DNA of 64,000 bases, from positions 2,493,501-2,557,500 of the forward strand of contig OU612074.1 of NCBI GenBank assembly GCA_914767715.1. The letters are read 5' to 3'. The first letter of the stretch is position 1, and each line of letters begins with the position of its first letter. This stretch comes from Membranipora membranacea. Taxonomy: Eukaryota; Bryozoa; Gymnolaemata; Cheilostomatida; Membraniporidae. A model generated the notes under the pieces. It had not been told where the DNA came from. It saw nothing but the letters and a program-made list of their open reading frames with translations, and did not search any database. Position numbers and translations under genes: made by a program. This document shows positions 1 through 64,000 of the stretch, piece after piece.

Positions 1-185
1 TTGAACACTGTACCAATGCCAAAATACCAGTTGTACAAAACGCCAGTTGTGTCTAAATACCAGTGGATATAAAGCCAGATTGGACATAATACCATTTGGG
101 ACAACATACCATATCCCAAATTACCATTGCCATAATGTAAATATATGTAACCAAAGGGATCAAGCCACACTGTATTTTTTGTTAG
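1..185. repeat. Left arm of a long inverted repeat (foldback element)
   Basis: The first 185 bases are, in reverse complement, nearly the same as 2776-2965, with a few substitutions and small indels. Similarity stops where both arms reach a T-rich stretch next to TTGTTAG. The arms face each other across about 2.6 kb. The left arm is cut by the window edge. This could be the terminal arm of a foldback or DNA transposon, or two oppositely inserted copies of one short repeat. No transposase reading frame was seen between the arms. Confidence 0.8.
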
Positions 186-899
186 TAATATTCAATTGTG
201 AACTCGGTCAGGGTAGGAGGTGGTTCAGCTGGTTACACTGGTTCTCTTTCACTGTTCAAGTCTCGAAGTTTCTATGTTTGAATGTTTTTCTCTGGAGTTT
301 GTTGGGCCCAATTGTACTTGATTGATTGATTGATTGATTCTATTCTATCACTAACATAAAATAATATGTTGCGAGATAAGGCTAGCTATTATGTGCTGCA
401 GAAATTGCAGCCAAAATGAGTTCATGAGTATCCAGCTTAGCATGAAATACAATCATTTTCAGCGCCAAGACACGGAAAAATTGACAGATATGATTTAACC
501 TACACAAACATCTCGTTGTTTGTTATTGGTTTTAATAAATTAAAGTTTCTTTGATCAAGCGCTGTATTCATGGTTTGTTATCATTTATGAAATATTTTGA
601 ATTGAGTATGACTTCAATAAAAGTTTCAAAATTCTGTATTCAAAAAGCATTTGTAATGGCATGATTTTTAGATTTACAAAATCATTAGAATGTGGTCTAA
701 TTCCCTTCATGACACGTAGAGCATTATTTTGTAGAGTTATATCTGGCTATCACATGCGTCGCCCCAGAACTCTAATTCTAATGCTGGACCGAGTGCTTGT
801 ATCATCATCAGGGTTATATTTAATTCCTTTTTCAGGCTTCTTGACTGTTCATGGAAAGTTATGTTGTTCCTTTTTCTTCTAAAATAGTTCCTGAATTTG

Positions 900-1371
900 A
901 GCTTTTAATCTTCTGGTTAAAAATTTTGTTTGGGGTTTCAAGAAGGTTTCTCATAGTTTATCACAAGACAGTTGGTGATACACCATTCATTTAACAGAGG
1001 TAAATTTCTCTTTGTAATTTCAGGTTCAGTACTACAAATATTAGTATTGTCAGCAAAATGTATACAACTTGATAAGGTAGAGCATTTAAAAGGTCAATAT
1101 TATAAATTATAGTGCTGGCCCGAGAACCGAACCCTGGGGAGCATCAATCATGACAGGCAGTAAAACTAACTTAATTCATCTACCAAGACAATAATTGCTT
1201 TCTATTTAAAAGATAACTTTCTAACAGTCGATATGAAGGGGAAGAATATCTGAAAAATATCTGTTTACTTATAAGAATGCCATGATTTATTGTATCAAAA
1301 GCTTTTGAAAGATTTAAAAACAAACCCTGGGTGATTCTTCTATCATTAGAATGGTTGTAAAGTTGTTCCAT
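900..1371 (-). mobile_element. Decayed non-LTR retrotransposon, reverse transcriptase fragment
   Basis: On the minus strand, 1371-1180 encodes an RT palm-like stretch containing LNLSKAFDTINHG and ESYLLNRKQ. Further along, about 1145-1110 reads PQGSVLGPAL, and about 1060 reads FADNT, a degraded form of the YADD box. The blocks are in RT order but frames shift and stops interrupt, so this is a fossil. It lies between the two inverted-repeat arms, in the opposite orientation to the L2-like element at 4.1-6.4 kb. Confidence 0.75.
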
Positions 1372-2508
1372 TATAATATTGTGTCATTTGTACATTGCGT
1401 CCATCTCATGCCAAATTTTTAGGTGTTTGGCAGTTGTCACTTTTAGGTTTTATTTATCTTATCATCATATTCTCGCATCGCATGTTTTATGATAAACTTT
1501 TAATTATTTTATTTATTTCATCAACTTAAGTTTTCGATTTTAGTATTTTATCACATATACAATACTTGGAAATCATTATTACTGACCATTGATTTCTAAA
1601 CGTTTTATAAAAAAACTTCATTATTATTATTATTGAAGCTTTAATTACCAATGAATATAAGTTGTGACGCACGGGACTAAAAATTAGAAGTATCTCATTT
1701 GAAAAGAACAATTCTGCATAAAATGTGCTTTTGCGGAGTTAACACTACCAATGAGCACAAGCAGGCTCAATCCCATCATAAAAAACATGTTCGAACAGTT
1801 TCTGTTCTCCACTCGAAATCAAATGTGAATCCAAACCGAAAAAGTGGAGTGCTTGACCACTAGAGAGACAACTCCTTGGCATGACATTATTATAGTCACT
1901 CATTTTACACCAGTTTTGTTAGTTTTCAGTCCCGCGGGTAACAAAATAATTTTACAGTTGCCAATAATTCAGAATTTTGTGGCAAAGGTTCTGTAAAACA
2001 AGTTCTTTGCTGTGTATTACAACTTAGATGCTTGTGCTATCTTAATGATTATTGTCATATTTTCCATAGTAAATTAAACGTAATCTTGTGCCCTGTGCAT
2101 TTCAAGCGGTTCATAACAAATGGGAGGCAAATTTGGTGGTTTATCATAAAAAAAACATCGAATTGGTGTTTTGAACATATAAAATTCTCAACATTCTCAC
2201 TAAATTGGATCAAAAGAAGTTTCGTTGCATATAAATTTAAGAAAAACAAAAACTTCGCCTAGTAACACAACATTTTGACGAAATGGCTCTGAAATTGCCT
2301 TTCATACCTTTGAGTAGGTATACAAATTTTGAGATGTAAAAAAGGTATCCATCTCCTCATTATCATACATTAAATTTACAATATGAAATTCAAGTTGTTA
2401 ATGTCCTGTTTGTCACAAACCCCTATAAAATGACTTTGCTGAATACTATGGCCATGGCCTAACCGTGAAAGTTCATTTTGGGTGAACAGATTTTTTCTTT
2501 TTGTATAG
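1372..2508. other. Intergenic, no gene recognised
   Basis: AT-rich sequence between the decayed LINE and the open exon at 2509. Only short chance reading frames were seen. No RNA gene or further repeat was recognised. Confidence 0.5.
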
Positions 2509-2713
2509 TCTTATCAAGTCATTAGTAGCACGAGTCTCTAGGGCAGCGATGAGTCAGGACTTGGCTTTAAAAAAAATTGGTAGTTATCCAGAGTATTGTC
2601 ATTTTATTCTAAAGAATAGTTGGGAATTATTTGTTACAAGTCACTATAGCTCTCAGTTTGTGGACCCCGACAAACCCCAGATATCATCGAAATTGAACGA
2701 AGAAACTTTATGA
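2509..2713 (+). CDS. Coding-like terminal exon, unknown protein (partial)
   Basis: A pyrimidine-rich acceptor ending in TAG at 2508 is followed by an open frame of 67 codons to a TGA at 2711-2713. The product is mixed hydrophobic and charged, includes KNSWELFVTSHYSSQFVDPD, and does not look like a repeat translation. No family was recognised and no upstream exon was found. It may be the last exon of a gene, or a captured or decayed exon, since it sits inside the inverted-repeat interval. The start is set by the acceptor, not by a methionine. Confidence 0.35.
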
Positions 2714-2775
2714 CTTGCAGCTGAGCCAACTCCTACTCCCAACGAGCAACTCGCAGCTGTAATACAACTAACACA

Positions 2776-2965
2776 CACAAAAAATACAGTGTGGCTTGAT
2801 CCCTTTGGTGACATATATTGGCATTATGGCAATGGTATTTTGGGATATGGTATGTTGTCCCAAATGGTATTATGTCCAATCTGACTTCATATCCACTGGT
2901 ATTTTGACACTACTGGCGTTTTGTACAACTGGTATTTTGGTATTGGTATGGTGTTCAGTGGTGTC
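2776..2965. repeat. Right arm of the long inverted repeat
   Basis: Reverse complement of 1-185. Both arms contain TCAAGCCACACTGTATTTTT (in reverse here) and the same run of TACCA-containing words. The outer part continues to about 3060 as a degenerate tandem array. The matching outer part of the left arm would lie outside the window. Confidence 0.8.
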
Positions 2966-3060
2966 ATCACCTATGGCATTACAGCCATGGGATTGTAGCA
3001 ATGGCATTATGTCACTGGCATTTTGTCCAATGGCATATTGATCATGGCATTTTGACACGG
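2816..3060. repeat. Degenerate decamer tandem repeat (TGGYATTTTG)
   Basis: Roughly twenty imperfect copies of a word close to TGGCATTTTG or TGGTATTATG, spaced 10-20 bases apart. The array overlaps the right arm of the inverted repeat and stops about 25 bases before the splice acceptor of the exon at 3085. Confidence 0.65.
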
Positions 3061-3084
3061 AATCCACGTATTGCCCTATTTTAG

Positions 3085-3361
3085 ACTGATGCCAGGGCAG
3101 AGTGGCTCAATCGTTTATGTAACAGAGGAAGGAACCGAAGAGCTCTATGCATTTGGGATGTTATACTCGACTCTAGAGAGAGCTGTTGGGGATGACTTTC
3201 CTCGTTTCTATGAGTGCATGTTCCTCTGGCCATCAATACAGCAGGTGATGGCCGAGAACGATTTGGTTGCAGAAAACTATGACCTTCCACATGCATCTGA
3301 GCATGTCTATGTCGAAGATTTTGACTTTGTGAGGGATGACCGTAGAATTAGAAACGGCTAG
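3085..3361 (+). CDS. Terminal exon of a possible trypsin-fold protein (partial)
   Basis: An acceptor (CCCTATTTTAG at 3084) opens a 92-codon frame ending in TAG at 3359-3361. Near its start it reads LMPGQSGSIVYV, then AFGMLYST. In chymotrypsin-fold enzymes the catalytic serine lies in G-D-S-G-[SG]-[PA]; GQSGS followed by V-Y-V and an AFG strand resembles that region with the aspartate replaced. The tail is acidic (VEDFDFVRDD). No histidine or aspartate exon was found upstream, so this is either the 3' exon of a gene whose 5' part lies off the window or a displaced fragment. The protease reading is an inference from one motif. Confidence 0.4.
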
Positions 3362-3573
3362 AGAAGGTCATCATGGTGTAGAACAGGATCTGCCCAAGAG
3401 CAGAATAGAGCCAGACTGCTTCAAGAAGCGAGTGGCAGGAACAGGGGAACAAGATGGAGTGAGAGGATCAAATACGACAGAAAACATTGTAAATGAGTAA
3501 AAGAGTTTTTTCTTTTTCTGGTTGTGCTGTGCCTTATTTGGCTTGGCCTTGAACAATTGTATAATGTTGACCT

Positions 3574-3757
3574 ATCCTAGAGGAGTTAAGTATTTGCTGG
3601 AGGAAAAGTTTGCCTTTTCACACTGGTTAGCAATAGCTGGATTCAAGAAAATGATAGATAATCCAACATCAGCTAGCTAACATTTAGTTCTATGCTGACA
3701 TCATGTCACTCCTTAGTAGCTAAACTAAACTCTAGCTGATATTTACTCCTCGAGGCT
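3574..3757. mobile_element. MITE-like element, copy 1
   Basis: About 180 bp bounded by TA-N-CCTAGAGGAGT on the left and its inverted partner ACTCCTCGAGG-N-TA on the right. The interior includes AGGAAAAGTT on the left and CTAAACTAAA on the right. A second element at 32474-32661 has the same ends, size and interior words, and a possible truncated third starts near 24776. No coding capacity. Confidence 0.65.
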
Positions 3758-4121
3758 ATCTAGTATTCCAAATGATTAAGAAACCATAACATGTACTGAA
3801 GTTGAAGTAATAACTAGTTCGGTGCCCACAATGCTGAAATCTGAAAATCAAATCAGTTAATATATACTCCTTACAACCTACAAAATGATGACAAAGTGAT
3901 ATCACAATCTATAATGGGACTCCAGATCCAGAAGTTAACCATCAGTATAACTGCAAGAAATGGTCAAATTATCAATCTTACATTGAATTTTTAATAACAC
4001 TATCCTCATCTTATCATATTGTTATTATAGGAGTGTCTACTAATTTCTTTACCCACTAGTGTTTACCGTATTTTTAACACAGTCCATATATCATTCACAG
4101 CCACCATTGATTTTGTGATTG

Positions 4122-6438
4122 TTTGACCAGAAAGTATACTTCATGGATACCCTAATTCTTGTATTCTTGTAATGGGAGATTTCAACCAGCTTAAATTTCG
4201 ACTAAATGGATATTATCAAACTGTCACCAAACCGACCAGAGGAACCAAGACACTCGACAAATGCTATACAAGGATCAAGGGTGCCTACAGTCAATGTCAT
4301 CAATTAGCCCATCTGGGCAGCTCTGACCATTACATTATGCATCTCGTGCCATCCTATAAACCTTTGTCAAAATTAAAACCTACGTTTACAACTCGCAGAA
4401 CATTCTCCAACAGTAATGTCGATAATCTTCAAGCATGCTTAGATACCACACTTTGGGACAATCTCACAGATGCCAATGACAACATCAACCAGCGGACTGA
4501 AACGATAACTGACTACATTAATTTCTGCACAGACCTATGCATACCACCAAAGGAAGTTAAAAAATATGCCAACAAAAAGCCGTGGATTACAAAGCGCATT
4601 CTGGATATGATAGATGAGAAACATGACGCCCACAAAAATGGAAATAAAAAACTCTACCATAAACTCAAAAAGCAAGTCTCAAAAGAAAATAAAAAAGCCA
4701 GAGAAGAATATTCCCTAAAAATCCAACAACATTTAGCCAGTGATCCTGCAAACGCTTGGAACGACATTAAAAAAAATTAGCGGACTTCCAACCAGCAACT
4801 CCAAGTCACAACCAGATATTAACTTCCAACCCGAAGAACTCAACAACTTCTTTGCCAGATTTGAGAAACAAGACACTCAGCCACCACAACCTGCTTACGA
4901 AAACCTAACTGCTCCTCCCTGCATAATAGATGAAAAATCAGTTCTGATACAACTCAAACGCCTCAACTCTAGAAAGGGTGCTGGACCTGATGGTCTGATA
5001 CCAAGAGCATTAAAACTCTGTGCTGACCAACTAGCGCCTGTAATTACGGATATATTCAACTTCTCTCTAGACTCTCAAACAACTCCTAATATATGGAAAT
5101 CGGCCATCATCAAACCACTGCCAAAAACTGACAAGCCAAATCAACTTAAACACTTCCGACCAATAGCCCTGACAAGCTGCTTATGTAAAACAATGGAACG
5201 TCTGCTGAAAAGCTATATAGTTAAAAACACTCCTCTCGACAATCACCAATTTGCCTACCGAGCTAAAAGATCAACCCAGGATGCAGTATTATGCCTTATT
5301 ACCACAATAACTAGTTACATAGACCTTCAAGCTGCCAACTATGCAAGATGCCTATTTCTCGACTTCTCATCTGCATTTAACACCATCAGTGTCAGTAATC
5401 TCCTCACAGAACTGCAACATCTAGACTCCAGAGTTACAAACTGGGTGTCGAGTTTCCTGACAGGCAGAACACAAAGAACAATAGTAAACAATATTCTCTC
5501 AACATCAATCACCACCAACACAGGAACACCCCAGGGTTCTGTCCTCAGTCCTCTATTATTCTCAGTGTATACAAATAGGATTAGGTCAGAACAGAGCAAT
5601 ATAACTATTTTAAAATATGCTGATGACACTTGTATTGTTGGTTGCATCTCTGATAATAATGACTTGTCTAATTATTTTAATGAGATCAATAGAATCTCTG
5701 GTCTATGCAAAGAACTCGACTTATTACTTAATCCTTCTAAAACCCAAGAGATGCTTTTCTCCACTAAGAGAGATAAACCTGACAGTCCTACTCTCGAATT
5801 AAATGGTGTAAATATAGATTTTTGTGACAATGTTAAATATTTGGGAGTTCTCTTTGATAACAAATTACGTTTCGAAGATCATGTCAATAATGTTGTATCC
5901 AAAGCAAATCAGAGAATGTTTGTCATCAGAACCTTTAATTATCAGAGTACAAAGCCTTTAGCCTGCATGTTATTTAAAAGTTTTATTGTATCCATTCTAA
6001 CCTACTGCCTACCTATTTTGTTCACTAGTATTTATTCACGAGACAAGAAAGCTCTGAGAAAGTTTTTTAAGCAAGGCGACAGACTAGGTCTTGATATTGG
6101 GGATCTAGATTCAGTCATATCAAAACGTACAAAGAACCTGGCCCTGCAGATAATACATGATGACGAACATTTTTTAAACAATTTTCTGAGAAACTCCCCT
6201 CAGGCAGATATCGCAGCCTTAAATACAGAACTGCCTGGGGTAAAGACTCATTCCTCAGACACTTGATTTTGATATTGCAAGATATTTTTTAATCCACTAG
6301 AAGTCAGACTTTACTTTACTCATTTTGTTTATGTTTCTTTTTGGTATTCCCTACTCATGTAACAGTATAAACACTCAATCTCGCAGCATACCTAATGTTT
6401 GTGACAAAATAAACCAACCAACCAAACCAACCAACCAT
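4122..6438 (+). mobile_element. 5'-truncated L2-clade LINE retrotransposon
   Basis: The open region begins in the middle of an APE-type endonuclease, continues through a full reverse transcriptase and ends at 6264-6266. It is followed by about 170 bases of 3' UTR and an AACC-rich tail (6410-6438) typical of LINEs that end in short tandem repeats. The L2/Maui clade is suggested by CPTRG-like TKPTRGTKTLD and HLGSSDHY in the endonuclease, and by DFSSAFNTI, FLTGR and TGTPQGSVLSPLLF in the RT. The 5' half of the endonuclease is missing. Confidence 0.88.
4172..6266 (+). pseudogene. Endonuclease-reverse transcriptase ORF of the L2 element, one frameshift
   Basis: 4172-4780 encodes the C-terminal endonuclease part (GDFNQL; HLGSSDH, the SDH catalytic region) and a lysine-rich linker. 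The frame is lost at an A8 run around 4769-4776. The next frame (open from 4740) carries on directly into the RT: HFRPIALTSCLCK, then FLDFSSAFNTI with the first catalytic Asp, TGTPQGSVLSPLLF, and YADDTCIVG with the catalytic YADD. The C-terminal connection region contains VKYLGVLFDNKLRF. All RT catalytic boxes are intact, so the copy is fairly young, but the lost 5' end and the frameshift make it non-autonomous. Confidence 0.88.
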
Positions 6439-6439
6439 G

Positions 6440-7215
6440 GATGATAATAAATTGTGATAAAAACTTATGGGAGACTAAGAGGATTGTGCCATAAGGCACA
6501 ACGATGAATTGATGGTTACACACTCCTGAGACCCAAGATCAAGTAATTATGTTTTTTTTTGTCTGCTGGTTTTATTTATTAGACCTATTCTGCCTAATTT
6601 TTTGAGAGCATTGAAACCTTGTAGGATCCCTAAGGTCGCTGTGTCTAAGTTCCATATCAGATACCATACTGATTATGATAAAGAACTAAGGAACGTCAAA
6701 AAATATGTAGGCCGGTGTTTGAAGCTTTTCACACACTGAGAGATAATATCCTGAAACAACTTTCACATGGCGATCCTCTGAGAAAACTTATGTGTTGTAA
6801 CACGTTGTAGCCTGCAGCGTCAGTGCTCAGGTTATTCTATTTGTAGCATTTGTGTCCGTATATCATTTCACCCTGATGGAAAACATTTTGGTGCAGGTAA
6901 CCCAAATATGTATCAATTAATGCAATGTGAATGGCATTTTACTCATCAAGTACTTCGAGTTGCCACATAAATCTGTTACCTTTTACCCTGCAATCATATA
7001 TAACTGGATAAACTAGAATGCCACATCTGTTACTATTATCAACCGGAACGCAGGAGAACTGTATCAAACATAGACAACATGATTATGGACATGAAATTTT
7101 GGTTAGGTGTGAGATAGGAGGGTTATTTCAGCTTTGCCTTTTCAACTTGACTTTGCTGGTAGGCTTAACATGGCTGCTTTCCTGCTTAGTCAGGGTTGTG
7201 TCTACATAAGACTGT
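6440..7215. other. Spacer between the LINE and the CFAP107 pseudo-exon
   Basis: No gene recognised. An acceptor-like TTTATTAG near 6580 is followed by about 50 open codons on the plus strand, but nothing supports it as an exon. 7140-7215 weakly resembles intron sequence flanking CFAP107 exon 3 (about 9585 onward; shared ACTTTGCTGGTA), so the duplicated block may begin here. Confidence 0.4.
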
Positions 7216-7370
7216 AATCTCAATTGACTGACCTCATAGAGGAGGATAGTCTATCTTTTCTGGAGCCCAGTGCAAAGTTTTCAAGCTTAACGACCTTCTG
7301 TCAGGGAATTTCTGATTACACCAAACCTGATAGTGATTCATGGGTGATAATAAAGTTTGAACTTAGTTCA
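7216..7370 (-). pseudogene. Duplicated, dead copy of CFAP107 exon 3
   Basis: On the minus strand this matches the 3' half of CFAP107 exon 3 (9780-9962) and its donor: both read NQKFPDRRS, HWAPEKIDYP and then GTCAGT. Upstream, both share CTTTATTATCAC from the preceding intron, but the first half of the exon is deleted. In the copy an in-frame TGA replaces the CAA codon just before the donor and one proline codon is inserted. The fragment lies downstream of the gene's apparent poly(A) signal. It is best read as a partial tandem duplication that has decayed. Confidence 0.75.
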
Positions 7371-7602
7371 TATGACAGCTCCAACTATGAGACGAAACAC
7401 TTCAGTCCAGTTGTTTTAAATGAAGAGCGACCCAACCTGCTCCAGACCTAAACGACAGCCGAAATACAAAATTCAGACCTGGTCCTGATTTTTTGGTACC
7501 TGTTCATGCCCTACTCACATTCTACATCTCACCAGAATTTCATCCTACAGGTATTGTGACAAAGATAACAGAAGCCAGTATAGTGGGGATATTGTAATTG
7601 AG

Positions 7603-7608
7603 TTTATT
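7603..7608 (-). terminator. Probable poly(A) signal of CFAP107
   Basis: AATAAA on the minus strand, about 520 bases beyond the CFAP107 stop codon. It is a reasonable end for the 3' UTR, but the cleavage site was not determined. Confidence 0.45.
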
Positions 7609-8126
7609 TCTCTTATATAACATCAGTTAAAAATAATTGATACAATGTGACACAAATAATACTTGTTTGAAGCAGGTTTGTGATAAGAGATGTTGAACAA
7701 TCTCCAAGGCATAATAAGAACATAGAATGAGACATTGAGCAAAATTTTGACAGTCTCTGATGAGAATAGAGCTAAGGTTTACACCTCACAAGTGAGACAG
7801 AAAAAGTGAAGAAATACACTGGCAGAATCAAACTATATATAAAATATATCATGAGACAATAGCAATTGCATCTTATTTAATCCCAAATTTTTTCGATCTA
7901 TATTTCAGCATTCATCCATTTCACAACTGAGCACTTTGCAGAAAGTCCTTCTGCACCATAGCATGTGGTTATCACCAAACAGGCTATCTATTTACAGAAT
8001 AAACTTTCGTCAGCATTGTCATTCCCTGTACTGCGGGTCAGCAATATCATAACATATTTGCATATCATATAGACCCTAGCTCTTGATACTGATAATCACC
8101 AATAATAGCAGGTATATTACTTCTAC

Positions 8127-11100
8127 TCAAAGGACATAAGGCCGAGGAACCTGCAGTTCTTGAGGCATCGTTGGGTTCACAGTGCTGACGTTTCTCAGGT
8201 TGAAGTTCTTGTTGGTTCGGTTGACCGGCAGTAGCTTGGTGGATCTCTCTCTTGGTGTAGCATATCGAGTCGCAGATCGGTCTAATGGCTTCGGCACATA
8301 ACCTGTAAGTATAGAAGTAACTATTGTAAGTCGTTGTTAGTTTACAATGTTTATTTGTCGGTAGATACGAATGAACTTTTTGTGCCACTAGTTTGGCTTC
8401 TCAATTAAAAATCTATTTATGCATTGTACTCCCTCTCTTCATTAGGGAACAACTCCTATAACTCATAAGAATACATAATATATGGGAAGCGTTGAAATAA
8501 AGACAGAATTTTTAATGAGTTGATTGTGTTCTGATCCATAGCATTATTATTATAAGCTTTTTTTTTCATCAAGTATGTCAACAAGTGTTATAGATATATT
8601 GCATTCCACTCATAAGGATCAGGATACACACAGGGCATGTCGTTAGTGGTTATAGACTGTGGTGTCAATGGGTTATGTTACGCTATGCATTAAAACCTTA
8701 ACTGACTCCTTGGTCTTGCCAAAATGAGAGAAGTAGACAGTGGTGTGTACAAACCTAGCTGATAAGTAGATGTGTAATCTGATACACTATTTTCTCTTTC
8801 TATCCTTGCCTGCCGATCTGCTACCGCTGAGCTCAGTCCCCAGTTAGTTGGCTCAGCTGTTAAAGAAAACGAAGTTATTGATAGAAAATTTCAAATAAGA
8901 TAACTCTTGATATTGTTAAGAGTGAGTATCAAATGCAAAACATGATAATGACATGATGGACTGACGGTTTGGATATGAGAAGACCAAGTTTGGTCCATTT
9001 GCCTGCATTTTGAGTTGCGCCTAATTCACTGGTCAAGCCGCAGGTAAAGAGATCAAGAATCAACTACCATGGGCATTTATCAAGTCAATCCCAATGGATT
9101 GGTAGTTAAAGGGCAACCAAGGTTTCAAACAACAATTCTCATTGATGGCCATTGATTATAGCAGATTGCACCTTCTGCATGGGGAAAAAGACAAAATATA
9201 ATTCGGATGATTATTCAGCCAGAATTCTTGTGAAACATTTCTTCCATCAGGCACTCAAACTCAGCTAAAAGAGAAAACCACATAGCAGTTTCCTGTTCCT
9301 GTTATTATTTAGCCTGTGCTCTATAATTATTACAGCAAAGTCTTGGAACCTCCCCTAAACTGAAGTGTTACCCAGCTTAGAGTCAGCAACTACTTTGAGT
9401 TTTGCATCGCGTAATGCACAAAGCTGATGCTGCCCAGCACATTATTTACTACCCACTAATGCGTTGCTGCGAAACCTTGGTTGCCCTTTAATTCTTGATC
9501 CCTTTGCCTGCGGTGTGACCAGTGGAAGGGAGCAACTAGACTGCAGGCAAACGGATCAAACTTCATCTCTCCTTGACCTCTCAAATTGACTTTGCTGGTA
9601 AGCTTCCCAAAGCCTGTTTCCAATTTGGACACAAAATCGTATATTCATGGTTAGGATAGTGATGTCCTAACTGATGTCCTGATGCACATCAGGGAGAACA
9701 TCTTCGGATGATGGTTGATGCAATAAAAAATGTATGTATATATAAATGCCTACTGCCTACTGAAGTTCAATCCACTGACCTTGTAGAGGATAGTCTATCT
9801 TTTCCGGAGCCCAGTGCATAGTCTTTGAGTTCCACGATCTCCTGTCTGGGAACTTCTGATTACTAGGTCTCTCTCTTTTATTATAGTACTCATCGTATAT
9901 ACTAATCATATTATTACTGTACGCTTTACCGTGGTGTCCGAACACCAAGTCGGTACTCAAACCTACAATCATGTGATAATAAAGTTGAAAATGTGTTAAT
10001 GTCAGTGCTAACTATGAGAGAAGGCACTGCAGCCAAGTGGTATCACGATGACTTTTGGGTAAAGAATGCTGGAAATAATCATGGCAGCATACTATTGAGG
10101 CCTTGGTACATTATAATAGTGGTAGAGTTATATTTAGTTAAAATAATGGTAGGGAATCAATACAGAGTCTTTTTCCAGACAGATTAGACAGGTCATAGCA
10201 AATATTGTTATCAGAGTTATCCTTTTAAAAATTGAAGGTAATTACTAAGCTGTATCTGTACACTTTAACCATATTACTTCAAGTTTATTATTTACATTAG
10301 AAAGAGATAAACTTCTTGATGTACACCGTCTCGGTAAGAGTCATACAATGTATTTTGTACCTTTGTTTGTGATGAAGGCATTTCTTCTGACATCATTATC
10401 TGGCCTGGCATCAGGATAAAATCTGAAGTCTCTCCGGTGTGTGGAGTTGTGCTTTTGTGGACTTCTCTCAAACTATGAAACATGCAAGAGAATCTGATTT
10501 ATCAATGCTGAACAGGAAGATAAGCGGCTGACCTGTGAGCCGTACCAGTGGTTTATTATCAACCAATGAGAGGTTAATTAGGCATGCCGCCACCACCACT
10601 CCTCAACTGAGTTATGAATAGTTTGAATAGCAAAGGTTAACAAAATAATATTGACATTTGATATGATGCAACTAACTATATATAGTAACTAACAAGGTTC
10701 ATGCAGGAGACAGATGCGGATAATGATCTAGCGGAGAATGTTGCATGCATCCGAGGCCAACATAATGTCAGGACTTCATTAAGACACTATTAGCAGCAGT
10801 TCTCAAAACTGTTCAAATTAACAGATACCTAAATCATGTCATTGCTAACCAAAATCAGGATAATCAATATTTTATAATCATACAGTAGCTTTGTCACAAC
10901 GCTTATTTTTTTGTTTTGTACCTCCAAAACAAAATAAGTAGCCACATGACAATGCTAATCATACAGTTCAATACAATGCATGCTTTGGATTCGATTCAAC
11001 TTTTTCTATTTTATGTCCTCTCAGGCAGTGAGAAAAATATATTGAATCAGTCTCACATTGTGATTCTCTGAGTCTACTAGGATGGGCTTGGGTTTGATTT

Positions 11101-11730
11101 AACTACTGTCTACATATACATCTAGGGTGATAAAGGGGTCGCAATGATAAGGTTGATGGATAATTACCGCTCAAAGCATCAATTAAAATCAGTTTCTGCA
11201 AAGCCATGCAGATTATCAGACAAGTTCATACTGACAACAGGAATATTCATATCATCTGATTTACAGGAAAACGGTGACCAGCTACACCGCATATTGATCG
11301 TGGTAAGAAAAGTGTTGGTTTTAAAGAAATACATGACAAGCCGCTGTTATTGAGCAATCGTTCATTTGTCAACTACATCAATCAGAAGACGGCAATACAT
11401 ACAAGGTTTTTGTTCTATCCCTTATCCCTGGTAACACAGACAGCACAGCAGCACCCAAAAAGCCACTATACAATCTGACCATGTGTTGAATCATATAAAG
11501 CAGGGGAGTTGAATCTAGTGATGAATGGTACATAAAGCTGAGGGATAATAGACAAGACCAAAGTTTGATACCCTGTGAAGGTGGAAACAACCCCACTAAC
11601 TCACCTTCCTTCTCTCCTCATACCAGTTACCTATGAGTACATTTCTGTCATACTTCTGCTCAGTTTTCCAACCAGGTAATCCCCACTTAGCAGGGTCACT
11701 CATTGCTCCTATCTCTGGTAAGGCAGCCAT
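8127..11730 (-). CDS. CFAP107: Cilia- and flagella-associated protein 107 (microtubule inner protein)
   Basis: Five coding exons on the minus strand: 11730-11605, 10472-10361, 9962-9780, 8856-8755 and 8302-8127. The joined length is 699 nt, giving 232 aa (human protein about 194). Junction phases 0, 1, 1 and 1 match and each intron is GT..AG. Family identity is from exon 1 (WKTEQKY, then VLIGNWYEERRK), exon 3 (YDEYYNK, HWAPEKIDYPL) and exon 4 (EPTNWGL), which align in order with vertebrate C1orf158/CFAP107. The family lies inside the A-tubule of axonemal doublets and helps stabilise it; no catalytic function is expected. The start ATG at 11730-11728 gives MAALPEIGAM and sits about 110-145 bases from an X-box and an NRF-1 palindrome. 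The protein ends in VPRPYVL. The frame is intact. A foldback element occupies the intron between exons 3 and 4. Confidence 0.93.
8985..9572. mobile_element. Foldback (MITE-like) element in a CFAP107 intron
   Basis: 8985-9124 and 9471-9572 are imperfect inverted repeats. Both carry TTTGGTCCATTTGCCTGCA-like ends, an ACTGGTCA core, and AGGGCAACCAAGGTTT at the inner edge of each arm. The loop of about 350 bases is non-coding. A compact relative is at 23082-23210, which supports a mobile family. It does not touch a splice site. Confidence 0.7.
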
Positions 11731-11840
11731 GACTGGATTTAATTGCACTATCAGGGTTGAGGCCCACTTAAAACTGTTGCCACTTCTCCAAAATCAATCC
11801 CAACTGAGCACCTGTTATGATCACAGGAATTACATTAGTG

Positions 11841-11853
11841 GTTGCTAAGAAAC
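11841..11853. promoter_or_regulatory. Candidate RFX X-box upstream of CFAP107
   Basis: GTTGCTAAGAAAC fits the X-box pattern RYYNYY-N(1-3)-RRNRAC bound by RFX factors, the main regulators of ciliary genes. It lies 111 bases upstream of the CFAP107 start codon, within the usual range for ciliary X-boxes. The site is somewhat asymmetric, so chance cannot be excluded, but position and gene class agree. Confidence 0.55.
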
Positions 11854-11861
11854 AATGATTT

Positions 11862-11873
11862 TGCGCATGCGCA
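11862..11873. promoter_or_regulatory. NRF-1-type palindrome upstream of CFAP107
   Basis: TGCGCATGCGCA is a perfect 12-base palindrome matching the NRF-1 consensus YGCGCAYGCGCR. It is 9 bases from the X-box in otherwise AT-rich DNA, which makes a chance match less likely and marks this as the probable core promoter. Confidence 0.6.
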
Positions 11874-13104
11874 AATACAATACATTTGGGATTTCCAAAA
11901 TGCACAGAGTTTTCTAATTGGGATTCTATATCAAAACTACCTGATTTTACCAGCTGTGTGATTGTAACAGACACCGATTTCCACAAAATAGGGATGCTAC
12001 TAATAAAGTTCAAAAACTTTAAAGGAGGGTTGCTGTGGGCATATCATACTAGAAGCTGTATATCCAACCCAAGCAAATTTCCTGTCATAATACAATAGAC
12101 TTTGACCCATAACAAGGACTACAGAGATCAATATCACATAAAAGGCAACGGCAAAGCTCAAACTGTAAGTCCTAATATGAAATCTGTGACTTATATGTAT
12201 GATTGCTTGACTAAGTTGGGTTGATCACAAAGGTTTACCATATCATATACCTTATGTGGGCCGAGTCTCTGATTAAAGGCATCAACTTTATGTTCATCAT
12301 GATTCTGTTCTCAAAACCTTCGTTGATCTTGAAATACATACAAAAATTCAATTTGCGATTCTTTGAACATTTCTGTGCAAACACCATGGCATCTAAAACA
12401 CCTCACTTCCTTCAAACAACAAATTATATTAGATAGTTGAGCATTCAGTTTAATGACTTATAATTCTATAAAAAAAACCAGCTACACATGACGACAATAT
12501 GAATCTGCTGTATATATTATACTATTTAAAGGCCATCAGTCAGGGGAGACAAAAATTATAACGGAAATTTGATTGAGGCACACTCTGCTTGCTAATAACA
12601 ATCCAAATCAACAAAACCATCATTAAAACAATGGGAAGGAATATAAAGTTCACAATAAAAATGACAAAAAAATCTTAAATCTAAGGTTACTTAGGTGATA
12701 TAATGGCAATTCCTGCGTTAAGAGTTGTCTCCTAACTCTTAGCACCTACATGTAATACACAATGACAACAAACGACTCTATTGTATCACCAAAATTTACA
12801 TGAGTGGGGGCCAGGGGAGGGGAAGAGGGGGCAAATGTGAGCATCGTTTTTAATGTCCTCTTTACGAAATAATATGTAGAAGAAAGTTATACAAGTGTGA
12901 CACTGGATACAAAAATAAATTATCAAATTAGATACAGTATTTTGATCTTTGAATGATCTTTGCTAGAGAACATTGAGTGACAGAGCGTTACGTCAGAGCA
13001 TTACATCAAAACATTAAGTCATGGTCTATAATCAGCCTACACCATATGTTCATATTTGTAGTCAGAATCAGGAAGGTGACGTTTACAGCCTAGTATCTCA
13101 TGTA

Positions 13105-16100
13105 TCACAGGAACACAGGCTTTTGATTAGGGTCTTCTTGGCCAGGATCTTGTCTAAATTGAACTTTGTTATGTTGTGGTGCCCCTCTGTTTGTATCTCC
13201 GACTACGTAAAATGTTTTATTGCCTCCACTAATAGATTGAGGAAGACCGGGTCTCTGAGTTACAAACCTTGTGGGCAGCGTACTGTGCGCCCCTTGATGT
13301 TGAGGCTGAGCAGATGGACCAAAGTCTAAATTACTGTTCATGTTATTGTCATACATACCAGAGGAAAAGTCTCTCTGAGTATTTGGGTGCATTCTGATCG
13401 GTGGTGGTGCCTGGTTCTGACGACCCCGTCCACCAAATGTATGAAAAGCCTGGGTTGAATATGGAGGGGATGTTGGTGACGTAGTGTTTGACTGTGACAT
13501 TGCATGGTTAGGCATGCGATGTTGATAAACAGGTATCCTGGAGACCATAGAATGTCCGCTGCTTGTTGGTGATACTAAATGAAGAGGTGCAGCGTAGTTC
13601 ACAGGTCTTGTATTTACGGCAATATGACCAGGTAACGTAGCCACACCTGAGTTACCAGCATTCGCATTACGAGGTACAGGAAATGGTCGAGGACCCCCGG
13701 CATACTGTCGTGTGTAGCCAGGATTGAAGGCTATTCTATCATCAGGTGATCTCGGTGATTTTGGCATCTGCCTATCTAGATGTGTGATAGGTATCTGAAC
13801 AGAACCATCTGGTAGATGGGAGTAAGCTGCCATAACCTCAGTACTAGCAGATCTAGGAGGTGGGGTGGGTGGCTGACGTGCCTTTGTCTCAACAAAGCTG
13901 TTCTGTGGAGACAGACCTTTGTTACCACGGAAACCAGCAGACCTAACATACATGTGTGAATTCTCTGCATCTATATCAGGAGATTTACTAATAGAGCGAC
14001 TTCTGTCTCGATCGTCCAGAGATTGCTCCAGTCCCTTCTCAAAGAATGAGTTAGTACCGCCGTGAGCACCTGGTGGTAACGGCAGGTTAGTGTCAGCTGG
14101 AGAAGGCCTCGAATTATCCTCCTCTTCGGAGAGGTCTAGCTTCAGTTCAACAACATCTATACTACTCAAGTCACTGGCTACACCGTCACTATTACGGGGC
14201 GGTTGACTATGCCTCGCACCCCCTTCAGAGCTTGACTTCTGACGTAAATACTCAGCAGACAGAGTAGCTGCCGCTTGTCGAGCTGGGTCAGCAAAGTTAG
14301 TCTGCCTACCAGGATGAGGACTACCATTCATAGGCTTCACCTCTTCACCAGCCGACGACAATGACCTTCTAGAGTATGACTCATTGGCTGCGTTATTAGA
14401 CCCCACAGAGCTCCTGCTGGCCTTCCTGGATCCTCTCATCTGTACATTAGTTCTGGGTTTGACAGCGACATCAGACTGAAGAGCCGACATGCTCTGGTAA
14501 TCTTCTGGTGGTATGGCCATCACATGGTTATTCATAGGACTGGATGGTTGATTGTCGTACACACTAGCAAAGCTGCTCTGAGATACTAAGTGTTTAGGTA
14601 CATTACTAAGACGCTTCTGTGCCACTCCGTTTGATGTATTTGATTGTTCTAAAGAGCTGGGGTTATTTACACCCTGGAAACAAAAATATACAACTTCACA
14701 GCAATCTTAGAGTAACATATAGCAAAGATCAGTCAATCAGGGGATGTTCTATTTGGGAGTGAGCTTTCGATCATCAATCAAAGGAAACAACAAGGAATGT
14801 TGAGGGATTGAGGCCATCGAGCCCCAACAATTTTGATTTAATCCAAAATAAACACTTTGGGTCACATGCGCATATGTTTGTTTAATATTCAGGCAGAACT
14901 AGCACAGTAAATAACGGTGACCCTATCCACTGAGAGAATCTATATTCCGGTATTTTAGTCTTTAGTCATACAGCCTTTTTTTGCATTATCGAATTTAATT
15001 GAGCTATGAAATATTAGTTTCTAGAATCTGTTTGTTCTCAGTGAGTGGTGAGTAACACACATTAGACAGGGTGTGGGATGAAACACAAGCGACACACGCA
15101 CACAGACACACAGAGGTTACAATAATCGTGCAAACTTTTAATCAGAAAATTACGGTGTTACTGTGCAGTGTATAAGATTGAAGGGCAGAAAAAGTACTAG
15201 AGTTGTCCTCCCATTTTAAACTTGTTTGCAAAGGTACCAAAATAATTAGTTATATTCAGGTTTCAACTGATGTGACGGCAATTTCAATTATCAAAAGGCA
15301 GGGAAAATCAAATTTGTTTAGTATTAATTCAAAAAGCTATTGCAAAATTGATTATTTTGGAAAAATAGGGGCTGATTTTAAAGGCAAGAAGAAGGTTTGG
15401 GTTAATCATTACAGAGTAGACTAGTCTGAGAAGAGATAGCTAGGGATAGCGAGACTAGTATACACATGTCTGACAGCAGTAGAGTGGTGGGGACTCGGTC
15501 TAACCACCACTAATACTAGACAACTGAACCGGTGTTTGGGTGCATTACCTTTGTCACACTATGGCTTGCGATGTATATGCAGGAATGGTCTGAAGCAGAG
15601 CAATTGAAAAACAACATTCACATTGACTGTTTGTGTGTGGAGCTTATAGCAACAACAGGTGGAACAAGCAATCCTTCCCCCAACAGGTGGAACAAGCGAT
15701 CCTTCCCCCAACAGGTGGAACAAGCGATCCTTCCCCAGTACAGCACAGCATAAACATGGTTATATTGACCAGCGCATGCTTATTGAAAAGGATATACCCG
15801 CAACTTTTGATGTCATATAGTGATAACCCAAACAGACATTACAAGTACACACAAGTTAGGGGCGGATAACTCATGATATAACAATATCAAAGCGTTGTGC
15901 CAAATACCGCAAAGCCACAAAGTGTGTAATGGGTATATGAACAGTTATAAGGTGAATATGGCTGTGCCTAACAAAAAAAACAAAACATTACTGAGAAAAC
16001 TTCATCTGAAAATTAAACTAGGTCAGACTAGATTTTGGGAGTGTTGGGACTTGTTTTGGTCACCTTTGTTTCAGTTGCAGTTTTCTAGTAATGTAACTTA

Positions 16101-19100
16101 ATGGATTAGGCAAACATGAGACAACAATAATCTGTGAATACACGGCATTACTAACTCTAAATCTAGCATTTCCAAGCTGTGTAAAAGTTAGCCAACCATC
16201 AGCAAACTGTTTGGGCACGAAACAAATACCGATATAAGTAAAGTGTAACCTTATTCTGGTTGAAAATTTGAGTTTTAAAGAGTCCCAAGAAGTTGGGACA
16301 AAGAATATGAGCTGGTTGTTTAATTTGAAGCTTGAAAAGACTAGACTGAAGCTAGTAATGGGGTGAGAAAAGGCCAATTAGCAAACTAGAAGCATACATA
16401 GTTTGATCAGATCATCATAGACATGTAGATAACTCGCCGGCACTGACATAATTGTCAGACCCAGTAGTTTTCATGTCTATGGCACTGGAAGTTGGATCAG
16501 GCTCAGCGTGATCAATGCTGAGACCATTGAGTATTGTCTGAAAATAGTCATAATTACAAAAGCCTTATGGTAAAATCAGCCAGTCATAGCTTCTCAGTAA
16601 ACTCAAAAAAGAGCAAATCAAATGAAAAAACAAATGCGGAGGAGGAATTTCTTGGACAAGAAATGGAGTTTGAGCATTGAGCCAGGCTCTACCTATCACC
16701 CAGTAAAGCACAATAACGACATAGCTGGACGAGAGAGCGAGTGCCGGGCAGGGGAGGTAAACTACCCAAATCTACCAGTACACAAGGCTCAGGTGATCTC
16801 TCAATAACGTATATTATTATAAAAGAGTCATTGACAGAGGTATCGGATCTCGGAGCTGCCCTCCCCTCCCTTTATGGATGACGGTTTGCCTAATGAACTT
16901 TAATTTAATGGCTAAGGTTACCAAACATATCACTCAGAGGTTTTTGGCATTTTAAACCCAAAATCATATTATTTTTAAAATATCTAGTATCAAATATGTA
17001 TGAAATGCTAAAACGTCAGCAAATTGAGACTTGTATCATCCAAACCCTTATTTTACTATTGCCATATCACATCTACTTACCCCCCCCCCCCACCTCCTCC
17101 CACTCATCCTACATTAAAACCATGTTTAAATGTAAGATGTTTATATTTACAAACAGATTGACTGAGCCTGGACCATTGGATGACACAATGTAATTTAATT
17201 AAACACATGACACAATGTAATATGGTATAGATGAGCGCTCATGCATTTAGTAGTATTTGTGTAACAATCAACATAACAACCAGGTAAACGTGAGACATAC
17301 TGGCAGAGCATTTGCTTTCCGGACCACAAATTTTGTCAAAGAAATTCAAAGTAAATTCCAAACACTGCAATAATTGTTTGTGACAGGCAAAATACACCAT
17401 AAAGCAGCAGCCCACAGCCTATATTTTCTATCAATGTCATCAGGACCATGATTGATCAGAAGGAAAGAACTTCGTCTAATCACAATAATTTTCTTTTTCG
17501 AAAATATTTCTTGAAGTAAAGTTCAACATTATAATGGTCAGAAAAGCAAACACACTTTGAGCGACTAGCCTGCCACCAAATATGCACATGGTGATAACAT
17601 TCAAGGTTTGAAGGTGGAATGACCAAAATTTGAAGCATTCTCAGGATTGTTGAGGAAATAACATTAAATTATGAGACCATGCATGAAGAAGAAAACAGAG
17701 AAATTCTCTAAGCCTATTTTTTACTTTGATAACAGTGAACAAGTGAATTTTATTGGAATTGCGGGCCGAAGTGGAACAACATGTGCTGAAAGTCTAGGCG
17801 AATCATCAAACATTGGCTCAACAGACCACCATTTTGAGAGTAAAAAGCTTTCTCCATTGATGGGAAAATTTTGACTGAGGACAAATTCCATCAACAGCTT
17901 GATACAAAGCTGAAGTTCAGAGATTATCTACCCCTTATAATACTTATAATACTGCTGTACACTTTCATGATGGGAAAATAAGGAGCCTACCAAACTTTAG
18001 TTAGGAGTCAAAGCTTCACTTGACGCACATGTATATGTCATTATCACACATTAGGGCATAAGATACTTAACTATGTTAGCTAGTCTGTTATCTTTTATAG
18101 AGACAAGACTGACACAGCCAGTCAAATTCAACACTTTTTTCATGCATTCAAAATTCCCGTAATGCAACCATCTAGCAACGGATACAGGTCATAGATATTA
18201 AATCCTACCCTTGACCTGATCTCCATAGGGGCACAAGACAATCACATTGTGTGATATTGCTGTATGCCGACGCAGTGACATCAATGAGCGAGGTCTGAGA
18301 TTTAACAAAAAGGTTGGGTAAGCTCCGCAAATGAAAGTGTTCAGCAGTAGGTTGAACCTGCACAATTTTCTCCAGTATAAAATGGGACTGTCATTTCTCG
18401 TACAATCCCTATTGGCTTAACAATTAAATTCATATCAAACCTTCTAAATTATCTACCGTTAGAACTTACCGTTGGTTGGTCATTAATATGAAGCTGAGCT
18501 TTCTGTCGCTGTATTAGCTCTTCCTCAGTGGGGTACGTCACACAGCCAAATGGTTTCTGAGGTATCTCATCATTTGTCTGTGGTCGGGGCGGTACATCGA
18601 CCCGAGATCGCCTCAGCTCCTCCATATTAGCCTGAGGAGATATTGTACTTGGGTACATTTCATATACCGACAGCATTTTGATAAAGTAAGTCGGTCACGT
18701 TGATGATATATAGGATTTAGATATCATTAGGGCATTTTCACGGTTAAGTGAAAACGAGGCTATGCATGCCAGCCCGCTAACCAAGGGTATCACAAAAACA
18801 TCTGATTGTCTTATCAGTATCAAGAACTGAAACACATACAGCTGTGTGCTGCTGCAGTTTGCAACACTCATGGCGTTTTCAGTGCAGCTTTCTATTAAAA
18901 ACTCCATGAGTATATAGGAGATCTCAGAAATTTCAACTTTTGTGCAGTTATTTTCAGAATATGATCTTCACAATCAGGGAAGGACCTTGATGATACAAGT
19001 GATTATATTGATAGGTCCTTGTAATAGAAGGAATTCATTTGAATATATACAGTACATGGCTACACAATAGAAAAAAAAAATTTTACAAACTATTAAGAGT

Positions 19101-22031
19101 TATCCTCTCTCTGAACCAAAAGCTCAGAGAGTGGGTAACTCCCAGAAAAAAAGCATTAGATATTAACAGCTCTGGTACTATCCACAGTATCAAACTCACT
19201 TGTAATTCTAATAGAACAGCGTCATCATCTAGTCCAAAGTCTTTCTCTAGATCATGTTGTAGAAAATGTACAAAATTCTCCATCTGCATACTCAATAACT
19301 TCTCTGTGGAACAAAACAGAAAAAATTATTACGGGGGAGATAAGTCCGAATTAGAAAATCATTCTATTTCACAACATCTCACACTATTCCCAATTTGGTA
19401 GCTCAATAACATGAATGTAAACGCAGGGCATTAATACCGGCATGAATTTGACAGTTGACTGCAAGTTATCAACCTCAAGACTTGCTTACTAAACATTGAG
19501 AAGTGCATAGCCATATCCTAGACCTAGTCATTCATTTGCTTAATTTCATGGTATTTTCATTCGGCTGCGTTCCCAAATCTGTCACTGATCAACTTAAGGT
19601 TATGCAGTGAGGGAGTTGGAAACCAGACCACTGGCAGGTTTCCTTCCCTCAGAATGTTATCATGTTTTGAACAACTTGAAATTAGACGTTCCCTTACATA
19701 GCCTAAGAAATTTGCATTGTGATCACAATGACAGAGATGTGACTGGAGGGACTTCTTTAGAGTAGCGATGAAAGATATTCCATCATTTCCACTGAAAAGA
19801 AGTTAAGGTCATATAACCTGTTCTTTTTGGATAGTATCTACATGGCCCGGGAGACAATCACAAATCTTACTCACTCCTATGAACTTTGAAGATAGTAAAT
19901 GCCATGGGTATAAGAATTCTCTCTCCGTCTAACATAAATACATCCCATAAACGTAACGTCAATGTGAACGGTGTCTGCAACAAAACAGAAACAACAACAT
20001 AATCTCAGCGTTTAATATAGCTTATAATTGAAAGCTATAACAATTACACTATTTTGACTTGTCTTTGACAGAGTTTACCAATCAAAGCCATCTTATGTTA
20101 TCTTATCTTACGAACAGCCTTTGCCACAGACACTGATATAAACTTGATGATTATATAGTCAGCATTAACACATACATAGGCCAGCTATGATAGTGGCAGA
20201 TATGGATTGCTGTAAAGAGGGTCATGGATTGCACATTTACACTGAGATTTCACGAGTTCAAGCCTGATCATATCTCAAAAAAACAGGCTAACCAGTTTTA
20301 TAGGCAGTTGGGGTAGGTGGAGAGGATGAAGATGGGGTCATGTATACAACATTGTCAACATAGCAAAGAGTCACAACATTGATGTGATGTATCACTACTG
20401 ACTTACCCTGTCTAGAAAACACTGCATGAACCATTTGATGGCATAGAGACTTGCTGGTATCATATTGGCATTCTAAAATAGATGATAGGTAATAGTAAAT
20501 AACAGTGTGAAGCAAAACTACACTACAATTTATGGCCTAGCTATGGGTAAATGGGAGTTGCCCTTCCTCTATTTCCTCAATGGATACAACTCTTTATCTC
20601 AATATACTGTCGAGTATGGCTTTGAGACGCTTTATGATCAATATAATGGCTAGTTAGGCGGGAATGTGGAATGCTGACCAGAAGAGTTATTTGAAATACT
20701 GGTTTACAGTTTTATCATTCTGTGAGAAAGGGTAAAGAAACTTGACCAAAAGCCATCTCACCATAAATTTGTATATTTTCTTCATATTTTTCTTGAGTAC
20801 GCCTTCAAAGTGATTTTGAAATCGCATCAGCTTTGGAAAACCGGGAATAAATAAGCCTGTAAAATATAGATAAAATTTCAGTGTGGAACAAAACTATTCC
20901 TACTGCAATAATGCCAAGGAAACAGAAAGCCTTACCAATAAGATTTTATAAGATGTTATACCAGCATGTTTACTTCCATTCAACACTACCATGTTTGATT
21001 GTATATCATTCATGAAATGTGAGAGATTTCCAGAATCCACGTAAGTTGGTATTACAACATCAGGTTGTTTGTTACAAACAGCTCAAAATTAAAAATTAAA
21101 TTCAAAAGCATATTACCTAGGATTGGGAAGTTTATAGAAGTTGATTATTGTAATGCTTCACTCAGACTTCCCACTCCTTTCCTGGGCATCATTGTTATCA
21201 TAATTGATTGTTTGATGTATCGACTGATTAATTAGCTATCACAAACATTAAATGTTGCAAGAAAATGGTCCATATATTTCCTCATAAAAAGAGCTTGATA
21301 CAAGTGTATGGAATTTCGGTTTTAGAAAAAGAATCTCATTACGCATGATGCATATTTGTCTCAAATCAATATAATATCTTTGCATTACTTACCATGCATG
21401 GCGTGTTTTTTATCAGTGAGAAGCTGAGATAGACCCCAGAATGCCTCCTCCTCATCCATATACATGAGAAGTAGAGCTGCTATCTGTGACATTCCCTGAC
21501 AGTAACCTACCTCTGTATTATACATTGAGTACGCAGCTAATACATGAAATAAATGCTTCTGTCTGTAAATAAAGTCAACCAGATTATCATACAGTAGTGA
21601 AGAAAGACAAGGACAAACTAATTTGTGGGCTTGCGGAGAGGTGAGCCAGCATTATGTTGTGTAGTCCTATAAAGCTCCTTTGCGCAACTTTATTTTATCT
21701 CATTATCATGCATTTCAATTGACTCAATTTGGAGTTTCCCTTCTTTTGTAAAATAAGGTGCGTTTTGGCCAAATGGTCTGCATGTAGACTTACTTGATAC
21801 CGAATCTTTCTCTGAACATGATGTGATTTCTGTAAGTTCTGTTGACGTCTAAGTCTATCTGTCTGATATCAGGTGATGTAGTACGGGCTCGCTCTCTCAT
21901 CTGTTCATATACTCCTCTCTATAAAAAATATCAGACAGTGAGGTATTATATATATGTATATATATATATATATATACATCTCAAAAGAGACAGTGAGGGG
22001 ATAAATATATATTTATACATATAAGCACCAG

Positions 22032-22070
<39 letters not shown>

Positions 22071-25000
22071 AATTTGAATTTAACTGGATAAAGACTATAA
22101 TAACAGTCAGGTTGGCACAATAGAACCCAGGAAGAATCCTACTCCTTGGTGGAACGAATGTGGAGATCAGAATGTGTAAAGGCATGTCTAATATTGCATC
22201 ATATCATCAAAATATAATATGAAGAGCAATTACTAGGATACTAACTGCCAAAAAAACATCATTGTATTAATAGACAGCAAAGGGCAATATAACATAATAT
22301 AATATAACATAATATATAACTCATAAACAAATAAGTATTGTGTATAATTCTATTCCTAGACTTGTCCACTCCCTGACTTTAGGGGGACAACTCCTCAAAT
22401 CCTCCGATAATTATCCAAAAAACACATTATAAAATGTATTATCATTACAGTCCTGTCAGTTAGGCTGCATCCTAGAGTCGTAGTTCAGTTAATAACCCTC
22501 AAAGAGTGCTGTCACAAAACATCAGAAACAGTATTGGAAATTCAATCCCAGTCAATAAGAAGCTTTATGTGAGCATGCATGGAAGATTGTTGATGGTTGA
22601 TTGTGTTGAAATCTGCTTCAATGGAAATAAAAAACAAGATTTGTGAGATAGCAGATAGCTGCATCACATACCTGTGCTGCCTTTAAATCATCTACTTGTA
22701 ATAATCTCTTCCATATTTCACCTCTCCATGAGTCGGGTATTCCTTTCCACACTCGATTTCGTAACTTCTCCATTTTCTGAATAGAGAAATACAAATCAAC
22801 ATTTTAATTATCAGTCATGCTGATAACACAGTATAGTATGATCCCTAAATGATTGAATAAATATTACCCCAGCATCGGGACATAAAAGTTGACATGTTTA
22901 ACCTCAACGCTGGCGTAGGCTGTATTCAGTCATATACCAATTTTCACTGAAGAAGCTCAATAAAACTACCATCAACGACTATGACACTGTGATACCAAAC
23001 GAGGAGCAACTGAAGAAACAACGCAATGTCAGTTAGTTCATTCAAATAAGATGAAGCCTTAAGAAATGCAGTTGTGAAGGCTTTAGTCCGCTTGTCTACA
23101 TTCGTAGTTGCTGCTCCTCTACTGGTCACACTGCAGGTTCTCCGTGCGCCGAGCGTCAGAGGGGGTGACCAATGGAAGGGAGCAACTGGAATGCAGACAA
23201 GTGGACCAAACTTTATCTAAGTATACACAAACATGTTGGGGTCAATCTTATATCCGATGTGAGAAAAACTTATTTAGGGTTGAGATGCTATTATGAGCTG
23301 TGGCACTGTATCTGCTTGATTCCATGATAAGCTGATCTTACATGTTGAGTGAAGGGAAATGAATGTGACCGATTCATTTATAAATTATAAATAATCTGTA
23401 ACAAATCGCTGACTGTTACTCAGTCAGAACAACTGACCTCAGGTCACTCTATTAACTCTATGTTTGTTTATCAGTCATGAGGAATTAAAATAAGCACACA
23501 AAACATAAGCAGCTCATGATGCCTGGCTGCCTACAGCAGACTCATAATATAGTACAGTGCACTCCACTTAATTCAAACCCCTGGGTCCCACCAACTTGTG
23601 TCCTAATTAAGCAGAGTTTGAATTATATGACATTAAATTTGTTGAAATTTGGATGACGGGACCAGTGTCATTCGTCTGAATTAACAAGAGTTCTGAATTA
23701 TAAAGTGTGAAATAAAAGGATTACACTGTAACTTACAGCTGGGTGAGGATTACACTGTAACTTACAGCTGGGTGAGGATTACACTGTAACTTACAGCTGG
23801 GTGAGGATTACACTGTAACTTACAGCTGGGTGAGGATTACACTGTAACTTACAGCTGGGTGAGGATTACACAGTAACTTACAGCTGGGTCAGGATTACAC
23901 TGTAACTTACAGCTGGGTGAGGATTACACAGTAACTTACAGCTGGGTGAGGATTACACTGTAACTTACAGCTGGGTGAGGATTACACTGTAACTTACAGC
24001 TGGGTGAGGATTACACAGTAACTTACAGCTGGGTGAGGATTACACAGTAACTTACAGCTGGGTGATCTCCTATATAGTTCTTATTCCACTCTTTGAACAT
24101 TTTCTCCCATTTAGCTGTTCTTTCTCTCTCCTTGATCTTCTTCTCTGGGGAGTCGTCTGTAAGCACCGGTTCATCACTGAAAGATAAGATGGAAAAGATA
24201 TCATTACCACCCTGTAGGTGTTAAAATAACCACATAATAGTTTAAGCGATTGTGAAAGAATCAGTTCTTTGGTATCATTCTAGTTTTCAGGTTTTCAGTC
24301 TAATTTAGAATAGTATAGCTCGGTTCATAAACAACCTGTGGCCCTGTTTCAACTGGTTTTCATTCAAATATGAGATAAAAAGGTACTTACGTCGTAAAAG
24401 ATTTGTATATACAACCATAAAAATATTAAAAATCTAAAAAGGTATCACAAACCTGATTCTTTCACAATCACCTCAAACCTAAATTATACATATTATTGTG
24501 ATACTATTGAAGAGGTGAATCAATCACAGCGCACGGTAAGTTCACACAATATGGCCACACATTCAACGTAAATAACCAAACAACTTACTGTATGAATCCA
24601 TATCTGTCAGTAGTCTGGTATACTTTGAGTTCTGGATCCTCCCAATCATCTATCTGAGCTCCGGGATCTCGTCCCTAATGGAAGAGATAAATAGAGCAAC
24701 ATATAAACAACCTACACCACCAGTAGGTCCAGCAGACATTTTATAGCAACCCTAAAACCCAATACAGAATTCACATACCCTAGAGCAGTAAAGTATTCAC
24801 AGGAAGAAAGTCTGCCAGGCTTGAGATAACAATCTTTGTGGCTACTCAACCTGATTACTTAACATTAACTTCCACCTTAGCTAAACGATATTGGTCTAGC
24901 TAAAATTAAGCCACCCCCAAACTAACCAAACTCAATTTATTATTGGGAGACTACTTTGACAATTTTGCTGGTTAAAAAAATCGCAAGGTTGAGTCACTCA

Positions 25001-27908
25001 CCACATTCCAAAGAATGGGCGGCAAAATTGTGGGTGCCTTAAGGGGAGGCCACAATGTCTGAGCCAAGTCTGCTCTCAGTTTGTAGGCTGGTCTGAAAAC
25101 GCTTTGGGGTCCAACAAGTCCCAGAAGTCAGTGCACTGCAGTAGGATTTGAACCCACAATCTTCAACACTTTCATACTGAAGACGAACGCTCTAACCAAC
25201 TGAGCCACCTCCTACTCCTTGTTGTAGAAACGAATGATGCTTTGATCTGACCAACTATCAGTTGTGGATATCCACCATATAGGTAATAGGTCTACTTGAC
25301 CACTTATAATTGAATGTTAGAAAAAGTGGCGGCTTGAACTTTCCTTGTAAGCATCTGAGAGTCTCAAGGGATAAATTACTTGGAAGTTTACCTTTAGAGA
25401 ATTCATGTAATCAGTTCAGTGGCTCACTATTGAGTGTTGCATTGTCTTCAAACAAACACTATCAGACTAACTAGCTACCACTTATTCTAATGTAATGAGG
25501 GAGACTGATAGATAGCAGACTATCTGAATGTATTTAGGGGATAGGCAGTCTTTAGTAAAAGGTACCATCCTTATCTGAAATGGATGACACCATTCACCAC
25601 TACTGATGTGACAGGTTTGTAGCTTCACTGGGTAGCTCCGTAGATCTTGGCCTAAACAAGTTTAAGCGCTTAAACTGTGTCAGGAGAGCTGGTAGTAGCA
25701 TTTCATTATTGACCAACTTTGGGAAGTGGTTGATAATGAAATGCCACTAACAGCTATCCCGACATTGTTTATACGCCTGTACAGATCACTCAGAAATTTG
25801 AATTCCTTTGAACGTCAGCTATATGAACAGGTCAAACCGCTTCCACTCCTACAGAACCCAACCATGGGACAGAAGTACCCTATCCTAGCCTACTGGTCGT
25901 ACTTACTATGTCATATCCTAACCTACTGGTCGTACTTACTATGTCATATCCTAACCTACCGGTCGTACTTACTATGTCATATCCTAACCTACCGGTCATA
26001 CTTACTATGTCATATCCTAACCTACTGGTCGTACTTACTATGTCATATCCTAACCTACTGGTCGTACTTACTATGTCATATCCTAACCTACCGGTCATAC
26101 TTACTATGTCATATCCTAACCTACTGGTCGTACTTACTATGTCATATCCTAGCCCACTGGTCGTACTTACTATGTCATATCCTAACCTACCGGTCGTACC
26201 TACTATGTCATATCCCAACCTACTGGTCGTACTTACTATGTCATATCCTAACCTACTGGTCGTACTTACTATGTCATATCCTAGCCTACCGGTCGTACTT
26301 ACTATGTCATATCCTAACCTACCGGTCGTACTTACTATGTCATATCCTAGCCTACTGGTCGTACTTACTATGTCATATCCTAACCTACTGGTCGTACTTA
26401 CTATGTCATATCCTAGCCTACTGGTCGTACTTACTATGTCATATCCTAACCTACTGGTCGTACTTACTATGTCATATCCTAACCTACTGGTCGTACTTAC
26501 TATGTCATATCCTAGCCTACTGGTCGTACTTACTATGTCATATCCTAACCTACCGGTCGTACTTACTATGTCATATCCTAACCTACTGGTCGTACTAACT
26601 ATGTCATATCCTAGCCTACTGGTCGTACTTACTATGTCATATCCTAACCTACTGGTCGTACTTACTATGTCATATCCTAACCTACTGGTCGTACTTACTA
26701 TGTCATATCCTAGCCTACTGGTCGTACTTACTATGTCATATCCTAACCTACCGGTCGTACTTACTATGTCATATCCTAACCTACTGGTCGTACTTACTAT
26801 GTCATATCCTAACCTACTGGTCGTACTTACTATGTCGTATCGTTTGACAATCTCAGAACGTTCTCTGGCAGCATCTAGTAAGGCTTTATCACTGTCGGGA
26901 GCACCTACAGAAAACAACAAATCATTACAGTGTAAATCACATTGTGATAATATACATGTCACTAAACAATACATGGGCCTACAGGTGATAAGAGCGCTAA
27001 AGAGAGTCAGGTGGAGACGGTATACCTAGTCTGAGCACCCCAGACTTTTGCCCCCTCCCCGCCCTACGACCCTTTGTTTTCCATTCTGATTGTTATGGTT
27101 CCTGATTTATCTGTCGACCACCTAAACTAGAGGGCAGCCATGATTAGGCTGGCCTATAATAGGTCTAATGTTCATTATTGAAGTGAGTAAACGGGTCCAT
27201 TAGACAATAAATGACCAGCCGAAGGCTAATATTGCAGCAGCTGCCACTTGGCCCTAAATAATGCTGTCGAGATTGACCAAACATCTAGCCTCCTGATATA
27301 AAATGCTCAATAAGGTGGGATGATTAGGGGAAAAAAGTTAATCTCTACACAACCTGTTTATTACTGTCATAAAAACTAGACAGGCCTGATAATGAGCTGC
27401 TTAATATACTGTCACTTCCTGCTTTCCATTCTAATCACTCACCCAGTGAGATAATCACCCTGGTACGGTTACCATACAAGGCTAGCTGTATAATTAACTC
27501 TGTAATCCTCCCACTCCCTTTTTTGTGCACACAATGTCCGATAACTAATATATATTATTAGTTGTGTGGCGTACAAGTTGTAGGAAACTTGAAGCCTGCA
27601 GCTTTTATTTTACCCAATTACATATGTAAGTGAATCCACTTCAACAACTAAACAAACTCATGGAAAAACAGCCCCCCCCCCCCGCCGTTTGTGACAGTGT
27701 AGACTCTATGTGGCAGGATATTGTCCTTTGTGACAGGTGGCAACCTTTTGTGACAGGTGAAGGCATCATTTGACATAGGTATGCTCTATGTGACAGGCTG
27801 CGGCTCTATGTGACAGGCTGCGGCTCTATGTGACAGGTGATGGCCCTTTGTGGCAGAAGAAAGATGGGTACATTGTACTAGGATTATATGATCATAAGAC
27901 TTACCCAT
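13105..27908 (-). CDS. USP6NL: USP6 N-terminal-like protein (RN-tre), TBC-domain RabGAP
   Basis: Thirteen coding exons on the minus strand: 27908-27905, 26904-26831, 24674-24589, 24176-24056, 22776-22672, 21918-21794, 21562-21393, 20856-20762, 20472-20407, 19974-19875, 19303-19200, 18631-18470 and 14673-13105. All phases agree and the total gives 926 aa (human 828). The N-terminus ([12 protein letters not shown], then WEDPE and TDRYGFIH) and the whole TBC domain (about residues 103-335) match RN-tre, which acts on endosomal and Golgi Rabs and binds Eps8. Catalytic residues are present: Arg157 in IDLDVNRT and Gln194 in GYCQGMSQ. The long proline/serine-rich tail (405-926) holds PPEDY at about 459-463, the PxxDY class used by Eps8 SH3. 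Exon 1 ends ATGG, so the start codon is nearly alone in its exon; the N-terminus MGAPDSD fits the N-myristoylation pattern by sequence only. Introns 2 and 4 open with donor-site minisatellites. Confidence 0.94.
15653..15736. repeat. Three tandem 28-bp units in USP6NL intron 12
   Basis: Three almost identical copies of a 28-bp unit beginning CAACAGGTGGAACAAGC. One substitution separates the first copy from the others. Confidence 0.85.
21945..22068. repeat. AT dinucleotide microsatellites in USP6NL intron 5
   Basis: Two (AT)n tracts of about 25-30 bases separated by about 65 bases of AT-rich sequence, immediately upstream of exon 6 in the direction of transcription. Confidence 0.9.
23082..23210. 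mobile_element. Compact palindromic MITE in USP6NL intron 4
   Basis: Arms 23082-23130 and 23164-23210 pair imperfectly around a short GC-rich loop. The outer ends (TTTAGTCCGCTTGTCTACA and its partner) and the GGTCAC core match the arms of the larger element at 8985-9572. Probably a deleted derivative of the same family. Confidence 0.65.
23717..24064 (-). repeat. Donor-site minisatellite, 12 units of 29 bp (USP6NL intron 4)
   Basis: On the minus strand each unit reads CACCCAGCT/GTAAGTTAC followed by about eleven more bases, where the slash is the exon 4-intron 4 boundary at 24056/24055. The array starts at the real junction and runs into the intron. All twelve units keep CAGCT/GTAAGTTAC exactly. 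Differences are an A/T swap after TTAC and one G/C change. Since 29 is not a multiple of three, use of an inner donor would shift the frame except after every third unit. Confidence 0.95.
25008..25214 (-). mobile_element. tRNA-derived SINE with intact Pol III boxes
   Basis: Read on the minus strand, the head is tRNA-like, with box A TGGCTCAGTTGG (25207-25196) and box B GGTTCAAATCC (25154-25144) 41 bases apart, both perfect matches to consensus. A body of about 130 bases follows that is not tRNA-like. The same body recurs at 43834-43970 without the head. It lies in the USP6NL intron between exons 2 and 3, in the sense of the gene. I call it a SINE and not a tRNA gene because the cloverleaf is poor and the body is repeated. 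Confidence 0.75.
25881..26833 (-). repeat. Donor-site minisatellite, about 29 units of 33 bp (USP6NL intron 2)
   Basis: On the minus strand each unit reads GATATGACATA/GTAAGTACGACC plus about ten bases, where the slash marks the exon 2-intron 2 boundary at 26831/26830. The array begins at the real junction and fills the first 950 bases of the intron. All but two units keep GTAAGT (variants GTAGGT near 26199 and GTTAGT near 26592). The unit is 33 bp and has no stop in the exon frame, so the exon frame stays open through the whole array as repeats of [11 protein letters not shown] or [11 protein letters not shown]. Confidence 0.97.
27700..27860. repeat. Imperfect short tandem repeats (CTMTGTGACAGG)
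   Basis: About seven imperfect units of 18-25 bp built on CTATGTGACAGG or CTTTGTGACAGG, in USP6NL intron 1 close to exon 1. No splice site is included in the unit. Confidence 0.7.
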
Positions 27909-30900
27909 GTTGAGGAATACAGTTCAAGGCCTCTTTTGCAGTTTCTTGGCAACAAGAACTCTACGGCATAAAAGCCGCCGAGTCACAACATTCTGTGGTA
28001 AGATCCTGTTAGTTTAGCAGAGTTATCTAATATATACAGTATGGTAGATCTGTGAGATGTAGTGATTCCGAGAACTTGAGCTTAATCCTAGTAAATTGAA
28101 CTTCCAGCGGCAACTAGCAACTATCTACACCTAGATCTAAAACAGTGAAGATGAGACAGTTATTATTGATGAGACTGACAGGGTATAATTATAGTTTGAT
28201 GGACAGGGTGTCATCCCCTGTATAATACGCAGACCTATACTAGGAACAGCAGCTGGTAATACTCGGTCTCTCTGTACTGAAGCCTCTCCCCCACTTAATG
28301 ATGTCAAGTCACACCAACTAGTCAACAAGGGCCAATCAGCTTGTGACTTTCTTTGTTCGACGAGCTTGTACCAAGATTGGCAGCCTTTTCTGAAGTCATG
28401 GCTGCAGGTTGCTGTGCTGTGGAAGGATCAAAGATTGCAATCTATTTTATAGAATCAACTATTCTTGCTGTTATCAAGGCAAAGGCGTTTGTGATGCTGT
28501 GTTTGGAGTACCAGTACCTAGGAAATACATCGGGTGTCAAAATACTTTATACCAGGAACCGGCATTTGCCAGGTCAACACAGAGACAAAATGCATACCAA
28601 AAAATGTTACGTGTTTTGTCTACTTGTGGGCGTTAGATTTTCACAAAGTTTTGGAGAGCCCAGTCTAGAGCAATTGTTAATACACCGCCAGTATGACCCT
28701 TATTCTGGTGTATAAGCCTCAGTCATGACTCAGAGTAATTCCCTGGTGTAATGATGACTTCATTATTCTGAGTCAGCACTGAGAACAGACCAGAGGACAC
28801 TCCCTACTTAGCCTACATGCTGGACCTCCAGACCAGACATATGCTGGGCACACATTGTAAGGTTTTACTACATTTACAGAAAGAAATAGGTAGCGGGATG
28901 CCAGTAGTTATCATCCCTGGTACTGCTGACCGCAGTTATATTATACAAATAGGCGCTCAGTTCCTGCTGCCTATATGAATTGATAGATAGCAGGTTTGGG
29001 TATAATTAGAGCAGCAGGCAGAATGTGAAGTCACGAAACTATCACCATCATAATTAGCCTGACTGTTATAACTGTTGACTAAAATATACACTTCAAAACA
29101 ACTGTTGTACCCGAAGTTACTGATGGAATCAACGATTGCACACAACCTCTACATAACCTTCTTTGAGTCAAATTGATTTTAGGAAGTATTCAATCAGAGT
29201 GTCAAGCACAGAAAAATAGCCCAGGTATGAAGTATTATACAACATGCTATGATGGTCTCAGATCAGGAAGTGATTTCAGTCATCAATTAAAGCAAATAGA
29301 TTATAAACCTTGTCATACTCAGTATGACTAACTAAACATACAAGTTACACAGGAGAACATCTCAGTCATACCACAAGTCCACCTACATGTCAAACAATAC
29401 ATCATCTACCAAGGCTAGAACACTGACAGCAGCAGCAGTTGTCAAAATTTTAATAGTTTGACAATTTTGGAATCCAAATCCACAGTGTGGCGTATCAGAC
29501 CCAAATACTACCACCAGTCTCTGGAACTGGTAACTATGCCCACTATTACAAGACCAATAAGCCTGAAGCCATCTACAAATCAGCAGTCAAACCCAGGAAA
29601 CAAATTCTGCAGGCAAAAGAAACAAGGCCTACAAATAGATACAATTAGTTGATGCAATACTGGGCTCAGTACCATTAATTCGATACAGCTAAGCTTCTAC
29701 TCTCGATGAAGACTAGTAATTCAGGTAGGCCTGAGCTCTGAGGTAACATTGTAAGGAAGCAGCCATGTAAAGGGCAAGCAGACTGGAGCTTACTGAAGTA
29801 TTAGGAAGGATTTATTTCTAGTTAATGAGTTCATCAATATAACAATTAACAGAGCAACTTCACAAACCTCCCTACCGCCCACTAATAACTATATAACCTT
29901 CTCAGCCAAGCATATAATAAATCCATGGCAAAGCCTGATTATCAATACGTTAGCTGCAATTGATTGATATTTCGCTACAAAAAATTCATTATTTTTCCAG
30001 TGGGTTTCACTAATCAGTTTTATAGATCAGCACGCTATTGACTTTGATGTACTATAATAGTATAGAGGCAGCTGAGGCAGCAAAATAATAATTGTATTGA
30101 CTTTACTACATCTAGATAAGCAGCACATCCTGTGTATGTTTGTGTGTGTTAATATCATAGATGGATCTCCTTGCTACTTGGTCCATATGTTACTATAAAA
30201 CAAACAAGGCTGACTTCTAAATATATCAGCCTATCATGAGTGTAAGGATGGTCTCTGTGCGAGAATCAAAAGGGGATGTCCAGGAATGCAAATAACAATT
30301 GCCTAGTCCTGGCTCTATTTTGTACCACCCTCAGTGAGTGTCGATGAGTGTATTCGTGGTAGTTGTGGGAATAGTTGTTGATACTCATCTGCCAGGTCAT
30401 ATTAATGCTGTTAGAATTAACAGACAGTCAGAGAAATTGAAATAAAGTTGAATTTGAGAAGTTTTTTTCTAACAGATGATGGATTGGGATTGCCCAATGA
30501 TAACAATCAGGATTCCATCCTTGTTGGGCCATTCAATATAATTATCTTCTAACTAAACAATGGTGCAAACAGTACAAAGATTTTCTAGCATGGGCTAAGA
30601 GGCAGGCAACTTTCAAGGTGTGGTAGAGAGGCAAATAAAAGGAAAAACTACACTGTCACTGTCCTCAACATAAAACGGTAGACTTATCAAAAGGAAATGC
30701 TAGAATGCTAGAAGTTTCAGCATACAGTGATTCTGTAAGCCATCGATAGTTGACCGAGTTCAGGATAACAGAATACAGTGAGATAATGTTAGAGTGCTAC
30801 ACCTGTCTGCGCTGAGTGGTTACTGATAACGACAGGGCCTTGTGATAACATATTGAAACACTTTGTCAACTGGTTGTTATCTGGACCACCTTATCAACTT

Positions 30901-32393
30901 TTAACTAACTCCATAACATGACTAAACTACATCACTTTGATTGATAATACAAAGCAATCACCCATCTGAACGCTCACCCATCAACTCAACCAGCGGCCAA
31001 ATAATACCAACTAGTTGCAAAACAAAAGAATCATAGGTTTGCCAAACAAGTTACAATGATTACATTGTGTAATATACTGGTGAGAGAGACCAGTAGAATA
31101 GTGGATGAAAACAACCACGGACCAGCGAGTGAGTCATCGCATGAGGGGAAAGTGATCTAAATTAATCAGACATCATTGTATCACCAAATCAGAGATTTGA
31201 GTTAGATAGCGTTGAATCACAGGATACCAGAAAAGTTAAAGCCGCAATTGAGCCTCACAAAGTAGCAGTTTAATCCCCAGTCGAGCGTATTATGATGTCA
31301 TATACAGGTTAAAGTTATGAGTTTACAGCCCATCTGACTAGAGGGTTACGAAGTACAGGTTAGCTGTGTGTATGCACTGCTTGACCAAACTACACCGTCA
31401 CCCAGCATGGCCATCAATCTCAAATAAATCATCATCTTTCTAAGGTTTCTTCCGCGAGTCAGTAAAACAATGATACTGCAAGCTGGAAGACATGATTGTT
31501 GCAAAAAATTTAGACATTTGTTTTCCTTTGGAAGCCTGTCATATCTTGTGAGCTACAATAATAGCATATAACACAGAGTTACAGGTTGTCACTGCAGAAA
31601 AATTCCTTACGCTGGAAATACTTGATCGAAGTATGTCAATCAAAGAAGCACTGCCAGCAAACTATCATTTCAATTCGGACTACAGGAGCCATATACTTGA
31701 TAACACATAGGTGAGCCTAGTACATTGCAACTTATGGCCTTCATTCACCAGGCTCCCTCAACCCACAACCAGCAGAGTTACCTGCCTGACAGCTAAGAAT
31801 AACATTGCATCGGGTCAAACCAATAAGGTTAACCTTCAGTATAACAGATAATACAAACATAGTGAAGCCCTGTAAAAACTACAACATTGCACCTCCTTGT
31901 CAGGTTAGCAGCGAATCATAGTGCTGGGTCACTACAGCATTTATACAATCTGACACAAATCAATCCCCTACCAGTGCTGATTATTTTCATATCGTGTTGC
32001 ATGGTGCACAGCATGCATCCTCAAAGATCTCTTTTTTCATCATCTCTGCTGCAGCATCTTATTGTCATTACAAGTTCTCTAATGATCAGTCATATAATCG
32101 TTGGCCAGTTCAATCAATCAGTACACCACAGTCCATCGAAAGGGGTATTCCCCATGATGGAGCAGACAAATGATAGGTATTTTCGATGAATCGCAACAGC
32201 AGCATCTTCATGAGAGGCGCAGCCCTAACAGAAAAATAAACTGGCAGCAGCATGATAATGTAAGTGTATGTAATTATGGCAGCTTAATTATACTTACTAC
32301 ATACAGTTATAATATCAAGATGAGTAGATTTCTCAAGACTTCACAACCACCATATCAATGAGTATAAAACAATTTACACAGCAGTACTATGTC

Positions 32394-32456
32394 TGGGTAG
32401 CTTGTAGGCACTGCTGGGTAGCTTGTAGGCACTGCTGGGTAGCTTGTAGGTACTAC
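32394..32456. repeat. Three tandem 21-bp units
   Basis: Three copies of TGGGTAGCTTGTAGGCACTG plus one base; the last is slightly diverged. They lie about 20 bases before the MITE at 32474. Confidence 0.85.
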
Positions 32457-32473
32457 TCTCACTTTTATAGAAA

Positions 32474-32661
32474 TACCCTAGAGAAGTATTCACAGGAGGA
32501 AAAGTTAGCTATTTCACACAAGCCAGGGATAGCTAACATTCACTCAACCCCACTTCATTATATAAACACCCACCATAGCTAGTAGAATCTGGTGGCAGCT
32601 CACATTAATTTACCTCCAAACTGGCTAAACTAAATCCCAGCTAATTTACTCCTCTAGGGTA
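32474..32661. mobile_element. MITE-like element, copy 2
   Basis: About 188 bp with ends TACCCTAGAGAAGT and, inverted, ACTCCTCTAGGGTA, the same family as 3574-3757. TA lies at both edges, consistent with a TA target duplication or with TA as part of the terminal repeat. The interior shares AGGAGGAAAAGTTAGC and CTGGCTAAACTAAA with copy 1. Confidence 0.7.
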
Positions 32662-34859
32662 AGGTAACATGATAAGCACTGTTCCTTTAGGTGTGAAAGT
32701 TACCTGAGGGCCTCAGGACAGCTCACCTCTTAATGACATGTTAACTTTACTCCCATGTTTACTATATGCCTTGGGCCTACAGTTGTATTGAACATGCAGT
32801 ACAGATTATGACACAAATACATAATTAAATACCATCTCTGTAAAAGAGGTCTAACTGTTTGGGTTCCTGCTTACTCTACAGAACTTTGACTATGAAAAAT
32901 CGCATGTTAGATGACATGAATAAGAACAGGAGCGTCTATCGTAGTATAGACTCATAGAGAGAAGACTGAGAAGCCGCTCCTATAAAATCTCTTCCTGCAG
33001 TGTGATCTGATAGACTTGAGAGATAGACCCCACTGCACTGGACTGATAAAATGGATGATAGGCCACTCAGTCGTATACAGCATGTGTCTCTATGGTTATC
33101 CAGGTCTCAGGTCATAGAGAGTTGAGCTGAAGGTGAATCGTAGATGAAAACTTCTCGGCTTATGATATTCAATTCAACTAAAAGTTGTCTCAAGAGAACA
33201 TCTCAGCCAGAAAACGATTGTTGACCGACCACTGGTATTTGGTTCCCTCTACTGTGAAATCTAACATGTAATGAGCATCAATCAGATAGACCCTTCTCTT
33301 GCTCTTGTCAAAACAATTTATAACAGATTTAATTCGATAACTGACCTCAGCCTTAACAACCTTGCCAAAAACACTTGACAATGAAAGTCTGCCCTTGAAC
33401 CAACTCCCACAACTTCGAAGCTAATTAGACTACATGACTTATATCCATCATGGGCACGCAAATGAGTGGCCAATGCAACACTTTCACTGATGATGAAAAA
33501 GCAGATATATACTATATTACCACAGTTCAGTAGACATGGTCATGATTTAAGTATCATATATATATATATATATATAAGTCCATATCTGTTGCATCCATTT
33601 GAGTGATAGACTGCAACCAAGGAGTTTACTCCGTACTGCAACTCCGCCCTAAATATCTATCCAATGTTTTCATACCTATGTATGTTCTACTATATACTCA
33701 AATAGGCCTATGGTGTACATTGGAATATTTTCCTAAGTCAGCCAAGTAAATTAACCGACATTGCTGATGCCTACTACTTGCAGCTTAGATTGTCACTAAT
33801 AAGTAAGAGTCATTGAATCATAATCATGATATTGACTGCGCTGCCTACTAAACTCTAAGTCAGAGGATGCTTATACTCACTAACATAACCAAGATATAAC
33901 TAGCTAGGCCTCAACCTCTTTCATCCCAACTGAGCCTCATTTTATTCAGCATGTCTTGACAAGACAAGCAAACAGTAACACTAACTAACAGTAACAGTAG
34001 CAGTAGACAGTTTGCTTATGTCAACTCAAGTCTCAATCAATGTGTATTCACCCACAAAGCTTGTCAAGACTAGCTGAGAAACAGTGAGACACAGGGTTAG
34101 GGAAATTAGATTGCAATTTTATTGGAAGATTAACTGTTGTGTATCAGCTTGCCTGTACTATAAGGGTAACTGTAGGCTAAGACTATATACTAGACACTAG
34201 TCTAGCTAGAGCTACAATCTAAACTAGACTGACTCTAGCTAGTAAGTCTGGTTTAAATGCATAATTCATTGTCATATCTTGTTGGTTTACTCTACATACC
34301 TTGTCTTGAATGCGCACTGATATTAACTCTTCTTTCATAAGATACCCGAAATAGCTTGTTGGTTTCCAATTCACACAAACATACAAAAAGTAACAATATA
34401 GGATCGTACTTCTCACACAAAATAATCACCAACATCAACTTTTTTCTAAACAGGATGTTCTTCCTCTAGATGAGGCTCCACCCATAAAAATATCACGTGA
34501 CCAAGTATACAATAAGGGGTTGCTTGATCTGCTATTTGGGCAGACAACTTCATAATTTGAATAATACTCACTCACAATACGAATAACCAAAGCAATAATC
34601 GACATTTGAGCAAAAATGCATTATATTAAACCAAACCTGAAGTAACTGTTCATCAACTATTTTCTATCTCAACCTACAAACAACATGTTCAACCCTCATG
34701 TGCCAATATAAAATTGGCCTGCCTTCTAGGCTACGATCGTGAAGATTGACCAATATCTGTCCAATTTAGGTATACATATATATATATATACTTTATTACT
34801 GCAGATCAAAGTCAATGACAAATAAAGACCATGCATAAATAAATGAATAAAACATAGCA

Positions 34860-35960
34860 GTCAGGTGTATTTATGGAAAATATCATTGTCCATAAACGCT
34901 GTCCTATTTATAATAGAAGGAAGGGTGATCCCGCGGGCTTCCAAAATTATTGTGCACGCATGATTCTCATAATCCTTAACCTTGGCAATATATCTAAAAC
35001 AAAGAAGATCAAGATGTATATTTAGCTCTTCCAGCTTTAGTAATGAAAGTCTCTCTTCATACTCTTCCTCACATGGAATCATAATTCTGGTGCAGCTTTT
35101 GAAATCTCTCCACTTTGTCCTTATCATTTTGGGAGATGTGCGGGAACCAGCACGGGGCTGCATTTGATAAAACCTTTAATATTCTAGCTTTGTAAAATAA
35201 AATTAGTGAATGAGATCTCTCACCAGCTTTTCTTAGCTTTATAAGACCATGAAGAGAATGTTTGGTTTGTCAATGATATGGTCAACATGGGAGTGAAACT
35301 TCAGGTGCTCATCAAATATCACACCAAGGAGCCTCACATTTGGAGTGTAGAGTATTTCAGAGTGATTGATGTTATAGGTGTCAACGGTGGATGTTTTTTG
35401 TAATGTGAAGTTTATGGAGAGAGTTTTGTTCACATTCAATAGCAGAAAGTTATCAGTGCAGTACTGAGAGGTGTAATCGAGTGATCTTTGAAGGTGGTTG
35501 TTGTTGATGGTCACAGTTGCCCGATGAGCAGTAGAGTGAGTCATGAGACAGTTAGATTTTGATAGTGGATGGTATAAAGTTGTGTCATCGGCGTACTTAA
35601 GATGTGGTGTTGGTGGTGACACTAGAAATATATCTGTCCTGCTCCCTATGAAACAAATAGCCTCCTTTGCTACCACGTAGCTATTTGTTACATAGGGAGC
35701 AGGACAGATATATTTCTAGTGTCAAGATCATTAAAATCACCACATATGATGAAACGAGCTGATCTATGTATAGCAAGGAATTAGGCTATACTTGAAACCA
35801 AATGATCCATTGTATCATCTTTTATAAATTTTGATAGGTTCGAAGGATGATACACAACTTCAATAATCACTGGATTGTGATTAGAGTTAGCAGGGCGATG
35901 TAACAACCAGCAAGCAGATACATGTTGATAAGTGTATATTTGAAGGACTTTCGTATAGCT
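34860..35960 (-). mobile_element. Decayed non-LTR retrotransposon with internal rearrangement
   Basis: On the minus strand, 35950-35730 encodes an APE endonuclease stretch (HRPANSNHN, VVYHPSN, then CGDFNDLDT). 35618-35240 encodes RT with YADDTTLY and VRLLGVIFDEHLKF. 35235-34860 encodes the C-terminal region (FYKARILKVLSNAAPCW, then a second frame with YEERLSLLKLEELN). The segment between endonuclease and YADD is missing, replaced by a 106-base hairpin at 35618-35723. Stops and frameshifts mark it as dead. Confidence 0.8.
35618..35723. repeat. 43-bp near-perfect inverted repeat (hairpin) inside the LINE remnant
   Basis: 35618-35660 and 35681-35723 are reverse complements at 42 of 43 positions, with a 20-base loop. 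In the endonuclease frame the right arm reads DTRNISVLLPM, so it is retrotransposon coding sequence. The left arm is its inverted copy, placed directly in front of the RT part. Confidence 0.95.
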
Positions 35961-36591
35961 TCTCTTTGGCCTTATGGTCTAAACACACTTGAGAGGTTGC
36001 AACCTCAGCGGATCCTCAATGAGTTTTTATATACACATCAATCCTCTGAGGATCAACTGAGGCTTATATGTTAGTAATGTGACGTCATGCCAACCGCTCT
36101 ACACTCCGAGGTTGCAACCGCTGATCAAACCTCAGTCCGCATATTCTGTCAACTACTGCGCTATAAATCATCATAGTTCTGGCCATATCACTTTCAAACT
36201 TACTTTCTAGATGATCATCAGATTTCGATTTGGCTCAATTCTTGTTATGAGATACAACAATAATAAATCCTGCCCTGCCCTCTCCAAACCTAATTTAATC
36301 CGGTTATTTATGATGGCTTTTTATAATAATAATAATATATATGATTTATATAACATTTAGTAAAATTGAATAGAACAATTATTTTTAAGCGTTGTACACG
36401 ATATGTAATATTAAAATAAAAATGCATTTTCTAAAAATAAGCCTTTAGCAGAGAAAAATATAGATTAAAAGCTTATCATAAAACATTGATGCAATGAGAA
36501 AACTTGATGATAGGATAAATAAAACCTAAATGCCGCAGCTGCCAGAACATAAAACAGTTCAAAGTCTTTGAAGTAATATTTTTTTGCGATT
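35961..36591. other. Spacer before the receptor gene
   Basis: AT-rich. Contains a perfect 14-base palindrome GAGGTTGCAACCTC near 35992, a related GAGGTTGCAACC near 36108, and a CRE-like TGACGTCA at 36080-36087. No gene recognised. Confidence 0.4.
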
Positions 36592-39500
36592 TTGCATTTG
36601 ATCATTCAATACACACCTAAAATTTCATATTTCAGTCTGACATTTGATATCCGGAGATGCAACTGGAAAGTTGTTCTTATCGTCTTGCTGATTTATGTAC
36701 AACTCTCATTGGTAGCTGGTGAGTATGTATTTGAGATAATAAAAAAAAAATTATATGCTGTCATTATTTATCCATTTGAAATGCTTCACCGTTGTTCATA
36801 GTTTTGAAATTAAAGAGGCCTCCGGTAGCTATTTCATTCAAAACATCACAGAATAAGTTAGCCTAGTTCAACTTTAATATTTTATCACTTTTAATATACA
36901 AGACACTTTTCATAGAACAGTCCTCCTTGACAGTAATATTCTAAACAAGATCTCTTCATTAGATTTACCTTTTATTTTTGTGTGTGCGGTCTCATATCTT
37001 CAAATAAAAATTATATATAATATAACTGAGGTCCATTCCCGTATTTCACAACTGTGTTGTATCATTGGGTGTTAATTCAACAATGAAGGCATTCTGTTGC
37101 AAGGAGGGCTGGGTCTCATTGTAATAATAACACTATTTATGATCGGAAAGGACAAAAACAATAATAAACAAACTCATGTTTTTCGACAGATTTATAGATT
37201 TTGAAATCATCTTTCCCTGTAGGTATTGTTTTGAGGTGACACACAAGTCACAGCGTAAGATGATCTTTTGATAGGTAAGGAAAATGGAAAACACACTGCT
37301 GTCTTCTGCGGATCGAATGTTGATAATTCGATCACCTTCATGGATGTCAATATAGTGAATAAAGGAATCATCTTCATGCCAAACTCATATGGCAATCAAA
37401 GTCGTCCAGAAGACTGTACCGTAACTATAAGAGGACTTCAAAATTCTGTCATCATCTTTGAGCATCAACGACTAAATGCATCAAGTGGCCCGTGTTTGAA
37501 GAATAACGTCATCAGCAACAAGCACCAGGAGGGACCATGCCCTGAACAGAGGTTATATTCCGTTGGTATGATCGAAATAATATTGGAAGTAAGGAATATT
37601 TACCAGCCAGGATTTATCATAAAATTCAAAGGTGAGATAGTATGATGTATCTTACGACTGATTTCCACTGCATGCTTCTATCAATGAACTAAAGTTCATT
37701 GCTTCTATTAACTTTGCTATATACCTCAAATATTGGGCAACAAGCAATGCAGTTAACTTGCACATCGCTAACTTGTACACCATAAATTCTAAGAGGTTTT
37801 TAAATAACTTTTAAATTCGAATTAAATTTAGTTTTATGATTACCGCTGCTAATAACCTTTATTGTTCTATTGGATACTCTAGTTTATCCAGCATTCACCA
37901 TGAGAAGATCATCTGTACATTCGATAAATGCCATGACACAGAGAGAGGGCTATATAACAGACTACTCCTTCTCACCTGCGGTCCGTGAGATAATTGAAGA
38001 AACTAGTGACATATTTGTGTATATTACCAACCTTACTTGGTCTGCAACAGTAACTTTCAACCTTGAATTAGTCAACACATCAGGCTCTTATAATCCTCTC
38101 TTCAATATTGATATCATGTTACCTGGCTCAATACAAGGATATTTATCCTCTTCAATACCACAACATCAATCAAAAATCATATGGAGAGATTCACGAGCAA
38201 CCGTTCCTTCAGGATCAGATTCAGGGAGAAGATTTCTTCTTATTCTAGGGAGCATGTACGTCTGAAATACAAAGGTAGGGTGTAGGTACGTCAGCAGACT
38301 ATTTGCTATTTAATTCAACCACCATACAATTGTGGCCTAATCTTCAGCTTCACTTACCAAATTTATTTGGTTAGCGTGTGAAAGTGCCAGTATATAGTTA
38401 TATTATATGAGATCTCGGATTTCAACCAGCTTTCTGGGTTTGGGTTGCAGCATAAATATAGAAGTATAATGTTTCAAATGTTGAGCTTATATCATTACGG
38501 TACTGATGGTATTTTTATAAATTCATAATTTGTGGTCAAGCCATAAAATAAATTGAACAAATGACTGTACTTTATAAATTCTTAAAGATATGCTACTGGT
38601 ATTTATAATTGATGTTTTATTCGACTGCAGTTGGGTCCTGTGCTGATACAACAGTCCCATATCTGACCAGTTTACACCGAACTCAATCCCACTCATCCCA
38701 GTATACAGCATTATGTGACGCAGGATATGAGCTGGAAAACAAAGCCAAATCTTTTACTTGCCATACCCAGCAATGGATTCCAGTTCTTAAATGTTCAAAA
38801 TCAGGAACAGCTGTTTCGACTTCAATGCCACCAATACCAGGTAACATAAAATCTAATCTAATCTGGTTGTATTGCACACTGGTTGTATTCCTCAAATTTC
38901 GCTAAAAAGAAAGATTTCATCGCTAACCACAATCCTGATCAGACTTTACTTCTTACAGATAAAATTAGGACAGAAATTTAATACAACAGAGTGAATCTCA
39001 TTTAAAAATTAATTTTAGAAAACAAGAGCAAAGAAGTACTTTTTGCAACACAAATCAACGAATCAGGAAGACACAACTCCGAGGTACCTGTGAAAAGATT
39101 AGAATACTACCATTACATTGTGATATTTGTTGGATCTACCTTACTCATACTTCCTCTCTTAGCTAGCAGTATATACTGTTCAAGATTAAGGTTAGTTACT
39201 AAAACATTTTTGGTCAAGTTGCATTCGTATATGGCTAAAATATAAGTTAGAATCTAGAGAGTTATATTGTTGATTGGTTTCTTTTGGTATATGGGCTATG
39301 GCATCTCCAGCCTGTCACCACACAAATAACATTACTTTATGATGGGATCAATATATGCGTGAAGTTCACTGGACTTAGTGTCCAATAAAAACGAGCTTCT
39401 TCAAATCAAACACTTCAACTTCTCTATTACAATTAAAACCAATTGATGCTAGATCTCTTGGTTTTAGGTTTGACAGTTTTTATAATCAAGAAGTGAAAAG

Positions 39501-41228
39501 TTCTCGTCAACTTCCCATCCCGCCCGCCATGCAAGGTAGGTAGAATCCAATACAATTATGTTGTAAGCGCGTGGTGAACACTGTACAAACCACACCTACT
39601 ATTTTCTGAGTACGGTTATGTTTTGGGCCCGTTCATGCTCTATACATAACAATTTTATCCAACACAGATTAAATTTTGGAACTCTCTCCCTCCACATTTC
39701 AATTTCCTGTGGTTTATAGGATCACAACTAAATACAATTGACAAAGTTCAAACGAAATCTTGTTCATATCTTTGGTTTACAGAAGCTAAACAGTGATTGT
39801 ATTTTTTACAATTGAACAATTAAAAATGACACAATATGAAAGGAAACATCCTCTTCACGTCACAACAAAATAGATACCAGCTAAGATTATTGAAGAAAAA
39901 TAAAGTCTAAGTCTAGTCTAAGCAATAATACGAAAATAAAGTATTCCCCACTCTTCTCAGTGAGTAAATGTTTTTGCAGCCCATGTGATTTAAAAAGAGA
40001 TCCCTTTTGCTTTTAGAAATTAACATCAATTGATATAAGTCTTTAGAGCAATAATCGCAGTGACATCTATTGCTAACTTTGTTGGTATAAGCTACAGGCA
40101 GGATTTCCTTACACAAGACTGTGCAGTCAGTATCGTCACCTTTTGAGTTTTTCATCACATACTGATCTGAAAGTGAGGAAAAGAATTCTGTATATAATAT
40201 AAAATATCATATAGTTGATCCGCAGTATCCCAGTTAAGATCATGTTAGGAACATCATCTTTCTTTTGTGCCTTTGATTCACCAAGGTTATCTCTATACAT
40301 TTTATTAAGATGGCTCACTTTTTTACCTAAGTCGTCTCACCAACTAGTTTGATTTCACGCTTGCTGACCTGCGATTTGGGCGCCACATTATCATATATCA
40401 TAATTTATATTACTCAAAAAATCCCACTCACCGGATATTGTTCCGTCCTCACAAAACAGAGCAGTTGGATAAATATCTTGCAGATGCTTTTGCCCTGTTG
40501 AATTGCAAGTGCAAAATGCGAAAATCAGTGTGATTGCACCCATGAATTGACTCATTTTTGATTGTGTGAAATGATTCCAATCAACTAGGTTATAGAAACA
40601 AATGATTCAGATTCTAGACTTTGAGTTACTTATATGTCACCGATTCCAATCTTAATCCTCACTGAACCAATCAGAAACAGGTGACAATTCAAACCCAGAT
40701 GAGTAAATGTTTCAATCCTCAGCATAATGTCATAACCTTAACAACTTAGTCTTAGTTCCTAAATAAGAAAATCTAGGGACCCAGTCAACCGAAAACCGAC
40801 TGTCTGCGATTCACCACTAGTCTGGTATCTCATAACCGTGAGCGATCGGTGTTGCCTATTGCTTTATTTAATCATCACTTCCTTGGTTAATTCTGTCCTG
40901 ATAAACTCTGCTGTTGATCAAGATTAATAGGGAGCTGACTAATTTGTCAGGATATTTGTCTGTTTTGTATGAAAATGAATATAATTGAACGGGAAGCCAA
41001 GATACATTTCCAGTACGTCATTCACATATTTTTGTTATAGATATAGAAGCACAAACACACGATGTGAACTCGACCTCTGTTTATGATGCTATAGATTCAA
41101 CAGACCCATATCTAGACTACTGTACTATCAATGAGTGTGATATGATGCGCAACATCGAGCAAAGTATCATAAAAGCCATCTCCGAACAAATTAAACTGCA
41201 AGGTTCAAGAACCGCCGACAGCTGTTGA
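36592..41228 (+). CDS. CUB/sushi single-pass receptor with ITAM-like tail (frame broken in exon 3)
   Basis: Seven exons: 36592-36718 (signal sequence ending LSLVAG), 37275-37631 (CUB-like domain: PEDCTVTIRG, GPCLKNN, GPCPEQ, PGFIIKFKG), 37883-38274 (second CUB-like domain without cysteines), 38631-38840 (sushi/CCP domain with four cysteines: GSCADT, LCDAGYEL, FTCHTQQW, LKCS), 39019-39190 (juxtamembrane and a transmembrane helix, IVIFVGSTLLILPLLASSIY), 39468-39535 and 41041-41228 (cytoplasmic). Splice phases agree throughout except exon 3, which ends one base out; in the frame needed downstream its end would read RLKYKG, a normal CUB ending. As written, translation stops at 38263-38265 and gives a secreted two-domain form. 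The last exon encodes SVYDAI, eight residues, then YCTI, fitting the ITAM pattern YxxI-x8-YxxI. No orthologue was recognised. The start ATG is uncertain because an acceptor-like CAG lies at 36635. Confidence 0.6.
39913..40555 (-). CDS. Small secreted cysteine-rich protein, nested gene
   Basis: Two exons on the minus strand inside the last intron of the receptor gene: 40555-40432 and 40166-39913. The joined phase-1 junction gives 125 aa. The start MSQFMGAITLIFAFCTC followed by NSTGQ is a typical signal peptide with likely cleavage near residue 20. The mature part has cysteines in LFCEDG, DCTVLCKE, RCHCDYC, HMGC and YYC, suggesting a disulfide-rich extracellular peptide. Donor GTGAGT and acceptor CACTTTCAG are good. 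A TATAAG lies about 75 bases upstream of the ATG. The family was not recognised. The motif around its first mature cysteine (PTALFC) is loosely like the host receptor's HTAVFC, which may be chance. Confidence 0.65.
40629..40634 (-). promoter_or_regulatory. TATA-like element of the nested gene
   Basis: ACATATAAGT on the minus strand, 74 bases before the ATG at 40555. Position is suitable for a core promoter with a short 5' UTR; AT-richness of the region lowers the weight of this match. Confidence 0.35.
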
Positions 41229-41735
41229 ATCAATAAAAAAAACACCTACTTCTCTGTCCCCTAACCTGTTAGACTCTTGTTTTCGTGAAATGGACAAAAG
41301 GGGAACAAGATTCAATGGCAGCTCCTTTTATGCAGTGAAACCAAAAATTCTAGAACCTCAAATATCTGTAAGATCTACACATAAAGCAAAGCTACAGAGG
41401 TTTCCCCCAGCACCTTGTCGGGGAAATGACGGTGGAGCAACTAATTTTGCATCAACGGCACCAACTGAAACACACTGTCAACCTGGAAAACACAGCTCCA
41501 ATGTTTCGGCAGCTTTGCCAGTTACGGATCACGAAATCTATCTCCGACCAAAGTCCCTTGATAAAGAAGTGCAAAAAATTTGTATGTATTGACTAATCAT
41601 TCTTGTGAACAGCCATCAACCAGTTATGAATCAGATTCTGGTGAGGATAATGGACATCAGGTTATTTCAACTAACTCACCATCTTTTATACAGTATGAAA
41701 ATGCAGAGAGTGTCTATGACGTATACTTTCTATAA
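41224..41735 (+). other. Possible continuation of the receptor cytoplasmic tail in shifted frames
   Basis: Just before the stop at 41226-41228, the neighbouring frame is open from about 41210 to 41592. It reads like a cytoplasmic tail, with tyrosine motifs SSFYAV and HEIYLRP and proline-rich stretches. At an A6 run near 41580 the original frame reopens and continues to TAA at 41733-41735, with SYESDSGEDN and ESVYDVYFL at the end. One extra base near 41210-41218 and one missing base at 41580 would join all three segments. This pattern suggests two compensating indels (decay or assembly error) or alternative splicing; I cannot tell which. Confidence 0.5.
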
Positions 41736-42451
41736 TTTTTTGCCTAAAAGTCTTTTTTCTTTTGTCACTGATCATTGTACCATGCGAACCTTTAATCTTA
41801 TCTTATCTTATCTTATCTTACGTGAGAACAAAAAAGGGTGATTGGTATTACGTTGATTTGACTGTCTCACCGTGAAAACAGCGTCATTCATTTCCTACTT
41901 TGAAGTGTTAGCAGCTTAGTGGTTTATATGAAATGATTTGGGTGGTGGTTAATCCTGCATTGTCAGGAGGTAATTGTTATGTTAGACCAATGAATGATCA
42001 TTTAGCATAGGAGCCGGACAATTTTGAAGGAGCACAGATGATCACAATCAAAACATGAAGATCCTCTTCCATGTGGATTAATTATTTCATAATCAAGGTA
42101 TTAACCAACTTGCGTAGACATCCCTCACTGAAACATCCTCATCTGAATTAATCAAGTTCCCATCGATCCAACATCTTTGCTGCCTTTGAGGGGGAGGAGA
42201 GAAGCTGGCAGTTATGAAGACCATTTCTAACAAAACAGAGCTGAAAAATGTTTGTTTGTTTAATTTGGAACTCTCTCTCCAGAGATGTTTACAGATAAAA
42301 AGAGGTGCAAGCATCTAAGAATGAAAATATAAACCCCTTTGGATATGTCAAACAGTGAAATGTTAATAATGAACAAAAAATCAAGTATTTTCAATTAAAT
42401 ATACTTCGGGTTTGAGAATATCGACTGTCCTCGCTTTACAGTGCGGGATCT
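41736..42451. other. Intergenic with a TCTTA microsatellite
   Basis: (TCTTA)n at 41795-41821. No gene recognised between this and the LINE fragment. Confidence 0.55.
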
Positions 42452-42850
42452 TTAAATATGAAAGTTGAATGCAATTAAAAGTTTAGATTGTTTTATTGTC
42501 AGTATGCCATAGATTTTCCTGTTGGCTGATTTCTTGATGGAGGTGACATGGTCGGAGAACGATATTCGAGAGTCGAGCACAACGCCTAGAAGCTTAGCAC
42601 TGTCGACACAAGCTACCTGATGTTCACTGTTCATTGTGAGTGTTCCAGTCATAGCCAGGGATTTCTTAAGTGCAATATTGGTGTTGTCAGCGTTTAAGCG
42701 CTTATTGTTGATAGTTGCCCACTCATGGCATTCATCGATTAATCTCTGTCCGACAGCAGATGGCACTATTTTTTGTGATAGTTGTGGCTGATTTTGTGAG
42801 TGGATTGAAAGCTGTTGTGTCATCAGTGTATTTTATCGCAACACCGTCGC
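42452..42850 (-). mobile_element. Decayed non-LTR retrotransposon, RT C-terminal fragment
   Basis: On the minus strand a degraded catalytic box KYTDDTTAF at about 42845-42820 is followed, one frame over, by HEWATINNKRLN, KLLGVVLDSRISFSDHV and KIYGIL, the usual order downstream of YADD in LINE RTs. The second catalytic box is altered (Y-T-D-D) and the frame is broken. The fragment ends abruptly at both sides. Confidence 0.75.
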
Positions 42851-43328
42851 ATACATGACAAGTAGCCCTATTTGGTAGGGTAACACCAGATATTTGGACT
42901 GATTACCTATTAGACCAGATGACCCTATAACCACCCCGCTTAAGCACCTAAGAGCTTAGTGAAATGTTATTTGCATAGTCCGCAAGGTGATGCACCGCCA
43001 GATATACTCCTGCAGCACCCCCTCGGAGATCCGCCCGCCTAGACCTGCCCATACCACCAACCACTCGAACCGAACTCCGATCGAAGTGTCCGCTCATTTT
43101 CTATCATAATGTTTAAAAGTCACTCTCGATTCCACTTTTTTGTTTTTATATCAAAAGATCAATAATAGATTTTAAATAATTTTTAAAACCTCTAATCAAA
43201 TATAAAGCAACTATATACATAGAGCCCAGCCCACCAGTCATGCATGCACTGTCGGAGAATGTCAGAGACTTTGAAAAAGCTAGCTAAAGCGTCAGGTCAC
43301 ACAGTGTACCTACATTGGAACGTTAATT

Positions 43329-43352
43329 TAGATAGATTAGATTAGATTAGAT
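43329..43352. repeat. GATTA microsatellite
   Basis: About four and a half copies of GATTA. Confidence 0.85.
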
Positions 43353-43833
43353 CGTGATAATTGCTTCACTTAACTGAATGTTAAAACTCATATCTTCCAT
43401 TTCAACTAGTTATGTTATGGTTATGGTATGAAACACATTTGGTGTTGTGTGGATTTCAGAACTTTCTATTTTCCTATGCACATAATTTTCACTGAATCCT
43501 GCTCATTTAAGAAGTCACAAATTAGGATTTATTCACTTTTTATGACTTCAAATTTTACTTATATATTGACCAAATTCTTACATTCTATGATACAGTTTAT
43601 TCCTTTATTCTGGCTGGAGCCAAGAATTTAACTGTATATGTGTCAGCAAAAGCCATCTATTGTGACAATACCTTAACCAAATTTAACAACACACATACAA
43701 CTGTTTCAATCTACCTAATCTTGTTACATCTTGGCGCTATTTTCAGGGTTCTTCAAGCCATTGAACTACCTCCTGTTCGCACTTAGCCTGCAGGATTAGT
43801 TTGCACTGAGGTTGATTAAAATCAGGTGTCTGA

Positions 43834-43970
43834 TCACTCGCCCATCCCGAGGCATGGGCGGCGAAATATTAGTGCCTTAATGGCACGGCCGCAATATCTG
43901 CGCCAATTTGCTCTCTGTTTGCAGGCAGTTCGGAGCACACCTGGGGGCCAACCAAGACGTGACAACTCAG
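43834..43970 (-). mobile_element. SINE body copy lacking the tRNA head
   Basis: Matches the body of the SINE at 25008-25140 in the same orientation: shared GGGCGGC, GTGCCTTAA, GGCC, GCCAA, TGCTCTC and GGGGxCCAACxAG in order. The tRNA-derived part with boxes A and B is absent; the homology stops at about 43970. Confidence 0.65.
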
Positions 43971-46900
43971 TTGAATCTAGGCCGAATGGAAACATGGTGA
44001 TTGTGTCATTGATATAGGGAGTGTGAGGGAATTGTAGAGACATATCTGCCTTGATAAGCAAGTTTTAAATTTTCTAAGATGTGGGATGTTATCATAAATG
44101 TAAATATGAGTTATGTGGGTAAGACCAGTGACTGCTTACATCCTACATAATACATAGATGGAGTGATGCTAACTTGAGAAGCATAGTTCTCACTGACCAA
44201 ATTGGCAAACCAAAAGTAATCAGTCATTCTTTTTCTGCTTTTCCTCTAGTCTAGATCACAATCTTATACTCTTTGTATAGAATATATTCAGGATCAGGTT
44301 TTTTGCCAGCGACAGCCTTCTGATCTTTTCAACCACAATCTACAGTTCAAATTATTTTGATTTTAGATTTCACCCTTTCTAAGCATTAAAAAACAACTCG
44401 TTGAATAAAATTCCGGTCATCTTTGGTTTAACTTGCGAAGGTTAAGCGCGCAATACTCACAAAGATTTGTGGCACAGCCCTAAAATCAACAGTGTTTAAC
44501 TTCTGGGTCAAGATTGAGGGGTTTCGTCTCTTCTGAGCTTACTGATTATCTCAAAGATTAACTTCACCATCTAATAAGATACAGTTGATGAGCGTGAACC
44601 AGGACACAGGATCAACAAACTTTGTGCCTATGAAGAAAAAGCCAAGAATTGAAGCGGTGAGGGGAGTTTGTTGATTATTGATTGTTGGGGTTTTCAGTTT
44701 ATTTATGTTTTGAATCACAATGGGATTCATGAGTCTGTCAGGTCACATAAGTCTAATAGGCTGATGACAGAGATTCAACCTGTAGGTTTTGCTCTATACT
44801 GTTGTCCGATGTCAGGCATTCATGTGTCTCTTGATGAATGTTCAGAATACTGTTGAATCAATCTGTATAAATTGGAACAGAGTGTATACTTGTTGATCAG
44901 ATAAAGCAACATACAATGAAGTTTTCTTCCCCTTTATACCATGTGGGGACAATCAATTTTTTCAGGCTGAAAGAGCATTAAGAAAATTTCGATTGACTTA
45001 CTATGCCATACAGAACATGATGAGTGTGCAGGGAAAGTTGAAGTAAAGTGTGGCCTGTCTGCGCTAGCCTTATGGTAGTATTGTTACGGTAGTAAAGTAA
45101 TCAAGATAGATTCACTGAAGAGATGGAATTATCATGACTTTGATGGAAATATCATGATGTTTTTGTTGTTTTTTTAGTCTCAAAGATGTCTCATCCCTCA
45201 TAGTTATGTAAAAAACCTCGTTTAATATATCAAATTTAACTTATCTTCAGTCTGTCGGCACGATTTGGAAAATATCTCACTGTTGAAATGATATAGACTG
45301 CTCATGAAAGTAAAAATGTAAACGAAAAAAAAGATAAAATAAGATTTGTTTTATAATCGATATATTGGTAATGAAGAAATCTGTTTTAGCAATTCGTAGA
45401 TGTGTGGTGAGTCAATACCCAATCAAGGCTCTCAACCGCTCAGATTTAGCCCGAGTAACTCAGGCAACTCAGGTTTTTAGAATATGAGCTTAAAACCCAA
45501 ATTTCTCCTCATATTCATCCAAGTTGGTGAATTCCGGAATATACATTTAATTTCTATAAACGATCTAGCTGCTTATAAAATATGTAAACTGAAATATCGC
45601 CCTAAAAACCAGCAGAATTAATCTGCGGAGCCTGGAATATGACTCTAGGTTTCTGCCTCCAGACCTTTTTGGGAAGGCTTGCAGAGCCCCAAAATTCTAG
45701 ATTGATCATGCACGGCGTCTTGCGCCTTCAATGTGCCAATTCGCGACATGATATTGGCAAAACTCAACATTTAGATCCTCCCAGGTTGAGAGCCTCATAG
45801 CCAAATTTACCTATCTGTTGCCTCCCATGTGTTATTTTTGGACAATTTGATGCTGATTTTAACTGGAATATAGGGTGACCACCAGAATGGTAGTTTTTAA
45901 CCTTTTTTCATGTGTAGTTCGGAATTTTCTTCCCCTAGCGATGGTGGAGAAAATTGATTTTCATCGCTTTGGAAAAAACCTACAACTTTATTTTCATTCA
46001 CTCACCAAACAAAGTTGGTTTTCTGTATCATACTGTGGTTGCATTGATGGGAGTTCTCTTGTGTTTAAGGATTGAAATACTGGAAAATCTACTGCTACCA
46101 CTGCAAAATTATTCCTAGCCTTTTAAACCATGTTCATATGTCTAGCTGACACCAATTTTCATATGGGAGAAAAGGATACAAATGGAACAGATGTTTTCAC
46201 TATATGCTAATTACAATTTATTCGGTCCCAAAATATTTTATGAATTGTCAAATGCATATGAAAGGGTTCCCTTGCCACTTTATTTGTCCACAGAAAAACC
46301 ATAACTTCTTATCATCTTGATTCTACAGTCGACAAAAACCTTTGAACCAACAATATCAATCACCGTTCAGACGCAATCAGTAACTACAAAAACATTCTCG
46401 ATTCTGAGCACCCAACAACTAACACACGTAGTGAGTTACACCCAATTTCAGCTATCACTTTTTGGTTTACTCAATGAGTTATTTGATGTAACAGGGGACT
46501 TTTTTATATATTTTCCTTAATTCCTGAGGTTCTTCTAATGTTAAAAATTCCACTTTATTTTTGGTGCTAGAAGCTTTTATTTAGATTCTGGTGAAAACCA
46601 TCAAGGAGGAGTGCCAGATTTTGGCTACTTCAGAATCATCACATTATGATAAAAATACCAAAATTATTGGGGTTTCATTGTCGATAACAACATTTTCATT
46701 TCCAACGGCTCAAACGGCTTTATGCAAGATCTTGTGGCACTCGACTATCAAACACTTCAATAATTGGTGCACTTCTTGATCTAAAAGCTCTTTAAGATTA
46801 GGAACGGTTGCTGAAATGGTCAGCCTATTTAGCTTACGGTTGTCTTCTGTTAGCACATGCCCTTGAGTCTGCAGTTTGCTGTTTCATTACTGCATGAGCA

Positions 46901-49900
46901 AACTGTCATGCTTTTGATTTGAGTCATATATCTTTTTCTGTTCCAGAGCCTGCATACCTAATGTTTAAGATAAATGCTGAATCAGGTGCCCCCCAAAAAC
47001 AGCATCAACTTAGAGTTGTTTTTGTTCAACCATATGTTTAAAGAAGATCGCTGATCACCATGATATCTTGTAACTTTGTTGCACGAAGAGTGCTGCATAG
47101 TACTGCCACCATTATGAGCAAGAAGTGTTTGTCACATCATTTAGAATTTGCCTGCGACAGACTGTCAAATTATTTGCTGTGTAAAGCTGTGCTTACAAAG
47201 AAAAAATTGTCCGAAGAAAAAAAAAATCCTATCAATTGGTTGAAGTATAAGGTTGAGACTGTATAAGATCATGATGTGTATGAATTGAGTATAAGGCCAA
47301 TTATAGATTAGTTTTAGATTGCTGGAATACTGATCACATTTCACATACAAAATCATAATTCAAGCAATTCAAGGATGTGCATGAAGCTTATTCCTATCTT
47401 CATCAACAGTATGAATGAAAGTCACAAACCTGCAATATCAAAACATCCAAATCTTAACACAGGATTCAACTGACAGGTAATTCCTTAATCTAATCAGCCG
47501 CAGCTATTTTCATCAAAGAGCACAAAAACACAGCTGGAATTCTGCTTCAAAAGTGTCACCAACAATTAAAGTTCAATCTGCCTAAAGACTTTGGCTATAA
47601 CACCCAAGATTATCTCTTTTTTTCTAATTCTCTAGACATGGATTATCCCCTCCAGTATTTCAAATACAGAAGGGCCCTTTTATCTAATCACTTAATCCTG
47701 GAGCTGACTCCTCCCTGTAAAAGTTTTTACAATACAAGTTTTGAAATTGTTTGTGAAGTGGCAAAAACTTAGGAATGAGAATCTGACTACACCCATACAG
47801 GAATTTTCTTAATCCCATTCACAATTCTGTTTTTGCGGAAATCTGAGCATGCCAGATGTGTTCCTAAGAGTATAATCCTCTGAGTTATAACAGTATAATG
47901 ATGCTAGCTGTAACTCAATCAATCAAGCTTGTTACGTATGTTTAACTGTTTTGTCCCTATACTACCGATGAATGCTACTTCAGGTTTCTGTAGAGTACAA
48001 GGGGCATGATAAGATCTTAAACTGATTGCAGGTGGTTCATTCCTGATCTGAATAGTCCTGGCTTGGTTGGCTGACCATCCATCAGCATATCAGAAATGGC
48101 ATATTGGCACTAGAATGTTCTCTTGACCATAGCAACCTATGATTTTAGCTAGTTAACATCAGGCAGCATTTTAGTGTGGTAAAATACTACACAACCCACC
48201 CAGAATATCTACTCAGAAACAATCATTAAACACATCAAAAAATCATTTATTCCCTTCAAAACTTATGGTCTAAAGTGGTTTCAATTTTTGAAAGGTGGAT
48301 CTCCTCCTTTGATAACAATCTGAATTCTACCTTGCCCAGCCTTCAACCATTGTTGGCGTAAGTTATTGAACTGATGATTGGCAGAGGCATTCACATACAT
48401 GCATAACTGCCCTAAGACAGTAGTTAATGGACAATTAGATTAAGAAACTGGCACTCAAAAAGCATTTAAACAAGCTCAATTACCTATTAAACACTAATGT
48501 GACTGTGCGACCTACCACCGAAAAAGGCGATGCCAATGTTTAATCGCATATAAACAGATTTCCAGTTATGAGCCAATTTACTGCTCAATGGTCTTAGTAC
48601 CTGGTGGCACCTTAGCATTTACTCTGAGATTGAAACATAATGAATTCACTACGCTCTTAGTTATCTGTTGTAAGATCTATGTTAAACTACATGTGCAACA
48701 AAATGGTGGATAAGCCGACAATACTGTTGTTAATATTAATACGACTGATGTTAAAGAAGCTCAATAGGATTGGGTATACCAAAAGGTGAAAAACGGCAAT
48801 GAAAAGTGGTTAATAAAAATGTTGTAGCAACAATATAAGCATCCTTCACAAAGTTTCATCATAGAAGCCTGTAGAATTAAGCAAATAACTCTTACGCTTA
48901 ATTCGGAAAACACAAAAATAAATAATCCCGAAACCTAATGAATTTGACATTCCACTCATATTAAAGTATCTGTCCTGGGCTAGTTCATGTTTCCAGCCAG
49001 GTCAAATACAATCCGATGCTAGTTTTAAGTGTTTAGGTTTAAGGGCGGTGGATTCAAAGGGATTTATGTTGATAAAACAACCTTTTACAATGTCTAAAAT
49101 TGTTCAATCAGCACTCATTAAGAGCCTATCTATATCTGGAACTGAAATGATTAAGGTCATAGATCATATTTTCAACATTGACATGAAGTACAAGAAAAAG
49201 ACTGGGAAATAGTATTTTTTCCGAACTTGAATAACATTAATAATTATGTTTCCTGCTGTAATCTAGACTAACTGAATGTATTATGTAGCGCTGTACAATA
49301 GACATTTTCACACAGAATTGAATAATTGAATCAATATCAGTCAATGCACTTGCTGTTTGAAACCAAGATTCAGTCTTCCTTATTTTGATGGAATCTCTGT
49401 GCTGTTAACACATACTAACCTATAAAAATCTCCATAAATTTTTGAAATGATTAACAATGGCTTGTTAGTTGAGCGTAGAGCTAGATATAGAATTCAAAAT
49501 GTCCATAAATTTGTCAATATGTCAGGAAATATTAATGTTGTGAGCATGAGTAAACCTGGTAAGATATACTAGCTATACTTTACATAACTGCAAACCTGAG
49601 AAAAATCTTGTTATCTCAGACTCAAACTTATTCAACCCTCTTGAGATTTCTGTGATGTGATGTGATTTTCTCCGTCACGGAAGCAATTAAGTTATTATTT
49701 ATGTGAAGAAAACTATGACTTTGAGTTGTGAAAGCAGTTTGTGATCTTGAAAACCCGACAATCCCCTTGTAACTTTGAAGTTTCTGCTCCATCAGAACAG
49801 GATGATATGTTGCAGGACCCAGGTGGCTTGCAAAATGTAGGCTGCATAGAATTGCAGCCACAGTCGGTATTCTTAAATTGAAACAAATCATCACTGATTT

Positions 49901-51686
49901 ATAGACTTCCGTATAATTCCATAGACTATTTGATTTCAAAGAAGATTACAAATTTGGTGACATTTTTCAATTTGAAAAATTCTCTCCCAGTTGCTGAGAT
50001 GCTCTAATTGAGAAACAAAACAGTTGCCAATTTTAAGTCAATATGATTGTCATAATGAGAGACAGAAACAAGCCCACACTTGACTTTGTGTCATGTCGTT
50101 ACGTTGTTGCCAGGTTGTGCTGTAGAGGCGTTTAAAAAAGTTTCTCTTCTCAAAATAGAATCAATCACATTCCAGTCACCCTTCAGATTCAGTTTAGTTG
50201 TGATGATGAAATCAAAAACAGATTTACAATAGAATGTCTATGTCTTCCTGTGATTCTGCCAATAAGAATAAAGTAGTATATTGAACTTTGCAATTAGCAT
50301 AAATTTCACGTAACCACGATAAGATCATCAATGATTTACTTTCGAAATCGAAATTAATGACCCTGGAATATGGCAGCCTACACCCATTCAATCTGCTTCT
50401 GTTTTAATTTCCATCATAACAAATCATCACATCACAGGTAGAATGTTGTATTAAAAGTTTAGATACTGTTACTTTGCTGTTACTTTGCTGTTACTTTGCT
50501 GTTACTTTGCTGTTACTTTGCTGTTACATTGCTGTTAAGTTTCTTGTTTACTTGTTCTTGCGTTGTTATTACTTTGTTTGTATTTAATGTTACTAGGACT
50601 AAGGGCAGGTGCCTAAAAAAGCTATTTGTGTAATCAAAATGAACCTATAACAAAACACCTGTGTCCTGTTATTGGCCCGCTCAACCTCAACCTCGCTCAA
50701 GCTTTTCTCCCATTTTTCTCTTTTTCCTTCTGCTCCTCTCAATTAAAGGTGATAAAAATGATATTAGTATATTACCACAGAATGCAGTAATGTTAATTGC
50801 TCAATTTCTGCGCTGATTGAATACATAATTTGTTGCTGGGTCCCATATGGTTTGGCTAAAAAAACTAAGAGTGTTTATGAATATATTTCACATTCCTTGC
50901 TCACACCAATGCACTTCATCACCTTATCAGCTTATCTCATCACGAAATGTTTTGATCCCAAACTCAGCTCAGAGCAGAAATTAAAATTTTTTCCTGCTCG
51001 TTTACTGTGTCATCGTGTCACACAAAAAATTGGATGCGTAAATATTTTGACAGTGATGTATTATTCGTGGTAATTAAAACATCCACAAGATCGAGAGCTT
51101 GTATCTATTTATGGGACAGTTGCTTTTTCCTGTTGGCTAAGAATTTGCCGGTTCCCTTGCCTGCACCCTAGCAACCCCACCCAACACTTGTGACTTATTT
51201 GGCATAAGGAGGTGATTTGTCTCATGCCTGTCAAATATGCTGGCACAGGATTCACAATCAAAAATGTAAAACAGTTGAAGGGGCGGGACAGAAGGCAGTT
51301 CTCTGCTTGATTCAAGGGGAGGAGCCACCAGACTCCATCCACAGTTCGATTATTGATAAGTATTGGAATTGGGTATTGGTTGTTATTCTTTGGTTAACAA
51401 CGTTCAGCGATAGACACACCATCACACATTCAAGGTTAGTTTAAAGTCAGGCAAAGTCAAGTCTTGTACAAAAATAAAATCATTGGACTCAATGTCATAC
51501 AACTTTGTCGAATATTAATTTTTGAAATTAAGCTTCATGTATCTTGATATTATTTATCATGATAGAATTATTGCTGACATAATGCAATAATTGCAAAGTC
51601 TTAACTAATAATTGAGGGCATAAATTCAAAATTCATTCTGGGAGAGCAAGAAAGAAGGTAAACAACATTTATCGTTATTATTGCAG
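43971..51686. other. Long intergenic stretch without a recognised gene
   Basis: AT-rich, only short chance reading frames. Contains an 11-bp tandem repeat at 50463-50535. The last 600 bases probably hold the promoter and 5' UTR of collagen gene 1: a donor-like CAAG/GTTAGT at 51434 could pair with the acceptor at 51686 just before the ATG. Confidence 0.5.
50463..50535. repeat. 11-bp tandem repeat (CTGTTACTTTG)
   Basis: About six and a half copies of CTGTTACTTTG, the last ones slightly diverged. Confidence 0.9.
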
Positions 51687-54600
51687 ATGGTGCAGTTTGG
51701 AGATAGAAAGCTTTCGACTATGTCAGTAGCTATTACATGCACACTATTCGTCAGTGTAGTCATCTCTGGCGCCATATTCGGTACATACCTGCTTAACAAG
51801 CTCGATGTTCTCGAACAAGAGGTGAGAATTCAGCTCATATTGGTATTATTTTATATCGGCATTTCTATTCGAATGTAAATCCGTGATTTATTTTGATTTA
51901 GACTCCAGATCAGGTCCTTGGAGCTTTCTAATCTCAGTAAATCTTCTTTATTCAAAAACACTTACTCGTCTATTGTAGCTTATGGTTGGTAATCAATATG
52001 ATAGCTCTGGCCATCAGGTTTCATTTCAATTTTGTATCCTGCATTCTATTGACAACCCTCAATCCGCATTAAAGGTGACACCTGTCACATAGTTGGTAAT
52101 ATCAGACACACTTTACTCATCAATGTCAATGGTATACGCTCACTTTAGACATAGTCTGGGACAAAAAATATCATCAATCATCACCTGCTGTGTAAAGCTA
52201 TACTTATTTACATTTACGATTAATTAAACACCATGACAACAATCTACAAAATCTTCAAAAAGCCGGAGATATATGTTAGCATTCTACCACTTTCTAGCAT
52301 TGTCATGGAGATAATGATCTATGTTAATTTTGATCAAAGCATGCCGAAAACAAAAACATTGGCTTAGTTTCCATGTGGATTGTTTTCTCTTTTGCAGCTC
52401 GTCGAACTCCACAAACTACCTGACGTCGATGTTAATGTAAGTTCTGAGTTAGTTGTTTCCTGTGACTTTTAGCCAGACAAATAATGATCTTCTTTTTTCT
52501 CCAAATCTGTATGTTTTTTGATTATTAATCATTCATACATTTTGATAATTTTGTGTGCATAAAAAAAATTTCTACAAGAACATGCATTGATAGATAACTT
52601 TCTATTGCTTCTTCGTCTGCATTATACTCATGGTTTTCATCAAACCTATTTTTGGTAGGAGGTAGCACACAACCTGAAGAAGAGATCCTATGGTAGCAGC
52701 TCATCATCATCATCCTCATCATCGTCAGGTTCAGCAGGTGGTTATGGAAGCAAGTGTCCAGCACTCTGCCCAGCCGGTCCACCAGGACCTCCCGGACCTC
52801 CGGGAATGGAAGGAGACCTTATCCCACCACCAGCAGGTAAACCATCGAGTACTATAACTAATCAGATGCTATTAGCTTTAATCAGACTAATAAGGAGAAT
52901 GTTTAGGGAGTAATGTAAAACACTGAAATATGGCTTGTCTTAAATCAGTATGTTTATATGAATAATTCAGGGAACTTATGTTTGTAAAATGTGAACTTAA
53001 TATCTGTATTGACTTGTCAAATTATAGGAGCCCCAGGACCAAAGGGACCAATCGGTGATGCTGGAGCACCTGGATACAATGGAGGCCCAGGTCCAGATGG
53101 ACCCCCAGGACCAGCTGGCCCAGCAGGCTATGGTACACCAGGACCAAAGGGACCTAAGGGACACCCAGGGGCAAGAGGAAGAAGCTACAGAGGATCTAAG
53201 GGAGAGACAGGATCAGTTGGAGCACCAGGTGGGGGGAACTACTTATAATAACATTTAGCGGTATTACTGTGATTTCAATGTCCTCAATTATTTACACTAC
53301 ATCATGTAAATACTAATTCAAAAACTGATAGCTTAAACTTTTAAAAACTCACAACAATCTCACAAAGATCACTATATTTTTCAAAAGCATCTTATAATAA
53401 CAAACGATGTGTTTCTTATAAAGGCAAAGACGGATACGCAGGAGCCCCAGGAATGGCTGGAGAGGACAACTTCTACCCAGGACCATCAGGTTATGCTGGT
53501 ATTAAGGGAGAGCCTGGTATGACAGGACCAGCTGGAAAGGTTGGATCACAAGGAAGAGTTGGTGACAGAGGAAGAGTAAGTACACAGCAACAAAGTTCTG
53601 ATGATTTTTAAGCTGTGTGATGTGTGAGACCATCTGAAGACAAATCATGCTTCAATAATGTATTTATTAGTTTGTTTTGGGAATGGTAAATTTATGTATA
53701 ATAATCACCTTGAAATAACTGCTAACCTTCTGTTCTTTGTTATGCTAGAACTACAGAGGATCAAAGGGACCTGCTGGACATGATGGTGCAACTGGTGCAC
53801 CAGGTGCACAGGGAAAACCTGGAGAGGATGGCTACGGTCTACCAGGTTAGATACTGACAACATATCAAACAAACCTTACTCATATCACACCATAAACTCG
53901 ACAACACATTGAAAAATGTAATGTTTAATTTGTATCAAAAATTTGAGTTTCGAAATGTAGAGTTTAAGTTTATTTGTGAGGCAGGCATTGAATGAAAATA
54001 TCTACATTCTAGGACCCAAGGGAATGAGAGGAAGCCCCGGTTATGCCGGTGCTAAGGGAGCCGTTGGAGCCGGTCTGCCAGGAACAAAGGGAGCTGTTGG
54101 TGACGAAGGACCTATCGGTAAACCTGCTGTTGTAAGTGGTCGCCCTGGACCTAAGGGACAACCCGGACACCAGGGGGGAGTAGGAAAACCTGGCTACTCA
54201 GTTCCAGGACCAGCAGGTATATACAATCAAATGTGTGTTTTAATCTTAGGGGGGCACTCATAATATACAGCTACAGACAAACATTGGACTCAGCATGGAT
54301 GCATACTTAGAGGCATTATTCAGATTGTTTATGGTCAACCTTGATTTAATTCACATTCAAATCTATCTAGATTACTTAAAGGACAAATTTTAACGCTATC
54401 TTACTCTATCTTATTTAAAGGACTCAAGGGAGCACGAGGACATGCAGGAGTAGATGGAGCCCCAGGTATGGCTGGAGCTCCAGGAGCTCAGGGAAGAAAG
54501 GGTGACCGAGGTAAAAGATACAGGGGAGCCAAGGGAGAGAGAGGACACCAAGGAACTAAAGGCCCAGATGGTGGTAACGGATACGGAGCCAAGGGTAAGT

Positions 54601-56050
54601 GTCGCAAATAATATATATATATATATATATTATTGACTTTATTATCACTAAACTGATGAGTACCCGAAGGCAAGTATGATCATGTTTTACATGCATGCTA
54701 TTGTATGGAGTAGCAAAGGTTAAAAAGACTTTAAAGACTGAAAAATAATTTCACTTAGTCATCTATAGTACTATGGTATCATGATTAAAACAACAAGCAA
54801 TACAAAGTAAGATATATGTATTGTCCAGTTCGATCACAAAGCTCTTTTTGCAAATTTTATAGGAGAGCCAGGACAGAGAGGATTAAGCGGATACGCTGGA
54901 GCCAAGGGAGAGGCTGGACACAAGGGACCTTCAGGCACTGCACCAGGACCACAAGGAATGAGAGGAGACGATGGATCCCCAGGATATGCTGGCGGACCAG
55001 GTGCTCAAGGAGCTAAGGGACATGAAGGCGCCAGAGGAAGGGTAAGCTGTAGTAAAGGTTTCAACATCTTTCTTGTCATTAAAGTGGCCGCAAAACAAAC
55101 ATAATTTCCATTTCACCAACTGTAAATATATATAACATATTGTAATTTGTAATTTAAATTTGTTAATTGTACTTTCCAATTGGCCAGTGCAGACAAAATT
55201 TTTTACAAATACTTATCTTCAGTCAAAAACAATTTTTAAAGAGGAATAACAAAATTTTGTTTGTGGTTGACAGAGATACAGAGGAGCCACAGGACCAAAG
55301 GGAGAGGATGGTAGAAGTGGTTCTCCAGGTGCAGCCGGAGAGGCTGGACACTCAGGATTCGGCAAACCAGGTAAATATCAACATACAATTGACTGACCAC
55401 ATTCAGTATTTGTCAGAGAACCTTGTTCATAATCATTCCACACCTCGTAAAGGAGGGTTTTGTAGGCCAGTTAAGTAAAAAATGAGTTCACCTCAATCAG
55501 CAGTATATGCAGGGCTTTAAAGCCATTGTAGTATTTTAAATCCTGAATACTTACCTCTAAATCACTCTACATAAATCGCCAACGCTGTACATCCAGGATT
55601 AGCACAAGACAAGATGACAGAGATTCGTACAAGCTTTATAATATGCATTTCAGCTTTGTTGCAAAGGGAACCAAAGATCTAAGTAATTCTCCATGACATG
55701 TGTATCCTTGTTCGTCAACTTTTAGAATGGTATAATCTGATCTTTCTTGTTATCACACTGATGCGTTTGGTCTGTTTCTCATCAGTAAATCTTTTGTTAA
55801 AGGTGCACAAGGAAATAAGGGACCAAATGGATATGCTGGCCTCAAGGGAGAGCCAGGTGTCGGATACGCTGGTCGCCAAGGTCTTCCAGGACCAGCTGGT
55901 CCAGCTGGACCAGGAATCAAGGGAGCAAGAGGAGTCTCAGGTGGCTCATTCGCTGGTACCAAGGGAGCAACTGGCATGGCAGGTCCACATGGAGGCGCTG
56001 GAGCAAAGGGACTACCAGGAGTTTCAGCTCAACTCTGGGGACATCATTAA
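51687..56050 (+). CDS. Membrane-anchored cuticle-type collagen, gene 1
   Basis: Eleven coding exons: 51687-51821, 52398-52436, 52659-52836, 53028-53228, 53424-53575, 53749-53845, 54013-54216, 54421-54594, 54863-55041, 55274-55370 and 55803-56050; all phases agree, 567 aa. The N-terminus has a single hydrophobic helix (about residues 14-36) and no other signal peptide, so a type II membrane anchor. It is followed by a short heptad region (LDVLEQELVELHKL), a dibasic LKKR/S cleavage site at about 67, a serine/glycine stretch and [14 protein letters not shown], then Gly-X-Y repeats with short breaks to VSAQLWGHH. The order TM, dibasic site, cysteine pair, Gly-X-Y is that of nematode cuticle collagens, but no orthologue was recognised. 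[SNR]YRG-[SA]-KG recurs, and phase-0 introns fall immediately before NYRG and RYRG. Glycine is mostly GGA and proline CCA, suggesting high expression. ATG follows the acceptor CAG directly, so a 5' UTR intron is likely. Confidence 0.92.
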
Positions 56051-56284
56051 ACCCATCCTTTATCTAAAACCACCATTACAGAACCAATTTTCTTCAACAA
56101 TATTTATACATTCTACTTAAAAACTTCTAACTGAATCTTTAACTTAATTGATGATTTTTAATACATTTGTCATATTTCCATTGAAGCTAATCTGTCAACA
56201 ACTAAGTAACACCCTCATCATATTTCTTAACATGCTGATAAACTTTTCACTTGTGTCACTAATGGTTTAAACTCTTTTAAAACA

Positions 56285-56290
56285 AATAAA
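56285..56290 (+). terminator. Poly(A) signal of collagen gene 1
   Basis: AATAAA about 235 bases after the stop codon, followed by an A-rich stretch. Confidence 0.6.
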
Positions 56291-57599
56291 AACTAAAAAA
56301 AACGCAAAAAATACCTGTTATGTTCAAATAACTAAATATGCAAAGTCAACACAATAATAATAGGATTAATTTAATTTGAAAATTCATTGAATACACTCAC
56401 AGGAGATTAACAATACAAAAATGTCTTCAGAGCCAATAATAATCATTCAGGTTTGGTAGTTGGCTGTACATCATTTTATTTTAATTGTTTTAACACAAGC
56501 TGATATTTTATGTACATCGGCATTTTTTACACCATGTCAGCATCTCACCAAATTACTCAACAAATTCTAAATCTTGAGGATTGGGTATCAGAATGAATCA
56601 GATTGTGCCCATAAGAGTTAAAAAGATTTTTTCCGGTGGTTACATTGGCATTATATTACCTGTGACAACAACGCATTGAATATACATCTATGTGCAAGAA
56701 AGATACAACATGTTTGAACCAATAATATAAATATGGTCTTGATTTATAGTTTGAGATTGAGACGTGTTGATATCACAAAGATTGCATGAGATAGAGTGAC
56801 CATGGCTTAGGGCATGTTTAATTATACACAAGTAATAATCAGGTTTATTTGCTTCAATGTCCTTCTTGAAATATGTACTATACTAGTGTATATCATTGAC
56901 TAAACTAGACATATGAGAGGTTTCATAAAACAAAAGATCTGTAATCCAAAAATATCATATGTATAGCTCAAAAGTTTTGATCAATTGATTAACCATCATG
57001 TTTGGAAACGTTTATATACTCGTCTCATTGTGCATCGAAGTCTTCAGGGTTTGAGGCTACACACATTCTGAAAAAAACAGTATGTTCAAAGTGCCTGGAA
57101 AGGCGCTGATAAGGTTTGTTTTATTTTTGGCTCAGTAACAATTTTGCACACAACATTTCCCATCAACTGTTTTTCCTGTATCAGTTTGACAAGCTGGGTT
57201 TTGAATAATTCTGTGCCATGTGTGTCTAAGATGGAAAAAAAATGTTGATGAAGAAATGACAAAATGTGATAAAGTGTCCAAATGATATAATGTGTCAAAA
57301 TGTGATAAACTGTCAAAATGTGATAAAGAGATGGTCCATAAGGGGAATCATATGAAACCATTACTATATTTGATTTCATGTGTTGATACAGTGTGTGTCC
57401 TCTCATGCCCTTGTTTTCTATTGCAAAGGTTTCAATCGCTTCTTGACAATTTTGACATACAAACTTGATTACATGGAAGTTAATGTCATATTTATGGTTA
57501 TAAGAGATATTTATAAGAGATATTTCGAATCAAGTAAATCCTGTCAAGTTACAGTCAGGTTTCAGAAAAGGTTTCCAAAAAGGTTTCTATTACGCATAT
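56291..57599. other. Spacer between convergent collagen genes
   Basis: No gene recognised. 57240-57330 has a few imperfect copies of GTCAAAATGTGATAAA. Confidence 0.5.
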
Positions 57600-58330
57600 G
57601 CTACGCAAAAGATATTTAGAGTTTGTTTAAACTGGAATTTTCATGGTCATTATATTATTTCTATAATGTTTCTTGACTTAGAGATAATGCTTGATTGTGA
57701 TGATCACATTATACCACTTCAAAAAATGTCTAGTTATGGAATAGCTGGATCTTCCCATAAACTGCTAGCTTTATTTTTGAATGACAGAGAACAGTATGTT
57801 TCATTCAACCAGTACAACTTCACATTGTAACCTATTCGGAAAGGTGACCCTCAAGGTTCAATCATTGCTTCGACATTCTAATCCATATTCATAAATTATA
57901 TATTGAACTTACCTCTTTTCTCTATTGTCGATGCTTACGCCGATGATACTACTTTGGTTGCCAACACTTTTCAACTGGAGAGATCTTGCAGTCTTGACCT
58001 CAGTGAGATAAACCAATGGTGTAAGTGAAACAAAATGGTCATAAATACAAAAATGTCGTACTTCTATTCTTTGTAATGCATTGCCAAACACCAAGTTTTC
58101 TTTATCAATTTCTGGTTTGGAACTCGAGAGACACACCACCACTAATCACCTTGGATATGTTATATGTGACAAGCTTTCATGGACTGATCATATTGGCTCA
58201 ATTTCAAAAAAGCTCAAAGCTTATCTTGACCTGTTTCAGGAATGCAGATTTAGCATTGAACAGAATCAATATCAGAATTCATGGTTTACGATTTTTAATA
58301 AGCTTTATTTATTGATTTATCAACATAGGG
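57600..58330 (+). mobile_element. Decayed non-LTR retrotransposon between the collagen genes
   Basis: Plus-strand RT fossil with stops and frameshifts. It shows FLDL (near 57670), YGIAGSSHKLLALFLNDRE (near 57735), GDPQGSIIAS (near 57845), YADDTTLVA (near 57935) and, in another frame, NHLGYVICDKLSWTDHI (58140-58190). The order is that of LINE RT blocks. It lies just past the stop codon of collagen gene 2, on the opposite strand, so that gene's 3' UTR may run into it. Confidence 0.8.
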
Positions 58331-58503
58331 TTACATTGATCGTTGATGAAGAGTGTATTAGTGAAATTTGGAAATTTAATTTGAAAAGTTGGAAAAAAGA
58401 AATGTTTAATTTTATATCGAGTATTTTGACTACAAATTTATTATGCGAGTTCAAAATTATGTGTATCTAAATTTTAAGTTAATTTGTTTTCATATATTGA
58501 GGC

Positions 58504-61500
58504 TTAATGTTGCATTTGATGTCCGTCTCCTCCCCATACTTCGGCTCCTTTTCCTGGTTGACCCTTTGGTCCTGCACCTCCTGGGGATCCAGCGTGACCT
58601 GCATCACCTATAAGAGTAACAATAATATAATAATAATTTGAACTTTTTTTGCTATTCAGGATCCTTTCGGGGCAAATGAGAATAAATGCTTACAGTATGT
58701 GGAATTAGATTCATAACATCTGTTAAGTGCCCCCTTGCACATGGTAAGGGTGGGCAAACTAGAGTAATGTATGAGCAACTCACCTCCATTAGCATATAGG
58801 TTACCACCAGAATGTTACATGTATTTTCAAACTGCAACGCTTTACCAAGCGTCAACCAAATGTCACAATTTTACCATGGTCAAGGTACCGAAAAGTTAAA
58901 CTTACCCTTTGGTCCTGGGAAGCTTGCACCAGCGTGTCCGGCCTCTCCCTTGAATCCTGGTCCTGCTGGACCAGCTGGGCCTGGTGGTCCATCTGGACCT
59001 GGGAATCCCATACCTGGCTCTCCCTTAACGCCGGCGTAACCGCGTGGGCCTTTGTTTCCCTTGGCTCCTGCAACAACAATTAGATAATTTTAGTCACATG
59101 ATAATACAGAGCAGAGGGCACTACAACAGATAGTTTGTACTGGCAGTCTATCATAAATAACCCAAGTATGCAAAAACCAAATAGAAGAATGTTACTTGAC
59201 ATTTACTATCAAAACTTCCCTTTCTCATCATATTCCTCGTTATTCGACTTAATTAGTTTCACCCCTTCTGAGGCTTAATTTAATCCAATCATGACATACC
59301 TTGGCGTCCAAATCCATCATGTCCTGGCTCTCCTTGTGCACCTGGTAGTCCATTTGCTCCCTTGTGTCCCATAACTCCCTTCTCTCCTCGGTAGCTCTAA
59401 AATAGAAGATGACTCATACAGGTATGGTAGCAGACATAACAATTATAATACAACCGTAAAACTAGTAACCCAGTAAGAATAAGAAAAGAATTAGTGCTCT
59501 GGAATAATCTTGAATCAAACTGACAATGTAGGTGCGAAAAGTATGATATACAAAAGTTTGATTGACTGAAAACTAAGATCTGCTTGTCTTGTAAACACTG
59601 CTATATGATACTATTTACACTTACTCTGCCTCTTGGACCTTGTTGTCCCTCTTCTCCTTGTGGTCCTGGGCCACCTGGGCCTCCTTGGGAACCGCCATCT
59701 CCAACCATACCGTCTGGTCCAGCACCAGTTCCTGGAAGACCTACATCACCCATTTCTCCCTTTGGTCCACTTGGTCCAGCATATCCAGCATTACCAACCT
59801 CACCTAAAGACAACAAATCGAGGTGATCATGCAAAGCTTAAAAATTCCCCTTAGTGAAGTTCTTTTGAAGATTATGATAATCTACATCACTTCAAGATTA
59901 CAACAATCTACTTTTCATCAGTTTATTTGCAACCAGTTTGTTGATTTTTAAATAGTTGATTAGATGATCTGCTCACCCTTAGCTCCATATCCATCTGAAC
60001 CATCTGGTCCCTTAACACCATTGTGTCCTCTCTCTCCTTTGGTTCCACGGTAGCTTCTGCCACGGTCTCCCTTTCTTCCTTGTTGGCCATCAAGTCCTGC
60101 ATCCCCTGTTGCTCCATCGAGTCCGGTGTGACCACGTTCTCCCTTTGGTCCTGAAATGCACAACATGATATTATGATTAAATGGGATATATTGCAGCATA
60201 ATTTATATTCCTTGCTATACAAACTTAAAACTTGAATCTGGTACAATAATACCCTTGGTATAGATGCAATGCTGAGCCTCACATCTATTCGCAAATTGGA
60301 CCAGCAAAGCGAAACACTGAATAGGGAATATATATATATATGACTAGAAATTCTGCAATCAGAAATGCCACCAAACTTCAGGGAAACAGAGAGCAGACAG
60401 ATTTTCCAGAGGATATACACACGTTAAGTAATATGTATTACGTTACGTATTACGAATTACATTTCATATTATGTTACGTAAGCGGTTACGTGGTTATGTG
60501 CTTACCGACTGGTCCTGGCTTTCCTTTGCCATCTTCTCCAGAGTATCCACGAGCACCAACCTCTCCGGTGAGTCCTGGTGCACCAAAGATGACTTCTCCT
60601 CGGGCACCAGTTGGTCCCTCCTCTCCTCTCTCTCCCTTGGCTCCTGCATAGCCAGCTCCAACGGCTCCCTTAGCGCCTGGGAATCCTCTACCTCCTCTAG
60701 CTCCAGCAGATCCTGAAAATCCATCAAACGATCAATGAGTGTCTCATTGCTGAGCCTTCAAAGTTTGTAGTTGATATCGCCAAGATTAACCTTGAGTCAT
60801 TGCACTAGCTTTAAGCAAGTATTTGTATGAGATATTGATCTCAATTTATTCAAGGAAGATTACTGTTTCTTACCTGGAAGACCATAGCCATCCTCTCCAT
60901 CTTCTCCATAAGCACCTGGGAGACCATTTGCGCCAGCATAACCAGTCTCTCCCTTGATTCCACGGTAACTCTGAAAATGTAAGGTAAATAAAAGGTGACC
61001 AAAAATCACTGACTGGTTTACAAAAAGACAGGATACTTTTTTTATTTTCAAGACTTTACAAGTTAGATAAATATAAAAACGTTCAAATTAATGGTGTAAT
61101 AACAAGGCAACTTACGGGGCCACGTTCTCCCTTTCTGCCTTGAGAACCATCTTTTCCAGCTGGTCCTTGCATGCCAGGCTCTCCCTTAATACCAGCATAA
61201 CCTGGTGGTCCTGGGTAGAAGTTGTCCTCGCCAGCCATACCAGCAGCTCCTGGGGATCCGTCTTTGCCTTTATGAGATACACATTGTTTGTTATAAGAAG
61301 ATGATTATGAAAACAGTTATTGTTGGGAAAAATTTAGACAAATTCATAGAATGGGAGGCCCTCCAAATGTCGACGATCCGATGGTTATCAATTGATTATT
61401 TTTGAAAAATTTTAAAATATTGGCGGAACCTGATTAGAATTCAAGGTAGCATATTTAGGTGGAGGCCATCTTGACAACAAAAAAATAGTTTGGGAGTTAT

Positions 61501-63933
61501 CTTTAGCAATGAAAGGTAAATTTAAGAGTGTGGTCTATAGCTCTATATGTGAAAAAGCAATATATTATCTACTAAGTCATACAAAAATAAATTCAAAATG
61601 CCCATAAATTATTCCATGTTAAACCTCAACTGCCAAAATCTGGATAGCTATTCGTCATAGAATAATTAATCCTACCATTATCACCAGGAAGACCCATATC
61701 TCCCTTTGGACCAACATAGCTTCTTCCGTTTGCTCCTTGGTGTCCTTTAGGTCCCTTTGGTCCGGGTCCACCATAGCCTGCTGGACCAGCTGGTCCTGGG
61801 GGTCCCTCTGGACCTGGGCCTCCGTTGTATCCAGGTGCTCCAGCATCACCAATTGGTCCCTTCGGTCCTGGTGGTCCTAAATAGCAAGAAAATCGCTTGT
61901 ATTTAATTTGAACTAAGAACTAAAAGTGGATAAGTGTGATAACTATTCGTACTGTACTGTTCAGAAATCACTGATTTAGCTTAGAAGAATTGAAAAAATT
62001 TCAGGAATGTCAAATATCTAAGCAAATTTATTCAAAGAAGAAAGAAATGGGACTTATCTCCCTTACTCAATATGAGGTGTCTTTACAAAGTCAGAATACC
62101 CTGGTTCCAAGCACACAAAAAGCCTAAGTTTTAGATCATCTTGTGACGCTTTCAAACAATTGACTGACAACCAACGTAAACCATTCACATCATGACTATG
62201 AGAGCCTGTGGTAGTTACCTGGTGGGGGAGGAAGGGCATCACCCTCATGACCTGGTGGTCCTGGGGGACCTGGGGGACCAGTTGGGCAATAAGCGGGGCA
62301 TTGGGTGTTAGCTCCCCCTGTAACAGGTTGGCTAGTTCTTGGTCGGCTTCCTGTGGGTGCATTGTTATTTCCTTGTCCCTGTTGTGAGTTTGGTTGGAAT
62401 ACATTCCATCCTGGTTGGAATATTGGTTGATCCCAAACACTTCCGTAGGATCTCTTTACATGTTCATGTACCACCTCCTAAACATCGAACATATTGCACA
62501 ATAAAAGCATGATAAGGACATACAAACGTGAAGGGAAAAGGGAAAGAGGAAAACAAAGCAAAAGCATGTCACATGATCAAAATGACTGGTTCTGATTGGC
62601 TGTTCGGTGAGAAAGAGAGCCAATGCCAGGTCACTGAATCTGATTTGGCATTGGCTATCTCCCACCCTCCAACCAATCAGAGACAAGAAATTGGCTAGAT
62701 AAAAGCTGACATAAAGAAACTTCTTAAACAATAATTTGTTGGCCGATTGATTAACACATATAGTATAAATTAGGCATAATATGTTTTTCTGAAAATCAAA
62801 ATTGCTGATTTGTCTCCTCATAATTAAGGATTACAGAAAACATTTGTTTTGATGATATAACCTAATATTCATATTTTTCCAAATTTATTCAAGTATTTGC
62901 AAATGAATAGCCGAAAAGAGCACACTGCAGTAAAACTTGACACAGAGATATTGAGATTGTCTAATGGAAGGCTTAAAAGTTTGAGAATACTATGGTGCTC
63001 TGATTGTATGGTGCCCGTTGGTTTGAGTTATAGGCTTCAATTTGTGCAACGCAATTCAATTTTGATATTAATACAAAGCGTAAAAATAATAATTTACATT
63101 TATAAAAAAACTGGCTAGAACCCAGCATTTAGATTGAGTACAGCTAGAAAGAAATAGCACATGGAACAAGGCAAAAAAGGCACATAACCCTGTGAAAGCA
63201 ACAAAAAAAGTAAAAGCCTAGCCTATGATCAATGCTTAGTGTTGGACGGATTGTTCACAGTTTACCCGCTGTCCCATACACCAAATTCTTCAATCATAGT
63301 CTATATCATAAAATGGCGAGTGGCTGAGCAACAAAAAACAAAATGATGGCCGGGTGATAAATTACCTGCTGGGGGAGGAAGGGCATCACCTTCGTCACCA
63401 GGCATTCCTGGGGGACCTGGTGGACCGGCGGGACAAGCAGTAGGGCAGTTATTATCATACCCTCCTGCTGAATCCCCGTATCCACTAGATCCTGAACCAG
63501 AGCTGGAATCCCCGTATCCTGCACTTCTTTTCACATTGTTATGTTGTGCAACCTTAAATGTTGACAATTTTTTTAGGTCAGGGGTCAATCGATAGACACT
63601 GATTCTAATTAGCATTTAATTGTTTTTTCACATCACATTTTACAGCTCAACACTTTCAAAACGATTAGCATATATAAACTCATTAATAATAATGGATCCA
63701 AGTTTATACTCATCAACCCCTTGATCTAGGAATCAAACTGTCAGCCACAAGGCAATAAATCATCATCAATAGGGAAGCCTATGACCCAGAGCGGACATTA
63801 TACTGTAACAAATTGGTTTTGAGATGTTGACACTACTTCAAAAATAATCAGTGTCAGCAAACAATGATTAGTGGCAGCGAACATGATCACTTACCGATGG
63901 GTCAACATCAGGCAGCATATGCAGATCAACAAG
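58504..63933 (-). CDS. Membrane-anchored cuticle-type collagen, gene 2 (5' partial)
   Basis: Minus-strand exons: 63933-63895 ([13 protein letters not shown], matching gene 1's second exon), 63552-63366 or 62477-62219 (alternatives), 61876-61685, 61267-61116, 60970-60874, 60712-60506, 60150-59977, 59803-59625, 59396-59300, 59067-58906 and 58607-58504. All phases agree. The exon coding the membrane anchor must lie beyond 64000. Without it the product is 529 or 553 aa, depending on the alternative exon. Gly-X-Y repeats begin after a cysteine pair (CPTAC or CPAYC) and end in [14 protein letters not shown]. Exon lengths equal or nearly equal those of gene 1 (39, 152, 97, 174, 179, 97), so the two are an inverted duplicate pair transcribed toward each other. 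Gene 2 has one more intron near the 3' end (58608-58905), where gene 1 has a single exon. An AATAAA on the minus strand near 58307 may end the transcript. Confidence 0.9.
62219..62477 (-). CDS. Alternative exon 3b of collagen gene 2
   Basis: 259 nt, starts in phase 0 and ends in phase 1, like exon 3a. It encodes [10 protein letters not shown] (dibasic site), an Asn/Gln/Pro-rich stretch ([12 protein letters not shown]), then [15 protein letters not shown]. Compared with gene 1's exon 3 ([10 protein letters not shown]...), this is the closer match at its start; 3a is closer in its Ser/Gly-rich interior. Splicing 3a to 3b would give an in-frame TGA within five codons. Alternatively 3b could belong to a transcript with its own unseen first exon. 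Confidence 0.85.
63366..63552 (-). CDS. Alternative exon 3a of collagen gene 2
   Basis: 187 nt, phase 0 in and phase 1 out. It encodes [10 protein letters not shown], a Gly/Ser/Tyr-rich stretch with GYGDSS repeats, then [15 protein letters not shown]. The acceptor is a less usual TTTAAG, weaker than the TTTAG of exon 3b, which could matter for choice between the two. Confidence 0.85.
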
Positions 63934-64000
63934 CTGAAATAGAGAGAAACATTATCAGTCTGGCTAAGTAAAAATGGATCTCTGACTGGACAAACTATGG

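Follow-up and report, generated by a model that had tools for sequence, protein, structure and literature searches.

Tandem arrays of splice donors across exon–intron junctions of a USP6NL-like gene in the bryozoan Membranipora membranacea

The stretch of DNA considered here (the window, 64,000 nucleotides) is part of the chromosome-scale contig C10, positions 2,493,501-2,557,500, of the 339.3-Mb genome of Membranipora membranacea. It carries a USP6NL-like gene in which two donors are embedded in tandem arrays. The exons and arrays concerned are given below; exon labels follow a provisional numbering.

26831..26904, minus strand: exon E2 of the USP6NL-like gene, ending ...KRYDI, with the phase 0 donor GACATA/GTAAGT
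25883..26839, minus strand: array 1, 29 units of 33 bp, each made of nine exon-like bases and a donor
24589..24674, minus strand: exon E3, with the acceptor CCATTAG/GGACGAG and its own donor ACA/GTAAGT, which has no array
24056..24176, minus strand: exon E4, ending ...NYIGDHPA, with the donor CAGCT/GTAAGT
23717..24064, minus strand: array 2, 12 units of 29 bp across the E4 donor, starting within the exon and out of frame
22672..22776, minus strand: exon E5, where the TBC domain starts, with the donor CAG/GTATGT, which has no array

Exon E2 begins with a split codon. Joining exons E2 to E10, whose phases are mutually consistent, yields a product of 313 residues. This product matches human USP6NL (PDB 9ltp_A) with E = 5.9e-113 and the RabGAP-TBC domain with E = 1e-56, and the first of these matches bears out the preliminary description, in which the gene had been named USP6NL. 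The gene with array 1 lies on the minus strand, a detail absent from that description.

In array 1, the first nine bases of the 33-bp unit are the last nine bases of the exon (TAYGACATA), and 28 copies follow the exonic one. Tandem Repeats Finder (TRF) places the array at 25881-26841 with a period of 33, 29.1 copies, 95% matches, and a score of 1761; because of this score, it is no chance repeat. When read in the exon register on the minus strand, it comprises 29 whole units, from 26839 down to 25883, and the hexamer GTAAGT is intact in 27 of them, the exceptions being GTTAGT in copy 7 and GTAGGT in copy 19 (with the exonic copy counted as 0). The exon frame is open across all 29 units and meets TAG immediately beyond the last; translated in this frame, the array is an 11-residue repeat in n copies. 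Thus, both the unit spanning the exon end and GTAAGT, previously reported as intact in 27 of about 29 copies, and the open frame across the whole array were confirmed, the former by TRF together with the exon-register reading and the latter for 29 units out of 29. Ten unit types occur among the 29 copies. At one synonymous site, the exonic copy bears TAC and all 28 others bear TAT, as expected for a boundary copy that has escaped homogenisation. When array 1 was used as a DNA query against the 339-Mb genome, its sole match, in a search that skips very common words, was array 1 itself.

Tandem arrays are generally hard to assemble, so that an assembly artefact or collapsed haplotypes might be considered. 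However, the assembly of the species (tzMemMemb1.1) was built from 66-fold HiFi reads and contains 93 contigs (PMC10290214; the alternate haplotype is GCA_914767555.1, according to the same source). An array of 960 bp is unlikely to be an artefact because it comes from HiFi reads at this depth, and its copies bear patterned variants, with the ten unit types mentioned above. An artefactual origin is hardly credible.

The second array of the gene begins inside E4. GTAAGT is intact in all 12 of its units, and, as 29 cannot be divided by three, reading onward from E4 through the array runs into stops. In the TRF ranking of the window, arrays 1 and 2 come first and second among tandem repeats, with scores of 1761 and 663, followed by one with 161. 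At the other mapped donors, including that of E3, which lies between the arrayed E2 and E4, no array is present among the TRF rows of the window; no acceptor-spanning array was seen at the USP6NL-like locus.

As to which of the many donors is used, the join of E2 to E3 via the first donor aligns to human USP6NL (AKYDR-GRE.GAEIEPWED) with zero insertion at the junction, the query being one residue longer a few positions past it. Because the alignment shows no insertion at the junction, the first E2 donor is likely the ancestral one; additional longer isoforms would be compatible with this. At E4, homology backs the use of the first donor less cleanly because the product of the E4/E5 join via that donor exceeds human USP6NL by about six residues. 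RNA structure does not account for the choice of the first donor, since in the predicted fold of array 1, the exon-proximal donor ranks lowest in accessibility among the 27 GTAAGT sites (0.44 versus 0.54-0.91 unpaired). In the predicted fold of array 2, the first donor of E4 is the most accessible (0.51 versus about 0.18 unpaired). Structural masking of later donors was rejected as a general mechanism: the predicted folds agree with it for array 2 and disagree for array 1.

It had been stated in the preliminary description that array 1 would remain only a local curiosity if repeats spanning donors were found genome-wide no more often than by chance. The scan proposed there was done in part, with a pattern of three GTAAGT whose starts are 20-50 bp apart and a single control, the reversed pattern, the counts being weighted by copy number. 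GTAAGT triples amount to 6396 (2677 + 3719) versus 1187 (356 + 831) for the reversed control. The frequency of GTAAGT alone cannot explain this excess because the single hexamer is rarer than its control, with 69 versus 123 occurrences in a separate 120-kb sample drawn from 5.00 Mb on C2-C8 (70 kb) and from random places (50 kb). The strong over-representation of GTAAGT in closely spaced triples speaks against a local curiosity, the count taking in all triples, at real donors or elsewhere. No GTRAGT-bearing array was present in the 120-kb sample, in which the density seen at the end of chromosome 1 would predict about one.

Among the triple matches listed, all lie in the first 1.37 Mb of chromosome 1 (C1), where they form at least 13 clusters, and 13 clusters (L032 to L044) were fetched. 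Their units look unrelated save for the donor hexamer. Domain evidence that extends across the donor was obtained for one of the 13 fetched clusters, L042, in a Rabaptin-like gene. Here, the exon ends ...QFNQPTDLS/GTAAGT, and units of 32 bp span the donor. With the exons joined at the first donor, residues 9-141 are colinear with positions 72-204 of PF09311 (63.1 bits against a cut-off of 33.6). Taken alone, the downstream exon, which lies in a 657-residue frame, gives a Rabaptin-like match of 32.3 bits, just under the same cut-off. The joined peptide had no match in the PDB. Homology at the USP6NL-like gene and at L042 thus favours use of the first donor.

Pfam was searched with frames beside the chromosome 1 arrays, on the array strand only, upstream for L032, L034, L035, L039, L040, L042, and L043 and downstream for L035, L042, and L043. 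Upstream domains above the curated cut-off were found in two of the seven loci, namely an F-box-like domain in L032 and LRR in L040, several others being below it; the short exon peptides of the chromosome 1 loci gave no Pfam match above the cut-off, and the L034 and L039 frames gave no Pfam match. In L032, the unit consists of about 30 exon bases and GTAAGT; the F-box-like domain is on the same strand, the gene also has an LRR_4 match below the cut-off, and the peptide of the short arrayed exon matched no Pfam domain. The LRR gene at L040 has an apparent exon with six 28-bp units across its apparent acceptor, the last copy being exon-proximal, and, in the next intron, a 20-bp array that begins some 43 bp past the junction. 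When joined to the preceding exon, this exon had no match in Pfam or the PDB. L035 and L043 resemble exon ends and are without domain support. The Prion_octapep and Cornifin matches at L035 were rejected as genes, being most likely translations of the 24-bp array located there. Exon placement is unsupported for L033, L034, L036, L037, L038, L039, L041, and L044, and several clusters look non-exonic.

An exon scorer trained on the USP6NL-like gene was weak in separating the 13 clusters from controls: the share of control positions with an equal or better score ranged from 0.04 to 0.83 and was at most 0.16 in eight of the 13. The control positions came from loci L045-L061, seven of them at 5.00 Mb on C2-C8 and ten at random places. 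Among the 11 training acceptors, that of E12 has no AG and is probably an error, and the best-rated donors of the window are those of the training exons themselves.

The arrays at L033, L036, L037, and L041, which bear GTAAGT and have no visible exon, would fit repeats of satellite or transposon origin that contain the hexamer and have come to lie at exon ends by accident. The other properties of the arrays make such an origin very improbable. Array 1 matches once in the whole genome, the units of the 13 clusters appear to share little beyond the hexamer, and units hold the last bases of their own exon, namely about 30 bp at L032, 21 bp at L042, and 9-10 bp in the USP6NL arrays.

The open frame of array 1 raises the question of whether it serves to generate protein variants through the use of donors 2 to 29, which would add n x 11 residues before the TBC domain. 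The frame is open through 29 units, the donors are intact in 27 of them, and a precedent exists in human IFI6 (6-16), where a minisatellite gives multiple splice donors and reportedly draws on its downstream repeat units for this (Turri et al. 1995, cited in PMC4526556). However, the columns of array 1 changed in four synonymous and four nonsynonymous cases, versus 11 and 22 possible transitions, with no purifying selection on the peptide, and the sister arrays are out of frame, the unit being 29 bp long in array 2 and 32 bp long in that of the Rabaptin-like gene. By a rough estimate from base composition, about one unit in five or six would by chance have a length divisible by three and contain no stop. 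We therefore regard a variant-producing function as unlikely. The unit sizes given by TRF for the 13 chromosome 1 clusters are 36, 27, 40, 32, 20, 14, 22, 22, 20, 16, 32, 28, and 19 bp (the 14-bp unit is irregular, and TRF gives 28 and 42 for it as well). Together with the 33 and 29 bp of the window, three of the 15 arrays have units divisible by three, where five are expected, so that a preference for such units was rejected. Since 29 and 32 are not multiples of three and only three of the 15 arrays have units that are, the in-frame state of array 1 is probably a coincidence. The idea that the copies are all in frame by design, as the preliminary description could be taken to suggest, thus fails, with stops in the 29-bp array 2 and a 32-bp unit in the Rabaptin-like gene.

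It could also be supposed that the extra donors are themselves selected, either as redundant U1 sites that help in recognising a donor whose exonic side is weak (ATA/ and GCT/ instead of CAG/) or as decoys that tune splicing. All six array-bearing donors examined in this respect lack G at position -1, their exonic ends being ATA, GCT, TCT, ACT, GGT, and CCA, although two of them (L035 and L043) are without domain support; the genome-wide enrichment of GTAAGT triples points in the same direction. At the same time, a search for arrays that is based on GTAAGT favours donors strong on the intron side, and some GTAAGT arrays show no exon. Moreover, the donor columns of array 1 show no higher conservation than the remaining columns of the unit, two of the six being variable versus six of the 27 others. 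Selection maintaining the hexamer within the array was rejected on these counts, and the column comparison showed no sign of selection on either the donor copies of array 1 or the encoded peptide. A selected role of the extra donors is accordingly improbable.

The ends of the arrays suggest how they could have been born. Array 1, when collapsed, has AAACGATACGAC on the exon side and CTAGGATAGGGT on the intron side, and GATA (4 bp) is common to both breakpoints, as expected from a microhomology-mediated tandem duplication. Microhomology at the ends of array 2 is 1 bp only; by eye, it is AATC for L042 and CATACAAT for L035. It can be proposed that a tandem duplication took place with breakpoints on either side of the exon–intron junction, at GATA in the exon and at a second GATA 33 bp beyond it in the intron, and that this microhomology-mediated event was followed by minisatellite growth through slippage or unequal exchange. 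The spliceosome would take the exon-proximal donor and leave the protein unchanged, and the 28 further donors would be intronic and largely neutral passengers. A junction-spanning array is most likely tolerated since its first donor remains functional. The birth of such arrays would be recurrent in the bryozoan, as suggested by the two USP6NL arrays, the array in the Rabaptin-like gene, and the excess of GTAAGT triples. We consider this sequence of junction-straddling duplication, expansion, use of the first donor, neutrality of the extra copies, and recurrence to be, on the whole, the probable explanation.

Minisatellite-like repeats across exon–intron boundaries, mostly named mirages, have been described in amphioxus in Adh3, the globins BflGb6 and BflGb9, TnC, and PGBD5; they occur at donors and acceptors, with splice signals kept in many copies, and the Adh3 data and globin RT-PCR were reported to show no disturbed splicing (PMC3087553, PMC3902484). 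The mirage units of Adh3 measure 10-72 bp and those of the globins 150-160 bp, and in a globin gene, the boundary copy escapes homogenisation (PMC3087553). The likeness to mirages noted in the preliminary description is apt in view of the repeats across boundaries described there: tandem units cross the boundary at E2 and E4 of the USP6NL-like gene and at L042. What sets the bryozoan case apart is the 33-bp unit, the occurrence of arrays at two introns of a single gene, with 29 copies at one and 12 at the other, and the in-frame state of array 1. The host is also different, being a bryozoan, while the mirages described in these sources are from amphioxus, a cephalochordate; this is a difference in known range, not in anatomy.

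IFI6 resembles the bryozoan arrays in having a minisatellite with multiple donors, but alternative donor use has been reported for it, whereas here only first-donor use is suggested, by homology. Its unit is reportedly 12 bp long and in frame. Introners are dispersed copies of one sequence, and elements of this kind are similar to the present arrays insofar as a donor-bearing sequence recurs in the genome. Unlike them, each bryozoan locus considered here has a unit of its own, and array 1 has one genome match in a search that skips very common words. In the model of Rogers, introns are gained via tandem duplication of AGGT-bearing sequence (PMC3087553), and a case in potato RdRp has been linked to intron gain by tandem duplication (PMC4974935). 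The bryozoan arrays share with such gains the tandem duplication of splice signals and differ from them in that the intron already existed, the duplication occurred at its donor, and no new intron is seen.

A narrow literature search, mostly without subscription papers and without preprints, found no report of junction-spanning arrays in bryozoans; within the same limited literature, the only general descriptions of such arrays were those of amphioxus, in PMC3087553 and PMC3902484. In this literature, junction-spanning minisatellites were found for a few amphioxus genes and a single human gene. Together with the GTAAGT excess, the three donor arrays that homology supports in a bryozoan, two of which belong to the same gene, suggest that the process is neither specific to amphioxus nor rare. 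It is conceivable, albeit still doubtful, that exon–intron junctions are hot spots of minisatellite birth in the bryozoan, that introns beginning with an array of their own donor may number in the hundreds, and that junction-spanning arrays arose independently in bryozoans and cephalochordates. If so, the genome would be a large natural experiment in donor choice, with one donor taken from up to dozens. The arrays offer a way to test how the spliceosome chooses among up to 29 near-identical donors and whether arrays of this kind contribute to the sliding or gain of introns.

Finally, donor arrays are a warning to gene predictors. The genome note names "particular gene structures" of the species as one possible reason for its low BUSCO score (PMC10290214), and it is a guess that donor arrays are among them.

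None of the six array-bearing donors (the two in the window and those of L032, L035, L042, and L043, four GTAAGT-cluster loci on chromosome 1) has G at position -1, where A or T is found, whereas G occupies this position in four of the seven array-free donors of the USP6NL-like gene (E3, E5, E6, E7, E8, E9, and E11, with E10 omitted for its uncertain end), a comparison in which n is small and the array search demanded GTAAGT.

The 29-bp unit of array 2, which spans the donor of exon E4 (window 23717-24064), contains a palindrome, CTGTAA-G-TTACAG, broken in copies 0, 1, 4, and 6 by the sequence TTACTG. In the predicted folds of this array, the later donors are paired and the first donor is freer. 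Near the array donor (window 24056-24076), about six residues of E4, aligned as YIGDHP, find no partner in human USP6NL; they perhaps reflect an old donor shift.

Two further arrays on chromosome 1 may involve splice signals:

L040:2273-2440 (C1:397000-401500), array of six 28-bp units at an apparent acceptor in an LRR gene
L041:1-975 (C1:463000-467500), array of 17 units of 57 bp

In L040, the 28-bp units span an apparent exon acceptor, the exon-proximal copy being the last one, and a 20-bp GTAAGT array lies in the intron 3' of the same exon. In most of the 57-bp units of L041, one strand carries TTTACTTTCTCAGGTTGAG and the opposite strand a sequence resembling GTAAGTACGCC; this is possibly another splice-signal array.

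Minisatellites of many unit sizes are very dense in L032-L044, the 13 loci fetched from the first 1.4 Mb of chromosome 1, in contrast to the 120 kb sampled elsewhere. This density may reflect selection, since these stretches were picked because they bear arrays, or a chromosome-end effect.

The window also contains other elements:

4737-6263, plus strand, open frame for a reverse transcriptase (match to PF00078 with E = 8.6e-33)
about 52600-63600, both strands, clustered short collagen-like open frames, one piece matching PF01391

The former probably belongs to a non-LTR retrotransposon. The collagen-like frames share starts of a 10-residue type and resemble cuticle-type collagens.
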